From Pseudomonadota bacterium (GTDB taxonomy: Bacteria > Pseudomonadota > Alphaproteobacteria > UBA8366): DNA of 64,000 bases. Every line of letters begins with the position of its first letter. Position 1 is the stretch's first letter. The position numbers were made by a program, and so were the translations under genes. The notes beneath the pieces are model-generated. The model saw only the letters and a list, made by a program, of their open reading frames with translations. It made no database searches and was not told where the DNA came from. Location: NCBI GenBank assembly GCA_036339585.1, contig JAYZAS010000021.1, positions 1 through 64,000 on the forward strand, given 5' to 3'. Below are positions 1 through 64,000 of the stretch, one piece after another.

Positions 1-447
1 GCAAGCTCAGAAACCTGGCGTGCAGATATGAAACTTTATTTCGATCAAACAAGAAACATTACCCACAATGCATTACCGTTTATGATCGAGAATGAGTTTG
101 GCCGTGTTGTAAATGTGATAGGTAGTTTCGAACCCATGCATTTTAATAGTGAGTTTGCAGCGTGGGGGGCACTCGCAGCTTGGTCCAAAAGCCTCACAAG
201 AGAAGTCGGAAAGTACGGCATAACAATTAACTCCATTCAGCCAAGTCTTATTGACTGTGATACAACACGCAAAAAATGGTTAGACGAGGAACTCAAAACT
301 TATGTAGCCAAACACATTCCAACTGGCCAAATGTGCAAACCCTCTGATGTGGCGCACCTGACAACATATTTATGCTCCTCGTTTGCGAAGTACATTACTG
401 GAACCGTAATTCCAGTTGACGGCGGCATGAGTAGATACCAGCATTAA
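1..447 (+). CDS. SDR-family protein, C-terminal part, degenerate catalytic motif
   Basis: The reading frame is open from the first base, so the N-terminal NAD(P)-binding half lies outside the window. What remains has the second half of a short-chain dehydrogenase/reductase (FabG-like) fold: a GRVVNVIGS strand with the usual serine, the helix ending SKSLTREVGKYGITIN, and the terminal VDGG before the stop. The YxxxK catalytic pair is missing: in the register set by SKSL, the lysine position is Trp and the tyrosine position is Glu. The serine-to-tyrosine spacing is also about four residues shorter than in FabG. It may therefore not be a working oxidoreductase. Its stop codon overlaps that of the convergent amidase. 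Confidence 0.75.
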   Translation, partial: ASSETWRADMKLYFDQTRNITHNALPFMIENEFGRVVNVIGSFEPMHFNSEFAAWGALAAWSKSLTREVGKYGITINSIQPSLIDCDTTRKKWLDEELKTYVAKHIPTGQMCKPSDVAHLTTYLCSSFAKYITGTVIPVDGGMSRYQH

Positions 448-2117
448 AAACGCGCATGTGGATAAATCGGCGGGATTGGATCAACATCATCCATCTGCAA
501 TCCCAAGACTTCCTCTATCTCCTGCATCGATTTAAGAAGAGAGTCAAAACGCAAGCCGATTTCGGCACTATCACCATCAGGAATTTTGAGATCAATCAAT
601 TTTCCAAGCTCCTGAATATCAGTTCTTACATCACCTGAAAGTTCAGTCTTTTCAATTTCCTTTTCTGTTATTTCTTCAACGTCAGACAATGTATTTTCTA
701 GTTTGGGGTGTCTCTTAAACCAACCTGCCTGTTGCTCATAAGCGTATGCAACCCTGTAAATCATCTGTTCGTTATAGGGTTTTGCGGCCACTTGAAATCC
801 CATCGGCAAACCATTGCTAAAGCCACATAAAACATTCATCGCGGGGACATTTGCAATGTTGAAAGGGTAGGATAGCATTCGCCTAGCATGGGCTATCTTT
901 TTACTGAAATCTCCTGAGCTAGTTAATGATGATCGTGTTTCACGTATGAGTTCTGGTGGGACTATATGACTAAGCCCAATCAATACATCATAACGATCGA
1001 AAAGATTCAGAAGCTGATCCCGTACCAAAACACGAGCTCGCATCGCGCGAGTGTACACGGTACCTGGCACAAGGGCCGCTGCAGCTACACGGGCGCGAAC
1101 ACCACTATCCACTTTACTCCAATGGTTACGCAACGCGCTTCGTGTTAACATGGATGCAACCTCAACATCTGACGTTAGCATCTGTAGCGGAACACCATAT
1201 TTTCCGAGCGGGTGCGACGCTTTATCTAATATAGCGCCCTTAGATTTAAAAATATCCTGAACTTGATTAAATGCTTTTTCCACATCCGGGTGCATATCGA
1301 GATCAGTACTGAGCTCCTCAACCAACCCAATGCGCAAACCGCTGATATTCCCATCCATATAAGACGGGTAATCAGGTACTGGGTTTTTGCCAGTTAAAGG
1401 ATCATTGGGATCATAACCCGCTATTTTCTGGAGAACCAAAGCATTATCTAAAACGCTGCGGGTCAACGGACCGAAGGTATCTTGCGTGTACGCATACATA
1501 AACCCGCCATATCGACTGACCCGCCCAAATGTTGGTCGGATACCTGCAAGACCTGCTGCCCACGCGGGCCCACGTATGGAGCCGCCCGTATCTTCCCCAA
1601 TTGAAAAACTACACATACCAGCAGCGGTCGCGATACCAGAACCTGATGACGAACTAGCTGGCGTATGATTTGGGTTCCATGGATTACGTGGTTCACCAAA
1701 GTGGAAAGTATTAGCTCCTCCTTTGCCAAATTCATGTAGATTCTGCTTCCCAATGAGTATCGCACCAGCATCTTGTAGCTTTTTAACAACTGTGGCATCT
1801 CGGTCCGAGCCGAAGTCTTCTCTGATGACGGAAGCTAGACTAGTTGGTACATCCTTTGTCATCATTTGATCTTTTACGCCGAATGGAATGCCATGCAGAA
1901 CACCACGATACTTGCCGGCCGCGATCTCATCCTGCATTGCTTTGGCTTGGGCTAGTGCTTGTTCACCACAAACGAATGTCCAAGCACAAAGGATGCTATT
2001 CCATTTCTCAATCCGTTCTAAATAAATTTCAACGAGATCAACAGGCGACAATTGGCCCGATTTTATCAAATTAGCCTGAGTGCTAATGTCTAAATACGCT
2101 ATTTTTTCTGCATTCAT
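444..2117 (-). CDS. Amidase with GatC/AtzG-like C-terminal extension
   Basis: Amidase-signature (AS) family enzyme of 557 residues that should hydrolyse a C-N amide bond with a Ser-cisSer-Lys triad. The Lys is in GIPFGVKDQ, the Ser-rich loop reads ASSSSGSG, and the second Ser is in EDTGGSIRGPA. The body resembles GatA and AtzE. After an acidic linker (about residues 465-495), the last 60 residues (ELGKLIDLKIP through VDPIPPIYP) look like the small GatC/AtzG helper subunit that normally is a separate protein; this is my inference from pattern. It is divergent from the acyl-CoA dehydrogenase and convergent with the SDR, overlapping it by four bases. Substrate unknown. Confidence 0.85.
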   Translation of the reverse strand: MNAEKIAYLDISTQANLIKSGQLSPVDLVEIYLERIEKWNSILCAWTFVCGEQALAQAKAMQDEIAAGKYRGVLHGIPFGVKDQMMTKDVPTSLASVIREDFGSDRDATVVKKLQDAGAILIGKQNLHEFGKGGANTFHFGEPRNPWNPNHTPASSSSGSGIATAAGMCSFSIGEDTGGSIRGPAWAAGLAGIRPTFGRVSRYGGFMYAYTQDTFGPLTRSVLDNALVLQKIAGYDPNDPLTGKNPVPDYPSYMDGNISGLRIGLVEELSTDLDMHPDVEKAFNQVQDIFKSKGAILDKASHPLGKYGVPLQMLTSDVEVASMLTRSALRNHWSKVDSGVRARVAAAALVPGTVYTRAMRARVLVRDQLLNLFDRYDVLIGLSHIVPPELIRETRSSLTSSGDFSKKIAHARRMLSYPFNIANVPAMNVLCGFSNGLPMGFQVAAKPYNEQMIYRVAYAYEQQAGWFKRHPKLENTLSDVEEITEKEIEKTELSGDVRTDIQELGKLIDLKIPDGDSAEIGLRFDSLLKSMQEIEEVLGLQMDDVDPIPPIYPHARF

Positions 2118-2197
2118 TTAATAACTCCCTGCAACTCCCTCTTTACCACAATCATAATTAACCGATACACTGCATATTGATCGATAAGGAGATAATA

Positions 2198-3373
2198 ATG
2201 GATTTTCAGCTACCAGAGGAACAAAAGCTATTTCAGGAGTCAGTTCGTGGATTCGCGGAACGGCATCTTTCGGATGGCGCACTCGAACGCGCCCATAATC
2301 ATGAGTATCCCTATGATGTCGCTAAGTTGATGTCTGAACAAGGGCTTCTAGGTATCACAATTAAGGAAGAGGATGGTGGCATAGGGGGGACTTTACTGGA
2401 CGCCGTTCTCGCTATAGAGCAGGTTAGCCAAGTTTGCCCAAGGTCCGCAGATGTAATTCAGGCGGGTAACTTTGGAGCCATTCGCACCTTTGCAGAATAT
2501 GCCACACCAGAGCAAAAAGAGGAATATTTACCTGGACTTTTGGCAGGGGAAAAGGTTGTGGCTGTTGGCATGACAGAGCCGACCGCTGGTTCAGCCACAA
2601 CAGATCTTCAAACAACGGCTACTCCAGATGGAGACGGGTTCCGAATTAATGGGGAGAAAGTATTTATTGGTAATAGTGAATATGCCGATGTTATCGTTCT
2701 TTATGTTCGATTCGGCCCTGGCCTTGGCGGTATCGGATCGGTTTTGATTGAAAATGGAATGGACGGCTACACTAAAGGTGCCCCTACACCTTACCTAAAT
2801 GGTGAGCGTTGGGTCTCGATGTTTTTTGACAATGTTTATGTGCCAAAAGAAAGAGTCTTGCTCGGTCCTGGTGGTTTTAAAAAGCAAATCACTGGCTTCA
2901 ACGCCGAACGCATCGGGAATACGGCGCGTTCGATCTCTCTTGCCAGACATGCATACCGCCTCGCTCGTGACTATGCACTTGATCGCGAGCAATTTGGTAG
3001 ATCAATCTGTGAGTTCCAGGGACTCCAGTGGAAATTTGCAGATATGAAAGTGAAGCTTGATGCCGGCCAGTTACTGCTATATCGAGCAGCAACTAACGCT
3101 GATCGCGGATTACCCGACCCGCAAGAAACCTCAATCGCTAAATTATTTTGTAATCAAGCGGGATTTGAGGTCTGCAATGAGGCAATGCAGGTAATGGGTG
3201 CGCTCGGTTTCTCTCAAGATTCCCTTGTCGAGTACTGTTTACGCCGTTGTCGAGGTTGGATGATTGCGGGTGGTTCATTGGAAATGATGAGAAATCGGAT
3301 AGCTGAAGGAGTATTCAAAAGACGATTTTCTCAGCGTCCCCCGCGCGAAGCAACGGCAGAAGCGGCGGAATAG
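2198..3373 (+). CDS. Acyl-CoA dehydrogenase
   Basis: FAD-dependent acyl-CoA dehydrogenase (391 residues), oxidising an acyl-CoA to its 2-enoyl-CoA and passing electrons to ETF. Visible are the all-alpha N-terminal domain (LPEEQKLFQESV), the FAD/substrate beta domain (GMTEPTAGSATTDLQT) and the C-terminal helices (ALDREQFGRSI). The start is the ATG with AAGGAG nine bases upstream; the frame is open from a TTG 21 bases earlier, but that lacks a ribosome site. The MCAD-type base (Glu of YEGT) is replaced by Gly in AGGSLEMMR, while Glu in FNAERIG sits where isovaleryl-CoA dehydrogenase has its base. It is closely followed by an ADP-forming acyl-CoA synthetase, so the two probably share an operon. 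Confidence 0.92.
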   Translation: MDFQLPEEQKLFQESVRGFAERHLSDGALERAHNHEYPYDVAKLMSEQGLLGITIKEEDGGIGGTLLDAVLAIEQVSQVCPRSADVIQAGNFGAIRTFAEYATPEQKEEYLPGLLAGEKVVAVGMTEPTAGSATTDLQTTATPDGDGFRINGEKVFIGNSEYADVIVLYVRFGPGLGGIGSVLIENGMDGYTKGAPTPYLNGERWVSMFFDNVYVPKERVLLGPGGFKKQITGFNAERIGNTARSISLARHAYRLARDYALDREQFGRSICEFQGLQWKFADMKVKLDAGQLLLYRAATNADRGLPDPQETSIAKLFCNQAGFEVCNEAMQVMGALGFSQDSLVEYCLRRCRGWMIAGGSLEMMRNRIAEGVFKRRFSQRPPREATAEAAE

Positions 3374-3376
3374 CCG

Positions 3377-5467
3377 ATGCCTCGTAAAGCAAGCTTAGCC
3401 GACGCACTTTTCCGCCCACGCTCAGTAGCCATGATAGGTGCCTCTGATGAGGGGCGCCGTCATAATGCGATGGCGCTTCTATATCTAGAAAAACATGGTT
3501 ATAAAGGGCGAATAATTCCGGTTAATCCCAAGCGTAAAAAAGTTTACAACCACAAATGCTACGTCAACGTCTCAGATGCCCCGGGCCCTATAGACCACGC
3601 CTTGGTGATGACACCAGCACGGACAGTCCCCTCAGTAATACAAGACTGCGCAAAAGCTGGGGTAAGAGTGGCAACAGTATTTAGTGCTAATTTTGCTGAA
3701 GCCGGATCAGACGGAATTAGACTCCAAGACGAAATGATGCGAATTGCAAAAGAAGGCAACGTACGAATTGTTGGCCCGAATTGTATGGGTGTCTACTGCA
3801 TGGACCCACCGGCAATAATATCACCGAATCGGATAATGCAAATCCCCAAGATTGAGAAGGGAAGTATCGGGGTCATTAGTCAAAGTGGGAGTCTTACAGG
3901 AACTTTTGTTTCCCGGGGACAGCATCGTGGTCTTGCCTTTTCAAAAATTGTCTCGATCGGAAATGAATGTGACGTATCTGTACCTGAAATCACTGAAATT
4001 ATGATCGATGATCCAAAAACAAAAATTATTCTTATGTTCTTGGAGACTATTCGCAATTACAAAGCATTTGCTGCAGCGGCGCGGCGTGCCTTCTATAAAA
4101 ATGTACCTATCGTAGTTTATAAAATTGGAAGGTCCGAGGCAGCAGCAGAGTTCACTGCATCGCATACAGGCGCGATCGCAGGAACTGATTCTGCTGTCGA
4201 TGCTTTTTTTAAACAGCATGGCATCATCAGGGTGCGGCATTTCGAGAGCCTTTTCGAAATGACTTATCTTGCAATGGGCCGAAAGCCAATCAAAAATAAA
4301 AATGTTGCAGTAATCGCATCTACTGGTGGTGGTGGTGGAATGGTTGTTGATAATCTTGGCGTTAATGGCCTTTCACCCACACCGCTCCCAAAAGATGCAG
4401 AACGCCGAATATTTAAGGCTGGAGGTACATTTTCAAATGGACCATTAATCGACGTAACCCTTGCCGGGGCTTACCCCAAAAATGTCAGACAAATACTACA
4501 AGAGGCCTTTAATGCGCGTAATAATGGTGCAGTAATAATGACGCCGGGTTCGTCAGCCGAATTCAATCCTGAACGGACTGTCATGCCTTTGAAGGAATTT
4601 CTTGGGCATGATAAACCTTTCGGAGCAGCTTTGATCCCGGAAGCTGCTGATACAGCTCGACTAATGAGTTCGCTGAAAATTCCCGCCTTTAAATCACCTG
4701 AGAGCTGCGCAGACGCAATGCGCGGTTTTCTGGAATGGGAGGCTCCTCGGGCATTACCAAAAAGAACAAGTGTAGATTTATCTCGCATTTCAAAGGCAAT
4801 AAACCGCACCGAAGGTTCAATTCTGAGTGAAAAGGAGTGTCAAAGGATTTTCAAAATACTCGGCATAAGACAGGTGAAATCGGTTTTTGTTACCACAGCG
4901 CTCCAAGCATTGTCTAAGGCCAAAGGAATTGGGTTTCCTTTAGCTGTGAAGGTTGTTTCTGCCGACATACCACACAAAACTGAAGCTGGAGGCATTGAGT
5001 TAGAGATAAAGTCTCTTAGTGATTTAAAGGCCGCAATTAAACGGATTAAACGTAATGTTCACAAGACTTCACCAAATGCAAAGATTGATGGTTTCCTTGT
5101 GCAGCGTATGGAAACCGGCTTAGCTGAGATTCTAGTTGGCTTTCGAGTGGACGATATTGTTGGACCTACTGTTGTAGTCGGTTCTGGTGGTATAATGTCT
5201 GAGATTTATAATGACGCGGCGGTAAGGTTAGCGCCGGTCACAGAAAGAACCGCGTTGGAAATGCTTCATGAAGTAAAAGGGTTAGCCCCAGTCCGTGGGT
5301 ACCGCGGACTTCCGAAAGGAGACCTAAAAGCGGTCGCAACTATAATCCATAAGCTTTCACAATTAGCCTTCCTAGTTGATAAGATCACTGATGCAGAAAT
5401 TAACCCAGTGATCATTAAAAAACGAGGGGCTATTGCAGTTGATGGCTTAATAATAAAAACCCGCTAA
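3377..5467 (+). CDS. Acyl-CoA synthetase, NDP-forming (copy 1)
   Basis: Single-chain ADP-forming acyl-CoA synthetase (696 residues), interconverting acyl-CoA plus ADP and phosphate with acid, CoA and ATP. Domain order is CoA-binding Rossmann domain (AMIGASDEG, about 15-140), succinyl-CoA-ligase-like domains with the phospho-histidine loop ASHTGAIAGTD (His263), and C-terminal ATP-grasp (about 475-696; ends EINPVI then VDGLII). It starts three bases after the acyl-CoA dehydrogenase stop and is followed 21 bases later by a close paralogue, so all three likely form one operon. The substrate acid cannot be read from sequence. Confidence 0.9.
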   Translation: MPRKASLADALFRPRSVAMIGASDEGRRHNAMALLYLEKHGYKGRIIPVNPKRKKVYNHKCYVNVSDAPGPIDHALVMTPARTVPSVIQDCAKAGVRVATVFSANFAEAGSDGIRLQDEMMRIAKEGNVRIVGPNCMGVYCMDPPAIISPNRIMQIPKIEKGSIGVISQSGSLTGTFVSRGQHRGLAFSKIVSIGNECDVSVPEITEIMIDDPKTKIILMFLETIRNYKAFAAAARRAFYKNVPIVVYKIGRSEAAAEFTASHTGAIAGTDSAVDAFFKQHGIIRVRHFESLFEMTYLAMGRKPIKNKNVAVIASTGGGGGMVVDNLGVNGLSPTPLPKDAERRIFKAGGTFSNGPLIDVTLAGAYPKNVRQILQEAFNARNNGAVIMTPGSSAEFNPERTVMPLKEFLGHDKPFGAALIPEAADTARLMSSLKIPAFKSPESCADAMRGFLEWEAPRALPKRTSVDLSRISKAINRTEGSILSEKECQRIFKILGIRQVKSVFVTTALQALSKAKGIGFPLAVKVVSADIPHKTEAGGIELEIKSLSDLKAAIKRIKRNVHKTSPNAKIDGFLVQRMETGLAEILVGFRVDDIVGPTVVVGSGGIMSEIYNDAAVRLAPVTERTALEMLHEVKGLAPVRGYRGLPKGDLKAVATIIHKLSQLAFLVDKITDAEINPVIIKKRGAIAVDGLIIKTR

Positions 5468-5488
5468 CGTCAAAGACAAGAGGAAAAA

Positions 5489-7582
5489 ATGGCCAGCTCT
5501 CGCTTAGCAAAAGCACTCTTTGAACCGCAAAATATTGCATTAATCGGGGCCTCAGACGATAAGGGACGCAATAATTCACGTCCACAACAATTCCTAGAAA
5601 AGCACGGCTACAAGGGTAAAATCTATCCTATCAATCCAAGACGAAAAAAAGTCTATGGTGTTAAAGCATATCAATCAGTCACTGAAGTTCCTGACCGGGT
5701 TGACCACGCGTTCATAATGACTGGACCAAAAGCAGTTCCAGCGGTGATGCGGGACTGCGCGCAAGCCAAGGTTAAAGTAGCAACCATCTTCACCGCTGAT
5801 TTCGCTGAATCCGGGACTGACGGCGCAAAACTGCAAGAAGAGGTCGTTAAAGAAGCAAAAAAAGGCAATGTACGTGTGATTGGCCCTAATTGTATGGGCA
5901 TCTACTGTATGGATCCACCTGCAATGATCTCGCCCAATACGGTATTGCAACTACCAAGAATATATAAAGGCAATATTGGCGTAATCTCTCAGAGTGGCAG
6001 CCTTACTGGTACATTTCTGTCGCGCGGCCAGCATCGTGGCATGGCTTTTTCGAAAATGGTCTCTATTGGCAATGAATGTGATGTGTCTGTCGCTGAAATC
6101 GGAGAGATTCTAATAAAGGATCCAAAAACAAAATGCATTCTGCTCTTTTTGGAGACTATACGACATGAGCCGGCGTTTACGGAAATGGTTCGTCGCGCCT
6201 TTACCGCAAGAAAACCCGTAATTGTATATAAACTTGGCCGTTCAGATGCTGCCGCTGAGTTCACCGCAAGTCATACCGGTGCCATTGCTGGGACAGATAG
6301 TGCTGTTGATGCTTATTTTAAACATAACGGCGTGGTGAGAGTGGACCAGTTCGAAACGCTTTTAGAAATGCCTAATTTGTTAATTGGTCGGAAACCTCGA
6401 CCCGGTAAGAACGTATCAGTCATCACAACAACTGGTGGTGGAGGTGGTATGGCCGTTGATCGTCTGGGGGTCGCTGGACTAAACGCTGTGCCTCTGCCAG
6501 AGGACGCAGTTGCACGTATCGAGAAAGAAGGGGGACTAATCTCAAATGGCCCACTATTGGATCTTACATATAAAGGTGCAACTGCGGAAAACACGGAGCG
6601 GGTGCTCAAAGAGGTAATGAATTCAGATTCTAACGATGCCGCGGTCATGGTTGTGGGATCGTCGGCTCAATTCAATCCGGAAGTTTCTGTACAATCCCTA
6701 ATAAAGTTTGCCAAAAAAGCTAAACCTCTGGGAGGTTTCTTGGTTCCAGAAGCTGCAGAAAGCGGCCGACTTCTGACCAAAGCGGGAGTACCTTGCTTCC
6801 GGACGCCCGAGAGTTGTGCAGATGCCATGCATTCATTCCTCCACTGGCAAGAACCTGTGCCACTCCGAAGAAACCCTCAGTTTGATCTCAAAGCAGCCCG
6901 CAAGGCGCTTGGCAGTCGAACCGGTTGTGGACTTAGCGAAAGAGAATGTCGCACGGTTTTTAGTAAACTGGGAATAAACCAAGTCGCGGCTGCATTCGCG
7001 AAAGATGTAGAAAAAGCGGTGCAAGCGGCAAAATCGGTTGGTTTCCCATGTGTCGCTAAAATCGTATCAAGGGATATACCCCACAAAACGGAAGTAGGAG
7101 GTGTATTATTAAATATTGAGAACTCCAAGCAATTAAAGACCAAAGTACAGGATATGAAGGCGCGGGTCTCTAGATTACTACCTCAAGCAAAGATAGAGGG
7201 ATTCTTAATTCAAAGTATGGAAAAGGGCTTAGCTGAAGTCCTAATAGGGTATCGGGTTGATGAACTAGTAGGTCCCACTGTTGTGCTCAGTGCCGGTGGC
7301 GTCTTATCTGAAGTTTATGGCGACGCCGCAGTACGTATGGCACCTGTTAGCCATGCAACTGCCTTAGATATGATAAAGGAGGTAAAGGGTCTGGCTCCTA
7401 TCTGTGGTTATCGTGGGATGCCGCAGGGCGATCTTCAGGCAATTGCTAATGCATTGGTAGCCTTGTCGCAACTGGCGTTTATAAAGAGGCCAAAACTCAC
7501 TGAGGCCGAGATCAATCCACTCATCGTCAGAGAGGATGGCGAAGGCGCAGTGGCTGCAGATGGACTGATAATCTTACAATAA
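5489..7582 (+). CDS. Acyl-CoA synthetase, NDP-forming (copy 2)
   Basis: Second tandem copy (697 residues) with the same domain order as its upstream neighbour: CoA-binding domain (LIGASDDKG), phospho-histidine loop ASHTGAIAGTD (His262), and C-terminal ATP-grasp domain ending in EINPLIV and ADGLIIL. A good ribosome site (AGAGGA) precedes the ATG. Long stretches match copy 1 (for example GNVRIVGPNCMG/GNVRVIGPNCMG), so this is a gene duplication with clear divergence. Both copies keep the catalytic His, so they may be two enzymes with different acid preference, or parts of a mixed oligomer (inference). Confidence 0.9.
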   Translation: MASSRLAKALFEPQNIALIGASDDKGRNNSRPQQFLEKHGYKGKIYPINPRRKKVYGVKAYQSVTEVPDRVDHAFIMTGPKAVPAVMRDCAQAKVKVATIFTADFAESGTDGAKLQEEVVKEAKKGNVRVIGPNCMGIYCMDPPAMISPNTVLQLPRIYKGNIGVISQSGSLTGTFLSRGQHRGMAFSKMVSIGNECDVSVAEIGEILIKDPKTKCILLFLETIRHEPAFTEMVRRAFTARKPVIVYKLGRSDAAAEFTASHTGAIAGTDSAVDAYFKHNGVVRVDQFETLLEMPNLLIGRKPRPGKNVSVITTTGGGGGMAVDRLGVAGLNAVPLPEDAVARIEKEGGLISNGPLLDLTYKGATAENTERVLKEVMNSDSNDAAVMVVGSSAQFNPEVSVQSLIKFAKKAKPLGGFLVPEAAESGRLLTKAGVPCFRTPESCADAMHSFLHWQEPVPLRRNPQFDLKAARKALGSRTGCGLSERECRTVFSKLGINQVAAAFAKDVEKAVQAAKSVGFPCVAKIVSRDIPHKTEVGGVLLNIENSKQLKTKVQDMKARVSRLLPQAKIEGFLIQSMEKGLAEVLIGYRVDELVGPTVVLSAGGVLSEVYGDAAVRMAPVSHATALDMIKEVKGLAPICGYRGMPQGDLQAIANALVALSQLAFIKRPKLTEAEINPLIVREDGEGAVAADGLIILQ

Positions 7583-7666
7583 TACAAAAAAGCCCGACAT
7601 GACTTGCGATAAGGAACCCCACCCTTACCATAATGAAAATAAATTAAAACTTGAGGGAGTTTTGTG

Positions 7667-8575
7667 ATGGTAGATAAAAGAAACTTGCCGGTCGGACTAA
7701 AAAATAAGAAGGGGCGTAATACCCAATTACGCAAACTTTTGCAAGCTGATGGAATATTGGTAGCGCCTGGTGCTTTTGACTGTATTTCGGGGCGTATAGT
7801 TCAGAATTCCGGCTTCGATGCTCTATATTTGACGGGGGCTGGAATTTCCATGAGCCTAATGGGTGCCCCAGATCTCGGCATGCTGTCATATGGAGAAATC
7901 ATATCCCACATTCGCAGGATTGCCGATGCAGTTGAAATTCCTATTATCGCTGATGCAGATACAGGGTACGGAGGACCGCTCAATGTAGTTCGAACTGCCC
8001 GAGATTATGAAAAAGCTGGTATTTCATGCATTCAAATAGAAGACCAGCAATGGCCTAAACGCTGCGGACACATGATGAACCGGGTCATTGCATCAGTTGA
8101 TGAAATGTGTGGCAGGATCAAAGCTGCAGTTGATATTCGTGACGATCCGGATTTCGTCGTGATGGCGAGAACCGATTCTCGGACTGAATTCGGAATCAAT
8201 GAAGCTATTGATCGTATGAATGCATACGTTGAGGCTGGTGCCGATGTAGCCTTCGTGGAGAGCCCTGAAAGTATTGACGAAATGCGGATGGTCAATGAGC
8301 AAATTTCTGCACCTACATTAGCTAATATGGTTGAAGGAGGTCGCACACCATTTATAAAAACCACTGAACTGCAAGAGCTAGGGTATGACCTAGCTATTTA
8401 TCCAGGCTCGATGGGGCGAGTTCTTGGCAAGTCAGGCACTCGCGTTCTTGAACATTTAAAGAAAGAGGGCACAACAGAGGGAATGGCAGATTGGATGTTT
8501 GACCAACCCGACTTATTTGCCTTATTTGATTATAAAGATTGGACGGACTACGAGGCGAATTTTGGGAAACGCTAA
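7667..8575 (+). CDS. Isocitrate lyase/PEP mutase family lyase
   Basis: Member of the isocitrate lyase/PEP mutase superfamily (302 residues), a TIM-barrel Mg-dependent family that cleaves or forms C-C or C-P bonds of 2-hydroxy- or 2-oxo-acids. Seen: the start APGAFDCISGRI, the Mg-binding DADTGYGG, and IEDQQWPKRCGHM, whose KRCGH loop carries the lyase cysteine. This favours a methylisocitrate-lyase, dimethylmalate-lyase or oxaloacetate-decarboxylase type over a mutase. The ATG is preferred to the adjacent GTG; GAGGGAG lies upstream. It follows the synthetase pair by about 85 bases and converges on leuD with only 14 bases between stops. Confidence 0.85.
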   Translation: MVDKRNLPVGLKNKKGRNTQLRKLLQADGILVAPGAFDCISGRIVQNSGFDALYLTGAGISMSLMGAPDLGMLSYGEIISHIRRIADAVEIPIIADADTGYGGPLNVVRTARDYEKAGISCIQIEDQQWPKRCGHMMNRVIASVDEMCGRIKAAVDIRDDPDFVVMARTDSRTEFGINEAIDRMNAYVEAGADVAFVESPESIDEMRMVNEQISAPTLANMVEGGRTPFIKTTELQELGYDLAIYPGSMGRVLGKSGTRVLEHLKKEGTTEGMADWMFDQPDLFALFDYKDWTDYEANFGKR

Positions 8576-8589
8576 GAGCGCCAAGGCCG

Positions 8590-9201
8590 TTAATATAGCC
8601 AAGGTGCTTCCTTTTGTCTTTTCTTCTCGTAAGCACCTAAAACATCCTCATATCCAAGAGTTAGGCTTATATCGTCAAGTCCATTTACCATGCAATGCTT
8701 GTGCAAAGGATCGATTTCAAAGTTGTAATTGGTTCCTTCAGGCCCCACGACTAGTTGGTCTAAAAGATTTATAGAAACCCGTGACCCCGGCACCTTATGA
8801 ATTTGTTTTCTGAGAGTATTACAATCTGAAGTTGGTAGCCGGACGGGTAGCATGCCGTTCTTCATCCCATTATTATAATGAATATCTCCAAAACTGGGCG
8901 CGATCACTGCGCGAATCCCATTCGCTAACAATGCATAAACAGCTGCCTCTCGCGAGGATCCGCAGCCCCAGTTTTCGTCAGCGATGATTATTTGACCGTG
9001 CCGATATTTTTCTTGATTCAAAATGAAATCTTCTTTCTCTGAACCATCGTCATTATATCGAGCGTTGTTAAACAGGAAGGATGCATAGTCGGGATCACTT
9101 CGCTGTTTCCTCAAAAACCGCGCCGGTATTATTTGATCGGTATCAACATTAACCTGATCAAATGGGATTGCAATCGCGGTCAGGGAAGTAAAAGCTTCCA
9201 T
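8590..9201 (-). CDS. leuD: 3-isopropylmalate dehydratase-family small subunit (LeuD-like)
   Basis: Small (swivel-domain) subunit of the aconitase-family isopropylmalate isomerase, 203 residues. The family marks NVDTDQIIPARFL, ENWGCGSSREAA and VIAPSFGDI are present. GSSREAAVYAL replaces the usual GSSREHAPWAL, as in the second-type LeuD paralogues of some proteobacteria. It starts one base after the stop of the large subunit gene, so the two are translationally linked. There is no leuB nearby, and leuA is 37 kb away, so the true substrate may not be isopropylmalate (see findings). Confidence 0.88.
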   Translation of the reverse strand: MEAFTSLTAIAIPFDQVNVDTDQIIPARFLRKQRSDPDYASFLFNNARYNDDGSEKEDFILNQEKYRHGQIIIADENWGCGSSREAAVYALLANGIRAVIAPSFGDIHYNNGMKNGMLPVRLPTSDCNTLRKQIHKVPGSRVSINLLDQLVVGPEGTNYNFEIDPLHKHCMVNGLDDISLTLGYEDVLGAYEKKRQKEAPWLY

Positions 9202-9202
9202 C

Positions 9203-10612
9203 TTAACGTCTTTCCATCAAAGTACGAACATCAGTAAACTTTCCTGTTACAGCAGCAGCGGCGGCCATGGCGGGGCTTACCAAATGTGTCCTAGTTTCGG
9301 GACCTTGCCTGCCCTCAAAATTACGATTGGATGTGGAGGCTGAACGCTCTCCTTTATTAAGTAGATCACCATTCAAACCAACACACATTGAGCACCCTGA
9401 GTGGCGCCAATCAAAGCCGGCATCAGTAAAGATTCGATCCAAGCCTTCTGCTTCAGCCTGTTGACGGATTTTCCCAGAACCCGGCGAGATCATTGACCAA
9501 ACCTTAACCCTTTGACCTTTAACCACCTCTGCAGCCAGCCGCAAATCCTGTATACGACTATTGGTACATGAACCTATAAAAACACGATCTACCGAAACAT
9601 CTGTCATTAACTGTCCTGGCATCAAACCAGTATACGTTAGAGCTCGCTTCATTTCCTCACGCTTTTCACTATCAGGTTCTGCCTCTGGATCAGGAATTGG
9701 TTCAGTTATACGGATGGCATGTTGCGGACTTGTGCCCCATGTAATCATTGGCGCAATAGTTGAGCCATTTAATGTCACTTCCTTATCGAATTCAGCACCC
9801 TCATCTGTCGGTAAACCCTTCCAGGCTTCAACTGCAAGATCCCATTTCCTGCCTTTTGGCGCAAATTCTGCGCCCTCTAGAAATTTAATTGTTTTTTCGT
9901 CTGGCGCAATAAGCCCTATGCGTGATCCTGCTTCAATGGTCATATTCGAAAGGGTAAGCCTTCCTTCAATATCGAGCTGATTAATACATGGACCAGCATA
10001 TTCAATCGCATACCCTACACCACAAGAGGCACTCTCTTGAGCAATTAAGGCTAAGGCCACATCCTTCCCACTAACTCCAAACCCCAGCTGTCCAGTGACG
10101 GTGACACGCATCGACTTAGGTTTGCTTTGCCAAATAGATTGCGTGGCAAGGACATGACTGGCTTCGGAAGCACCAATTCCAAAAGAAATGCATCCCATAG
10201 CACCATGCGTAGAAGTGTGGCTGTCTCCGCAACAAAGAAGAATACCGGGTTGGGTTATGCCCAATTCCGGGCCGATAACATGAACAATACCCATACGACT
10301 ATCTTCAAGGCCGAAATGGTGAATGCCAAATTCATCTGCATTAGATGCAAGCATCTCGACCTTCTCACGAGCTTCAAGATCAGTCATCTCATCTAAAGTT
10401 CGCTCGACGGTAGATGCATAATGATCGGGTGTTCCAAATGTTTGATACGGCCGTCGCACTGTTCTGGACGCATCACGCAACATTCCAAATGCATGAAAAC
10501 TGCCATCGTGAAGTATGTGACGATCCACATACAACAACGACTGCCCATCGTCACGTTTCACGACTTCATGTGCCTCCCAGATCTTTGCGAAAATTGTTTT
10601 CGGCGCTGTCAT
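9203..10612 (-). CDS. leuC: 3-isopropylmalate dehydratase-family large subunit (LeuC-like)
   Basis: Large [4Fe-4S] subunit of an aconitase-family dehydratase, 469 residues. Cluster cysteines are visible in GSCTNSRI and GCSMCVG, and the C-terminal STSNRNFEGRQG block is conserved. The ATG used here has GAGGAG just upstream; the frame extends seven codons further to a TTG without a site of its own. The N-terminal substrate region differs from standard LeuC: HEVTSPQAF reads HDGSFHAF. With the LeuD-like partner one base downstream it forms a two-gene operon. It could be a second isopropylmalate isomerase or a hydratase for a related alkylmalate; I cannot decide from sequence. Confidence 0.88.
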   Translation of the reverse strand: MTAPKTIFAKIWEAHEVVKRDDGQSLLYVDRHILHDGSFHAFGMLRDASRTVRRPYQTFGTPDHYASTVERTLDEMTDLEAREKVEMLASNADEFGIHHFGLEDSRMGIVHVIGPELGITQPGILLCCGDSHTSTHGAMGCISFGIGASEASHVLATQSIWQSKPKSMRVTVTGQLGFGVSGKDVALALIAQESASCGVGYAIEYAGPCINQLDIEGRLTLSNMTIEAGSRIGLIAPDEKTIKFLEGAEFAPKGRKWDLAVEAWKGLPTDEGAEFDKEVTLNGSTIAPMITWGTSPQHAIRITEPIPDPEAEPDSEKREEMKRALTYTGLMPGQLMTDVSVDRVFIGSCTNSRIQDLRLAAEVVKGQRVKVWSMISPGSGKIRQQAEAEGLDRIFTDAGFDWRHSGCSMCVGLNGDLLNKGERSASTSNRNFEGRQGPETRTHLVSPAMAAAAAVTGKFTDVRTLMERR

Positions 10613-10642
10613 GACCTGCTCCTCAGTCCACAAACACGTTTC

Positions 10643-11040
10643 TTAAATTTTCTGCCGTGCACTCTGATACAAATAATCAGACTCCATCATATAGAGTCCA
10701 CTCATAATAACAATGTATGCTCCTAAGATTGCCAAAGTATTAGGTGGATTCTTCCTGACCACATAGGCGGCGAGACCAGCAGAGGCAATGGAGGTATTAT
10801 CAAACGGCGCTATCGTCGATGCCTTTGCAAAACGCAACGCTTTAATAATTGCACAATGCTCTCCTCGCTTTGAGCAATGCACCAACAGAGGGAAAAATTA
10901 ATCATATAAGCTTGGCATTAACCAAAATCGAAGACTGGTGTGAGACTTCCAAAGGTCGCAACCATTATACTGCTCAGGAAGATTGTAAGAGGCCATATAA
11001 CAATCATGAGATCGGGCGCAGTTGCCATTACCGTTGCTGA
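10643..11040 (-). pseudogene. Decayed EamA/DMT transporter, copy A
   Basis: Reading the minus strand gives a broken copy of the C-terminal half of the intact transporter at 11294-12196. LTIFLSSIMVATFGS matches LSIFFTSSLISVVGS. After an in-frame stop (10918-10920) and a frameshift near 10865, the frame resumes as HCAIIKALRFAKASTIAPF against HYLMIETFRFAEAKIVAPF, and continues through LAILGAYIVIMSGLYMM against FAILGVSIIIISGLYIL to a stop at 10643. No N-terminal half is present, so it cannot make a transporter. Confidence 0.75.
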
Positions 11041-11070
11041 ATTTTCTTTTTTGTAGTCTGACGAATAATA

Positions 11071-11262
11071 AATTTTACTCAGCAGATGAATATTAAGAAA
11101 CTAGCATTAGCAGATCGGCAAACTGAGCGGAATCACCATCAGGGCATCGGTTCATAGGTATTCCTAGAAAACCCACAATAGTAGCCCCCCGGGCACATGA
11201 TGCATTGCACAATTTTTACCTTCAGCAAAGCGCTAAAAATTACAAGACCTATTCCCTTCAGA
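11071..11262 (-). pseudogene. Decayed EamA/DMT transporter, copy B (3-prime fragment)
   Basis: A second, more decayed remnant lies between copy A and the intact gene. The DNA around 11170-11250 matches the intact 3-prime region near 11410-11490 (the shared AATAGTAGCCC and the segment coding RFAEGK against RFAEAK). Later frames give FLNIHLLSKI against the intact C-terminus LHRQHLLSEI. Several frame changes and stops interrupt it. Confidence 0.6.
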
Positions 11263-11293
11263 GGTTTGCCTGCTGCACAGGAAACCCCATCCG

Positions 11294-12196
11294 TTAGGGT
11301 GACTTAATCTCTGATAATAAATGTTGACGGTGCAAAATGTATAGGCCGCTTATGATTATTATTGAGACACCCAAAATGGCAAACTTGTCGGGCAATTGGC
11401 CCCAAACGATAAAACCCAAAATAGTAGCCCATATAATTCCAGTATAGCGGAAAGGAGCAACAATTTTAGCTTCCGCAAAGCGGAATGTTTCTATCATAAG
11501 GTAATGTCCTGCCGCGACACATAGACCAGTTAAAAAAACGAGGACGGTGTCGTAAAGCCCAGGCATTACCCACTTAAACGGCTCTAAATCCAATAAAGAA
11601 GCAGGGATTGAGCCTACAACCGAAATCAAGCTTGATGTGAAAAATATCGAGAGGGAACCCTCCTTTGCTGTAAGTTTTCGAGTAACAATATCACGCATCG
11701 CACCTGTTAAGGCAGCAAGCAGTGGAAAAACCATTGCTAATTGTAATGTGCCTCCAATAGGTCGAGCGACAATTAAAATTCCAAGGAACCCAAGAGACAC
11801 CGCCATCCAACGTCGCCAACCAACCCTCTCGCCAAGAAATGGTATCGCAAGCGCTGTGAGAAACAACGGCGCTGCAAAAGTGAGCGCCACTGTTTCTGCT
11901 AGAGGAAGATAGGTAACAGCAAGAACGAAAAAGATACCGTTTAACAGATTTAACACACCCCTATACCAGTGGCCCGAATTGTTACTTGGCTTTAGAGTTG
12001 ACAAGCTTGAGAATAAAGGGACTATCAAGAGTACTATTAATATCATCACCATTGAACGCATGAAAATAATTTGGCTTGCCGGATACATACCCGAGAGCCA
12101 TTTCAGTAGCGCATTATTCAAATTCATGAAGAAAACGCTCGCAACCATTAGCCCAATTGCTCTGAATGGAGCCGTCCTATGCACGCCAGTCGCCAT
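11294..12196 (-). CDS. EamA-family (DMT) transporter
   Basis: Drug/metabolite transporter of the EamA type, 300 residues, with ten hydrophobic segments in two repeats of five and no signal peptide. Such proteins export or import small metabolites across the inner membrane; the substrate cannot be predicted. Typical features are the short N-terminus before the first helix, the first-repeat stretch PLAETVALTFAAPLFLTAL, and the second-repeat segment FRFAEAKIVAPFRYTGIIW. It is the only intact member of a local tandem family whose two downstream copies are dead. It is divergent from the HMG-CoA-lyase-type gene, 156 bases away. Confidence 0.88.
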   Translation of the reverse strand: MATGVHRTAPFRAIGLMVASVFFMNLNNALLKWLSGMYPASQIIFMRSMVMILIVLLIVPLFSSLSTLKPSNNSGHWYRGVLNLLNGIFFVLAVTYLPLAETVALTFAAPLFLTALAIPFLGERVGWRRWMAVSLGFLGILIVARPIGGTLQLAMVFPLLAALTGAMRDIVTRKLTAKEGSLSIFFTSSLISVVGSIPASLLDLEPFKWVMPGLYDTVLVFLTGLCVAAGHYLMIETFRFAEAKIVAPFRYTGIIWATILGFIVWGQLPDKFAILGVSIIIISGLYILHRQHLLSEIKSP

Positions 12197-12352
12197 GGGA
12201 TATTCTATCCTCCGTTATCCACAACCTACGGCAACAATTGCAATAAGGATAGCCATACCGATGATTGACTTATGATGAGTGGCAAGGCTAGGAATCAAGT
12301 AAATAAGTTATACGTTTCATAACAGTTAGGAATTAGATTTGGGAGATTACTA

Positions 12353-13324
12353 ATGGGCCAAGAGCTCAATCGAGATGATATTGATGTGTATATAAGAGAG
12401 GTCGGTCTGCGTGATGGTTTACAAAATGTAGAAGCTTTCTTTCCAACCGAGGCAAAAAAAGAATGGATTACCACTGAAGCCGCAGCTGGAGTTATTGATA
12501 TTGAGGTCTGTTCTTTCGTTCCACCAAAACTTATTCCACAATTTGCGGACGCACCTGAAGTTATTAAAGAAGCAAAAAAGGTAGGTAACTTTAACGTTTG
12601 TGCGCTGATGCCCAATCTCAAAGGAGCTGAACGAGGTATAGAGGCAGGTGTAGATCAACTAAATTATGTTACTTCAGTCAGCGAGACCCATAATCTTCAA
12701 AATGTTCGCCGCACCCCTGCTCAATCGGTGGAAGAGTTTAAAGCCATTGTTGAATATCGCGATAAAAAGGCAGAGGAAACAGGCAAAAGAGTAACACTCC
12801 TCGCCGGTTGCGCAACGGCGTTTGGTTGCACATTGGAGGGTGATATTGCTTCGAGCTCCGTGGTCTCTTTAGCCCGGCAATTTGTCGAGTCAGGGGCTGA
12901 TGAGATATCACTTGCCGATACTGTCGGCTATGCTAACCCCAGCCAAATTAAAGCACTATGCGCGGAAGTTTTAGATGTGGTTGATATCCCGGTAACTATT
13001 CACTTGCATGATACACGTGGTATGGGTGTGGTAAATGCATTCGCTGCCTATGAGGCAGGAATACGACGCTTCGATGGATGCCTCGGCGGTCTTGGTGGAT
13101 GCCCCTGGGCGCCTGGAGCAACCGGGAATGTAGTATTAGAGGATATGGCTTTTATGTTTGAGGGCATGGGACTCCGCACAGGTATTGACTTGAAGAAACT
13201 ATGTGCTGTTCGTGATATTATCATCCGTGAATTACCTAACGAACCACTTTGTGGTGGTTTGGCAAAAGCAGGCCTACCCTTAAATTTTTCACAGGCAACA
13301 ACCCTTTCGGCGGCGGCGGAGTAG
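12353..13324 (+). CDS. Hydroxymethylglutaryl-CoA lyase family protein
   Basis: DRE-TIM metallolyase of the HMG-CoA lyase group, 323 residues, expected to cleave a 3-hydroxy-3-methyl acyl-CoA such as HMG-CoA to acetyl-CoA and a ketone-type product. Seen: EVGLRDGLQN near residue 15 (metal and substrate Arg-Asp), the HLHDTRGMG metal histidines, and the glycine loop LGGLGGCPWAPGATGN carrying the active-site cysteine. GGGAGA precedes the ATG. It is four bases upstream of an acyl-CoA dehydrogenase, an arrangement seen in leucine or isoprenoid-acid catabolism. Citramalyl-CoA or a related substrate is also possible. Confidence 0.9.
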   Translation: MGQELNRDDIDVYIREVGLRDGLQNVEAFFPTEAKKEWITTEAAAGVIDIEVCSFVPPKLIPQFADAPEVIKEAKKVGNFNVCALMPNLKGAERGIEAGVDQLNYVTSVSETHNLQNVRRTPAQSVEEFKAIVEYRDKKAEETGKRVTLLAGCATAFGCTLEGDIASSSVVSLARQFVESGADEISLADTVGYANPSQIKALCAEVLDVVDIPVTIHLHDTRGMGVVNAFAAYEAGIRRFDGCLGGLGGCPWAPGATGNVVLEDMAFMFEGMGLRTGIDLKKLCAVRDIIIRELPNEPLCGGLAKAGLPLNFSQATTLSAAAE

Positions 13325-13328
13325 AATA

Positions 13329-14519
13329 ATGGATGAAGAAGAAATTAAGCTAGTACTTGATGACGAGGATTTTCCAGAACTGCGATCTGAAGTTAGGAAA
13401 CTTTGTGAGAAATATCCATCCAGGTACTGGCTGGATCTTGAAAATCAACCTCCGGACACAAGTTATCCGACTGAATTTGTTCAAGAACTCACCGATGCTG
13501 GTTACCTTGCCGCTCTTATTCCTCCGGAATATGGCGGTTCGGGACTTTCGCTACGGGCCGGTTCCGTTATCCTCGAAACTGTCTGCGAGATGGGGTGCCA
13601 AGGCTCTGCGTGTCATGCTCAAATGTATACAATGGGGACGGTTCTGCGCCATGGATCGAATGACCAAAAGCAAAGTTATTTACCAAAAATCGCCACTGGA
13701 GAATTAAGACTACAAGCATTTGGTGTTACCGAGCCTACGACTGGCTCCGATACCACTCAACTTCGAACACGTGCTGAGCGCAACGGCAACGGATACATCA
13801 TCAACGGTCAAAAAGTATGGACTAGCCGAGCGGGCCACTCTGATCTTATGCTTTTACTTGCTCGTACCACACCAAAAGAACAATGTGAGAAGCGAACCGA
13901 CGGAGTATCCGTGTTTTTGATAGACATGAGGGACGCAAAGAATAACGGCATGGAAATTAAACCCATTGATGCAATGATTAATCACAACACAACTGAGGTT
14001 TTCTTTGACAATGTAAATATTCCCGGAGATGCCCTAATTGGTGAAGAGGGGAAAGGGTTTCGTTACATACTTGACGGTATGAATGCAGAACGTTGCCTTG
14101 TGTCAGCAGAAAGTATAGGCAACGCGCGATTTCTTTTAAACAAAGCGGTCAAATACGCCAATGAGCGCGTTGTTTTCAACCGTCCAATAGGCAAAAACCA
14201 AGGAATTCAATTTCCAATATCGGATGCGTATATCAAGTTACAAACAGCTGATCTGATGGTTCGGAAAGCGACCGCAATGTTTGAGGCAGGTTTACGATGT
14301 GGAGCCGAAGCGAATTGTGCAAAATATTTAAGCTCCGAAGCTTTATGGGCATGCGCAGAAACATGTTTCACTACCCATGGTGGTTTTGCTTTTGCCAAAG
14401 AATATGACGTAGAGAGAAAGTGGCGTGATGCGCGACTTTCGCGAAATGCTCCAATATCTCCTAATATGATCATGAATTTTATCGGGCAGCACGTTCTTGG
14501 GCTGCCGCGATCTTATTAG
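13329..14519 (+). CDS. Acyl-CoA dehydrogenase (tandem copy 1)
   Basis: Acyl-CoA dehydrogenase of 396 residues with the FAD loop FGVTEPTTGSDTTQLRT, the following NGQKVWTSRA strand and the C-terminal ANERVVFNRPIG segment. The MCAD-type glutamate is absent (the region reads NAPISPNMIM), while Glu in DGMNAERC lies at the isovaleryl-CoA-dehydrogenase base position. It begins four bases after the HMG-CoA-lyase-type gene and has a close paralogue directly downstream. The three genes likely act on one branched acyl-CoA route (inference). Confidence 0.92.
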   Translation: MDEEEIKLVLDDEDFPELRSEVRKLCEKYPSRYWLDLENQPPDTSYPTEFVQELTDAGYLAALIPPEYGGSGLSLRAGSVILETVCEMGCQGSACHAQMYTMGTVLRHGSNDQKQSYLPKIATGELRLQAFGVTEPTTGSDTTQLRTRAERNGNGYIINGQKVWTSRAGHSDLMLLLARTTPKEQCEKRTDGVSVFLIDMRDAKNNGMEIKPIDAMINHNTTEVFFDNVNIPGDALIGEEGKGFRYILDGMNAERCLVSAESIGNARFLLNKAVKYANERVVFNRPIGKNQGIQFPISDAYIKLQTADLMVRKATAMFEAGLRCGAEANCAKYLSSEALWACAETCFTTHGGFAFAKEYDVERKWRDARLSRNAPISPNMIMNFIGQHVLGLPRSY

Positions 14520-14573
14520 AGTTCTTATTTCCTCTTTCATATCCACAAGACATTTAGGGGGAGGATCATAGAT

Positions 14574-14615
14574 ATGAGCAGAAATAATTCCGAAATAGAA
14601 ATACAATGTGAGTGA
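14574..14615 (+). other. Possible 13-residue upstream ORF with strong ribosome site
   Basis: A GGGGGAGG sequence (14557-14564) lies at ideal distance from an ATG that opens a 13-codon frame, MSRNNSEIEIQCE. Its stop overlaps the GTG start of the next acyl-CoA dehydrogenase by eight bases. That GTG has no good ribosome site of its own, so the short frame could serve translational coupling. No protein function is suggested. Confidence 0.4.
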
Positions 14616-15795
14616 CAATATCATGGAAATGACAATTGAAGATGACTACACTGAATTTCGCGATGCTGTTGCAGCAATATGCAACGATTTTCCCGGAAAA
14701 TACTGGCGTGATCTCGAAGATCAACCATCAGATGGCAGTTATCCCACAGCCTTTGTAGATGCTCTAACGCAGAGTGGATTTTTAGCAGCCCTAATCCCAG
14801 AATCATATGGCGGATCTGGCCTCCCTATCCGAGCAGGAGCCGTTATATTGGAGGCCATTCACGCGAGTGGTTGCTCTGCCGCAGCATGCCACGCACAAAT
14901 GTATACGATGGGTACAATCCTTCGCCACGGTTCTGAAGAACAAAAACAAAAATATTTGCCTCAAATTGCTAAAGGCAGTCTTAGGCTGCAAGCTTTCGGT
15001 GTTACTGAACCAAACACCGGATCTGACACTACGCAGTTGAAAACAAAGGCTGAGCGGGACGGAAACGGCTACGTGATTAACGGTCAGAAGGTGTGGACTA
15101 GCCGAGCAGCTCATTCAGATTTAATGCTACTTTTGGCTCGCACTACCCCTCCTGAAGAATGCGAAAAAAGGACTGATGGACTCTCATGTTTCCTGATCGA
15201 TCTTAGAGAGGTAACAGGCAATGGCTGCCAAATAAAACCATTAGATGCCATGATAAATCATAATACCACTGAGGTATTCTTCGATAATATGCATATCCCC
15301 GGTGACGCTTTGATTGGTCAAGAAGGCAAAGGGTTTCGATACATATTGGATGGTATGAATGCAGAACGTGTCCTAATAGCAGGGGAGTCGCTCGGAGATG
15401 GAAAATTCTTCATCGACAAGGGAGTAAGTTACGCTAACGAGAGAATTGTTTTTGATCGGCCGATTGGTCAAAATCAAGGCATCCAATTTCCACTTGCAAA
15501 ATCGTGGGCTGAGTTACAAGGGGCTGACATTATGGCTCGCAAAGCAGCGGCATTGTTTGACTCAGGGAAACCTTGTGGTGCTGAGGCCAATATGGCCAAA
15601 TATCAAGCAGCGAAAGCAGCGTGGGAGGCGGCTGAGGCGTGCTTAATGACTCATGGCGGTTTCGGGTTTGCACGTGAGTATGACGTTGAACGAAAATGGC
15701 GCGAAGCTCGTCTATATAGAACAGCACCTGTTTCTGAAAACATGATACTCGCATACATCGGTCAAAATATTCTTGGCATGCCACGATCTTACTAA
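14608..15795 (+). CDS. Acyl-CoA dehydrogenase (tandem copy 2)
   Basis: Paralogue of the preceding gene, 395 residues, sharing long near-identical blocks: FGVTEPNTGSDTTQLKT, GYVINGQKVWTSRA, and the C-terminal end of GMPRSY against GLPRSY. It again lacks the YEGT-type glutamate (TAPVSENMI) and keeps Glu in DGMNAERV. The GTG start is chosen because the alignment with copy 1 begins there; an ATG five codons in (14623) is possible. The upstream mini-ORF may drive its translation. Duplicates of this kind can take chain-length or branching variants of one substrate. Confidence 0.9.
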   Translation: MSDNIMEMTIEDDYTEFRDAVAAICNDFPGKYWRDLEDQPSDGSYPTAFVDALTQSGFLAALIPESYGGSGLPIRAGAVILEAIHASGCSAAACHAQMYTMGTILRHGSEEQKQKYLPQIAKGSLRLQAFGVTEPNTGSDTTQLKTKAERDGNGYVINGQKVWTSRAAHSDLMLLLARTTPPEECEKRTDGLSCFLIDLREVTGNGCQIKPLDAMINHNTTEVFFDNMHIPGDALIGQEGKGFRYILDGMNAERVLIAGESLGDGKFFIDKGVSYANERIVFDRPIGQNQGIQFPLAKSWAELQGADIMARKAAALFDSGKPCGAEANMAKYQAAKAAWEAAEACLMTHGGFGFAREYDVERKWREARLYRTAPVSENMILAYIGQNILGMPRSY

Positions 15796-15849
15796 AGGAC
15801 GCTGGGTACGATAGAAAAGGTATTGATGAGCCACGTTCTGAAAAATTCT

Positions 15850-16821
15850 TTAAATCTGAAGAAAATGAACACTAAATAACTCATTATCATCGGTCCATAC
15901 CTTCGAAGGGGCAAAGCCTGCACTTGATGCTAACGTTTGGAACTCGTCAATTTCATATTTATACGAATTTTCAGTATGAATTCGTTCACCTGCTTCAAAG
16001 TAAAATTTGGTACCGCTTACAGTGACGCATTGTTTCTTAGAGCTCTCCAAATGCATTTCTATACGCCCCAAATCTTTATTATAAAAGGCTACGTGACAAA
16101 AAGATTGAAGATCAAAGTTTCCCGACAACTCTCGGTTTATATGTGATAAAATATTAAGATTAAAAGCTTTGGTGTTACCTGCAGCATCATTATAAGCTGC
16201 TTCTAGAGTAATGGGGTCTTTCTTGAGATCTACACCAACAAGCATACCTCCCCCGGGCCCCAATGTTTTTACACATGCCTCAAGAAAATCTTTTGCCTCA
16301 GGGCGAGTAAAGTTACCTATTGTAGATCCGGGGAAGTAACCCACTGAACGCCTGGATCTAATACCCACGTCCTTAGGCAACTCAAACGGTTTAGTAAAAT
16401 CTGCACACACTGCATGCACAGCAATCCCTGGGTAATCCTGAGCCACAGACCGACTAGCTTTCACAAGAAAATCTCGAGAAATATCAACTGCCACATACGA
16501 TGACGGCATTTCAAGCGCATCAAGAATGTACCTAACTTTTTTTGAGGCGCCGCTGCCATATTCTATTAAATCTACATTTGACCCAATAGCGTTAGCTATT
16601 TCTGGGGCAGCATCCTTCATAAGTTTAAGCTCAGTTCGTGTTGGATAATATTCTGGAGATTCGCAAATTGAATCAAATAACTTAGACCCAACTTCATCAT
16701 AAAAATATTTACAAGGTAAGGATTTAATCGGGCCTCTTAGTCCTAATATAACTTCTGCTAAAAAATCATTGTCAGCAACAAATGACTCATGTGCTGAGTC
16801 AAAATTTGAGAGAGATACCAT
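15850..16821 (-). CDS. egtD: L-histidine N-alpha-methyltransferase EgtD
   Basis: SAM-dependent methyltransferase (323 residues) of the EgtD family, which trimethylates histidine to hercynine in ergothioneine synthesis. Family marks are the N-terminal KYFYDEVGSKLFD then PEYYPTRTE, the SAM loop EYGSGASKK, the aspartate strand VAVDISRDFL, and the PGSTIGNFTR loop with the Asn that contacts histidine. Length fits standalone EgtD. Neither EgtB nor EgtC nor a fused EgtB is adjacent; it diverges from an MFS gene and converges on an acyl-CoA dehydrogenase. The thiohistidine step must be encoded elsewhere, or the product stops at hercynine. Confidence 0.93.
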   Translation of the reverse strand: MVSLSNFDSAHESFVADNDFLAEVILGLRGPIKSLPCKYFYDEVGSKLFDSICESPEYYPTRTELKLMKDAAPEIANAIGSNVDLIEYGSGASKKVRYILDALEMPSSYVAVDISRDFLVKASRSVAQDYPGIAVHAVCADFTKPFELPKDVGIRSRRSVGYFPGSTIGNFTRPEAKDFLEACVKTLGPGGGMLVGVDLKKDPITLEAAYNDAAGNTKAFNLNILSHINRELSGNFDLQSFCHVAFYNKDLGRIEMHLESSKKQCVTVSGTKFYFEAGERIHTENSYKYEIDEFQTLASSAGFAPSKVWTDDNELFSVHFLQI

Positions 16822-16966
16822 GGAGATTTTCCGAGATTACATTGCTAGGAAGATTTTAGACAGATCGCCTTGTTATAAGTTTGTACACCTTTTCTTTTTC
16901 TAAGTCTTGTCCTTTAAGCCATGCAACAAGTTTGTGTTAAAATGAGAATAATGACATAGTCAAGAA

Positions 16967-18157
16967 ATGCCTAAAAGTAAAAAACAAACGGCCCTTTGTA
17001 TTACCTGTGGAGCTCACGTGGTGCATGATGGCCTCGTAGATATGCTTTACGCTCTATTACCATTATTGCGTGATGCATTCGGCCTTTCGTTCGCGCAGGT
17101 GGGTCTTTTGCGCGCAGTTCACAAAACAGCCACTGCAGCATTTCAAATACCCATTGGAATTTGGTCAGAACGCACAGGGACAAGACCACTCTTAGTGGCA
17201 GGGACTGCACTAGCTGGTTTTGGGTTTTTGGGACTTGGTTCAGCAAATAATTTTGGGGCCATATTAACATTTATTTTCTTGGCAGGGTGTGGGGGTGCTT
17301 TTCAACATCCATTATCCTCCTCTATTCTTTCAAGCAATTATCCTAAAAACGGGCAGCGCGCCGCTTTAGGTATATATAATGCCTTCGGCGATATCGGAAA
17401 ATTTCTGTTTTTGGGAACTATAATCTTTGCCACTGCGAGCCTCAACTTCAGTTGGCAAGCACCGGTTTACGGTTTTGGTGTTATCGCATTAGTGACGGCG
17501 CTTGTTATTTGGCTTTTTCTCAGAGCATCTGCTATTGGTGCCAGACCTAAAAAAACACTGTCAAAAACCACTGGTAGTGGCCCCTCGGAATGGGGGGTTA
17601 AACATCCAACAGGTTTTGCGTTGCTCGGTGCTATTACCGCACTAGACAATACAACGAGGAACGGTTTCTTGACATTTGCTGCGTTTTTAATGATCGAGAA
17701 AGGTGTCTCAACAGAGTGGTCGGCGCTTGCGGTTCTGGTGACGATATTTGGCGGCATGTGCGGGAAATTGGCTGTAGGTATGATTGCAGAGCGGATTGGT
17801 GTGACCCGAACAATTGCTTTTACCGAGTTCGCCACAGCCTTGATGATCCTTGCCATTGTTGCGATGCCAAGCCTTTATGCTTTTTTTCTCCTTCCAGTTC
17901 TCGGTGTCTTTTTGAATGGTACTTCCTCCGCCATCTACGGGACAGTCCCCGACCTTATAAAAGGAGAAAAGCACTCCCGTGCCTATGGTCTTATCTACAC
18001 ATTGGGATCTGTCTGCGGCATCATTGCTCCGCTTGGATACGGGGTCCTCGCAGATTGGACTAATGTTGAAACAACCATGATTGTTGTGGCCGGAGTGGTT
18101 TTGCTTACTATCCCGCTGTGCAAACTTCTGGCAATAACAATTCAAGAGGCCCGGTAA
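16967..18157 (+). CDS. MFS transporter
   Basis: Major-facilitator carrier of 396 residues with about twelve hydrophobic segments. The inter-helix 2-3 region (FQIPIGIWSERTGTRPLLV) carries the D/ERxGxR-type loop in modified form (SERTGTRP), and helix 1 begins with GAHVVHDGLVDMLYALLP, a layout seen in fosmidomycin-resistance-like carriers. It shares its general layout but not its detailed motifs with the four MFS genes at 53.9-59.4 kb. It is divergent from egtD by 145 bases; a shared role (export or uptake of histidine betaines) is only a guess. Confidence 0.88.
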   Translation: MPKSKKQTALCITCGAHVVHDGLVDMLYALLPLLRDAFGLSFAQVGLLRAVHKTATAAFQIPIGIWSERTGTRPLLVAGTALAGFGFLGLGSANNFGAILTFIFLAGCGGAFQHPLSSSILSSNYPKNGQRAALGIYNAFGDIGKFLFLGTIIFATASLNFSWQAPVYGFGVIALVTALVIWLFLRASAIGARPKKTLSKTTGSGPSEWGVKHPTGFALLGAITALDNTTRNGFLTFAAFLMIEKGVSTEWSALAVLVTIFGGMCGKLAVGMIAERIGVTRTIAFTEFATALMILAIVAMPSLYAFFLLPVLGVFLNGTSSAIYGTVPDLIKGEKHSRAYGLIYTLGSVCGIIAPLGYGVLADWTNVETTMIVVAGVVLLTIPLCKLLAITIQEAR

Positions 18158-18239
18158 CTTTGAAGGATCTTAATTTGTAAGCCATCACGCAACACGTGAA
18201 GATTAGTTACGGCAACTGTTAGCTTTTTGCATGGACACC

Positions 18240-18420
18240 TCAATCAATAGCTCCAAATACAATATCCCCTAGCCTAACACGAGTAACGCCGTCCGCAACT
18301 TCAATCATCTCTCCGGCAATCTCAGTGCCAAGGGAAATGGGCCTGCCCATCAGTTAAGGAGGATCGAGATACTCGAGTGAATAGAAGGTCGTTACAATTG
18401 CACCATTGCGAGCATATGAT
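18240..18420 (-). pseudogene. Fragment of zinc-type alcohol dehydrogenase/quinone oxidoreductase
   Basis: The stretch between the MFS and dioxygenase genes holds a minus-strand remnant of the N-terminal GroES-like domain of a medium-chain dehydrogenase: GRPISLGTEIAGEMIEVADG followed by VTRVRLGDIVFGA, matching the family's PFVPGSEVAGVV..VG.GV...GDRV. A stop in frame (18354-18356) splits it, a second (18240-18242) ends it, and no Rossmann domain follows. I see nothing else in the 18158-18464 gap. Confidence 0.6.
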
Positions 18421-18464
18421 AACGCGCATTTCCTCATCCGGCATATTTTAGGACTTTGAAATAT

Positions 18465-19349
18465 TCATGTTGATGTTTTGTCAACCTCGAAATACGGGCG
18501 CCCACCCTTGACCTGGGCTCGATGCATAATACGCCTCTCGCTTTTGTCAAAAGCCTCTCGACGATGCATTGTACAACGATTATCCCACATCAGGACATCA
18601 CCCACTTGCCAAACATGCTCATAGGTAAATTCTGGTTTCACCGCATGCTTCCATAGTCGGTCCAGTATTTTTTCGCTCTCATTTAGGGAGAGCCCCATAA
18701 TATAACAGTTAAGCCGCCGACCAAGATATAGGCTTTCCCGCCCAGTATCCGGGTGGGTTCGCACAATAGGGTGAGTCGGTCCGGGCGCTTCACGAGGATC
18801 GAGTACCTCCGGAAAGTCTTTTCGGCGTTCCCCGACACTAGTGTATGTATAGTCGTGTTTTGCGTTTTTCCCTCTGATAGCGTCACGCAAGACAGGGTCT
18901 AAGGAATCCCAAGCTTTAGTCATATTTGCCACAGAGGTGTTGCCGCCCTTTGATGGTATTTCAATAGCATAGAGTACACTAGCTGCAGGTGGCTCCTCGA
19001 CAAAGGCACTATCCGTATGCCAAGAGGCTTCACCAGCACCCAATTGCCCGATCGGTTGACCATTTTCGACTACATTCGATATAACATTAATATGCGATGA
19101 AATTTTATTTGAGGAGCCAACAGACTTTCTAAGGGACAATAACTTGCTTGGCGGGAACTCTAAATCCCCAAATTTCTTGGCAAAGGCTAGCAGTTGTTCG
19201 TCGGTTAGGGATTGTCCTCGAATTAACAGCGCGCCAGTGGCCAACCACACCTCATTAATCCTACTAAATACCTCATCTGCAAATGGGCCGCTGAGATCCA
19301 CACCGTTTATTTCAGCGCAAACACCACCTGGCAATAATGTAACATTCAT
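18465..19349 (-). CDS. TauD/TfdA-family Fe(II)/2-oxoglutarate dioxygenase
   Basis: Non-haem iron dioxygenase (294 residues) that couples 2-oxoglutarate decarboxylation to hydroxylation of a small substrate. The iron ligands are visible as HTD in EASWHTDSAF and the distal His in NRCTMHRREAF, followed by the conserved arginine that binds 2-oxoglutarate (RRIMHRAQVKG). WDNRCTMHRR is typical of TauD, TfdA and AtsK-like enzymes. Length is normal. It is divergent from an ornithine-cyclodeaminase-family gene 96 bases away. The substrate (taurine, alkyl sulfate, aryloxyacid or other) is undetermined. Confidence 0.9.
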   Translation of the reverse strand: MNVTLLPGGVCAEINGVDLSGPFADEVFSRINEVWLATGALLIRGQSLTDEQLLAFAKKFGDLEFPPSKLLSLRKSVGSSNKISSHINVISNVVENGQPIGQLGAGEASWHTDSAFVEEPPAASVLYAIEIPSKGGNTSVANMTKAWDSLDPVLRDAIRGKNAKHDYTYTSVGERRKDFPEVLDPREAPGPTHPIVRTHPDTGRESLYLGRRLNCYIMGLSLNESEKILDRLWKHAVKPEFTYEHVWQVGDVLMWDNRCTMHRREAFDKSERRIMHRAQVKGGRPYFEVDKTST

Positions 19350-19445
19350 CGCACTACTATCTTTTTCCCCTTTTTACTTGGTAAATCACAAATCAAAGCA
19401 TACACCATTGTATGTGAGTTTCTACTTTAACCAGAGAGTCAAAAT

Positions 19446-20549
19446 ATGTTGATCATCAATAATAAGATAGTCGAAGAGTTGCTCGATATGCAAACCTGTA
19501 TCGATGTTCAAGAAGATGCATTTCGCGGATTAGCAACGCGCTCCTCGGTTATGAGGCCACGTATCGACGTTTATGTCCCTTGTGACTTTGAGGATAGTTA
19601 TTATCGCTGGGGGTCAACAGAAGGGGCATGCAATGGGTTTTTCGCTACTCGTATTAAATCTGACATAATGAGTTGGCCACGCAATGATGCAGGTGAAATT
19701 ACCAATCAAAATAAGTTTTGCGTCGAACCTGGAACATACTGCGGCCTAGTTTATTTATTTAGCAGTGGGGATGGGGCACCACTAGCAATCATCAATGATG
19801 GTATTTTACAACACATGCGCGTAGGTGGTGGGGCAGCCATCGGTGCAAAATATCTCAGCCGCGAGAATGCTGAAACAATTGGTATGATTGGTTCGGGAGG
19901 AATGGCACGGACGTATCTACAAGCCATCAAGTGTGTGCGAGACATAAAAAGGGTTAAAGTATTTAGCCGCGACCAAAAAAATCGCGAAGAATATGCAGAT
20001 GCGATGCATAAAGAAACCGGGGTTGAGATTATTCCAGTTCCAAGCACCGAAGAAGCAATGAACGGAGCGGACATAGTCTGCAGTTGCACAGATAGTATGG
20101 TGCCAACATTTGATCCTAAGTGGTTAGAGCCGGGAATGTTCGTAGTCAACGTCAATGACTTCGAGGTAGGGCAAGAACACCTGAAATACTTTGATATCGC
20201 AATACGTCAGGGCGATGAAAAAATAAAAATGGCAGACGGAAATGGATTTCTCAATTCCGTCGGAGGGGGCACCGGTGGATATGTGGCAGGTAATGACCAA
20301 CAACTCGCAAGTGTTCCATTTGCAGAGGCTTCTGACTTCGCACATCCGACCTTGCCAACTTTTGCAGACTTAATATCTGGAGCCGTCGCAGGGCGGAGCA
20401 ATGATAAGGAAATAACCTATTATGAAAATCAAGGTAATAACGGGTTGCAATTTGCTTCCTGTGGGGGAGCTGTCTATACAAAATGCAAACAAAAGGGGTT
20501 AGGCATAGAAATACCCACCGAATGGTTTCTTGAGGACATAAGAAATTGA
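19446..20549 (+). CDS. Ornithine cyclodeaminase/mu-crystallin family protein
   Basis: NAD(P)-dependent enzyme of the ornithine cyclodeaminase/mu-crystallin fold, 367 residues. The Rossmann loop is in MIGSGGMARTYLQA (about residue 145), preceded by the LQHMRVGGGAAIGAKYLS segment that carries the substrate Arg. The N-terminal half contains a long insert around residues 55-100 (YYRWGSTEGA through NKFCVEPGTYCGLVYLF) unlike short-form OCDs. Some relatives with this insert are named tyramine oxidase subunit B, but that label is weak evidence for function. Amino-acid or imine reduction is the safest expectation. Confidence 0.85.
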   Translation: MLIINNKIVEELLDMQTCIDVQEDAFRGLATRSSVMRPRIDVYVPCDFEDSYYRWGSTEGACNGFFATRIKSDIMSWPRNDAGEITNQNKFCVEPGTYCGLVYLFSSGDGAPLAIINDGILQHMRVGGGAAIGAKYLSRENAETIGMIGSGGMARTYLQAIKCVRDIKRVKVFSRDQKNREEYADAMHKETGVEIIPVPSTEEAMNGADIVCSCTDSMVPTFDPKWLEPGMFVVNVNDFEVGQEHLKYFDIAIRQGDEKIKMADGNGFLNSVGGGTGGYVAGNDQQLASVPFAEASDFAHPTLPTFADLISGAVAGRSNDKEITYYENQGNNGLQFASCGGAVYTKCKQKGLGIEIPTEWFLEDIRN

Positions 20550-20684
20550 GAAGATTAAGGCAATAAAGAAATAGTCTTAAAAAGCGATATCCTTAGCATA
20601 TTTTAGCAGCCGCATGAATTCTTAACTCTGGTATATCCGAACAAGAACCGTGAAATGGTTTATGATATTTCCCAGCAACTATTG

Positions 20685-20705
20685 AGCCCTCAACTTATAA
20701 GGGCT
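20685..20705. repeat. Short hairpin after the OCD-family gene
   Basis: A perfect 6-bp inverted repeat, AGCCCT and AGGGCT, is separated by nine bases in the gap between two co-directional genes. No T-run follows, so it is a poor intrinsic terminator. Confidence 0.25.
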
Positions 20706-20806
20706 ACTCTACCTCTTCATTCGATCAGATTTATGTATTGAAACTTGCATATTTAGAAAAACATGGGTGCATTACTGAAACTTAATAAAAAATAATAGAA
20801 CAAAAA

Positions 20807-22078
20807 ATGAAATTCTTAGGAACTCCAGGGTCGGAGTTATCGGCAGAGGTGGGCAGTTTATGGTGGCCCATTTTGAACTCTCTTCGGTTAGGACTCGCTG
20901 TATTCGTTATACTTGCGACGTCATCCCCTAGTGCAATATCGCAAGATTTGCCACTTTATTATTACGAGCGTGCCCTTCAAGCACGCTATAATTATGAGAA
21001 CGCCCTATTAACTAATAATTCCGCTGTAATAAAAGCTTATTACGAATACGCACTTGCTACACATGATGATTATATTCGTTCGTATCGGGCCCGACGTGGT
21101 CGTGTCGCATTTCAACCAGAAAAAAATGTGGATACCAAAGTGCCCAAACACCGAGGGCAACCTCAAGAAAACTTATCTACTCAATTACAACATTCACCTG
21201 CTGAGAAAAATCTTTCCCAGGGTGCCCGTAGCCACAATAAAGGCACTTCGATTACCCTCGGCGTTGGTTTCCTCTCAGATACTAACACAAGTATACGACC
21301 TGAAATAATCAAGCCAGAAAGTGACTTGATTATTTCAGCAATGGCTTCGCTACTGAATGAAAGTACCCTAAGCACAGATCACAGGTACTATTTAAGAACC
21401 AAATTCAATGCTAATGCAAAATTAAATATTGAAAATAGCGAAAATGGTCATGATCTTTTTTCTCTAAAGGCAGGGCCAGTCATGCGGGTGTCTGAAAAGT
21501 GGGAAATATCTGGCTTACCATTTGCCGAGGTAAATCTATTAAATTACAAATATTTTTCCCATAGCAATGGCTTTGCGTTAGCTCTTGAAAATACTCAACA
21601 ATATTGGATTAATGAGATAACACTTGAATTTGGCCGTGAATTTTTTACGAAGAAATATGAATCTTACGAGGCCGCTAAACAACAAATAGCTGCCAACCTG
21701 TTATTTTACGACTCTTTAAGAAATAGCGACCAATTGTCAGTAAGACCGGTTTTTGCATACATCAAAGCAAGAGGTTCGCAATACACTTACTTTAACCCAG
21801 GAATAGTTCTACGATACCACGTTCCGATCGCCGACTCGGCGCGCATGAGTATGCAGGTCTCACATTTTACACGACTGTACGAGGGCAGTGAAATAGATGT
21901 GTCCAACAATCGCCGTGATACAACATTTGTTGCCAGTCCAGCATTCACCTACAGTAAATTTTTCTTCGATAGCACAGACCTTACGGCCCAATATCGTTTC
22001 GTAAAAAATTGGTCGAATGATGGAGCACAGGAATATAAGAGCCACAGTGTTGGGTTGAATGTGAAGTGGAACTACTAG
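20807..22078 (+). CDS. Putative outer-membrane beta-barrel protein
   Basis: I do not recognise a named family. The 423-residue product has a hydrophobic segment (LRLGLAVFVILATSSPSAIS, about 27-47) after a longish N-terminus, so a signal peptide with an upstream-extended start is plausible. A tyrosine-rich helical region follows (YYYERALQARYNYENAL). From about residue 145 it alternates short beta-like segments and ends VGLNVKWNY, a terminal aromatic as in BAM-assembled barrels. The layout recalls surface-lipoprotein-assembly-modifier-like proteins. It is flanked by unrelated enzymes, and its base use is more AT-rich than theirs. Confidence 0.6.
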   Translation: MKFLGTPGSELSAEVGSLWWPILNSLRLGLAVFVILATSSPSAISQDLPLYYYERALQARYNYENALLTNNSAVIKAYYEYALATHDDYIRSYRARRGRVAFQPEKNVDTKVPKHRGQPQENLSTQLQHSPAEKNLSQGARSHNKGTSITLGVGFLSDTNTSIRPEIIKPESDLIISAMASLLNESTLSTDHRYYLRTKFNANAKLNIENSENGHDLFSLKAGPVMRVSEKWEISGLPFAEVNLLNYKYFSHSNGFALALENTQQYWINEITLEFGREFFTKKYESYEAAKQQIAANLLFYDSLRNSDQLSVRPVFAYIKARGSQYTYFNPGIVLRYHVPIADSARMSMQVSHFTRLYEGSEIDVSNNRRDTTFVASPAFTYSKFFFDSTDLTAQYRFVKNWSNDGAQEYKSHSVGLNVKWNY

Positions 22079-22085
22079 GCCAACA

Positions 22086-22113
22086 AAAAGTGTTACGACA
22101 AAGACTCACTTTT
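22086..22113. terminator. Possible bidirectional terminator
   Basis: An inverted repeat AAAAGTG and CACTTTT with a 14-base loop lies between the convergent barrel gene and CoA-transferase gene, overlapping the latter's stop codon. The A- and T-rich arms would give a U-run in both directions, but the stem is weak. Confidence 0.35.
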
Positions 22114-23332
22114 AAGGTGTGGGTCCGCCAATTATACCATTAGCGTGTAAGCGTTCCAGTTCAGCATGACTCAAACCAAGGATCTTTGAAAGTATACTAT
22201 CCGTGTCCTGACCGAGCATTGGTGCTGCTGCCACTCTCCGACGGTCCATGTGTGAAAATTCCAACATTGCGCCAGCAGCACGATGTGTTCCTATCCCTGG
22301 TTGATCAATTTCATCGAACAAAGGGCTTTTAGTTGAAAGCCTTGGATCCTCCGAAACTGCCTCAGCAACAGATTGATAAGGCCCCCAGCATGCACCCGCT
22401 TCGCCAAGTTTTGATGACACTGTGGCAAAATCATACCTTTTAAACCATTTCCGAAATATATCTGTAATCTGATTGCGCGCAGCGTAGCGATTTTCCTCAA
22501 GCCGAAGATCGATGCTCAATTTTTCCTCTATCTTCCTCATTTCTGCAGCTGTGTTCGTTACTTTCACAAGCACCTGCCAATGGCGTGCTGTAAATGCTGT
22601 AACCATTACCCGTCGACCATCTGCAGTTTCAAAATCTTGCGCATATGAGCCAAAAACATGGTTGCCAGTTTTTGGTCTATTTTCACCATTAATCTCCGCC
22701 TCAGCCACGTAACCAAGGTGACTTAAAGTGGCAAATGCTGTATCCGAAAGTGCTAACTGTACTAGGCCTCCTTCACCTGTTTCTCTGCGTCTGCGTTCTG
22801 CAGCCATCAAGCCTTGCACTGCAGAAAGTGCGGCAACCACATCCCATACTGGCATTACGTGATTTACTGGCTTGTCGTATTCAACTGGACCAGTGAGAAA
22901 TGGGAAACCAGCTGCTGCATTGACGGTATAGTCTAAAGCAACCGAACCATCTCGATTGCCTACAATACTAACCATAATCAAATCTTCGCGTTTTTCTTTG
23001 AGAACACCATATTCGAGCCAACCTCGTGGTGGTAAATTAGTTAATACGAAGCCGTTATCTGAACCGGGTGCTGTCATAAGTGCATGAGCTATGTCACGCC
23101 CCTCATCTGAGCGTACATTTAGCGCTATCGATTTTTTTCCTTTATTTAAGCCTGCCCAATAAAGACTCCGATTGTCGCGTGTTACTGGCCATCGTCGATA
23201 GTCGAGCCCCCCGCCAATGGGATCAATACGAATGACCTCGGCTCCCATTTGTCCGAGGCTCAATCCAGCATAAGGCGCCGCAATAAATGCAGACACCTCG
23301 ATAATTCGCATGCCCTTTAACAATTCATACAT
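22112..23332 (-). CDS. Class III CoA-transferase (CaiB/BaiF family)
   Basis: Family III acyl-CoA transferase (406 residues), moving CoA between carboxylic acids through an aspartyl-CoA thioester. Family marks are the N-terminal GMRIIEVSAFIAAPYAGLSL, ADV-type region GAEVIRIDPIGGG, and NKGKKSIALNVRSDEG. The usual catalytic Asp position in the family cannot be fixed by eye; DYTVNAAAGFPFLTG is the corresponding region. It is not in an operon with the neighbours. Given the acyl-CoA genes in the first 16 kb it may activate an acid for beta-oxidation (inference). Confidence 0.9.
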   Translation of the reverse strand: MYELLKGMRIIEVSAFIAAPYAGLSLGQMGAEVIRIDPIGGGLDYRRWPVTRDNRSLYWAGLNKGKKSIALNVRSDEGRDIAHALMTAPGSDNGFVLTNLPPRGWLEYGVLKEKREDLIMVSIVGNRDGSVALDYTVNAAAGFPFLTGPVEYDKPVNHVMPVWDVVAALSAVQGLMAAERRRRETGEGGLVQLALSDTAFATLSHLGYVAEAEINGENRPKTGNHVFGSYAQDFETADGRRVMVTAFTARHWQVLVKVTNTAAEMRKIEEKLSIDLRLEENRYAARNQITDIFRKWFKRYDFATVSSKLGEAGACWGPYQSVAEAVSEDPRLSTKSPLFDEIDQPGIGTHRAAGAMLEFSHMDRRRVAAAPMLGQDTDSILSKILGLSHAELERLHANGIIGGPTP

Positions 23333-23491
23333 TTACTTGTCCTCTATTTGTTTAGTTGCAACAAATGTACAACACACGCAACGAATACAACCTTTGTATA
23401 TTATTTTTCCATTTTAGCTACCGATCGACGACCCAAACACTATCTGATAGCATTACGCCAGTTTAGTGATTAATTCGCAGTGAGGGTATAG

Positions 23492-24751
23492 ATGGGTTGT
23501 AACACGCCACTGAGAGTAGGCGTGCTCGTTGATCTGGAACGTGGAGACGAGGCAGGTGGACACGTTAAATGTTGGGAGCACTTCGCCAAAGCAGCAGTTG
23601 GGTTTGCCAATCAACTCAACTTGACTGTACATTTCCAAGGTAATAATGATGAAGAAATAAGCCTCGGACCCCAGACGCGCATTATTACCTTGCGGCCGCT
23701 GTTTAGCACGAAGCGTTTATTCTTTCTCCGTAACATAGCAGATTATACTGACCTGGCTCCTGGCCATCCTCGGCTAAAAAAATATCTCAAAGGGTACGAC
23801 GTAATTCATACCACTGATGGATATTTTGCTTACGCTCAGTCAGCTGCACGATTTAGTCGCAAATACGATATTCCATTGGTCAATTCTGTGCATACGGATA
23901 CTCCAGGCTTCACTAAAGTTTATTCTGAAAAAGCCATAAGACAGGTATGTGGAAAAGGGATACTCGGACGATTATTAATCGAAAGATTACGCCTCCCTGA
24001 AAGGTTTTCAAAAAATATGCAGCAAAAATTAGTGGAACACACGGCACAGTGCAGAGCCACTTTATCATCCGAAAAAAATGTGCTCGAAACCGGTCCCCAA
24101 ATCAAAACGAATTCAACCCAACTACGACGTGGCATAGACAAAAAACTCTTCCATCCGAGCAAACGAAACCCTAATGAATTGCGTAAACGCTTTGGCATTC
24201 CCGAAGGAAAACCAATAATCGCTTTTGTGGGGCGACTTGATGGCTCAAAGAATGTAATGACACTCGCAAAGGCTACCAAACTACTGCTCGATCGTTCTTG
24301 CGACTTGCATTTAATTCTTGCCGGAAAAGGTTATTTTAAAAATGAGATTGGAAATCTTCTTGGTGATAGCGTTACATTTGCAGGTACCTTGGCATCAACC
24401 GATATAGCCCTTTTAAACGCATCCTGTGATCTGTTTGTCTTTCCCTCAACCCTAGAGATATGGCCCAATGCCGTTCTTGAGGCTAAAGCATCAGGTGCGG
24501 CAATACTTGTTGCTCCCGGCGGAGGTGATGTTTACGTAGAACAAGATGGGCAAGATGGGCTAATTATAAAAGATCCGTCACCTAAAGTTTGGGCGCACGA
24601 AATCGAAAAACTTCTAAATAACCCTGACAAGATTGCAGCATTTCGCAAAGCCGCGCGCCACGATGTAGAAACGAAAAGATTAACTTGGGCTGATGTATTG
24701 GAACAAGATTTAATACCAGTGTGGCGTAGCGCGGCTGAGACAAGGCCCTAG
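23492..24751 (+). CDS. Glycosyltransferase family 4-like
   Basis: GT-B fold glycosyltransferase of 419 residues that transfers sugar from a nucleotide sugar. The N-terminal acceptor domain has the glycine-rich DEAGGHVKCWEHFAK loop and YDVIHTTDGY; the C-terminal donor domain begins with FVGRLDGSKNV (about 245-255) and has the EX7E-like segment FPSTLEIWPNAVLEAKASG. This resembles the sulfoquinovosyl/alpha-mannosyl transferases of the SqdX and MgtA type, so a glycolipid product is possible. No other envelope gene is adjacent, and it stands alone between two minus-strand genes. Confidence 0.88.
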   Translation: MGCNTPLRVGVLVDLERGDEAGGHVKCWEHFAKAAVGFANQLNLTVHFQGNNDEEISLGPQTRIITLRPLFSTKRLFFLRNIADYTDLAPGHPRLKKYLKGYDVIHTTDGYFAYAQSAARFSRKYDIPLVNSVHTDTPGFTKVYSEKAIRQVCGKGILGRLLIERLRLPERFSKNMQQKLVEHTAQCRATLSSEKNVLETGPQIKTNSTQLRRGIDKKLFHPSKRNPNELRKRFGIPEGKPIIAFVGRLDGSKNVMTLAKATKLLLDRSCDLHLILAGKGYFKNEIGNLLGDSVTFAGTLASTDIALLNASCDLFVFPSTLEIWPNAVLEAKASGAAILVAPGGGDVYVEQDGQDGLIIKDPSPKVWAHEIEKLLNNPDKIAAFRKAARHDVETKRLTWADVLEQDLIPVWRSAAETRP

Positions 24752-24939
24752 TTAAAAAAAACTATTCGATCGTTTAGAATTGCTTTTTCAAATGAAGCAT
24801 TTCGTAGGGGCGGTTTAAAAATATCATCTGCGAAATGCGTTGGGTTCAGTAAATATCATTATACCGCATACACGCGCACCTAATTCCGTGGAGGGAATTA
24901 ATGCAATGATGGAAAATGTGTTCCGATCAAGGTAAAGGC

Positions 24940-26310
24940 CTAAGATCTATAAAGACGTGAAGGCCCATGGAGCCGAACAATTTCCGAATTGCTTGTTATA
25001 GACTTTGCTTGGGAAAGGCCAGACAATCTGAGCTCTTCAGCATCCCATCCAACTGGCTTACCTTGCGCCATACACAGCTGACCATTAATTACCACTGCAT
25101 CCACTTGATCTCGGTTGTAATACCGAACTAATTCCCATTCAAAGTCATGACTGGGGAGGCATTCGGGTACCATCATATCCAAAATCAAAAAGTCCGCGGC
25201 ACATCCCTCTTTAAGGTAGCCGTGACTACCGGCGCTACCAGTAGCATCTGCGCCTTGAGCAGTTGCTGCCTCGACCCAAGTCCAGGCGGCCCCGCATGAA
25301 AAATCGGCTATTGGCAAACCATGTTCAATTCGCTGGCAGGCTTCTGCTGCCATGAGGTTTTTAAAACCATCAGCAGAAGTTGTATCTGATCCCATGCCGA
25401 AGCGGACGCCCCGCTGCGCAAACCGCAACGCTGGCGCAACTGCATTTCCTTTCCAAATGCTAGCTAGTGGATTGTAGGAAACGGCTGTGTCTGTCTCTAC
25501 AATCAATTCAATCTCCGCTTCAGAAACAAGCGTAACATGGTGCAATAGAACATGGGGGCCGAGCACAGAATGTTTGTGCAATAGTTCGATCGGACGCATC
25601 CCATGAGCCAAAATAGAGTCATGTAATTCCGGGAAATGTTCATTAGAATGTATTTGCAGGAGTATTTTGTTCTTTTCGCAGAAAGCTGAAAGTTTGGAGA
25701 GTGTCTCGGGAGAATTACCCATAAAGGAGCTGCAACATACTGAGGGACTTATAAGCTCATGTTTTTCACAATGCTCAATGTGTTTAAGAATTACATCTTC
25801 AATCTCTGACCAATTTTTATTGCCGTGTCCTGTGCCAATTTCACCAGAAAATTCATCTAATCCGCAGGCTGAAACGAGCCTTATGCCAGTCTCAAGTGCC
25901 GCTTGATGCACTCCAGCATTTTTAAGAAAGCTATTAAGCCCATAGTTAACCACCTTTGTAAAACCGCCTCGAAGTGCCTCCCAAAATGCCCATTTAGCCG
26001 AAAGATAGCACTGTTCTTGATCCATATCTCTTTCCATTGGATGCCAAATACGTCGCCATATTTGTGCCGGCTCACCCCCAATAAGTGCTTTCCCGAAAAT
26101 TTGTCCTACATGAGTGTGTGCATCCACGAAACCGGGCACCACTGCCCTACCAGGCAATTTTTCTGCTTCAGGATAAAGCTCGACGGGGCCGATTCCGGTT
26201 ACATTAGCCCCTGTATATTTAATGGCCCAATCATGCTTCACTCCTTCGTGCGTAAGCAGTACTTCGGGTGCTAGGCAAACGTCATTAGCCGACAGGTATT
26301 TAAAATTCAT
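24940..26310 (-). CDS. Amidohydrolase-superfamily enzyme (chlorohydrolase/deaminase-like)
   Basis: Metal-dependent TIM-barrel amidohydrolase (456 residues) of the subtype holding AtzA/AtzB/TrzN, SsnA and MTA/SAH deaminases. Metal ligands: HxH in VDAHTHVG (about residue 62), the barrel His in IHSNEHF, HH in LLHHVTL, and the Asp of FGMGSDTTSADG. It hydrolyses amino or halogen substituents on aromatic heterocycles in relatives. It lies 116 bases downstream of, and on the same strand as, the LysR gene, so both may be one transcript divergent from biuH-atzF. A role upstream of biuret is possible. Guanine-like deaminase activity cannot be excluded. Confidence 0.85.
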   Translation of the reverse strand: MNFKYLSANDVCLAPEVLLTHEGVKHDWAIKYTGANVTGIGPVELYPEAEKLPGRAVVPGFVDAHTHVGQIFGKALIGGEPAQIWRRIWHPMERDMDQEQCYLSAKWAFWEALRGGFTKVVNYGLNSFLKNAGVHQAALETGIRLVSACGLDEFSGEIGTGHGNKNWSEIEDVILKHIEHCEKHELISPSVCCSSFMGNSPETLSKLSAFCEKNKILLQIHSNEHFPELHDSILAHGMRPIELLHKHSVLGPHVLLHHVTLVSEAEIELIVETDTAVSYNPLASIWKGNAVAPALRFAQRGVRFGMGSDTTSADGFKNLMAAEACQRIEHGLPIADFSCGAAWTWVEAATAQGADATGSAGSHGYLKEGCAADFLILDMMVPECLPSHDFEWELVRYYNRDQVDAVVINGQLCMAQGKPVGWDAEELRLSGLSQAKSITSNSEIVRLHGPSRLYRS

Positions 26311-26426
26311 TTATTTTATTTTCCACGCGATGGCCGCTTGAGTCGTCATTTTGCTTTTGCCACCTACTACTCATTAATTTTTTCCGCGTCAACAAACTAA
26401 GTTAAGCGTGCCACTCGTAAGTCATT

Positions 26427-27353
26427 TTACTTACCAGTTAGATGGTTAATACTTTTACATGCATCCGAATTAAAAGCAGACGCAACTTGTTCCGCAAATT
26501 TAGCAGCAGCAACCGAAAGGTTACGCCCACGTAACTTGATGAGTTGCACTGACATGTTTCGGGGTGCATTTAATATCAAGGGTCTCCTTACCAGCCCGAG
26601 GGGATCATTTTCCAAAAGACCGATCTCAATCTCAAAACCAACAGCATCACTATTTAATAGGTAATTTTGAAGCAAAATAAAACTATTAGACTTCAGATAA
26701 GGGCGCAGTGACAGACGAGATAATTGTGCTTGGGAATCTAAAATTTTACCGATTGAATAACTGCTATCGTGCAAAGCTAGTGGAAATTCGACGCACTGCG
26801 TAAGATTTAATCTTTCATGCCGCGTTAAGGGGTGGAAAGAAGACATAATTGCAAAAATTGACTGTTCGAGTCTCGCGACTGTCTCGAAGCTCTCGGTTGG
26901 GAGGGGTGAGAATGTTATTGCTAAATCAGCCTCGTAATTGAGAAGCGCTACCTCTGATTCCTCTGGGTCAGCAACACTTACGCTGAAATCAACGCCCGGA
27001 AACTGTTTTTGATATTTCAAAATCTGTCTCGGTAAAAAGTGAGGCAGTAGAGGCTGGGAACATGTTATCGATACGGTTCCACGACGGATACCTCGTAGAT
27101 CTTCAATCTGTGCTTTTAGTACGTCTATTTCTGCCAAATGTTTTTTGAAAGCATGAACAGCAAGTTCACCAGCAGCATTTAGCCTTACACCTCGCGCATT
27201 TTTCTCGAAAATTGGGCCACCCATCTCTTGCTCAAAAGATTGAATTCGTCTGTTGAGTGAGGATGGAGTGATTGCTAATCTCTCGGCTGCCTTTCGGACG
27301 GACCCAGCCCGCACAACCTCTAAAATATATGTGTAAATTATGATATTACGCAT
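26427..27353 (-). CDS. LysR-family transcriptional regulator
   Basis: LysR-type regulator of 308 residues. The N-terminal winged helix-turn-helix spans about residues 5-60 (RAGSVRKAAERLAITPSSLN then RRIQSFEQEMG), and the effector domain fills the rest (ITCSQPLLPHFLP, FPGVDFSVSVAD). It diverges from biuH across 260 bases, the normal layout for a LysR activator of the opposite operon, and is reminiscent of AtzR with atzDEF. The inducer may be a pathway intermediate. The intergenic region holds several dyads suitable for binding. Confidence 0.92.
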   Translation of the reverse strand: MRNIIIYTYILEVVRAGSVRKAAERLAITPSSLNRRIQSFEQEMGGPIFEKNARGVRLNAAGELAVHAFKKHLAEIDVLKAQIEDLRGIRRGTVSITCSQPLLPHFLPRQILKYQKQFPGVDFSVSVADPEESEVALLNYEADLAITFSPLPTESFETVARLEQSIFAIMSSFHPLTRHERLNLTQCVEFPLALHDSSYSIGKILDSQAQLSRLSLRPYLKSNSFILLQNYLLNSDAVGFEIEIGLLENDPLGLVRRPLILNAPRNMSVQLIKLRGRNLSVAAAKFAEQVASAFNSDACKSINHLTGK

Positions 27354-27365
27354 AATAAATTACAG

Positions 27366-27408
27366 CCAATTTAAAAATTCATTGGTTCAGCCACACTTGC
27401 AATAAGTG
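27366..27408. promoter_or_regulatory. Two adjacent dyads in the lysR-biuH intergenic region
   Basis: CCAAT-N10-ATTGG (27366-27385) and the perfect CACTT-N5-AAGTG (27394-27408) lie 13-55 bases upstream of the LysR start. LysR proteins bind interrupted dyads near their own promoter, so these are candidate autoregulatory operators. A third, looser dyad (AGGTC-N13-GACCT) lies nearer biuH at about 27515-27537. Confidence 0.35.
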
Positions 27409-27613
27409 CTTCTTGATATATTAACCTTCTGAAACCCCAGGGGCGCGCAGTAATAACAGGTGCGATCTATTTTTTGCACAAGGTCGTAGCAAAATTAGCA
27501 GCAGACAGCAACACAGGTCACTACTAATTTCGGACCTAAGTTATCAGATTCTTACTTATAAAAAATTTTTTGAGAAATGTAGCCCTCGCAAGTAACTTTC
27601 GGAAACATACAAC

Positions 27614-28291
27614 ATGTCTACTATATCAGCAGACCCATATAATTGGCCTTTTAACGGCGATCTGCGACCAGAAAATACAGCACTTATTGTGATTGATATG
27701 CAGACCGACTTTTGTGGTCCGGGTGGCTATGTCGATAGCATGGGATATGATCTAAACCTAACACGTGTCGCGATTGATCCGATCAAGTCAGTTCTCAAAA
27801 CAATGCGCAAGAAAGGATATCATATTATCCATACTCGTGAGGGTCACCGTCCTGATTTGTCCGATCTACCAGCTAATAAACGATGGAGATCACAACAAAT
27901 AGGTGCGGGTATAGGCGATCCCGGCCCTTGTGGTAAAATTCTGATTCGCGGTGAACCTGGCTGGGAAATAATTGATGAATTAAAACCCGACCCTGGCGAA
28001 CCTATTATCGATAAACCTGGTAAGGGCAGTTTTTGTGCTACTGATTTAGAACTACTGTTGCGTACTCGTCATGTCGATAATCTTATCCTAACGGGCATTA
28101 CTACGGATGTTTGTGTTCATACAACTATGAGAGAGGCAAATGATAGAGGGTTTGAATGTCTCATTCTGGAGGACTGCTGCGGGGCTACCGACAAAGGTAA
28201 CCACGATGCTGCGATTAAGATGGTAAAAATGCAAGGTGGTGTTTTTGGTGCAGTTTCAGAAAGCCAAACGTTAATGGATCAGCTTGCCTAA
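27614..28291 (+). CDS. biuH: Biuret amidohydrolase (isochorismatase-like cysteine hydrolase)
   Basis: Isochorismatase-like hydrolase of 225 residues. Motifs place the triad at Asp28 ([12 protein letters not shown]), Lys134 ([14 protein letters not shown]) and Cys167 ([15 protein letters not shown]). The Asp-Cys spacing of 139 equals that I recall for the characterised Rhizobium Biu[20 protein letters not shown] and the GGVFGAVS end also match BiuH. It hydrolyses biuret to allophanate and ammonia. Fourteen bases separate it from atzF, which consumes allophanate, strongly supporting the assignment. RutB and guanylurea hydrolase are relatives and remain possible alternatives. Confidence 0.9.
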
Positions 28292-28305
28292 TTTTTTCAA
28301 AGTTT

Positions 28306-30126
28306 ATGCAGAAGGATTTCTCACTTACCATACCCACTCTTCGCAAAACGTATGCGAATGGAGTACATCCCGCCGACATTATTCAAGAAATTTATGAGAA
28401 AATTTCCGAGTCTAAAGATTTTAATATCTTCATTAGTTTATATCCCATTGAAGACGCCATTACCCAAGCTAAAGCCCTGGACAGAGTAGATCCTAGCACC
28501 CCTCTTTGGGGAATACCATTTGTCGTGAAAGATAACATCGACGCAGCAGATTTTGAAACAACTGCTGGTTGCACAGCTTTCGCATACAAACCTGAAAGGG
28601 ATTCCTTTGCAGTTAGGAAACTTCGAGAAGCTGGCGCTTTATTGATCGGTAAAACAAATCTGGACCAATTCGCAACTGGTTTGGTTGGCACTCGGTCACC
28701 CTTCGGGCCATGCCATAATCCCTTCAATCCGGATTACGTTTCAGGAGGGTCGAGCTCGGGCTCCGCCGTAGCTGTTTCACTCGGCCTAGCAAGCTTTGCT
28801 CTTGGGACCGATACTGCAGGCTCAGGTAGGGTCCCTGCTGCCTTCAATAACATTGTTGGGTTAAAGCCCACATTTGGGCGCATCAGCGTCCGCGGCGTAG
28901 TTCCAGCTTGTAAGTCACTAGATTGTGTTTCAATTTTTGCATTAACTCCTCACGATGCGGCAAGAGTATTCGAGGTTGTTAAAACTAGGGATGCTTTAGA
29001 TCCGTGGATAGACGACGCACCTCGGATAGGCGACGCACCTAGCTCCAATTCGGTCTTTTCACATAATTTTAAATTCGGATTACCCGATTGCAGTCAATTG
29101 GTATTTGGTGAGAATAGTTTTTATAAAGACGCATTCTACGCTGCGGTAGAATGTATGAAGTCACTTGGCGGCGAAGCTTGTTTATATGATTATCAGCCAT
29201 TCGACGAAACGGCCAACCTTCTGTACAACGGACCATGGCTTGCAGAGCGCCTGTATGCCGTCAGTAAATTAGCGAAGGATAGTGAAGACGCTATTTTGCC
29301 GGTTATTCGGGAGATCCTGATAAAGGGAAAAACATTTACTGCACTGCAAACTTTTGAAGCAAAATATAAACTGCAGGAATTGCAAAATGAATGCGCCAAA
29401 ATTTTAAATCAAACCGATTTTCTTCTGCTGCCGACAGTGCCTTCACACCCAACAATTGAAGCCGTTAATACAGACCCAATCGCTAAAAACGCAGACCTCG
29501 GTAAGTACACTAACTTTGTCAACCTTCTAGGTTTATGCGCCATCGCAGTGCCAGCGGGATTCGATACTGATACAGGCTTGCCATTTGGCGTTTCTCTTGT
29601 TGCTCAACCTGATAGTGAACCAAAACTCGTGGAACTCGCATCACAAATACAACATAAAATGGTAGCATCGCTTGGGGCTACTGGCCACTCAGTTCCCGAA
29701 ATTATTAAAAGTAAACCACAGCTAATAGCAGAACCAAAAATGATACGGTTTGCGGTCTGCGGAGCTCATCTATCTGGACAACCTCTAAATAATCAGCTGA
29801 CAGAGCGCGGTGCCATCTTCGTTAGCGCGGCAAAAACAGCACCTGTATACCAATTTTATGCCTTGCCTGATGATACTATCAAGCGACCAGGGCTTGTTCG
29901 TCAGAATAGGGGAAAGTCAATCGATTTGGAACTTTGGGATATACCTGAAGTGAATTTGGGAACTTTTATAGCCAGCATCCATGCACCACTTGGTGTCGGT
30001 CGTGTTGAACTCGCAGACGGAACCGATGTTCTTGGCTTTATTTGCGAGAGTTACGCTATACAGAATGCAGAGGATATTACTGAGTTTGGAAGTTGGCGTT
30101 CATACATAAGCTCAAAAACAGACTGA
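28306..30126 (+). CDS. atzF: Allophanate hydrolase
   Basis: Two-domain allophanate hydrolase (606 residues) that converts allophanate to two ammonia and two CO2. The AS-family domain (1 to about 460) has Lys in IPFVVKDNID, the GGSSSGSA loop, and Ser in DTAGSGRVPA; FNNIVGLKPTFGR and the DPIAKNADLGKYTNFVNLLG block are AtzF-like. The C-terminal domain (about 478-606; GAHLSGQPLNNQLTERGA, VELADGTDVLGF) is the second domain found in AtzF and urea amidolyase. It sits 14 bases after biuH and before an ABC importer. The lack of urea carboxylase nearby favours biuret-type substrates over urea. Confidence 0.92.
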   Translation: MQKDFSLTIPTLRKTYANGVHPADIIQEIYEKISESKDFNIFISLYPIEDAITQAKALDRVDPSTPLWGIPFVVKDNIDAADFETTAGCTAFAYKPERDSFAVRKLREAGALLIGKTNLDQFATGLVGTRSPFGPCHNPFNPDYVSGGSSSGSAVAVSLGLASFALGTDTAGSGRVPAAFNNIVGLKPTFGRISVRGVVPACKSLDCVSIFALTPHDAARVFEVVKTRDALDPWIDDAPRIGDAPSSNSVFSHNFKFGLPDCSQLVFGENSFYKDAFYAAVECMKSLGGEACLYDYQPFDETANLLYNGPWLAERLYAVSKLAKDSEDAILPVIREILIKGKTFTALQTFEAKYKLQELQNECAKILNQTDFLLLPTVPSHPTIEAVNTDPIAKNADLGKYTNFVNLLGLCAIAVPAGFDTDTGLPFGVSLVAQPDSEPKLVELASQIQHKMVASLGATGHSVPEIIKSKPQLIAEPKMIRFAVCGAHLSGQPLNNQLTERGAIFVSAAKTAPVYQFYALPDDTIKRPGLVRQNRGKSIDLELWDIPEVNLGTFIASIHAPLGVGRVELADGTDVLGFICESYAIQNAEDITEFGSWRSYISSKTD

Positions 30127-30476
30127 TAAACAAAAGTTATTGAGGGAAAATCTAAAAATATTAGTAAGGTTGTCTCTTAAACTGATTTCATAAGTATCAC
30201 CCCCATATTACCATTTTTTTTTACGTCCGAATATCAGTTCATTTCTGATAATTTCCAGAAAAAGTAGTCTTAAGTTTAGATTATTTTTGAGCCAAAAAAG
30301 CGATAAAAAAGATTCTGCTCAGATTTCCTCCCTAATAATTAGCCCGTTTTAATTTTTGATGCATTTTCCGAACCGCCTTGTAGCAAAAAAAGCATCACCA
30401 TACGCGTTTTAAATGTAGCAAAATACCAAAGGTTATTTACCTGCCGAAGGCATAAAAACATTGCAAGGAGTACACT
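30127..30476. other. 350-base AT-rich intergenic region upstream of the ABC importer
   Basis: No gene is visible. The region is AT-rich with poly-A/T tracts. A dyad TGATGC and GCATCA (28 bases apart, about 30358-30401) is present, and AAGGAG (30465-30470) is the ribosome site of the next gene. A separate promoter for the importer and nitrile hydratase genes is likely here, but I cannot place it. Confidence 0.4.
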
Positions 30477-31460
30477 ATGAAATGGACATCTAAAAGTCGA
30501 AAGATATTTGTGATAGGCGGTTTGGTTGCTCTCATGGCAACCCCAGTGTCCGCCGAAAAAATGAAAGCAAGGTTAGCACAAAGTATTTCACCATTAGCAG
30601 CTATTGCTACTGTCGCGAAGGCAAAAGACTTTTATGGGAAACATGGACTCGATATAGAAGTCAAATATTTCACAAGCGGCAAGCGAAGCTTAGCGGCCGT
30701 TATGGGTGGAGGCGCAGATATTGCTACGAATGCAGAATCTCCCACCACTGCAGCAGCAATGGCCAAGCAACCTATCGCTTTTTTAGCCAGAATAAATTAC
30801 GCGTTTGTAAAAACGCTAGTAAGTGAAAAGTCGGGAATAAAAAGTATTGCTGATCTCGCTGGCAAGAAAATTGGGTACACCGTTGGAACCGGAGGTCAGG
30901 TCTACACTAATTACCTATTAAAAAAGGCCGGCATCACGAAAAAAGATGTAACGCTTGTTAACATGCGTCCACAGGAACTTCTTCCGGCTATGGCCGCAGG
31001 TAGCGTGGATGCCATTAATAGTTGGGAGCCAAACATCACCAACGCAAAGCGCGCTGTCAAAGGATCGTCAATTATTGACACCAAGGGTATATATGCGGAG
31101 TCATTCAACGTTTTAACGCTTCGACCATTTCTGGATAAGAACCCAGAATTATTTGTGAGATTAATGCGGGCTTATATCGATGCTGAGAAATTCCTCAAGA
31201 AAAACCCGGAGGAATCCATTAAGATTGTTGCTAAACGCGCTGGTATGCAGCCATCGGACCTCAAAGCCATTTGGAATGATTATACCTTTTCAGTGGTGTT
31301 GGATGATAAGACAGTTAAGGTGTTAAAAGCCCACGCTGCGTGGCGACTTGAGACTGGCAATCATCCCGAAGGTGCAAAGATGCCTGACTTTATGAAAGTA
31401 ATTGAGCCAGGTCCATTGAGAAAAGTTGATCCAAGTCGAATTCAGATCACTGGTATGTAA
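30477..31460 (+). CDS. ABC transporter substrate-binding protein (SsuA/TauA/NMT1 type)
   Basis: Periplasmic binding protein of 327 residues with a Sec signal (VIGGLVALMATPVSA, cut near residue 27). It has the NMT1/SsuA/THI5 fold, recognisable by LSPLAAI-type start (QSISPLAAIATVAKAK), GGGADIATNAE and LAGKKIGYTVGTGG. Relatives carry sulfonates, taurine, nitrate, cyanate, pyrimidine or urea-type compounds. It is the first of a three-gene importer lying between atzF and nitrile hydratase, so its ligand is probably the cluster's nitrogen substrate (inference). AAGGAG precedes the ATG. Confidence 0.9.
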   Translation: MKWTSKSRKIFVIGGLVALMATPVSAEKMKARLAQSISPLAAIATVAKAKDFYGKHGLDIEVKYFTSGKRSLAAVMGGGADIATNAESPTTAAAMAKQPIAFLARINYAFVKTLVSEKSGIKSIADLAGKKIGYTVGTGGQVYTNYLLKKAGITKKDVTLVNMRPQELLPAMAAGSVDAINSWEPNITNAKRAVKGSSIIDTKGIYAESFNVLTLRPFLDKNPELFVRLMRAYIDAEKFLKKNPEESIKIVAKRAGMQPSDLKAIWNDYTFSVVLDDKTVKVLKAHAAWRLETGNHPEGAKMPDFMKVIEPGPLRKVDPSRIQITGM

Positions 31461-31523
31461 GAAGATTATTTCGTTAGGAATTCAGCAATTTTCTGAGTTC
31501 CTAACGCATAATCGAGATGTTTA

Positions 31524-32297
31524 ATGTTAAACAAACCTAGCCAACAGACAAATAAACGTTACTATATTTTCTTTTCGGTAATATCGATCCCATGTTTTCT
31601 GGTTGTTTGGGAAATAGCCGCACGAGCTGAGGGTTCAAACATGGTTTTATTCCCTCCACCGACGCTTGTTGTTGAGGGAATGGCTAAATGGATTGAAAGT
31701 GGCGATTTCGTAATTGATTTATGGACTAGTGTGAGACGGGTGGTAGTTGGCTTTCTTCTCGGTTCGAGTGTGGGCGTAATCATGGGGGTTTTAACTGGTC
31801 GTGTACAATGGATCTCAAGTTTCCTCTCACCTGTTTTTCATATTCTCCGACCGATCCCGCCGATAGCATTCATACCAATTGTTATTCTGTGGTTTGGTCT
31901 CTCAGAGACCGGTAAACTTTTTCTTATATTTTGGGGTGTGTATTTTATGGTTTGGATTTCTACACATCTTGCTGTTCAAAATGTGGATAAGGGCCTAATC
32001 AGAGCTGCACAAGCGCTTGGAACACCTGAACGCCTTATGCTGAAAGAAGTTATCTTTTTTGGGGCTTTACCAGTAATTTTTGTAGGTCTACGAACGTCCG
32101 TAGGCATCTCATTTTATACACTCGTAGCAGCTGAACTTGCTGGAACAGTTGCAGGTGTTTTTTTTCGAATTGATATTGCTCAACAAAATCTCCAAACCGG
32201 ACAAGTCCTAGGTGGATTGCTGGTACTTGGTATAATGTCTTTTGCAGCTGATAGAGCCTTCGGTGTTCTATCAAAAAAACTCGTCTGGTGGAGATAA
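31524..32297 (+). CDS. ABC transporter permease (SsuC/TauC type)
   Basis: Inner-membrane permease of 257 residues with about six helices and the EAA-type cytoplasmic loop (IRAAQALGTPERLMLKEVIF at about 155-175) that docks the ATPase. LLGSSVGVIMGVLTG and FHILRPIPPIAFIPIVILW are typical SsuC/TauC/SsuB-family segments. It partners the upstream binding protein and the downstream ATPase. Confidence 0.92.
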   Translation: MLNKPSQQTNKRYYIFFSVISIPCFLVVWEIAARAEGSNMVLFPPPTLVVEGMAKWIESGDFVIDLWTSVRRVVVGFLLGSSVGVIMGVLTGRVQWISSFLSPVFHILRPIPPIAFIPIVILWFGLSETGKLFLIFWGVYFMVWISTHLAVQNVDKGLIRAAQALGTPERLMLKEVIFFGALPVIFVGLRTSVGISFYTLVAAELAGTVAGVFFRIDIAQQNLQTGQVLGGLLVLGIMSFAADRAFGVLSKKLVWWR

Positions 32298-32331
32298 GGT
32301 AACTTACGTCCTTTTTAAAAAGTAGTGTACG

Positions 32332-33129
32332 ATGTTCCAGGAAAACCCGATAATAGACGTCAAGAAAACATCCGTCATTTTCAATACGAAAAGTGGTGAC
32401 TTTCTTGCTGTCGATAGAGTGTCTTTAAAAGTACAGTCTGGGGAATTTATTTGTCTATTGGGGCCATCTGGATGTGGAAAATCGACTGTCTTAAATGCAA
32501 TTGCCGGTTTTGAACCTTACATCGGAACGATATCTGTGCTGGGCATGCCAGTTTCTGGCCCTGGCCCCGAACGAGGGATGGTTTTCCAACAGCCAAATCT
32601 TTTCCCGTGGAGGACGGTTCGCGGCAACATAAGCCATGGTCCGCGAATGCGTGGTAGATCAAAGAAAGAAGTCACCCAGATTACTGATGATCTAATAAAT
32701 GTGGTGGGTTTGAAAAATTTTTCAAATAATTATCCGCACATGCTTTCAGGAGGAATGCAACAAAGAGTGGCACTAGCACGAGCTCTCGCAAACGAACCAA
32801 AAGTGCTGTTGATGGACGAGCCCTTTGGTGCACTGGATGCACAAACCAGATCTATAATGCAAGAGCATCTCCTAAGCATATGGACCCGATTGAAAACTAC
32901 TATTGTATTTGTTACACACGACGTCGAAGAGGCCATTTTTCTAGCGGACAGAGTTTTTATTATGACTGCTAGCCCAGGCAGAATTAAAAGTAGCTTTTCA
33001 GTTGACCTCGATCGACCACGCGACATGGCAACTTTAAGTAGTCAGACATTCCTGAAACTTCGTCAACATTGTCTCGAAGAAATTAGAGAAGAAAGTGCAC
33101 GCGCCTTCAGCCAACAAGGTATTGCATAA
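32332..33129 (+). CDS. ABC transporter ATP-binding protein (SsuB/TauB type)
   Basis: ATPase of 265 residues powering the importer. Walker A is GPSGCGKST (about residues 44-52), Q-loop is MVFQQPNLFPW, signature LSGGMQQRVALARAL, Walker B VLLMDEPFGALD and the switch histidine VTHDVEEA. The family is the nitrate/sulfonate/taurine importer type, in keeping with its two partners. Fifty-one bases separate its stop from the nitrile hydratase alpha start. Confidence 0.94.
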   Translation: MFQENPIIDVKKTSVIFNTKSGDFLAVDRVSLKVQSGEFICLLGPSGCGKSTVLNAIAGFEPYIGTISVLGMPVSGPGPERGMVFQQPNLFPWRTVRGNISHGPRMRGRSKKEVTQITDDLINVVGLKNFSNNYPHMLSGGMQQRVALARALANEPKVLLMDEPFGALDAQTRSIMQEHLLSIWTRLKTTIVFVTHDVEEAIFLADRVFIMTASPGRIKSSFSVDLDRPRDMATLSSQTFLKLRQHCLEEIREESARAFSQQGIA

Positions 33130-33180
33130 AGGCGCATTAATATTTTGAAAGCCCATTATATTTTTTTCTGGTGAAAAATA

Positions 33181-33807
33181 ATGTCGAGTGAAAAAGATAA
33201 TAAACCTCATCACAGTTCACAATCTGATGCCGCGTTAAAAACCGCAGCTTTGGAAGCTGTCTTGTTAGAAAAAGGCCTCGTCGATAGGGAAACTTTGGAT
33301 GAATTAATTGACTTTTATCAAAATGAAGTCGGCCCAAAAAATGGGGCTAAAGTGATTGCTAAAGCATGGTCGGACTCCGAATATAAACAGTGGCTTTTAA
33401 GTGATGCTACATCTGCTATTGCCAGCCTTGGTTTTAGCGGACGCCAAGGCGAGAATATGGTTGCCATCGAAAACACCAAAGAAGTTCATAACATGGTGGT
33501 ATGTACACTGTGTTCTTGCTATCCCATTCCTGTCTTAGGATTACCACCAACATGGTATAAATCTGCTCCCTATAGGTCTAGAGCTGTTATTGAACCAAGA
33601 GCAGTTCTCGAAGAATTTGGACTTCGCCTTTCAAAGGACGTCCAAATTCGTGTTTGGGACTCCACGGCTGAGTTACGATATCTGGTAGTACCTATAAAAC
33701 CGCCGGGGACAGAGAATTGGACCGAAGAAAATTTAGCTAAGTTGGTGAACCGAGATTCGATGATCGGTACTGGGTTACCTTACAATGCATCAGAGGTGAG
33801 CGTATGA
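33181..33807 (+). CDS. nthA: Nitrile hydratase alpha subunit, cobalt type
   Basis: Alpha subunit (208 residues) of nitrile hydratase, which hydrates nitriles to amides on a non-corrin cobalt or iron centre. The metal-binding cluster is Cys108-T-L-Cys111-S-Cys113 in [20 protein letters not shown]; Thr in the second place indicates the cobalt type. The AXXGF-like NTLVD region precedes it and [11 protein letters not shown] follows, as in the family. The stop overlaps the beta-subunit start (ATGA), and an activator gene follows. Thiocyanate hydrolase gamma has the same motif, but the 208/221 subunit sizes fit nitrile hydratase. Confidence 0.93.
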
Positions 33808-34469
33808 ACAGTATTCATGACATGGGGGGCTGCCATGGAATGGGTGAAATTTCACGGGAGCAGAATGAGCCCTTCTTCCATGAGACGTGGGAAGCTCGGT
33901 TGTTTGCTTGCCAGTTCGCAATGAATGCATGGGGTTCATGGTCTTTAGATCGCGTTAGGTGGTTTAGAGAACAAATGCCTGGTCCACTATATTTGAATTC
34001 AAAATATTATGAGATATGGCTTGATGCATTAATAAGACTAATCATAGATGCGGGCTTTGCCTCTGCAAATGAACTGAAAACAGGCATTTGTGAGGATAAC
34101 GTTGAAAGGTATAGCCCAGCCTTGAAGCCTGACAGTGTTAAACGCCAGATGCTAAAAGGCATATCCTCACGCCGCGAGAATTCTGAAATCGAACAAAGAT
34201 TTTCCCCGGGGGTCCAAGTTCGAGCGCTTAATATAAATCCTAAAAGTCATACTCGCCTACCTCGTTATGTGCGAGGTAAATGTGGAGTTGTGGAAGCAAG
34301 GCGTGGTGTCTTCGTGTTTCCTGACACTAATTCTCAAGGGTTAGGAGAGAAACCACAAACCGTTTATAGTGTTTGTTTCAAACCCGAGGAGATTTGGGGA
34401 CCAGGTCATAAACACCAAAATGATTTGATTTATGTTGATATGTGGGAGAACTATCTTGAAAAAGTGTAG
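33804..34469 (+). CDS. nthB: Nitrile hydratase beta subunit
   Basis: Beta subunit (221 residues) that encloses the metal site and forms the substrate channel. [16 protein letters not shown] at the start and [17 protein letters not shown] are characteristic, as is the basic SH3-like C-terminal half ([20 protein letters not shown] then [11 protein letters not shown]). It overlaps the alpha gene by four bases and is followed by the activator gene after seven bases. Confidence 0.93.
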
Positions 34470-34476
34470 CCAATAA

Positions 34477-34773
34477 ATGTTCGCCAACAAAAAAGAACAT
34501 AATTTTAATGAAAAATGGGAAGCGCAAGCTTTTGTGCTTGTTTGCCATCTCAATGAACTTGGATACATCTCTTGGCCAGAATGGACAGAACTACTTTCAA
34601 AACACTTACGACAACGCAAAAAAAGCCAAGGGTTTACCGGGAATAGACCGTATTACGTTAGCTGGTTAGCAGCGGCAGAGGAAATACTGATACAAAATGG
34701 ATTGGTGACATCTGATGAGCTGTTTCGAAAGAAGGAAGATCTTCAGCTTGTTGAATTGACAAATCATCACTGA
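34477..34773 (+). CDS. Nitrile hydratase activator/accessory protein
   Basis: Small protein (98 residues) with the N-terminal fold of the beta subunit: FNEKWEAQAFVLVCHLNELG, ISWPEWTELLS, YYVSWLAAAEEILIQNGLV. This is the nitrile hydratase accessory family (P14K, NhlE), which delivers cobalt by subunit swapping. The position directly after the beta gene is the usual one and supports a functional cobalt enzyme. Confidence 0.88.
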   Translation: MFANKKEHNFNEKWEAQAFVLVCHLNELGYISWPEWTELLSKHLRQRKKSQGFTGNRPYYVSWLAAAEEILIQNGLVTSDELFRKKEDLQLVELTNHH

Positions 34774-34862
34774 GGTGAAATCGAATTTTTGCTACTGTAG
34801 TTCATTTTATATCGTGTCTAATTTTGCCCAAAGTTAGCAATACCCAGTAAGATGAAGGAGCA

Positions 34863-36344
34863 TTGCAAAAATACATGAGAAGAGACTTGGATAATTTTGG
34901 TAAACACCCAACGTCAAATTCCTTAGGTCTGAATTTAAGCCAAAAAGACAACATGTCAGACACTTGTCTTTCATTCAAAAATATCAGGCAAAGTTATTTT
35001 GACAATAATTCAACAGTCGAAGAATTATTCGAACACCTCATTCAAAGAATTGAAAATCGTCGTGATGACGGGGTATGGATTACTTTAGTCCCAAAACCCC
35101 TTATAATGAGGCGAGCAAAAGAACTTGATCTATTACCAGTTTCCAAAAAAAAGGAACTCCCGCTTTTTGGCCTACCTTTTAGTGTAAAGGACTGCATCGA
35201 TGTAGCCGGATTACCAACTACATCTGCGTGTCCAAAGTATCAATACGCCGCACACCACACCAATTTAGCGGTTCAAAGAGCATTGGATGCTGGTGCAATT
35301 CTCCTGGGCAAAACAAATATGGACCAATTTGCTACTGGCGTCGTCGGAGTAAGAACGCCTTATGGCGTTGCAAGAAATCCATTCAACCCGGAATACATAC
35401 CCGGCGGGTCGAGCTCTGGTTCGGCTGTATCAGTTTCTGCTGGCCTTTGTGCATTTGCATTTGGAACAGATACAGGCGGATCCGGCCGTGTGCCTGCGAG
35501 TTATAATAATATCGTTGGCCTAAAACCAACTCTCGGACTATTGAGCCGCGTCGATATGGTAAATGCTAGTATGCTTTTTGATACAGTCTCGATATACGCA
35601 CTTACAGCATCTGATGCCAAAGAAATACTTCAGATATGTGAAGCCGTCGATAATAGAGATGCTTACGGGCGCAAAAACCCAGCAACACCCACCTTAGGTA
35701 AACCTCAAAATTTGCGTATCGCTATTCCGAAAACTGAAGATCTGGAATTTTTTGGAAATGCAAATGCGGAAGAGTTATATCACGCAGGTATAGAGACGCT
35801 TGCCGCTTTGGGCCATAAAATTCATGAGATTGAATTTGATACCTTTTTTGAGACAAGTAAGATGATGTTTGAGGGTCCGTTGTTAGCCGAACGGTATGCT
35901 GCGGTCGGAAAATTTGTTGAGTGCTTCCCAGATGAGATTGATCCGACTGTAAAATCAGTGATTAATGCTTCAAAGAAGTTCACGGCAGCGGATGCCTTCA
36001 ATGCAATTTATCAGTTAGACCGCAATATTCGATACATTCAACAAGTGTTTAATGATGATGATATTTTAGCGGTACCAACTGTAGGAACCGTATATCGAAT
36101 AGATGAGGTTTTAGCAGATCCGTTTAATACGAACTCAACAAATGGGCTTTACATGAATTTCGTTAACATGGCCGATCTTTGCGCTATAGCAGTGCCAAAC
36201 GGATTTCTGAAAAACGGTTTACCTATTGGGATTACCCTAATTGCTCCTGCATTTAATGATCTTATTTTATGCGACCTCGCTACCGAAATGCATCCTCTAA
36301 GAGTTAACACCATGGGCGCTACACAATTTCGTCTGAAAACCTAA
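34863..36344 (+). CDS. AtzF-like amidase lacking the C-terminal allophanate-hydrolase domain
   Basis: AS-family amidase (up to 493 residues) closely like the first domain of the allophanate hydrolase at 28306: LFGLPFSVKDCIDVAG (Lys), PGGSSSGSAVSVSAG, TDTGGSGRVPA (Ser), YNNIVGLKPTLG. It ends after LIAPAFNDLILCDLA and has no C-terminal domain. The TTG start follows AAGGAG by only two bases; ATG codons at 34875 or 34953 are alternatives, the latter matching the family's usual start. It may hydrolyse the amide made by nitrile hydratase, or a carbamate-like product. It probably shares the transcript of nthA-nthB. Confidence 0.88.
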   Translation: MQKYMRRDLDNFGKHPTSNSLGLNLSQKDNMSDTCLSFKNIRQSYFDNNSTVEELFEHLIQRIENRRDDGVWITLVPKPLIMRRAKELDLLPVSKKKELPLFGLPFSVKDCIDVAGLPTTSACPKYQYAAHHTNLAVQRALDAGAILLGKTNMDQFATGVVGVRTPYGVARNPFNPEYIPGGSSSGSAVSVSAGLCAFAFGTDTGGSGRVPASYNNIVGLKPTLGLLSRVDMVNASMLFDTVSIYALTASDAKEILQICEAVDNRDAYGRKNPATPTLGKPQNLRIAIPKTEDLEFFGNANAEELYHAGIETLAALGHKIHEIEFDTFFETSKMMFEGPLLAERYAAVGKFVECFPDEIDPTVKSVINASKKFTAADAFNAIYQLDRNIRYIQQVFNDDDILAVPTVGTVYRIDEVLADPFNTNSTNGLYMNFVNMADLCAIAVPNGFLKNGLPIGITLIAPAFNDLILCDLATEMHPLRVNTMGATQFRLKT

Positions 36345-36519
36345 CTTAACTGCGATGTTATGGCCTCTCATTTATAAAAAGTTATAAATCGAAAAATAAT
36401 CTGATTAAAGGTTTCCTATTCTATTTGTTTGGAACATTTTTGGACACTATTAAGCTTTAAAAGTGTTCTCATTACAACACATGCTGGATATGCTACTGTT
36501 AAGCCTCTTGGGGAGGAGC

Positions 36520-37314
36520 ATGATCGTGATTAAAGAGGCATCGATAACTGATCGAAAGCATAACTCACTTCAAGGCCAAGTCAGTGGAGTAGAGTGGAAA
36601 ACTCGCGTCGACTTAGCTGCTGGGTGCCGCATAGCTTACAAATTTGGTTGGAACAAATCTATTCGAAACCATTTTGTGGCCCGCGTTCCAAACGAACCCG
36701 ATAAAATCCTTATAAATCCGCGAGGGCTATTATGGTGTGAGCTTACTGCAAGCGACTTCCTTAAATTTGACCTTGATGGCAATCAAATTACTCCATCTGA
36801 GCTTCTGCCTGGTCCAGCCGGCCTCAATTTTCATAGTGCCCTACTGCGATTGAAACCTGATCGAGGTGCATCACTGCATATTCACGAAGGAGCAGGTGTT
36901 GCGGTGTCAGCCATGGTAGGAGGATTAAAATACATAAACCAGGAGAGCATGGCATTCTACGAAGAGATTGCATATCATGAATATGAAGGGCTAGCAGACA
37001 CAGACGAAGAAGGCCCTGTCATCTCTGAGGAACTCGGAGAAAAAAAATGCATGATTATGCGCAATCACGGCCTTCTTACTTGCGCACGTAATATCGCTGA
37101 AACGTTTTCTATAATGGATCGGTTAGTGGATACGTGTCGAGTGCAAACTCAATTAATGATGAGCGGTGCCCATTTCACGGAAATTCCAGAGGAAATATGC
37201 AAGCGCACACGGGATCAATATAAAAAGCGCTGGGAAAAAAAGCCGCTCGGAACAGATGAGTGGCCCGCGTTACTGCGTTTAGCCGACCGCGACGATCCTT
37301 CATTTCGTCGTTAA
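36520..37314 (+). CDS. Class II aldolase/adducin family protein
   Basis: Zinc-dependent class II aldolase or dehydratase family protein, 264 residues. The zinc His pair is LHIHEGAGVAVSAM, the third ligand region NHGLLTC, and the N-terminal helix RVDLAAGCRIAYKFGW. The ATG is chosen because GGGAGGAGC lies two bases upstream; the frame extends 19 codons further to a GTG. It lies on the same strand as the nitrile hydratase cluster, about 175 bases after the amidase. Whether it belongs to the pathway is unclear; FucA/MtnB-type activity cannot be assigned. Confidence 0.85.
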   Translation: MIVIKEASITDRKHNSLQGQVSGVEWKTRVDLAAGCRIAYKFGWNKSIRNHFVARVPNEPDKILINPRGLLWCELTASDFLKFDLDGNQITPSELLPGPAGLNFHSALLRLKPDRGASLHIHEGAGVAVSAMVGGLKYINQESMAFYEEIAYHEYEGLADTDEEGPVISEELGEKKCMIMRNHGLLTCARNIAETFSIMDRLVDTCRVQTQLMMSGAHFTEIPEEICKRTRDQYKKRWEKKPLGTDEWPALLRLADRDDPSFRR

Positions 37315-37344
37315 CGTTAAAACCTTAGCTATTTTAAACTTTTA

Positions 37345-37373
37345 TTTTCGATAGCTGATTTTCCTGTCGAAAA
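37345..37373. terminator. Possible bidirectional terminator
   Basis: Inverted repeat TTTTCGA and TCGAAAA with a 15-base loop, between the convergent aldolase-like and oxidoreductase genes. A U-run would follow in the minus direction; the stem is only moderate. Confidence 0.4.
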
Positions 37374-37433
37374 ATAGGGCTTGACGTCAGAGTATGAGTT
37401 TTATCGATTGAGATATGAGTTGGCTATTCTTCG

Positions 37434-38417
37434 TTATTTAAGTGCTATCGGCACACCTGTCTCAGCTGATTGAATTGCAGCTTCCAAAAATGTCGGTATG
37501 GCTAGGATCTCCTCGGTGCTTATCGGATATGAAGCAACACCAGAAACAGCATCAGCAAAAGCCTCTAATTCTGCAAGTTCGAGATTTGTGCTATGAAAAT
37601 TAGTTATGGTGGCTTTGCCTCCACGAGGCTGGAAAACCAACCTTTCCTCCCCACGCATTTCCAGTGTTGCCTCTGTTCCATAAATTTTTAAAGACCAGTA
37701 TGGAGTCGTAGCCTGCAGTGTACCAAGATAGCCTGTAGTACCGTTCTTGAACCAAAGTATACATGAGGTTGTATCCTGACGTGGACCACCAGCTATGTTT
37801 TCTACATTTGCAAAAACCTTCGCTATCGGGCCAAAAAATGCCACCATTGCATCAAGAATATGAACCCCCCGGTTAGTCATTGACCCAAGTGGGGTTTCGG
37901 AGTCTTTATACCGCCAAGAAGCAGAACTGCCCTTATGACGCAGATTGGAGTCTGTCGAGAAATTAGCTTCAACGTGGCAAAGCACACCTAGTCTTTCTGC
38001 CTTAAGAATATCGTGCACAGCTTGGATACTAGGCAAAAAACGACGATTATGAAGGACCGCAAGGGTTACATTGGCTTCACGTGCTGACTCTATTGAGGCA
38101 AGGGCATCCTTCATATTCAACGTAAAAGGTTTTTCACAAGCAATATGTTTTCCTGCCCGCGCAGCAATCATAGTTTGTTCAGCATGAAGGCTGTGGGGTG
38201 AAGCTAAAATGACAGCATCAATATCACTTCGATGCACAGCCTCTTCATAACTACAAGTTAATAACTCGAACCCATTCGCCCTTGCAAAGGATATGTCATT
38301 TTCTGAGGCATTACGCTTCAAACCGAGCGTAAATGAAATCTTACTGCTTTTTCCCTGCACTTGAGCCACCAAGGTTCGCCCCCATCGGCCTACACCGACA
38401 ACCATTGTACTCAGCAT
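37434..38417 (-). CDS. Gfo/Idh/MocA-family oxidoreductase
   Basis: NAD(P)-binding oxidoreductase of 327 residues. The Rossmann loop VGVGRWGRTL is at residue 6 onward, followed by the family's EKPFTLNMKDA (the lysine of the EKP catalytic motif) and a C-terminal alpha/beta substrate domain (NRGVHILDAMVAFFG with HxxD-like His). Relatives oxidise or epimerise sugars and cyclitols. It is close upstream, on the minus strand, of the CREST-like membrane gene's partner order (nine bases from that gene's start), so the two may be co-transcribed. Confidence 0.9.
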   Translation of the reverse strand: MLSTMVVGVGRWGRTLVAQVQGKSSKISFTLGLKRNASENDISFARANGFELLTCSYEEAVHRSDIDAVILASPHSLHAEQTMIAARAGKHIACEKPFTLNMKDALASIESAREANVTLAVLHNRRFLPSIQAVHDILKAERLGVLCHVEANFSTDSNLRHKGSSASWRYKDSETPLGSMTNRGVHILDAMVAFFGPIAKVFANVENIAGGPRQDTTSCILWFKNGTTGYLGTLQATTPYWSLKIYGTEATLEMRGEERLVFQPRGGKATITNFHSTNLELAELEAFADAVSGVASYPISTEEILAIPTFLEAAIQSAETGVPIALK

Positions 38418-38426
38418 CGAACCCTC

Positions 38427-39218
38427 CTAATTGACCGGAAGGCCGCGTAGAGCCCTACGTAACATTACGATCACAACAAATACTGCGATTGATGCAACAA
38501 AATGCTTAAGCGTATGGCCACTGATCAATCCTGCCAGACTTTCGAATATCTTTCGATCATAAACTTCGAACACCTTGGCAAGGGCATACCAGCCGAGTAT
38601 CAAATACAAGTGCCGATTGCTCGTGTAACAGTTCCTGGGAAAAAACCAGCAAATCAATGGTAGTGCTACGAATGCATAAATTTGCAATAACGCATAAAAA
38701 CGTAGGTCTCCGCCCACATGCAAATAGCTTAAATCCCAAAGAAAAGCCCCACATCCCAGTGTAAGCAGGGATGGGAATAACAAAAATATACCTACATGCT
38801 GATTAACTCGATCAGCAAAAAAGGCAGTAAACAAGCATATGAAGCCTAATAAAATAGGGGCACGGTCGAGATATAAGCGTCCGCTAGATGGGCTTAAATG
38901 GTAATAGCTTGATCCCAACGAGACTAAGATCACCGCGCAGAAAAATATTAAATACGGCCAACTATGATACTGTTCTAAAAATATTCTCTCCCCAGACATT
39001 TTTATTACCGTGATTACACCCAGGAATCCGAATAGTGCAAAGGGAAAATTGGACATAACATCACCGAAATTGGGGATGCCCATACAAGGTCTCGAATCAG
39101 CAAATTCGTGGTAACTTTTACTTACAGGAAGTTGTGGGATAAACATTGTGCAGATGAACATCACCACAAACAAAAAGATTAGTATAAGAATTTTAGTTTT
39201 TTTATCTAAGGTCATCAA
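38427..39218 (-). CDS. CREST-superfamily membrane protein (alkaline-ceramidase-like)
   Basis: Multi-spanning membrane protein (263 residues, about seven helices). It carries the metal-site pattern of the CREST superfamily (alkaline ceramidases, PAQR, Per1): Ser and His in GSSYYHLSP, Asp in YLDRAPILLG, and two His in SGHTLKHFVAS. The N-terminal FADSRPCMGIPNFGDVMSNF resembles ceramidase-family starts. A hydrolase for an amide-linked lipid in the inner membrane is likely, but the lipid is unknown. It is followed after nine bases by the oxidoreductase gene on the same strand. Confidence 0.78.
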   Translation of the reverse strand: MMTLDKKTKILILIFLFVVMFICTMFIPQLPVSKSYHEFADSRPCMGIPNFGDVMSNFPFALFGFLGVITVIKMSGERIFLEQYHSWPYLIFFCAVILVSLGSSYYHLSPSSGRLYLDRAPILLGFICLFTAFFADRVNQHVGIFLLFPSLLTLGCGAFLWDLSYLHVGGDLRFYALLQIYAFVALPLICWFFPRNCYTSNRHLYLILGWYALAKVFEVYDRKIFESLAGLISGHTLKHFVASIAVFVVIVMLRRALRGLPVN

Positions 39219-39400
39219 AAGTCTACCAACTCAAGTAAAGCAATTTCAGTAGTTTAATCCATAGCGCAAGCAATCGCTAAAATAGCAAGATCCATTTGTT
39301 CGAAAAATTTCTTTATCACCCCTGAGAACTTCAATAGTAAGGGTCATTAGGGGTTCTAGTCTGTTCTTTATTTGGCGGAGGAGACTAGGGTTAGAAGGGA

Positions 39401-40705
39401 CTAACGATCTGAAAAATTTGCAAACGGGACATCAGACAATAGTTGTATCGCCACAATATATGCGGGCTTCTGAGGAGGTCTTCCTGTTGGTAACTTTCTA
39501 ATTTTGTCCATACCATGTACCACAAGGCCCCACTTCGTATATTTACCAGTAAGATGAAGTAATGGTTTAAGTGCAATAAAAAATTGACTATCAGCGCTAT
39601 TCGGGTCTTTTTGATCTCTTATCATCCCGACGCTGCCAGCAATAAAAGGAATCTTAGAAAATTCCGATTTCAATGTTTTTCCTGATCCACCCTCACCGTT
39701 ATTCAAAGGGTCACCTGTTATAGCAGCGAAGTCCGACTTTACATCAAAAAATTGTAATCCGTCGTAAAAGCATTGTCTTATGAGATTTTTTATTCTTATA
39801 ATGTGCCTTGGCGCTTTATGTTCAAGTAATTTTATAAACACATCTCCAGTATTTAATCTCATTATAATTAACTTTGATTTATCAAATTTTCGTAAATATT
39901 TCGGAATTACAATACCTGTGAGTTTTTTAGTGCATTTTGCAGGAACTTTACTTAATACTGGTGCCTCATTACTGATGCCATAAGTCTTAAACATTTTAAA
40001 GCTATGCTTACTCTGTTTGAGAATTTGTGAGACATTCTGTACTGCTTTTTTTATTTCCAAACTAGGGGATTTTGAAATCACGAAAGTTTCATCTTTATTC
40101 AACTTAATCACTTCACCAGATCGCAGTACGGCTTTTTTGTTATTGCTATCGACAGCTATGTTCCCCTCATGGACAACAACCTCAACATGAGAAGAGGATG
40201 CTAAAATATCGAAAACGGTACCTCGTATGCCGATCGCTGCCAAAGACGTTTGTATAATTATGTTGGAGCGACGCCCCGCTGAAGTATAGCGCAGAAAACC
40301 AGAAGTCATATTTAAAACTCCCTCTGCTGTTCCAAGTTGGGGATTAAAGATAAGATTGTTTATTAAAAGCGAGCTATTTTCACCCATAACAAGTTCTGTA
40401 TTATCGACAAACCGCAATGCAGCTGCGCTACTTAGACCTACCCTAACTGTGTCGAAATATTGAATGGGGTCGCCGCTATTAAGTCGCTTACCCAAACCTT
40501 TACCAAAAACATTACCAGATATTGTTTCTGCATTTCCAACTCTAACCCCTTGTGTACGACTTGCATTTTGGGCTCCAGTAGTAGCATCATTAATGAAAGG
40601 ATTTTTGAGTTCTTGATTAGCAAAAGCGTCAGCACCCGCGAAAAAGAGAATGGCAGCAACTAGAGCACACCGGCTAAAAATTAGTTCATGGAAAACAACG
40701 GACAC
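39401..40705 (-). CDS. FecR-domain protein fused to cyclophilin-type peptidyl-prolyl isomerase
   Basis: Exported protein of about 434 residues. I prefer the GTG with AAGGAA upstream, which gives a clean signal peptide (LVAAILFFAGADAFA); the frame extends 15 codons further to an ATG at 40750. Residues about 60-215 form a FecR-type domain (VRVGLSSAAALRFVDNTELV, ATSGFLRYTS-like segment, AIGIRGTVFDI). After a linker, about 285-430 is a cyclophilin domain: TGDVFIKLLEHKAPRH, DGLQFFDV, GSVGMIRDQ and DSQFFI (the FIAL-type substrate loop). The domain pairing is unusual. Next to the rod operon, a periplasmic envelope role is likely. Confidence 0.8.
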   Translation of the reverse strand: MSVVFHELIFSRCALVAAILFFAGADAFANQELKNPFINDATTGAQNASRTQGVRVGNAETISGNVFGKGLGKRLNSGDPIQYFDTVRVGLSSAAALRFVDNTELVMGENSSLLINNLIFNPQLGTAEGVLNMTSGFLRYTSAGRRSNIIIQTSLAAIGIRGTVFDILASSSHVEVVVHEGNIAVDSNNKKAVLRSGEVIKLNKDETFVISKSPSLEIKKAVQNVSQILKQSKHSFKMFKTYGISNEAPVLSKVPAKCTKKLTGIVIPKYLRKFDKSKLIIMRLNTGDVFIKLLEHKAPRHIIRIKNLIRQCFYDGLQFFDVKSDFAAITGDPLNNGEGGSGKTLKSEFSKIPFIAGSVGMIRDQKDPNSADSQFFIALKPLLHLTGKYTKWGLVVHGMDKIRKLPTGRPPQKPAYIVAIQLLSDVPFANFSDR

Positions 40706-40879
40706 TATGTATTCCTTATTAGCTAACGCTTCTAAATAAACCAAAAACATTCGCGCTTTTTAGGCGCGGCTCATCCACAACCCGTTGGATTTGATATATG
40801 ACACTTACATGCTAACTTTCAAAATAGGATAGTTTCTGCAGAACCATGCACCCAACGGTCGAAATATAACCCGAGTTTA

Positions 40880-42028
40880 TCAAGTAGCACCTTCTGACCA
40901 GTATCGACCAATACGCACATCCCTATGGATGTATATATTCATAACAAGCCCAAAACCTATCAATACGCTTAGCATGGCCGTTCCACCATAAGAAATTAAT
41001 GGCAATGGGACCCCCACCACTGGAATTACTCCCATGACCATTGCAATGTTAGTAAATACATAAAGAAACAAATTAGTTGTAAGACCCATCGCTAATAATC
41101 GACCAAAATGGTTGCGACTTTTTAAAGAAATTGCCAATCCATATATCAAAAGAAATGCATACAAGCAAAGAACCAGTACTCCTCCAACTAGACCAAATTC
41201 TTCTGCAAGCATGGTAAAAACAAAATCCGTATGCCTTTCGGGTAAAAATTCTAAATGACTTTGGGACCCATTTATAAAGCCTTTGCCGAAGAGACTGCCC
41301 GATCCCAGAGCTATTTTTGACTGCAGAATATGATATCCAGCACCCAGCGGATCCGATTCTGGATTGAGAAATGTGAGAATACGTTTCCGTTGGTATGCAT
41401 GGAGAAAATTCCAAGCCACTGGTATTGATGCTAACCCAACAATAGCAACAACAAAAAACTTCCAGATGCGAACGCCAGCAATGAAAAACATTGCACCAGC
41501 GCCCACTACCAACATGACTGCTGTTCCAAGATCTGGTTGCCGAAATACGAGTATAACTGGTGCAACAACTAGGAATATAGGGATTAAGAGGTAAATGGGT
41601 CGCGCCACCTCCTCCATGCTCATTGCATGAAAATGTCGCGCAAGCGCTAGAATCAATGCAATCTTCATAAATTCTGAAGGCTGTATACGCACGAACCCAA
41701 AATCTAACCAACGCTGGGCACCCATGCCGACCACGCCAGTGAGTTCAACAGCACCAAGCAACAATAATCCAATCGCATAGATCAGATATGCATATCTCAT
41801 CCAAACTCTGATGTCGGTCAAGGCGATAGCAAACAATATGATAATGCCAAAAGCAAACCTTGTCATTTGCCTGCTGGCCCAAGGGTCCAGGCTTCCTTTA
41901 GCCGCGGAGTAAAGCATACAAAAGCCGATCACAGCTACCGCCAGAATCAAAAAAATCATGGTCCAATTAAGCTGCCAAAGCTTTTCACTTAGTTTCATTT
42001 CTGCTTTGGTTAGCGAGCCTTTAATCAT
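40880..42028 (-). CDS. rodA: Rod-shape determining SEDS glycosyltransferase RodA
   Basis: SEDS-family peptidoglycan polymerase of the elongasome, 382 residues with ten membrane helices. The catalytic Asp region and the family end VVGVPLPLISYGGTAML are visible, as are QPDLGTAVMLVVG and GKGFINGSQSHLEFLPERHTD. It acts with PBP2 (mrdA), which lies 30 bases upstream on the same strand. AAGAGAAG precedes the start chosen here; a second ATG ten codons in is possible. Confidence 0.95.
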   Translation of the reverse strand: MIKGSLTKAEMKLSEKLWQLNWTMIFLILAVAVIGFCMLYSAAKGSLDPWASRQMTRFAFGIIILFAIALTDIRVWMRYAYLIYAIGLLLLGAVELTGVVGMGAQRWLDFGFVRIQPSEFMKIALILALARHFHAMSMEEVARPIYLLIPIFLVVAPVILVFRQPDLGTAVMLVVGAGAMFFIAGVRIWKFFVVAIVGLASIPVAWNFLHAYQRKRILTFLNPESDPLGAGYHILQSKIALGSGSLFGKGFINGSQSHLEFLPERHTDFVFTMLAEEFGLVGGVLVLCLYAFLLIYGLAISLKSRNHFGRLLAMGLTTNLFLYVFTNIAMVMGVIPVVGVPLPLISYGGTAMLSVLIGFGLVMNIYIHRDVRIGRYWSEGAT

Positions 42029-42058
42029 GGTCGCTTCTCTTGCATTGAGTTTGGCTCC

Positions 42059-43936
42059 TCATGAGACACCCACACGTGCCGGATCCTTGGTCCGTGTGCC
42101 GGCTGGATTCAACCTCTGTGTTTCGCGCAATACATCACGTGCTACAGGAGCCGCAATTTTGCCTCCACCCCCGCCATGTTCAATGACAACTGAGCACGAA
42201 TAACGAGGATCGGACATTGGGGCATAGCCAACAAACAGCGCATGATCGCGTTCATGCCAGGGCAGCTCATCATTTTGCTTTACTCCTAATTCCCGCTCCT
42301 GCAGCGAAATTCGTCTTACTTGTGAGGTGCCTGTTTTGCCGCCCATTCGCCATGCTCGTTTTGAGATCCGTGCATTGTACGCCGTGCCGCCCGCAGGATT
42401 ATTTACCACCTCGTCAAGCGCTTGACGGACAAGGTTTAGTGCATCTGCTGGGAAATTTAACGAAGGAAAATCGGTTGCTTTTCTGGGAGTGACTTCTTCA
42501 AATTCATTAGCTCTTGTAAGCCTCGGTGTCACTGCGTAACCACCATTTACAACGCGAGATGTCATAACTGCTAATTGCAAAGGAGTGCTTAGAACGTAAC
42601 CTTGCCCAATTGCATTTATCAAACTTTCGCCGCCGAGCCAATGAGCACGCAGCGTCTTCAGCTTCCATTTCTTTGTTGGAATTAAACCATCCCGTTCACC
42701 GGGCAATCCGAGATTTAATTTTTCGCCCAAACCAAGTCGCCGTGCCACTTTTGCAATGTTGTCAACTCCTATACGTTGAGCGAGTTCGTAAAAATAAACA
42801 TCACACGACTCCCGCAACGCATCAACAAGATTCACATATCCATGACCATTTTTCTTCCAACAGTGAAATAGCTCATTCCCAAACTCTAGTACCTCCTCGC
42901 ACTTAACTGTCATGTCCGGACGAATACCCTTTTCCAATGCAGCTAGCGCAACCACAATTTTGAAAACTGACCCTGGAGCATACTGCCCAGCGATAGTTTT
43001 ATTGGTGAGCGGCTTGTCGGGGTCACTAAGTAGTTTTTTCCAATCGCTTACTGTGATTCCACTATTAAAGGCGTTTGGGTCAAAACCTGGCCTAGATACC
43101 ATGCCGAATACGTCACCGTTTTGGACATCCATTACTACCACAGCGGCTCGTCTTTCTTTTGCAATACGTTTGAAAATAAATTTCTGCAATTCAATATCTA
43201 GGGTAAGATTTATTTTGAGGCCAGGCTGCCATTCTCTCCGGCTTACCTCACGTATCACTCGTCCAAGCGCATTGACTTCCACTTCCGTGTTACCTGCCCG
43301 GCCTCGAAGTTCTAAATCAAAACGTCTCTCTATTCCATTTTTCCCTATGCGAAACCCGGGGAGCTCAAGAACTGGATCGCCCGTTAGTTCCTTCTCTGAC
43401 ACCGCGGCTACATAACCGATCACGTGAGCCGCGACATCACCGTACGGATAATATCTACTTTGCGCGACATCTATTGTGATCCCTGGCAAATCCGGTGCAT
43501 TAACTTCAATTCGACTTACTTCCTCCCATGTCAAATTTTCACGCACAGTGATTGGAACAAAGGCTCGGCGCCGGCGTGCTTCCCGCCGCACTCGCCGTCG
43601 ATCATGATCACTGACTTTTACAAGTCGCGCAAGCCGCGTTAGCATTTCATCCATATTTTTTGCTTGCTCAGGAACCACTACTAGGCGGTAGATCTGAACA
43701 TTTATTGCTAGTGGGGTTTCACGACGGTCGAGTACCACGCCGCGAGGCGGAGGTAAAAGCCTTAAACTGATACGGTTTTCCTCAGCAAGCACTCGGTAAC
43801 GATCAGCTTCGAGAACCTGAAGGTAATACATTCGTGCACTTAGGCCAGCAAATATCGTTAACTGGCCGGCAGCAAGCAATACAGCTCGACGATTAAATAT
43901 CTTATCTTGACTTTGATCTTGTTTAGTTTCCAGCAT
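42059..43936 (-). CDS. mrdA: Penicillin-binding protein 2
   Basis: Class B transpeptidase of the elongasome, 625 residues. One N-terminal anchor helix (about 18-40), a pedestal domain (HVIGYVAAVSE, GIERRFDLELRG) and the transpeptidase domain with SVFK (the serine nucleophile in YAPGSVFKIVVA), SCD in LRESCDVYFY, and KTGTS. It crosslinks peptidoglycan together with RodA. It begins four bases after mreD, and rodA follows, the standard mre-mrd order. Confidence 0.95.
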   Translation of the reverse strand: MLETKQDQSQDKIFNRRAVLLAAGQLTIFAGLSARMYYLQVLEADRYRVLAEENRISLRLLPPPRGVVLDRRETPLAINVQIYRLVVVPEQAKNMDEMLTRLARLVKVSDHDRRRVRREARRRRAFVPITVRENLTWEEVSRIEVNAPDLPGITIDVAQSRYYPYGDVAAHVIGYVAAVSEKELTGDPVLELPGFRIGKNGIERRFDLELRGRAGNTEVEVNALGRVIREVSRREWQPGLKINLTLDIELQKFIFKRIAKERRAAVVVMDVQNGDVFGMVSRPGFDPNAFNSGITVSDWKKLLSDPDKPLTNKTIAGQYAPGSVFKIVVALAALEKGIRPDMTVKCEEVLEFGNELFHCWKKNGHGYVNLVDALRESCDVYFYELAQRIGVDNIAKVARRLGLGEKLNLGLPGERDGLIPTKKWKLKTLRAHWLGGESLINAIGQGYVLSTPLQLAVMTSRVVNGGYAVTPRLTRANEFEEVTPRKATDFPSLNFPADALNLVRQALDEVVNNPAGGTAYNARISKRAWRMGGKTGTSQVRRISLQERELGVKQNDELPWHERDHALFVGYAPMSDPRYSCSVVIEHGGGGGKIAAPVARDVLRETQRLNPAGTRTKDPARVGVS

Positions 43937-43940
43937 CGTT

Positions 43941-44462
43941 TTAGTTTTCTTGTAATAGAGATCGATGGACTAAAACAAAAAAATAACCGAATACTGGGTA
44001 TAGGGTGACGGTCAACACACACTCGACAACTGTCGGCATGAGCAGAACTATTTCCCCTTCAATCATTGACACTAAAAGCCAGCGGATAATTCCGACCGCT
44101 AACGCAGTCATAGCGAAACCCCACCAAACGAAGACAAATGATTTCCCATGGAAGAGTCTGCGCTGTGAAACCATTACTCCATAAACAATAACTAGCGAAA
44201 GTGCTCCGAGTCCCATGGGCGTAAATGCCAATATGTCCTGTAATAACCCTGTAAAAAATACAGCCGTAACTGGCAATATGCTTGGCTGATGCAATGCCCA
44301 ATAATAAACAGAAATGAGGCCTACGGAGAGCGTCACTGGCGCTACACCCGACACCTTTAGAGGGGCCTGTGCAATAATAACAAGCACTATTGTCAACAAA
44401 AAAGGAGTAGACCTTCGAGCAATAAAATCGATCTTATACCACACACTGTTTCGGTCTATCAC
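43941..44462 (-). CDS. mreD: Rod-shape determining protein MreD
   Basis: Small integral membrane protein (173 residues, five or six helices) of the rod complex. The family is poorly conserved; it is called from position and topology, with PSILPVTAVFFTGLLQDILA and PMGLGALSLVIVYGV typical of MreD. Its start overlaps the mreC stop by four bases (ATGA), and mrdA follows four bases after its stop. Confidence 0.9.
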   Translation of the reverse strand: MIDRNSVWYKIDFIARRSTPFLLTIVLVIIAQAPLKVSGVAPVTLSVGLISVYYWALHQPSILPVTAVFFTGLLQDILAFTPMGLGALSLVIVYGVMVSQRRLFHGKSFVFVWWGFAMTALAVGIIRWLLVSMIEGEIVLLMPTVVECVLTVTLYPVFGYFFVLVHRSLLQEN

Positions 44463-45340
44463 TGCCCTACCGCCGCCTTGTTCCGTCTTTCTAAATCAGT
44501 AAGCACTCCTGTCAAACCAAAGTCGATAAGCCGGGCAAATTCAACCTTTTCCCCATGAACAAAAGGTTGAACAACTACGGCATTGTCTGTGGTGTAAGCA
44601 ACAATACCAACCGGTAACCCCGGTGGAAAAACACCACCATGTCCAGAAGTGACTATGCGTTCACCCTTCTTTATTTTCACGTTATCGGGTAGATGCAGTA
44701 GGCGAGGTCTATCCGAATTATCACCTGCAAGAACAGCTCGTTGGCGCGTCGACTCAACAACTACGGGAATTCGGCTATTTAGGTCCGTAATCAGTAAGAC
44801 CCGCGCAGATCGTTCACCAACTTCATGCACGCGTCCAATTAGCCCAAAATTAACCAGAGCAGCCTGCCCCTTTGCTATACCAGCTCGGCGGCCAGCATTT
44901 ATCAAAATATTTCTCACAAATGTACCGCCTGAGTCACCAATTACCCGCGCAGTTACCGATTTGGCCACGTTATCTGGAATGAATCCTAGAAGTTGGCGTA
45001 ACTTTTCATTTTCTAAAGCTAACGCGCGAGCCGCGCTCTGCCACTGAATAAGCTGGGCATTTTCAAGTTTAAGTTGGCCATTTTCCTCTCGAATCTTTGT
45101 GAGCGACCGGGCTTCTTCGATAATTTCTGATATCGTAGCTACTGGACGAGATACAGCATCCAATATCGGCGCAACAACATCCGTAACAGATACACGAACA
45201 CGTTCAAAAATTTGTTGATCGGCACGCCCGATAACAATTATTGCAAGGGCGCCGAACAATAGAAATATATAAGCAAACCGTTGAGCTACATTACGCACCG
45301 GCGCCGCAAATCTGAGAACGCTACCCCTATTATACTTCAA
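44459..45340 (-). CDS. mreC: Rod-shape determining protein MreC
   Basis: Bitopic protein of 293 residues linking MreB to periplasmic PBP2. One N-terminal membrane helix (IFLLFGALAIIVIG, about 25-40), a coiled-coil stretch (LTKIREENGQLKLENAQLIQ), then two beta-barrel domains with DSGGTFVRNILINAG, GLIGRVHEVG, VTSGHGGVFPPGLPVGIV. It lies between mreB and mreD and overlaps mreD by four bases. Confidence 0.93.
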   Translation of the reverse strand: MKYNRGSVLRFAAPVRNVAQRFAYIFLLFGALAIIVIGRADQQIFERVRVSVTDVVAPILDAVSRPVATISEIIEEARSLTKIREENGQLKLENAQLIQWQSAARALALENEKLRQLLGFIPDNVAKSVTARVIGDSGGTFVRNILINAGRRAGIAKGQAALVNFGLIGRVHEVGERSARVLLITDLNSRIPVVVESTRQRAVLAGDNSDRPRLLHLPDNVKIKKGERIVTSGHGGVFPPGLPVGIVAYTTDNAVVVQPFVHGEKVEFARLIDFGLTGVLTDLERRNKAAVGQ

Positions 45341-45413
45341 TCTCTATTCTCCCTATGTTCCTTCTGAGGGGAATAAAATGGAGCCACGCTACCTTACAAA
45401 AAATAACGGGAAC

Positions 45414-46490
<1,077 letters not shown>

Positions 46491-46534
46491 CTACGCGTTA
46501 TGAAAAAACTATTTTTTTCATGTATATGCACTCT

Positions 46535-48097
46535 TCACGCGCTAAGCATCTCAGGTGCAGTCTTGGAACGCTTATCTGCAAGCTTATTCAGAGCATTTAT
46601 ATAGGCTTTTGCTGAAGCCACTAACGTATCCGTATCCGCCCCTTGTCCATTGACGGTTTTGCCATCCTCTTCCAACCGAACTGTTACTTGTGCCTGAGCA
46701 TCGGTACCCTCCGTCACTGCATGCACTTGGTAAAGTTGCAAACGGGCTGAGTGGGGAACTATAGCGCTAATGGCATTAAAAGTAGCATCCACGGGGCCAT
46801 CCCCCGTTGACTCTTGAGAGCATATTACACCATCAATCTTCATCTCTAAATAAGCCTTTTGTGGACCAGCTGATCCGGCGATAACGCGTAGTGTCGAAAA
46901 TTTTATCGACTCGGCAGCATGCGTCATCTCATCTTTAACTAATGCTATAATATCTTCATCGTAGACGTCTTTTTTCTTATCTGCCAATGCTTTAAATCTT
47001 ACAAAGGCCTCCTCTATCGCATTATCCCCAAGCTGGCAGCCAAGCTGTTCAAGCTTATCTCGAAATGCGTGACGACCAGAATGCTTACCTAATACGAGCG
47101 AGGACTGTGTTAACCCCACCGACTCTGGCGTCATAATTTCATAGGTACCAGCATGCTTCAGGACACCATCCTGATGAATTCCTGCTTCATGCGCGAATGC
47201 ATTGGCACCGACTATCGCTTTATTAGGCTGCACCGCAAATCCCGTGATGGAAGACAACAAACGGCTCGCTCCTATAATCTTTTCCGTAGCTATCGCCGTA
47301 TCAAATGGCATCAAATCTTGCCGTACCTTCAAACCCATGACGATTTCTTCCAATGATGCGTTTCCTGCGCGTTCTCCAATGCCATTTATTGTGCATTCGG
47401 CTTGGCGAGCTCCCGCCCTTATAGCAGAGAGGGTATTTGCAACTGCTAACCCTAGGTCGTTATGACAATGGACCGAAATTATTGCCTTATCGATATTTGG
47501 CACGCGATCACAGAGTGCCGATATAATGTCAAAGAATTCGTCAGGCATAGTATAGCCGACAGTATCCGGGATATTAATTGTTGAAGCACCGGCCTTGATT
47601 GCCGACTCTACGCAGCGGCATAAAAAATCTATTTCTGTTCTTGTCCCATCCTCTGGACTCCACTCCACATCGTCACAAAGGTTCCGAGCATGACTTACCG
47701 AGTCAATTATTGCACTATGCACCTGTTCCGGTGTCATTTGCAGTTTATGTTTCATATGAAGCGGGCTCGTAGAAATGAACGTGTGAATTCGCGGTTGCTT
47801 TGCGTGTTTCAAAGCTTCCCAAGCGCGTTCAATATCTTTGCGCCCTGAGCGCGCCAATCCGGCCACCTTTGCATTTTTAACAACTTTAGAAACTTCGGAA
47901 ACAGCCTCAAAATCGCCAACAGAAGCAATCGGAAAACCCGCTTCCATCACATCCACACCCATCCCATCAAGGTACTCAGCGATACGCAGCTTCTCCTCCA
48001 GGTTCATTGAACAACCCGGCGATTGTTCCCCATCACGCATGGTAGTGTCAAAGATCTTAATACGTTGTAGCTTTTGGCCAGGTGTACCTGTTATCAT
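46535..48097 (-). CDS. leuA: 2-isopropylmalate synthase
   Basis: First enzyme of leucine synthesis, condensing acetyl-CoA and 2-ketoisovalerate (520 residues from this start). Metal and substrate motif IKIFDTTMRDGEQSPG, HCHNDLGLAVAN and the GIGERAGNASLEE loop are present, then the C-terminal LeuA regulatory domain (after residue about 395), which carries leucine feedback control. I prefer the ATG with AGAAGAGG nine bases upstream; ATG 48106 and TTG 48124 extend it by three and nine codons. It lies between ilvC and mreB. The leuC/leuD pair is far away. Confidence 0.95.
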   Translation of the reverse strand: MITGTPGQKLQRIKIFDTTMRDGEQSPGCSMNLEEKLRIAEYLDGMGVDVMEAGFPIASVGDFEAVSEVSKVVKNAKVAGLARSGRKDIERAWEALKHAKQPRIHTFISTSPLHMKHKLQMTPEQVHSAIIDSVSHARNLCDDVEWSPEDGTRTEIDFLCRCVESAIKAGASTINIPDTVGYTMPDEFFDIISALCDRVPNIDKAIISVHCHNDLGLAVANTLSAIRAGARQAECTINGIGERAGNASLEEIVMGLKVRQDLMPFDTAIATEKIIGASRLLSSITGFAVQPNKAIVGANAFAHEAGIHQDGVLKHAGTYEIMTPESVGLTQSSLVLGKHSGRHAFRDKLEQLGCQLGDNAIEEAFVRFKALADKKKDVYDEDIIALVKDEMTHAAESIKFSTLRVIAGSAGPQKAYLEMKIDGVICSQESTGDGPVDATFNAISAIVPHSARLQLYQVHAVTEGTDAQAQVTVRLEEDGKTVNGQGADTDTLVASAKAYINALNKLADKRSKTAPEMLSA

Positions 48098-48442
48098 GCC
48101 TTTCATCCTCTTCTCATTTACCAACTTGCCTCTTCAGACCCTTGGTATCAATCCAAAATGCACGGGCACTGAGAGACGAGCTGATCAAATGGGAGAGTAA
48201 CCGGCAAATAGATCCATGTCGACATAAAGGCACAAATTCCAATACTAAACTAATGTTAACAGATATTACTTACCCCGCTACATTGGAATACAGTTATTCA
48301 CCGATTCCCATTTGTCTTCAATACAAAGACTATAAATAACGATGATACACATTCGTTTCAGAATAACATGCTGGCAACAAGTCAAATAAAAGGGGCTGCC
48401 TTCCTTACCTTTAAGGAATTTTTTCAATCCTTCCGCTGCAAA
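48098..48442. other. Intergenic region between ilvC and leuA
   Basis: About 345 bases without a gene on either strand that I can support. It contains an inverted repeat beside the ilvC stop (annotated separately) and AT-rich sequence where a leuA promoter may lie. I looked for a leucine-rich leader peptide and did not find a convincing one. Confidence 0.4.
48401..48424 (+). terminator. Inverted repeat with T-run near the ilvC stop
   Basis: TTCCTTA and TAAGGAA form a 7-bp stem with a four-base loop, followed on the plus strand by six Ts. For the minus-strand ilvC transcript it lies about 20 bases past the stop but has A-run before the stem rather than U-run after, so its terminating strength there is uncertain. 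Confidence 0.4.
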
Positions 48443-49474
<1,032 letters not shown>

Positions 49475-49532
49475 CTAGTAAATGAATCTCTTGCAGCTTT
49501 CAGAAAAGATGCCTCTAATTTCCTCGATATTT

Positions 49533-50108
49533 TCAGGCGCCTCTACCAATAGCTACCACCCCACTTCGCGCTACCTCTATTCGACCAAGCTCGCGCATAA
49601 GGTCAATAAAAGATTCTACTTTATCTGTATCCCCTGTCATGGCGAATACGAACGACCGGGTCGTTGTATCTACAACTTTAGCACCAAAAATATCTGCACA
49701 CCTCAGAACTTCCGCACGCTCAGGCGATTTTGCCTTGGTTACCACTTTAACCATTGCAAGCTCGCGTTCAACATGCGGACCTTGCTGAGTAAGATCTTTG
49801 ACCGAATCCACGGGTACAAGACGTTCTAACTGGTTCCGAATTTGTTCTATCACCATTGGTGTACCAGAAGTAACAATGGTTATTAATGACATACTATTAT
49901 CATGCGTAACAGACGCTACGGTGAGGCTTTCGATATTATACCCGCGCCCGGAAAATAGCCCTATAACGCGGGCCAGAACCCCAGGCTCATTAATGACCAT
50001 CACCGCCATGGTATGCGGCTCTATGCTTTGATCACTATCGGTCATAAAATAGGCAGACCCGGGTTGCGGTTTCACATTCTTTGTGCGTGATGCTACTTTT
50101 TTTGCCAT
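49533..50108 (-). CDS. ilvN: Acetolactate synthase small (regulatory) subunit
   Basis: Regulatory subunit (191 residues) of acetohydroxyacid synthase, binding valine through its N-terminal ACT domain (HTMAVMVINEPGVLARVIGL then SGRGYNIESLTVA). A C-terminal ACT-like domain follows (EVLRCADIFGAKVVD). The first 21 residues (basic, Lys-rich) may be an extension; MTDSD is an alternative start. It lies nine bases after ilvB. Confidence 0.96.
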   Translation of the reverse strand: MAKKVASRTKNVKPQPGSAYFMTDSDQSIEPHTMAVMVINEPGVLARVIGLFSGRGYNIESLTVASVTHDNSMSLITIVTSGTPMVIEQIRNQLERLVPVDSVKDLTQQGPHVERELAMVKVVTKAKSPERAEVLRCADIFGAKVVDTTTRSFVFAMTGDTDKVESFIDLMRELGRIEVARSGVVAIGRGA

Positions 50109-50117
50109 TTGTTTTAC

Positions 50118-51890
50118 CTAAACTAACACCTTACCCTTTTCGGTTACCTTGCCGGAACCTTTGCCTTTGGCTGCCGGGCCGAGCAGCATCTCATTATGAG
50201 GAGAACCTGACGGTATCATTGGATAGACATTCTCGGTTGGATCTACCACAATATCAGCGATTACCACATTATCAACCTCAACCATTTCATTTATAACATC
50301 ATCGATTTCGGAGGTTTTTTTTGCACGAAGACCAACCGCACCAAAACTCTCGGCTAATTTAACAAAATCTGGCAGAGCTGCTGCATAGCTCTCTGAATAT
50401 CGCCCACCATGCAATAGTTCCTGCCATTGACGAACCATGCCGAGGTATTCATTATTCAAAATAAACACTTTGACCGGCAAATGATGTTGCATTGCGGTTG
50501 ATATCTCCTGCATATTCATCATAAACGATGCCTCACCGGCTATATCAATAACAAGTTTGCCAGGGTGTCCTGTTTGAACTCCCAAAGCTGCAGGGAAACC
50601 ATACCCCATTGTTCCAAGACCTCCTGAGGTCATCCAATGGTTTGGCTTTTCAAATTTTAAGAATTGTGCGGCCCACATCTGATGCTGGCCAACTTCAGTA
50701 GTAATGAAAGTATCTCGCTTTTCCGTAAGCGATTGGAGCCGTTCCAGTGCATATTGTGGTTTAATAATCTCACCGTCTTTTTTGTAGGCAAGACAATCAC
50801 GTGATCTCCAATCCTGGATTTGTTTCCACCATGCCTTAAGCTCTTTACTATTACGCTTACGATTTTTCTTTTTATCCCAAGCGACGGCTAATTGTCCCAA
50901 TACATGGCCAACATTTCCAATTATCGGAATATCTACAGCAACATTCTTGTTTATGGATGATGGATCGATATCGATATGAATAATTTTGGCATCGGGTGCA
51001 AACGCATCGAGCCTCCCGGTAATCCGATCATCAAACCGAGATCCAACAGCAATCATCACGTCGCAACCATGCATTGCCATATTGGCTTCGTAAGTACCAT
51101 GCATACCAAGCATGCCGAGAAACTGCTTGTCCGACGCAGGAAATGCCCCAAGGCCCATGAGTGTTAGGGTGCACGGATAACCAGTGGCACGCACAAAATC
51201 CGTAAATTTTTTGCATGCTGCAGGGCCAGCGTTAATTATACCTCCACCCCCATAGAAAATAGGTTTCTTGGCATTTGAAAGTAAATCAACAGCTTTATCA
51301 ATTGCCCGAGTTTTTCCACGCGTAGCTGGACGGTAGGTCGCTGGCTTGACAGACTCAGGAACCACATAAGGACAGTCAGCAAATTGTATATCTTTTGGCA
51401 AATCAACAACAACAGGGCCCGGGCGACCTTTGCGAGCTACAAAAAATGCCTCATGAATAGTCCTAGCAAGATCTTTAGGCTCTTTGACTAAATAATTATG
51501 CTTGGTGCAAGGTCGCGTGATACCAGTGGTGTCACATTCCTGAAAAGCATCATTACCAATAAGATGGGTCGGCACCTGACCTGTAAGACAAACAATTGGT
51601 ATAGAATCCATTAGCGCATCGGTTAAACCAGTCACTGCATTGGTAGCGCCTGGCCCCGAGGTTACTAAGACAACGCCAACTTTCCCTGTTGAACGTGCAT
51701 ATCCCTCGGCCATATGAACTGCTCCTTGTTCGTGACGAACAAGCACGTGACGAACGCTACTCTGCTGAAATATCGCATCATAGATAGGCAACACAGCCCC
51801 TCCGGGATACCCAAAAACAACTTCTACGCCTTGGTCAATGAGTGACTGAATTACAATTTCAGCACCATTCATGCGTTTTAGAGACGCCAC
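50118..51890 (-). CDS. ilvB: Acetolactate synthase large subunit
   Basis: ThDP-dependent acetohydroxyacid synthase catalytic subunit, 590 residues, condensing pyruvate with pyruvate or 2-ketobutyrate. The activating Glu is in LVRHEQGAVHMAEGYAR, the FAD-linked middle domain has SRFDDRITGRL, and the ThDP/Mg motif reads IAGEASFMMN then LNNEYLGMVRQW, with Glu where GDG-type motifs have Asp. An ilvB-ilvN-ilvC order follows. Length is normal. Confidence 0.96.
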   Translation of the reverse strand: MASLKRMNGAEIVIQSLIDQGVEVVFGYPGGAVLPIYDAIFQQSSVRHVLVRHEQGAVHMAEGYARSTGKVGVVLVTSGPGATNAVTGLTDALMDSIPIVCLTGQVPTHLIGNDAFQECDTTGITRPCTKHNYLVKEPKDLARTIHEAFFVARKGRPGPVVVDLPKDIQFADCPYVVPESVKPATYRPATRGKTRAIDKAVDLLSNAKKPIFYGGGGIINAGPAACKKFTDFVRATGYPCTLTLMGLGAFPASDKQFLGMLGMHGTYEANMAMHGCDVMIAVGSRFDDRITGRLDAFAPDAKIIHIDIDPSSINKNVAVDIPIIGNVGHVLGQLAVAWDKKKNRKRNSKELKAWWKQIQDWRSRDCLAYKKDGEIIKPQYALERLQSLTEKRDTFITTEVGQHQMWAAQFLKFEKPNHWMTSGGLGTMGYGFPAALGVQTGHPGKLVIDIAGEASFMMNMQEISTAMQHHLPVKVFILNNEYLGMVRQWQELLHGGRYSESYAAALPDFVKLAESFGAVGLRAKKTSEIDDVINEMVEVDNVVIADIVVDPTENVYPMIPSGSPHNEMLLGPAAKGKGSGKVTEKGKVLV

Positions 51891-52031
51891 AATATTCTCC
51901 AGATATTAATTATTACAGGTTCAAATCCGACTAGCCTGCTCGGTACTTCATGAAACCGTGTTCGTGGTTTATGCGCAAGCAAACTCTTCGACACAAGCCC
52001 AAACAATAGGCTCTCAGCTGAAATGGGTCAA

Positions 52032-52979
52032 CTAATTAGCTATAATAAATGAAAAGATATCATTACAAATACTTTCCGAATATTGCCTGCGGATATGTAA
52101 ATCTGGAATAATCTGATTCCGAAACCACGTCATTTGACGTTTGGCGTAGCGCCGCGTCGCTTGCTGAGCTCTTGCGACTGCATCTGCAAGATCGTGCTCA
52201 CCAGCAAGATAGGCACTAATTTCTGGCACACCCAAAATTCTCGAAGCTGGCTGATTGGAGCCTAAGTTAAGCTTTTTAAACGCTCTTACTTCATCCACAG
52301 CACCTTCTTTAATCATTTTCTCAAATCGTTTTCCACAAACCTCGTAAAGCTCTTTGCGTGGGGGGTCGAGGAGAATCGTTTTAAATTTAAATTTGTTATT
52401 CGCCCCAATAGCCGGCATGCTCTGCCAAGCCAATAAAGATTTGCCCGATGCTACCAACACTTCCAATGCCCGTGATACTCTCTGACTATCCCCCGGAGCC
52501 AAACGATTAGCTATCTTGTCTCCACGAGCGACTAATTCAGAATGCAAAGACTCAGAACCCTCTCGAACCAACCGCTCTTGGATCTCGGCGCGCACACTAT
52601 TGGGGATATAGGGCGTTGGAGGCAACCCATTTACAAGAGCCTTTAAATAGAGACCGGTACCCCCACAAATTATAGGTAAAGACGACTGATCAAAGGCTTT
52701 TTTGATCTCGACAATCGCTAGTTTCCTCCACTTCCCCACGTTAAAACTTTCTGTAACTGAGAGTGCTCCGTACAGCTTGTGGGGTACCTTCGCCTCATTT
52801 TCAACTGAGGGACGTGATGTTAAGGTACGAAACTCACGGTATACCTGCATACTGTCGGCGTTAATGATCACACCATTAAATCTTATTGCAACTGCAAGCG
52901 CGGCCGCTGATTTGCCGCTGGCTGTGGGGCCGGCAATGATGAGTCCAGTATTTGGCGAAGATTGTGCATTGTGTGTCAT
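52032..52979 (-). CDS. miaA: tRNA dimethylallyltransferase MiaA
   Basis: Prenylates A37 of tRNAs reading U-initial codons. P-loop GPTASGKSAAAL is at about residue 15; the substrate motif NADSMQVYREF and the catalytic GGTGLYLKAL follow, with C-terminal RRYAKRQMTWFRN. The frame is open 44 codons further upstream, but that part is antisense to serB, so I start at MTHNA (315 residues). Its ATG overlaps the serB ATG on the other strand by two bases. No ribosome site is visible, so leaderless translation is possible. Confidence 0.95.
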   Translation of the reverse strand: MTHNAQSSPNTGLIIAGPTASGKSAAALAVAIRFNGVIINADSMQVYREFRTLTSRPSVENEAKVPHKLYGALSVTESFNVGKWRKLAIVEIKKAFDQSSLPIICGGTGLYLKALVNGLPPTPYIPNSVRAEIQERLVREGSESLHSELVARGDKIANRLAPGDSQRVSRALEVLVASGKSLLAWQSMPAIGANNKFKFKTILLDPPRKELYEVCGKRFEKMIKEGAVDEVRAFKKLNLGSNQPASRILGVPEISAYLAGEHDLADAVARAQQATRRYAKRQMTWFRNQIIPDLHIRRQYSESICNDIFSFIIAN

Positions 52980-53916
52980 GACACTTAACGATACAGATGT
53001 TAACGCTATGGACAAAGTACTTACTTTAATTGATGAAAAAACTGGCCTCGAAGAGTCATATGTTATCGAGGTTATGTCAGCAATGGCTAGAATGGGAGCA
53101 ACCGTCAACACTCCGGAATGGCTTCACTTTAATACTGCCGCCGATTTAAAATTCTGCGGCATAGGCTGTAATGACGCACGTGATATTGCCTATCAGGTTT
53201 CACTTAGCAACAAGAAATTAGATGCCATAGCACAACAGACAGAGGGACGCCGAAAAAAACTTCTTATTGCAGATATGGAATCGACCATAATAGAAAATGA
53301 AATGCTTGATGAATTAGCTGAAGATGCAGGCATCTACGACCAGATAGCAGATATAACTGCGCGTGCTATGAATGGGGAAATAGACTTTGAAAAAGCTATT
53401 GAGGAAAGAGTAAAGTTACTTGCTGGTTTGCATACCTCTGCCTTACACAATACGGAAAAACGGATACGCCTCATGGAAGGCGCAGAACAGCTGATTACGA
53501 CAATGAAGTCAAAAGGGGCCTATTGTGCTTTAGTGTCGGGAGGTTTTACTTTTTATACCTCTAACATCCGTCTCCGACTTGGCTTTGATTTTGATCAGGC
53601 CAACGAGCTTGAAATTATTGATGAGAGGCTTACAGGGCAGGTAATCAAGCCAATCCTTGGCCGTAGCGCTAAAGAAAGTCGTCTCCGCGCTCTCTGTAAG
53701 CAACAGAATATCCCGTTAACCGCCACAATGGCCGTAGGTGATGGGGCAAATGATCTTGCTATGTTGGCGACAGCTGGCTTGGGAGTAGCATTTCATGCAA
53801 AACCAAGCGTTGCTGAAAAATCTGAAACACGGGTCAATCATAATAGCCTCACGGCACTTCTATACTTGCAAGGCTATAAGGTCGAGGATTTTGCCATCAA
53901 GGATTTTTGTCGCTAG
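52978..53916 (+). CDS. serB: Phosphoserine phosphatase
   Basis: HAD-family phosphatase making serine from phosphoserine, 312 residues from the ATG that overlaps the miaA start. An N-terminal domain of about 80 residues precedes the HAD core. Motif I reads LIADMESTII, so the second acidic residue is Glu rather than Asp; motif II is VSGGFTFYT, and motif IV VGDGANDLAML. The start MMSPV (52936) or MDKVL (53008) is possible. Its end overlaps the MFS4 stop by 20 bases on the other strand. Confidence 0.93.
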   Translation: MTLNDTDVNAMDKVLTLIDEKTGLEESYVIEVMSAMARMGATVNTPEWLHFNTAADLKFCGIGCNDARDIAYQVSLSNKKLDAIAQQTEGRRKKLLIADMESTIIENEMLDELAEDAGIYDQIADITARAMNGEIDFEKAIEERVKLLAGLHTSALHNTEKRIRLMEGAEQLITTMKSKGAYCALVSGGFTFYTSNIRLRLGFDFDQANELEIIDERLTGQVIKPILGRSAKESRLRALCKQQNIPLTATMAVGDGANDLAMLATAGLGVAFHAKPSVAEKSETRVNHNSLTALLYLQGYKVEDFAIKDFCR

Positions 53917-55120
53917 GCAGAGAATATGCCACGATGTTTGCCATAAGCATTGACGCAGCGACAAGATAAAAAACACATATAAGACCATATTTATCTGCAA
54001 TAAAGCCACTAGTCACAACCAATACTGGTGTCCACGCACTTTGCATCGCAAACATTACACTGGCTGCCGAGGCACCATGCCCCTGTGGCGCAAGGTCCAT
54101 CATCCAAGCTTGAGTAACAGGTCTAATTGCATAGAGAGCAAATCCTAAAATAGTTATTCCAACAACGAATATAGCTGCATCGCTGATAATGGTAAGGCAA
54201 ACGATTACAATCGTAATCGCAGACAGGCCGGCCATGACGATAGGACGCCGACCAATTCTATCAGACCATGTTCCTGCGAGTGGTCCGGTTACAAAGCCAC
54301 CAACCTGCATGGTTGCCATTGCAAGACCTTGCGCCTTTTCGGACAAACCTAGATTATCGACCAAGTATAAGGGAAGGGAAAAAAATATAACGAACAACGC
54401 TGAAGTTCGAAAGGCAGCCATTACTGAAAGTCCCAGTATAGCTCTATTTTTAATGAGCGAGACAAGGCCAGCCACATACTGACGTCTATCCATACCACGT
54501 TCTTTCCCACCAATATTTTTATTGGTATCTTTTGGTGACACCAAAATGAGCAATGCCACGCCGATGATAAAAACTGGCACTGCGCTAGCAAAAGCGGTCA
54601 CCTGCCAGCTCAACTGGAAGAAACCCACCAGCACAGAAACGGCGATCAATGGAGCTAGAATATCACCGAGGCTTGCTCCAACAGAATGAACGGAAAGTGC
54701 GTAGCCCTTATTTCCTGAATATTTCTGAGACAAAAAAGCAAGAGCAGCCGGATGCCATAAATTGTTGGACGCGCCGATCACCGCCATCATTAAAGCTAAG
54801 GTTAAAAAATCACCCGATAATCCGCATACGAAAATAGCTATGCCGCCCGAAATAACAGAGATCACTTGAAATAGTACACGCTTCCCAAAGATATCAACCA
54901 TTGCTCCGCTTACCGCGTTGGCAGCAAAAGAAGCAATGTGGAAAATCGCATGAAGGATACCGATCTCAGCATAATTGAGAGAGAAAGTTATTTTAATCCA
55001 TGGTGTCAAAACGGTGAAGACCATGTAGACCCAGTGGACCGCACCATGGCCAAGCCCGACCAAAACTATAGAAGTCTGTCCTTTGATTTTGAGGGCCTCA
55101 ACAAGGCCAAATTTGAACAT
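53897..55120 (-). CDS. MFS transporter, array member 4
   Basis: Twelve-helix major-facilitator carrier, 407 residues. It has GLGHGAVHWVYMVFTVLTPW in helix 1 and VDIFGKRVLFQV after helix 2. WSDRIGRRPIVMAG lies in the second half, and YAIRPVTQAWMMDLAP recurs in all four array members. The helix-1 GH...H signature and the RPV-W-D segment suggest a shared ligand site. It is the last and most serB-proximal copy, overlapping serB by 20 bases at the convergent ends. Substrate unknown. Confidence 0.9.
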   Translation of the reverse strand: MFKFGLVEALKIKGQTSIVLVGLGHGAVHWVYMVFTVLTPWIKITFSLNYAEIGILHAIFHIASFAANAVSGAMVDIFGKRVLFQVISVISGGIAIFVCGLSGDFLTLALMMAVIGASNNLWHPAALAFLSQKYSGNKGYALSVHSVGASLGDILAPLIAVSVLVGFFQLSWQVTAFASAVPVFIIGVALLILVSPKDTNKNIGGKERGMDRRQYVAGLVSLIKNRAILGLSVMAAFRTSALFVIFFSLPLYLVDNLGLSEKAQGLAMATMQVGGFVTGPLAGTWSDRIGRRPIVMAGLSAITIVIVCLTIISDAAIFVVGITILGFALYAIRPVTQAWMMDLAPQGHGASAASVMFAMQSAWTPVLVVTSGFIADKYGLICVFYLVAASMLMANIVAYSLPSDKNP

Positions 55121-55385
55121 TAGCCTAACTGCCTGACATTTGCGGGATTTTGGCGGAAAAATATAAGAATATGTGCAAAGAAGCCTGCTGCATAATAAGG
55201 GGTCCTAAAACTAGTAACTTCAAGATTATTTTAGCCCTAAGGATTGCTGATTGTTGGGCACTAAAATATTAGTGACCGCAAAGAATGTGTGATCTCGTGC
55301 CCGGCGCGAGTAGAGCAAGAGTTCCATTTTCTGGTTTTTTCAAAATAATCAGGTTCAGCTGCCATGAAACGAGGCCTTTTGTTGG

Positions 55386-56603
55386 TTAACTCTCATTCGC
55401 AGGATTATTTTTTGGCAAGAGGAAAGTCAAAATATTCGCCCCTAGCATTATGGCAGCAAAAAAATAGAATACATCTAACATACCTCTGTTATCAGCAATC
55501 CACCCCCCTACTATCGGTACTAAGGCATTGCCAGCCGCCTGCATGCTGAACATAACACTTGTAGCTGAGCCTCGAAATTCGCCCGGAACAAGATCTACTA
55601 TCCAACGTTGGAGCACAGGCCGCATTGCAAAGAGTACAAAACCAACCAATGAAATAACAAAAATGTAAGTGGTCGGGTTAGTGATATTTGTGGCTAAAAT
55701 TATTGCTAAAGACGAAATGGTGATACATACAAACAATACTGGCCGCGGTCCAAAACGATCTGAGGTATATCCACCAATTGGTGTGGCCAAGCCACCAGCA
55801 ATTTGCATTGCCAACATTCCCGTTCCCATCAGGGCAGCACTTACGCCCAGCACATCGATCAAATAAAGTGGAATGAAGACTAGCAATCCGTTTTGGGCCA
55901 TCGTTCGCAATGAACTAACAACGCAAACCATCATTGCCGGAATATTTGCTAATAAATCAATATAGCCGGCAAGGTAGGCCCTCAATCCCATTACCTTACT
56001 CTGCTTTCCATTAGTCCGTTTTTCTTTATGCAAAAGAATAGTCGCCAACAATGCCGCTGCTAGGAACCCCGGAACTCCTCCCGTCATAGCGGCAACTTGC
56101 CATGAGCCAATTAATGTCACTATCAATCCGCCAACCTGAAAAGCGATCGCTTCTGAAATATTTGCAGCGACAACATGAATAGAAAAGACCATGCCCTTCG
56201 CATTCTCATACTCCTCTGCCAAGAAAGCAAAAGCAGGCGGGTGCCAACCTTGTACGCCGACGGCCAGCATCCCAGCGAAAATGCATATCAAAAGAAAAGA
56301 TGGAGAAAACCCCAGCGCCAACATACTTATGCAGCAGATAAGAGCAGATAAAATAATGAACAAAACTCGGCGCCCACTCATATCAACAGCCAGTCCTGTG
56401 GCGAAGTTTACCAAAAATCCCGTGATATGAAATGTAGAGACAATTAAACCGGCTTCCGTATACGTAAGTCCCAATGCCTGTTTCATGAATGGCACAAGTA
56501 TAACAAATGTGCCAAAGGCATAATGTGTAGCGCCATGCCCAAACGATAGTAATATTACTGGCGCAAAAGGTTTACCACTTAATGAAACCCGTTTTTGGCT
56601 CAC
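55386..56603 (-). CDS. MFS transporter, array member 3
   Basis: MFS carrier of 405 residues, paralogous to its neighbours. Helix-1 SFGHGATHYAFGTFVILVPF, loop VDMSGRRVLFIIL, second-half TSDRFGPRPVLFV and FAMRPVLQRWIVDLVPGEF match the array pattern. Spacing to the next copy is about 250 bases, so each may have its own promoter. Confidence 0.9.
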   Translation of the reverse strand: MSQKRVSLSGKPFAPVILLSFGHGATHYAFGTFVILVPFMKQALGLTYTEAGLIVSTFHITGFLVNFATGLAVDMSGRRVLFIILSALICCISMLALGFSPSFLLICIFAGMLAVGVQGWHPPAFAFLAEEYENAKGMVFSIHVVAANISEAIAFQVGGLIVTLIGSWQVAAMTGGVPGFLAAALLATILLHKEKRTNGKQSKVMGLRAYLAGYIDLLANIPAMMVCVVSSLRTMAQNGLLVFIPLYLIDVLGVSAALMGTGMLAMQIAGGLATPIGGYTSDRFGPRPVLFVCITISSLAIILATNITNPTTYIFVISLVGFVLFAMRPVLQRWIVDLVPGEFRGSATSVMFSMQAAGNALVPIVGGWIADNRGMLDVFYFFAAIMLGANILTFLLPKNNPANES

Positions 56604-56746
56604 ACTTTTGCCCTCACGTTACCATCCACTTACCTGTTCAAAGCCTTGTATAATTTCCCATTTGTGGGGCACTAAATACGATTGCCAGCAACCACCCGCC
56701 AAGTCCAGTTCGGAAGACGAATGGTCCAGTCGTGAATAATTCTTTT

Positions 56747-56766
56747 ATAGTGAAAAACAACACTAT
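56747..56766. repeat. Inverted repeat between MFS copies 2 and 3
   Basis: A perfect 6-bp dyad ATAGTG-N8-CACTAT lies in the 249-base gap about 145 bases upstream of MFS copy 3. It could be an operator. No similar site was found upstream of the other copies by eye. Confidence 0.25.
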
Positions 56767-56852
56767 TATAACTTTTAGACGCACGAATCTTGATGGATCC
56801 TCGAACCTTCTCTAGCAGAAATTACTGTTTGAGAGCAATAAGTGATGTTGGT

Positions 56853-58070
56853 TTATTCGGCACCCGATGGTTTCCTACACTCCGGAACAAAAATGGTAAG
56901 AAAATTAGCCATGAGCAATAATATGGCTATCCCATAAAACACCATCAAAAGTCCGTAACTATCTGCTACCCAGCCACCTATCGGCGGGGCCGCAAGGCCA
57001 AAGAAGGATTGAATAACAGAGCGGACCGCCACGCTAGTACCATGTAATTTCTGTGGGACCATGTCTAGAATCCAACTCTGTGTCACAGGCCTTGTCGCAT
57101 AAAGCGTGAACCCTAGAAAACCTATTCCAATCACAAATAAAATCTCGTTACCAACTAAGGTCATAACCAGAATAATGGCTGTTGCTGCTAACAACGCCAC
57201 GATCAAAATTGGTTTACGACCGTAATTGTCTGACGCCAAACCACCGATTGGATTAGCTATCATACCCCCGACGTGCATCACCGCATAAACAGTGCCGATT
57301 AGAGATGCGCCTGCTCCCATTACGTCCCGCATATACAGTGGCACAAAAGTTCTTATCAACAGTTGTGCTGTCGAGCGCATTCCCATCATACAGCAAAGAA
57401 TTATGACATCGAAGTTCTTCAGCAGACTCACAAAGCCACGAAGGTATTGTTTGAGTGACATTCCCCTTGCATGCTTTGCTCTCTTACCTGTGTCCTTCGG
57501 CATAAGGAAAATAAATAAGATTATAGCAGCAGAAATTGATGCGGCTGCTGGAACAAGCGCTCCCATTTGCCAAGTCGTTGATGCAATCACCATCCCAGCT
57601 ATCAACGGACCAATCGCCTCTCCTATATTCGCACCCATGCCATGAAGACCAACAACATAGCCCCAGTTAGAGGTATAATAAAACGAAAGGAAAGCGGTAG
57701 CCGGAGCATGCCAAAATTGTGTCATGCCACCCAATAATGCGGCTAGAATACAGAATGTTAAAATATTAGAGGCTACGGAAAATGCCACCATCGCTAAACC
57801 CCCAACAGCCAAAGCACATACCTGGAAGACCACACGTCGACCAGACATATCTACCACGGGGCCACTTACGAGGCTAAAAATTAACACTCCAGCCTCAAAT
57901 GAGGTTAGCAGCCAGCCAATTTGCAAATAAGTGAATTGGTATTCTTCCCTTATAAAAGGCAAAAGAATATAAAACACGCCGATCATCCAGTGGGTTGCTG
58001 CATGTCCGGCTAGCATTCCGAATGCAGGCCCGGGATCCCGGAGTTTGAACGCAGCAAGAATTTTTTGCAT
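56853..58070 (-). CDS. MFS transporter, array member 2
   Basis: MFS carrier of 405 residues. LAGHAATHWMIGVFYILLPF in helix 1, VDMSGRRVVFQVC after helix 2, ASDNYGRKPILIV in the second half and YATRPVTQSWILDMVPQKL match the array. It is 118 bases after copy 1 on the same strand. Confidence 0.9.
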   Translation of the reverse strand: MQKILAAFKLRDPGPAFGMLAGHAATHWMIGVFYILLPFIREEYQFTYLQIGWLLTSFEAGVLIFSLVSGPVVDMSGRRVVFQVCALAVGGLAMVAFSVASNILTFCILAALLGGMTQFWHAPATAFLSFYYTSNWGYVVGLHGMGANIGEAIGPLIAGMVIASTTWQMGALVPAAASISAAIILFIFLMPKDTGKRAKHARGMSLKQYLRGFVSLLKNFDVIILCCMMGMRSTAQLLIRTFVPLYMRDVMGAGASLIGTVYAVMHVGGMIANPIGGLASDNYGRKPILIVALLAATAIILVMTLVGNEILFVIGIGFLGFTLYATRPVTQSWILDMVPQKLHGTSVAVRSVIQSFFGLAAPPIGGWVADSYGLLMVFYGIAILLLMANFLTIFVPECRKPSGAE

Positions 58071-58188
58071 AGGCTTAAAGACAATCTACAAAATATATTG
58101 CTACTGCAGAATTCAGTAACTTAGAAAAGGACATTAGGCCTCAATTGAGAATAATGCAAAAAATGCAGAAAACAGTTACTGGGAGTAC

Positions 58189-59418
58189 CTAGGGGTTATC
58201 CTTCGGCAAAAAGAATACTACTGCATTGGCAAGCAAAAGCATGATTGCAAACCAATAAAATATTGCAGCAATACCATATATGTCTGCTATGATGCCGGTT
58301 ATCGCCATGCTCGGGATAGAGAAAGCAGACTGGGTAGCAAACATTAGACTGGTGGCAGTACCCCGAAACTGACTCTCCACGGTGTCCATCATCCAACTTA
58401 TTAGCACTGGACGCGTAGCATAGATTGAAAACCCAACTAGACAAATTCCAATAACTATTAAAAATTCGTCCTGTAAGAGAGGCAACATTAATATGAATAT
58501 TGTGGCTGCGGCAATTGCAGCCAGCATAACCTTTCGACGACCACAGCGATCTGAAGCAATACCTGCTGGCACTGCAGCAACCGACCCTCCCAAATTAAGC
58601 AAAAGAAGTGCGATCCCAGCTTGAGTGAGACTCCAATTAAATTGATCCACCAAGTATACCGGAAGGAAATTTCTTGAACCAGATTGTGCCGTCGTCCTCA
58701 AGCCAGCTATTAAACCTATCCCCAGTACCGTCTTATTTTTCCCTTGTTCAATGATACCCGCTATATAATGGCTAAAATTTATACTATTTTCACTCGTATC
58801 TCCGGTCCGTTCCCGAATCGCCCTTACCATTAACGGGGGAAGGATCAATAAACCAGGTACCGTATTAATGAGCATCACATTCCGCCAGGACATCGGTTCG
58901 AGCTGAATGATCATATAATTGCCGGTGAGCATTGCAGGAACTAGGAGCGGCACCAAGATGTCACCGATATTTGAACCCATACCGTGAATGGACATGACAT
59001 AACCGCGATGAGAATGAAAACGCGTGGCGAGATAGGGAATAGCGGCAGGGTGCCATAACTGGTTAGAAAACGCTATGAATACGCCAAGGACCAGAAGAAC
59101 TGCATACTCATTGGCAAAGCCAAGAAATATGACAGCTAACGATAAAATTGCTATCGAGAGCACCTGTAGTAATTGTCTCCGGCCTGTAAGGTCAGCAAAG
59201 GGCCCACCAGTAATTGCCGAAAAAAAACTTCCAGTTGTGTATATAGTAAAGAATAAGCCTAGCTCAGTGTAAGAGAGATTAAATTTTTCTTTTATAAGTG
59301 GACTAACAACTAGCACGATGGAATGCAAGTAGTGGGTCACTCCATGCCCTGTGCTGATCAATGCCACAACACCCTGTTCACGAAAAGTGAGTGGTGGCAC
59401 ACTATCAACCTGTACCAT
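58189..59418 (-). CDS. MFS transporter, array member 1
   Basis: MFS carrier of 409 residues, the first copy in transcription order after degP. Helix 1 STGHGVTHYLHSIVLVVSPL, loop FADLTGRRQLLQV, second-half ASDRCGRRKVMLA and YATRPVLISWMMDTVES match the array pattern. It differs from the others in having a short acidic segment (GDTSENSI) between the halves. Confidence 0.9.
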   Translation of the reverse strand: MVQVDSVPPLTFREQGVVALISTGHGVTHYLHSIVLVVSPLIKEKFNLSYTELGLFFTIYTTGSFFSAITGGPFADLTGRRQLLQVLSIAILSLAVIFLGFANEYAVLLVLGVFIAFSNQLWHPAAIPYLATRFHSHRGYVMSIHGMGSNIGDILVPLLVPAMLTGNYMIIQLEPMSWRNVMLINTVPGLLILPPLMVRAIRERTGDTSENSINFSHYIAGIIEQGKNKTVLGIGLIAGLRTTAQSGSRNFLPVYLVDQFNWSLTQAGIALLLLNLGGSVAAVPAGIASDRCGRRKVMLAAIAAATIFILMLPLLQDEFLIVIGICLVGFSIYATRPVLISWMMDTVESQFRGTATSLMFATQSAFSIPSMAITGIIADIYGIAAIFYWFAIMLLLANAVVFFLPKDNP

Positions 59419-59655
59419 AAATCCATTCCTTACGAACGACTAATGACCACCTCAGTTATAAACTCTTTTTCAATAAGCGAAAAACCCTGCTTTAAAAAAG
59501 GTACGAGTGCAACTAGGCCATCGCAAACAAGGACGTTTAAACAAATTGAATGGCATTTTGGGTCAAACACTTTATAGATGTTATATGCACGAAGCTAAAA
59601 TGCCCGTTCAAACCTACCCTAGTTGGCGTGTCTTTTTTGCACAATTAAAAATTCT

Positions 59656-61161
59656 CTATTTCTCTAACTTCAAGCCAACAAATCGTACTTCTTCTCCTTC
59701 TTTAATCAAAAGTAGAATTGACTTTTGATTTGAACCTTTAGCTTTTTCCAAAGCTGCAGAAAAGTCCTTTGGATTTTTTATCTTAACTTGATTCACTTCG
59801 ACGATGATTGATCCCGGCCTCAATCCTTTGTCAGCTGCCAAACTGCCTGGTTTTACCGCAGTGACAACGGCGCCCTCTGCTGAGTCGGGTAATTTGAAGC
59901 GTTTGACGAGATCATCACTTACTGGTGCCACACTTAGCCCAAGGGCATCAAATTTGCTCACTTTACCATTTGTACGGGGTTTCCCAGTACGAGCGACTGT
60001 CTGGTCTACCTTCTCGAGTTCACCGAGTTGCACATATAATTGACGGTTTCGTTTGTTACGCCAAATGACAACTCGGACACTCTTTCCGACATTAGTTTCA
60101 GCGACCATACGTGGCAAACGGCGTGATTCATCCACTCGCTTTCCATCAAACTTCAATATCACATCCCCGCTCTTAAATCCGGCACGATCGGCGGGGCTCC
60201 CTTTCACCACGCCAGCTACAAGCGCACCGTAAACTTCGCTCAAGCCCAAGCTGTCAGCAATATCCTGTGAAACAGTCTGGATCTGCACGCCAAGCCACCC
60301 ACGTTTTGTAACGCCAAATCTTTTTAGTTGACTGATGACGCCCTTAGCCAATTGTGACGGTATTGAAAATCCTATGCCTATACTACCCCCGTTTGGAGAC
60401 AGTATTGCCGTGTTAATGCCTATCACACGGCCCTTCATATCAAACAAGGGTCCCCCTGAATTTCCCCGATTTATAGGAGCGTCAGTCTGGATAAAGTCAT
60501 CATACGGACCGGACCTAATATCACGTCCGCGAGCTGAAATTATGCCGGCAGAAACCGACCCCCCCAAGCCAAGCGGATTACCTATAGCAAGCACCCAATC
60601 ACCAACACGAGCTTTATCTGAGTCGCCCCATTCCAACGCAGGTAGAGGTTTTGCCGATTCAACCTTTAGCAAGGCTAAGTCTGTTTTCTCATCCTTTCCA
60701 ACCACCTTCGCTTCCAGACGCCTCTTATCCTTCATAACTACTGTGATCTGATCAGCCCCATCGATAACGTGATTGTTAGTCACAATCAGGCCGCTACTAT
60801 CTATAACGAAACCAGAGCCAAGGGAGGTAGCCTTTTCACTAGGCTCAGGAGAACCTTTACGCTGTTGTTTAAACTGATCAAAGAACTCCTTGAATGGAGA
60901 TCCCGGAGGAAGATCAAAATCTGGAAAGCCCTGAGGACTTTTCCGAGTTACCTTTTGGCTTGTCGAGATATTTACCACCGCAGGTAACATTTTTTCTACC
61001 AAATCAGCGAAACTGTCAGGCGCGCTGCGTGCCAGCGCCGATGGATAATGAAACATTACCGCAGCAAAAATCATCAACTTTAAAAAAGCAGGTATGAAAG
61101 CTGCTTTAAGAAAAGTTAATCTAATCGAACCTATTCGGCTCATTGGCTCCTCCATATTCAA
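59656..61161 (-). CDS. degP: Do/DegP-family periplasmic serine protease
   Basis: Envelope quality-control protease, 501 residues. Signal anchor (LMIFAAVMFHYPSALA, about 29-45), then a trypsin-like domain with His131 (VTNNHVIDG), Asp of DLALLKV and Ser235 (RGNSGGP), then two PDZ domains (GWLGVQIQ, about 300; LGLSVAPV and GLRPGSIIVEV). It degrades or refolds periplasmic proteins as a cage. The module hflK-hflC-DUF2065-degP is on one strand here, with about 150 bases before degP. Confidence 0.94.
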   Translation of the reverse strand: MNMEEPMSRIGSIRLTFLKAAFIPAFLKLMIFAAVMFHYPSALARSAPDSFADLVEKMLPAVVNISTSQKVTRKSPQGFPDFDLPPGSPFKEFFDQFKQQRKGSPEPSEKATSLGSGFVIDSSGLIVTNNHVIDGADQITVVMKDKRRLEAKVVGKDEKTDLALLKVESAKPLPALEWGDSDKARVGDWVLAIGNPLGLGGSVSAGIISARGRDIRSGPYDDFIQTDAPINRGNSGGPLFDMKGRVIGINTAILSPNGGSIGIGFSIPSQLAKGVISQLKRFGVTKRGWLGVQIQTVSQDIADSLGLSEVYGALVAGVVKGSPADRAGFKSGDVILKFDGKRVDESRRLPRMVAETNVGKSVRVVIWRNKRNRQLYVQLGELEKVDQTVARTGKPRTNGKVSKFDALGLSVAPVSDDLVKRFKLPDSAEGAVVTAVKPGSLAADKGLRPGSIIVEVNQVKIKNPKDFSAALEKAKGSNQKSILLLIKEGEEVRFVGLKLEK

Positions 61162-61311
61162 AACAGCGTGCGAAGAGATTTACACACTACAACCACACTT
61201 CCTCGCCTCTTAACATGTGCACCGCCGACGGATGCAAACTTATCTAAAACGCACAACATATTAGTGACCCCAAAACAGTGGCTGAAATATGGCGCGTGAA
61301 GTGCCTTAAAG

Positions 61312-61671
61312 TCATATAAAAATTGCGAGGCCAGCTGCCCCGATACCTAATGCCGTCTCTCCCCATATTTTTACAACTGCCATGCTGGCCTTAGAGCCGT
61401 GATGCATAGCCCTTTTCATAACTACTGGGAACAAACCGTAGAGTGTGCCCTCCAACACAATGGTGAGGCAAGCTATTTGCAGTATGCCATCAGTTATGCC
61501 AGCGAGCACTCCGCCGAAAGCAACAAAAAAGAGCCCGACAAAACCCAACGTTTTTATCGGCACATCCTGTAGATCCGCCATTTTGCGACGCGTCCAACCT
61601 GGCCAAAAAGCAGCAATAGCGCCCTCAATCGCTAGAAATAAAGCCACCGCTAAAAATATGAGCTGGAACAT
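61312..61671 (-). CDS. DUF2065 protein, apparently duplicated
   Basis: Small membrane protein (119 residues). The family is usually about 60 residues; here MFQLIFLAVALFLAIEGAIA to FGGVLAG is one unit, and LTIVLEGTLYGLFPVVMKRAM to GAAGLAIFI looks like a second, diverged unit. The ATG is preferred because AAGAAGGGC precedes it; the frame extends 11 codons upstream, overlapping hflC by 20 bases. Its location between hflC and degP is typical. Function unknown, membrane protease related by context. Confidence 0.82.
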   Translation of the reverse strand: MFQLIFLAVALFLAIEGAIAAFWPGWTRRKMADLQDVPIKTLGFVGLFFVAFGGVLAGITDGILQIACLTIVLEGTLYGLFPVVMKRAMHHGSKASMAVVKIWGETALGIGAAGLAIFI

Positions 61672-61684
61672 GCAGCCCTTCTTA

Positions 61685-62566
61685 CTACTTCCTTTTCTTC
61701 CCAAGATTGAAGTTGTTAAAAAATCTAAAAAACTCGCTATCCGGACTTAAAACCATAGTTGTATCATTTCCGATTAAAGCCTTCTGATACTGTTCCAGCG
61801 ACTTGTAAAATGCAAAAAATTGGGGGTCTCTACCATAAGCTTCCCCCAATATATTGTTACGACCGGCTTCTCCTTGGCCACGCTGGATTTGAGCATCTCG
61901 CTCAGCATTAGCTAATATAACGGTACGTTCCTTATCAGCCTGAGCGCGTATTTTTTGAGCGATCTCCTTACCCTCAGCACGGGCCTCACGGGCCTGGCGC
62001 TCTCTTTCTGTACGCATGCGGTTAAACACCGCTTGGCTAGTTTGTTCGGGCAGGTCCGTACGACCTATTCGTATATCAACAATCTTGATACCAAACCGCA
62101 ATGCATCGGCTTCGATATCTTTTTGAATTTGCTCCATCAGGTCAGTACGTTTCGCGGACAGAACTTCTTTAAGTGAAACCCGAGCGATTACTGCACGCAG
62201 TGCCGGATTAACAAGTGCTGCCAACCTATCGCGGGCACCTATTTCGTTTTGAACGGTTTTGAAAAATTCCAACGCATTTACAATTCTGTACCGTGCGAAA
62301 GCATCTACATTTATACGCTTTTTGTCGGTCAAAAGAACCTCAAAAGGAGGTGGGTCCAGATCGAGGGTCCGTTTCTCATAAAACGTAACGTTCTGCACAA
62401 ACGGAACTTTCCAATGCAGACCAGGTTTATCTTTCACTGCACGGGGATCTCCAAATTGGAGAACTATCGCCTGCTGCGTTTCATGGACAGTAAAAAAGGT
62501 TTGGGAAATCACTACCAATGTAACGAGTGCGAATACGCCAAAGATGACTGGTTTTTTGCTCTTCAT
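61685..62566 (-). CDS. hflC: FtsH modulator HflC
   Basis: SPFH-domain membrane protein of 293 residues, partner of HflK in the ring that encloses FtsH. An N-terminal helix (VIFGVFALVTLVVISQTFF) anchors it, then the SPFH domain (ETQQAIVLQFGDPRAV through SLKEVLSAKRTDLMEQIQ) and a coiled coil (REARAEGKEIAQKIRAQADK). It begins 12 bases after hflK. Confidence 0.96.
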   Translation of the reverse strand: MKSKKPVIFGVFALVTLVVISQTFFTVHETQQAIVLQFGDPRAVKDKPGLHWKVPFVQNVTFYEKRTLDLDPPPFEVLLTDKKRINVDAFARYRIVNALEFFKTVQNEIGARDRLAALVNPALRAVIARVSLKEVLSAKRTDLMEQIQKDIEADALRFGIKIVDIRIGRTDLPEQTSQAVFNRMRTERERQAREARAEGKEIAQKIRAQADKERTVILANAERDAQIQRGQGEAGRNNILGEAYGRDPQFFAFYKSLEQYQKALIGNDTTMVLSPDSEFFRFFNNFNLGKKRK

Positions 62567-62578
62567 ACTACTACCCCT

Positions 62579-63760
62579 TTACCGCTGACTCGGTGTGGTT
62601 TGCGCATCTGATTCGTTAAGCTGCTCATTCCGTTCCTCCGAGCTTTCACGAATTCGGCGCTGAACTTCTGGCAGAGGTAGATAGGGAACCACACCCGACC
62701 CCTGCCCGGTTTTTTGGTCTATAATGACCTTTTGAGCATCTCCGTAGACCTGACCAATCACTTCTAAATACATACGCCGTTTTGTGACCTCGGGTGCCGC
62801 TTTATAAGACGCATACACATCTTCGAACCGCTTTGCCTCACCAGTTGCTTCCTGAATTTGCTGCTCTCTGTAGGCCTCTGCTTCTTTTATTTTTTGTTCC
62901 GCCTGACCTCGCGCCTCAGGCACTATCGAGTTCGCGTAAGCCTCAGCCTCATTTCTCATTCGGCTGCGATCTTGGCGCGCACGTTGTACGTCGTTAAAAG
63001 CATCGATGACTTCTTTTGGAGGATCGGACTGCTCGAGTTGTACATTCACGATGTCGATGCCCGATTTGTAATCATCGAGGTATTTTTGCATCAGCGCTTT
63101 GGTCCGACTTTGAATTAGCTCACGCCCGACCGTCACTGCATCATCAAACGATGTTTGCCCTACGACTTCGCGCATAGCGCTCTCAGCTACGACTTTGACT
63201 GTGCCCTCTGGGTCTCGTATGTTAAATAAATAATCTGTACCATTTTTAATGCGCCACAGAACAGCGAAATCCATGTCAACGATATTCTCATCTTGAGTTA
63301 GCATCAAGCTTTCAGCTGGGACATCTTGAGGAGAGCCTCGACCACCTCGACGGTCAGTTCGGCTTATGTAGCCAACGTCGACCCTGTTCACGCGCGTCAC
63401 CTTCGGAGTAAGGACTTCCCCAAAAGGAGCCGGATAAAAGTAATGCAAACCAGGTGGGGTAGGTTGTTTTGTCCGATCGACCTTGCCAAATAGCACTTCT
63501 ACGCCTTGCTCATCTGCTTGGACACGATAGAAACCGGTAGCAAGCCAAACGGCTATTAAACCGGCAATGATTAAAGCTAGAAGCTTTCCAGAGCCGCCTC
63601 CCGGAAAAATTTGTTTCAAGCGGTCTTGGCTTTTGCGCAACACCTCATCTAAGTCTGGAGGGGTCCCACTGCCACCGCTGCCACCGCCCCATGGTCCCTG
63701 TCCTCCACCGCCGGAGCCCCCCCATGGGCCTCCACCGCCACTCTGATTTTGCCAAGGCAT
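62579..63760 (-). CDS. hflK: FtsH modulator HflK
   Basis: SPFH-domain protein of 393 residues. The N-terminus is Gly/Pro-rich (GGGPWGGSGGGGQGPWGGG) as in HflK, then a membrane helix (LLALIIAGLIAVWLATGF), SPFH domain (YRVQADEQGVEVLFGKVD onwards) and coiled coil (RARQDRSRMRNEAEAYANSI). With HflC it regulates FtsH proteolysis of membrane proteins. It diverges from the mrp gene. Confidence 0.96.
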   Translation of the reverse strand: MPWQNQSGGGGPWGGSGGGGQGPWGGGSGGSGTPPDLDEVLRKSQDRLKQIFPGGGSGKLLALIIAGLIAVWLATGFYRVQADEQGVEVLFGKVDRTKQPTPPGLHYFYPAPFGEVLTPKVTRVNRVDVGYISRTDRRGGRGSPQDVPAESLMLTQDENIVDMDFAVLWRIKNGTDYLFNIRDPEGTVKVVAESAMREVVGQTSFDDAVTVGRELIQSRTKALMQKYLDDYKSGIDIVNVQLEQSDPPKEVIDAFNDVQRARQDRSRMRNEAEAYANSIVPEARGQAEQKIKEAEAYREQQIQEATGEAKRFEDVYASYKAAPEVTKRRMYLEVIGQVYGDAQKVIIDQKTGQGSGVVPYLPLPEVQRRIRESSEERNEQLNESDAQTTPSQR

Positions 63761-63920
63761 ACTTTTTCCCCGTCGTAATTAATTTGTTCGAGCCAATACA
63801 GACCTTTAACTCTGCGCAATCTAACCATATATGACACTGCGAGCACAAATGCGCAAATAACGAAATTGTTGCGCTTACCCCGCCAACATCATATTAGAGC
63901 GGTCGAAAGGAATTTCAACA

Positions 63921-64000
63921 ATGTCTTCAGTAACAAAAGCGCAAATTGTAGAAGCTTTAAAGACTGTAAAAGAACCGGCTAGCGGCAAAGACTTAATAAC
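63921..64000 (+). CDS. mrp: Mrp/ApbC-type Fe-S carrier ATPase, N-terminal fragment
   Basis: The window ends 27 codons into this gene. GAAAGGA lies ten bases before the ATG, and the visible start MSSVTKAQIVEALKTVKEP followed by GKDLI is the N-terminal DUF59-like segment of Mrp, a P-loop Fe-S carrier. It is divergent from hflK, an order I know from related genomes. The P-loop itself is outside the window. Confidence 0.75.
   Translation, partial: MSSVTKAQIVEALKTVKEPASGKDLI

What the first reader, a model, noticed from the sequence alone, without database searches (positions are those of the whole stretch)
53897..59418. Four tandem paralogous MFS carriers between serB and degP
All share GHxxxH in helix 1, VDxxGRR-type loops and an RPV..W..D segment. 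In the alphaproteobacterial order I recall, degP and serB are neighbours, so this looks like an array grown into a core locus. Gaps of 120-265 bases suggest separate promoters and tuned substrates.
Basis: partly seen in the sequence, partly recalled or inferred. Interest (0 to 1): 0.5.

Follow-up and report, generated by a model that had tools for sequence, protein, structure and literature searches.

The report
Old, shrinking array of membrane carriers
Four related membrane transport genes sit side by side where the bacterium's relatives usually keep just one; the row arose long ago by copying that one gene in place and has since lost members, and the carriers probably take up small organic acids, so it is an ordinary kind of gene family with an unusually readable history.

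Summary
In detail: four MFS genes (30-36% identical to one another, no further copy in the genome) lie between convergent serB and degP. In 19 of 39 genomes examined, MFS genes of this subfamily sit between serB and degP on one contig; in the 12 of these outside the window's family it is a single gene. So a resident carrier was duplicated in place. Orthologues a, b, c, d are collinear across two genera that between them also keep b' and c', so their ancestor probably had six; the window's genome has four. The 265-bp gap between MFSa and MFSb holds the scar of deleted b'. In the two six-copy genomes the carriers are 5-128 bp apart behind four catabolic enzyme genes, like one operon. All copies are under purifying selection (dN/dS 0.03-0.15). 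Substrates are unknown: some neighbours in relatives (PrpD-like, enolase-type, CoA-transferase, MaoC genes) favour organic-acid uptake; efflux is not excluded. Paralogue-specific residues are not enriched in cavity helices, so 'tuned substrates' stays unproven. New member of a known kind; modest interest.

The parts
53897..55120 (-). MFSa, carrier next to serB; of the six lines shared by the window's genus and g4 the one closest to the single-copy carriers of relatives (probable founder)
   Evidence: (mean 45.4% identity to 16 single-copy relatives against 34.8-40.3% for b, b', c, c', d; but the serB-side copy of G003/G007, a b-type, has 49.4%)
55165..55365 (-). Scar of a deleted fifth carrier (b'): matches its first 70 residues, frame broken; full-length b' genes exist in G002, G005, G009
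   Evidence: blastx against family proteins only, 44% over 70 aa, E 6.9e-10; profile 24.0 bits, E 1.9e-8; DNA alignment with G001 and G002
55386..56603 (-). MFSb carrier
56853..58070 (-). MFSc carrier
58189..59418 (-). MFSd carrier, next to degP; the copy least like the single-copy relatives
52978..53916 (+). serB, phosphoserine phosphatase, convergent flank of the array
   Evidence: TIGR00338 225.5 bits against cut-off 144.15 (scanned as 52966-53916); start chosen by eye at the ATG before TLNDTD
59656..61161 (-). degP-like Do-family periplasmic protease, upstream flank
   Evidence: TIGR02037 516.5 bits against cut-off 416.2

Best explanation
The array descends from one MFS carrier gene resident between degP and serB in this bacterial order. 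In the window's family that gene was duplicated repeatedly in place (six lines by the tree in the ancestor of the window's genus and genus g4), the copies diverged to 30-45% identity, and some were later lost: c' from the three genomes of the window's genus, b' from G000 and G001, leaving a scar. Shown: synteny, orthologue groups, order, scar, purifying selection. Inferred: each gene makes a 12-helix secondary (proton- or anion-coupled) carrier that brings small organic acids into the cell, the invariant residues H25/H29 (helix 1), H123 (4), H145 (5), R238 (7) and R333 (10) serving coupling and carboxylate binding, and the retained paralogues differ in which acids they carry, feeding CoA- and PrpD/enolase-type catabolism.
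For: Origin: MFS gene(s) between serB and degP on one contig in 19 of 39 genomes, single in the 12 outside family f1. 1:1 collinear orthologue groups a, b, c, d across G000, G001, G002, G005, G009 (68-98% identical within groups), with b/b' and c/c' adjacent in the array and sisters in the tree (bootstrap/SH-aLRT 100/98 and 100/99). Scar. dN/dS 0.065-0.152 (G000-G001), 0.069-0.147 (G000-G002), 0.033-0.122 (G009-G005) against degP's 0.062-0.095. Function: in G005 and G009 four enzyme genes stand before the array on its strand; in G009 they are a PrpB-like lyase, an amidohydrolase, a muconate-cycloisomerase-like enzyme and MmgE/PrpD. Distant relatives sit by or near CoA-transferase III and MaoC (L048), acyl-CoA dehydrogenase (L057), enoyl-CoA hydratase (L061, L062) or MR_MLE (L056) genes. 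MFSa model pLDDT 89; first of the aligned solved structures is OxlT with oxalate (Z 45.1), then SLC37A4 (43.9); best PDB sequences for the 41-row profile are SLC37A4 and GlpT.
Against: Substrate and direction are untested. Among 12 E. coli carriers scored with the family profile, the efflux pumps MdtG (82.5 bits) and Fsr (63.7) score as high as UhpC (63.7) and GlpT (57.6), and the four-row profile put the exporter NorA first in the PDB, so sequence does not choose between uptake and export. Z values of many MFS folds lie close together (38.1 at rank 50). Positions fixed within but differing between orthologue groups are not enriched in helices 1, 4, 7, 10 (20 of 55 against 31 of 84 in the other helices, p = 1.0). 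Several neighbours elsewhere have no Pfam family (L052, L056, L057) or are unrelated to acids (HerA helicase, guanylate cyclase, transposase). The enzyme genes beside the array in g4 are not at that place in the window's genus. Tree: deep forks are weak (54/85 for all f1 copies without G006), and the quick tree warned that the joins b with b', d with the second g2 copy, and a with G004/G008 bring long branches together.
Confidence: 0.6

Rival explanations
1. The carriers are proton-driven exporters (Fsr/MdtG-like) of toxic compounds or metabolites, multiplied for resistance.
For: Family profile scores MdtG 82.5 and Fsr 63.7 bits, Fsr over the full length; NorA first in the PDB for the four-row profile and among the matches of the larger one.
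Against: UhpC and GlpT score alike; MdtG's score is split between two partial matches; the g4 neighbours and several in other lineages are catabolic; invariant histidines and arginines on helices 1, 4, 5, 7, 10 suit an anion better than hydrophobic drugs (inference).
Confidence: 0.2
2. Anion exchangers working like the organophosphate:phosphate antiporters (GlpT, SLC37A4).
For: Best PDB sequence matches of the 41-row profile are SLC37A4 and GlpT, over nearly the full length; R238 aligns with SLC37A4 K240 (counted by hand).
Against: SLC37A4 R28 in helix 1 falls on a non-basic position of the profile (Y32 in MFSa); no listed NCBIfam model of such antiporters reaches its cut-off.
Confidence: 0.15
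3. Dosage only: the copies share one substrate and differ in expression.
For: No enrichment of paralogue-specific residues in cavity helices; the family-invariant residues are kept in every copy.
Against: Paralogues are 30-45% identical within one genome while orthologues are 68-98%: separate lines kept for long; amplification for dosage would be expected to stay near-identical (inference).
Confidence: 0.15

Closest known systems
OxlT, oxalate:formate antiporter (PDB 8hpk)
   Same: 12-helix MFS fold, first of the aligned solved structures (Z 45.1, 2.9 A over 381 residues)
   Different: 14% identity; TIGR04259 and TIGR00890 far below cut-off where listed
SLC37A4 / GlpT, organophosphate:phosphate antiporters
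   Same: Best sequence matches among solved structures for the 41-row profile
   Different: Helix-1 arginine of SLC37A4 not found at the aligned position; 16% identity in the structural alignment of SLC37A4
E. coli Fsr, fosmidomycin efflux pump
   Same: Colinear over the full length, 63.7 bits to the family profile
   Different: 21-24% identity in the longer BLAST matches shown; UhpC scores the same
Paralogue expansions of catabolic enzymes in SAR202 marine bacteria (PMC6946804, passages read)
   Same: Expansion within one lineage, read there as a widened range of organic molecules used
   Different: Enzymes, not carriers; the terms 'transporter' and 'major facilitator' do not occur in that main text

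Membership tests
Major facilitator superfamily (Pfam MFS_1) | Score above the Pfam cut-off and 12-helix fold | tested here: met
   133.6-162.1 bits against 33.4; MFSa model, pLDDT 89, with helices that match the MFS fold. Only MFSa was folded.
Any NCBIfam MFS subfamily (PgtP, D-galactonate, aromatic acid, Bcr/CflA and so on) | Score above the curated cut-off of a subfamily or equivalog model | tested here: not met
   No listed row of the four proteins reaches its cut-off; best is TIGR00881 with 62.7-79.8 bits against 407.75 (for b and c 25 of 29 and 25 of 30 rows were shown)
Organophosphate:phosphate antiporters | Basic residue in helix 1 aligned with SLC37A4 R28 | tested here: not met
   HMMER alignment sets R28 against a non-basic profile position (Y32 in MFSa); a shifted alignment is possible. 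That R28 is a defining residue is recalled.
Organophosphate:phosphate antiporters | Exchange of phosphate and organophosphate | not testable with these tools
   needs transport assays
Oxalate/formate antiporters | TIGR04259 / TIGR00890 cut-off | tested here: not met
   22.4-28.5 bits against 335 (b, d) and 18.2-32.9 against 374.85 (a, d) where listed
Fsr fosmidomycin exporters | Fsr closer than other E. coli carriers | tested here: inconclusive
   MdtG 82.5, Fsr 63.7, UhpC 63.7, GlpT 57.6 bits; 12 chosen E. coli carriers, not all of that genome's
In-place tandem paralogue array | Neighbouring copies are sisters and relatives hold a single copy at the same place | tested here: met
   monophyly of all f1 copies (without G006) only 54/85

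The most novel reading that the evidence does not exclude
The array is the uptake side of a lineage-wide expansion of organic-acid catabolism: the six genomes of the window's family that are at least 94% complete carry 22-45 MmgE/PrpD genes, and each carrier line serves a different branched or unsaturated acid, with copies gained and lost as the enzyme sets change. That would give a place where one can match carrier paralogues to dissolved organic acids one by one. (The link is loose: G003 and G007 have 22 and 37 such genes with only two carriers, and f2 genomes G011 and G014 have 14 and 21.)
Probability: 0.2. Interest if true: 0.55.

Novelty: new member of a known kind. Interest (0 to 1): 0.3.

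Why it matters
It is a clean natural record of in-place duplication, divergence and loss of carriers at a fixed chromosomal site, with the single-copy state, the six-copy state and a visible scar all preserved in relatives. If the copies differ in substrate, the series would be a compact test bed for how secondary carriers change specificity and for uptake of poorly known organic acids. No model searched here assigns the subfamily a function.

Tried and rejected
Separate promoters: the sigma-70 scan of 53800-61700 found 12 sites against 14.3 expected and 9 terminator-like sites against 9.4 expected; the four minus-strand promoter-like sites all lie inside genes. This covers only that promoter type. 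The terminator-like hairpin at 58120-58100 in the d-c gap looks conserved in G001 and G002, but the number of such sites is at chance level.

Scar of c' in the c-b gap: none found; loss of c' from the window's genus rests on the tree alone.

Substrate tuning seen in cavity helices: tested, no enrichment. Positions such as 119-121 beside W122-H123 vary between copies while nearly fixed in single-copy relatives, but that was picked out after looking.

f2 second copies as close kin of b-d: the quick tree put them near, the careful one did not; holding them together is not rejected (p-AU 0.288).

Array at another site: only G011 has its subfamily copy away from serB-degP while these are adjacent. 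Outside the order, 5 of 5 examined single copies have no match to serB or degP in the 15-19 kb fetched.

The G006 row is incomplete (373 aa). Codons with N were skipped in the dN/dS count (the G001 stretch holds 263 N).

Literature: no paper on this array was found (0, 5 and 0 papers; the five, seen as listing, are four plant gene-family studies and one on phosphate in land life). and the rest of 71 were seen as listings only; PMC12290011 and PMC6946804 were read as passages.

Full report
WHAT IS THERE. Four full-length MFS genes of one subfamily lie head to tail on the minus strand between degP and convergent serB. All are MFS_1 by Pfam; none of the NCBIfam subfamily models listed reaches its cut-off. 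They are 30.2-35.9% identical pairwise, and the own genome has no further copy: four matches at E <= 1e-20 with their profile, the next match to MFSa being E 4.7e-4. GHxxxH (GHAATH in c) and RPV-W-D are in all four, the VDxxGRR loop in a loose form.

THE SITE IN RELATIVES. Three searches of the same 39 genomes (own included) located the MFS, serB and degP genes, and gene maps were made of fetched stretches (the printed output was cut in the middle, and L069-L076 were printed again). In 19 of 39 the MFS gene or genes lie between serB and degP on one contig: G000 (4 copies), G001 (4), G002 (5), G003 (2), G005 (6), G007 (2), G009 (6) in family f1, and one copy each in G014, G019, G022, G028, G033 (f2), G013, G018, G021, G027 (f4) and G015, G017, G023 (f3; the G023 gene is read in two frames). 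In G021 and G027 other genes share the interval, and in G015 one further ORF. In 7 of 39 (G004, G006, G008, G024, G025, G031, G035) the contigs show the MFS gene near only one of the two flanks (in G024 a short degP-like piece; in G008 with one ORF between), or in pieces on two contigs. In G031 the gene on the other side is not serB but a periplasmic-binding-protein gene. In G011 the gene is elsewhere and serB and degP are adjacent without it. G037 showed only a second-type copy. The other 11 of 39 (G010, G012, G016, G020, G026, G029, G030, G032, G034, G036, G038) have nothing better than about 5e-32; in G029 and G032 an alpha/beta hydrolase gene stands between serB and degP. A sample of 241 genomes of the class (own included; at most 7 candidates scored in each) gave 7 with a match at E <= 1e-110, each except the window's own with one copy; the five outside the order show no serB or degP in the stretches fetched. 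So the subfamily at this site looks like a feature of the order, and multiple copies here were seen only in family f1.

HISTORY. A tree of 55 proteins gives 1:1 orthologue groups a, b, c, d shared by three genomes of the window's genus and two of genus g4, in the same order along the chromosome. b' (G002, G005, G009) is sister to b (100/98) and lies next to it; c' (G005, G009) is sister to c (100/99) and lies next to it. Hence the ancestor of both genera should have had a, b, b', c, c', d, and the window's genome has lost two. The two copies of G003 and G007 fall with b/b' (100/98) and, less surely, with d (93/84; 55 in the quick tree). The 80-protein quick tree gives the same b/b' and c/c' pairs (97 and 99) but warns that long branches meet in the joins b-b', d with the g2 copy, and a with G004/G008. 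Among the six lines MFSa keeps the highest identity to single-copy relatives (45.4% mean over 16; the others 34.8-40.3%), though the serB-side copy of G003/G007 has 49.4%; a groups with the single copies of G004 and G008 (90/92). MFSa as founder is therefore likely, not shown. All f1 copies without G006 form one side of a branch with only 54/85.

THE SCAR. The 265-bp gap between MFSa and MFSb holds, at 55165-55365 on the minus strand, a stretch 44% identical over 70 residues to the start of the G002 b' protein (E 6.9e-10 against a set of family proteins); a b' profile finds it with 24.0 bits (E 1.9e-8) and, below the inclusion threshold, in the other two frames (E 0.01 and 0.035), as expected of a frame-broken remnant. 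The DNA of G000, G001 and G002 aligns through it. No c' remnant was found in the 249-bp c-b gap. In G009 and G005 the carriers are 5-126 and 5-128 bp apart (ORF starts taken at the first start codon), and the enzyme genes before them in G009 are -46 to 51 bp apart, as in one operon. The gap argument for separate promoters therefore fails as stated, though promoters are not excluded.

SELECTION. dN/dS between G000 and G001 is 0.065-0.152 for the four carriers (degP 0.095, ilvB 0.037), between G000 and G002 0.069-0.147 (degP 0.062, ilvB 0.054), and between G009 and G005 0.033-0.122 for six carriers (degP 0.091). All copies look maintained.

WHAT THEY PROBABLY DO. The MFSa model (mean pLDDT 89, pTM 0.88) has the MFS fold; of 1000 solved chains aligned, oxalate-bound OxlT ranks first (Z 45.1) and SLC37A4 second (43.9), with many others close behind. 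By sequence the 41-row profile finds SLC37A4 and GlpT best, while the four-row profile put NorA first. Over 78 family rows H25, H29, D76, W122, H123, H145, R238, R333, P334, W339 and Q360 are among the invariant residues; helices 1, 4, 7 and 10 line the cavity in MFS carriers (recalled), so H25, H29, H123, R238 and R333 are candidates for binding and coupling (inference). In G005 and G009 four enzyme genes precede the array on its strand. Those of G009 are a PrpB-like lyase, an amidohydrolase, a muconate-cycloisomerase-like enzyme and MmgE/PrpD (none reaches an NCBIfam cut-off); for G005 the last two were confirmed as 96% and 94% identical, the first two only by size and place. Among distant relatives, L048 stands by CoA-transferase III, MaoC and a glutathione transferase, L046 by a CoA-transferase III and a glutathione transferase, L057 by an acyl-CoA dehydrogenase, L061 and L062 by an enoyl-CoA hydratase, and L056 near an MR_MLE gene but beside a transposase; the tested neighbours in L052, one in L056 and one in L057 match no Pfam family. 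The known itaconate/methylsuccinate cluster combines a CoA transferase, a hydratase, a lyase, an acyl-CoA dehydrogenase and an MmgE/PrpD protein (PMC12290011, passages), which makes small branched dicarboxylates reasonable candidates. Against this, the profile scores the exporters MdtG and Fsr as well as UhpC and GlpT (12 chosen E. coli carriers), and some neighbours elsewhere are irrelevant to acids. Organic-acid uptake is thus the best guess at about 50%; in-place origin and later loss are far surer, about 90%.

SUBSTRATE DIFFERENCES. Of 162 positions fixed within each of groups a-d, 49 are the same in all and 58 show three or more residues; these are not enriched in helices 1, 4, 7, 10 (20 of 55 against 31 of 84; p = 1.0). 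Long separate maintenance argues for distinct roles; the residue test does not add to it.

IDENTITY OF THE RELATIVES. They are metagenome-assembled, but arrays of four to six copies recur in five genomes, the window's included.

VERDICT. Observation confirmed; interpretation half right. An old, selectively kept, now shrinking in-place array of an uncharacterised MFS subfamily: a new member of a known kind.

Noticed in passing
whole genome G000 (2.79 Mb) and family f1: Large expansion of MmgE/PrpD genes (PF03972): 27 in G000, 24 in G002, 22 in G003, 45 in G005, 37 in G007, 43 in G009, also 14 and 21 in f2 genomes G011 and G014, against 0-1 in six f3/f4 genomes of the order (G012, G013, G015-G018) (19 genomes). 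It recalls the enzyme expansions reported for SAR202.
   Followed up: partly
L078:4054-8831 and the same place in L076: Four-gene catabolic cassette between degP and the array, seen only in the two g4 genomes; the best matches of its cycloisomerase-like and MmgE/PrpD proteins in the window's genome are 27-28% and 36% identical and on other contigs.
   Followed up: partly
L092:7507-9750 and L091:10926-13217: A CHASE2-guanylate/adenylate cyclase gene lies between serB and degP beside the single carrier in two f4 genomes.
   Followed up: no
L113-L120: Eight f2 genomes (G011, G014, G019, G022, G028, G031, G033, G037) carry a second, distinct subfamily member elsewhere; neighbours differ where checked (HerA helicase in L113; aldolase, luciferase-like and TauD in L115).
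   Followed up: partly
window 58100-58120: A hairpin with a T-rich tail in the d-c gap is largely conserved in G001 and G002; possible terminator or attenuator, though the number of such sites is at chance level.
   Followed up: no
L048, L053, L055, L058, L064, L066, L071: In Acidiferrobacteraceae-like and other MAGs the subfamily member has neighbours of similar size on both sides (CoA-transferase III and glutathione transferase where checked, L048 only).
   Followed up: partly
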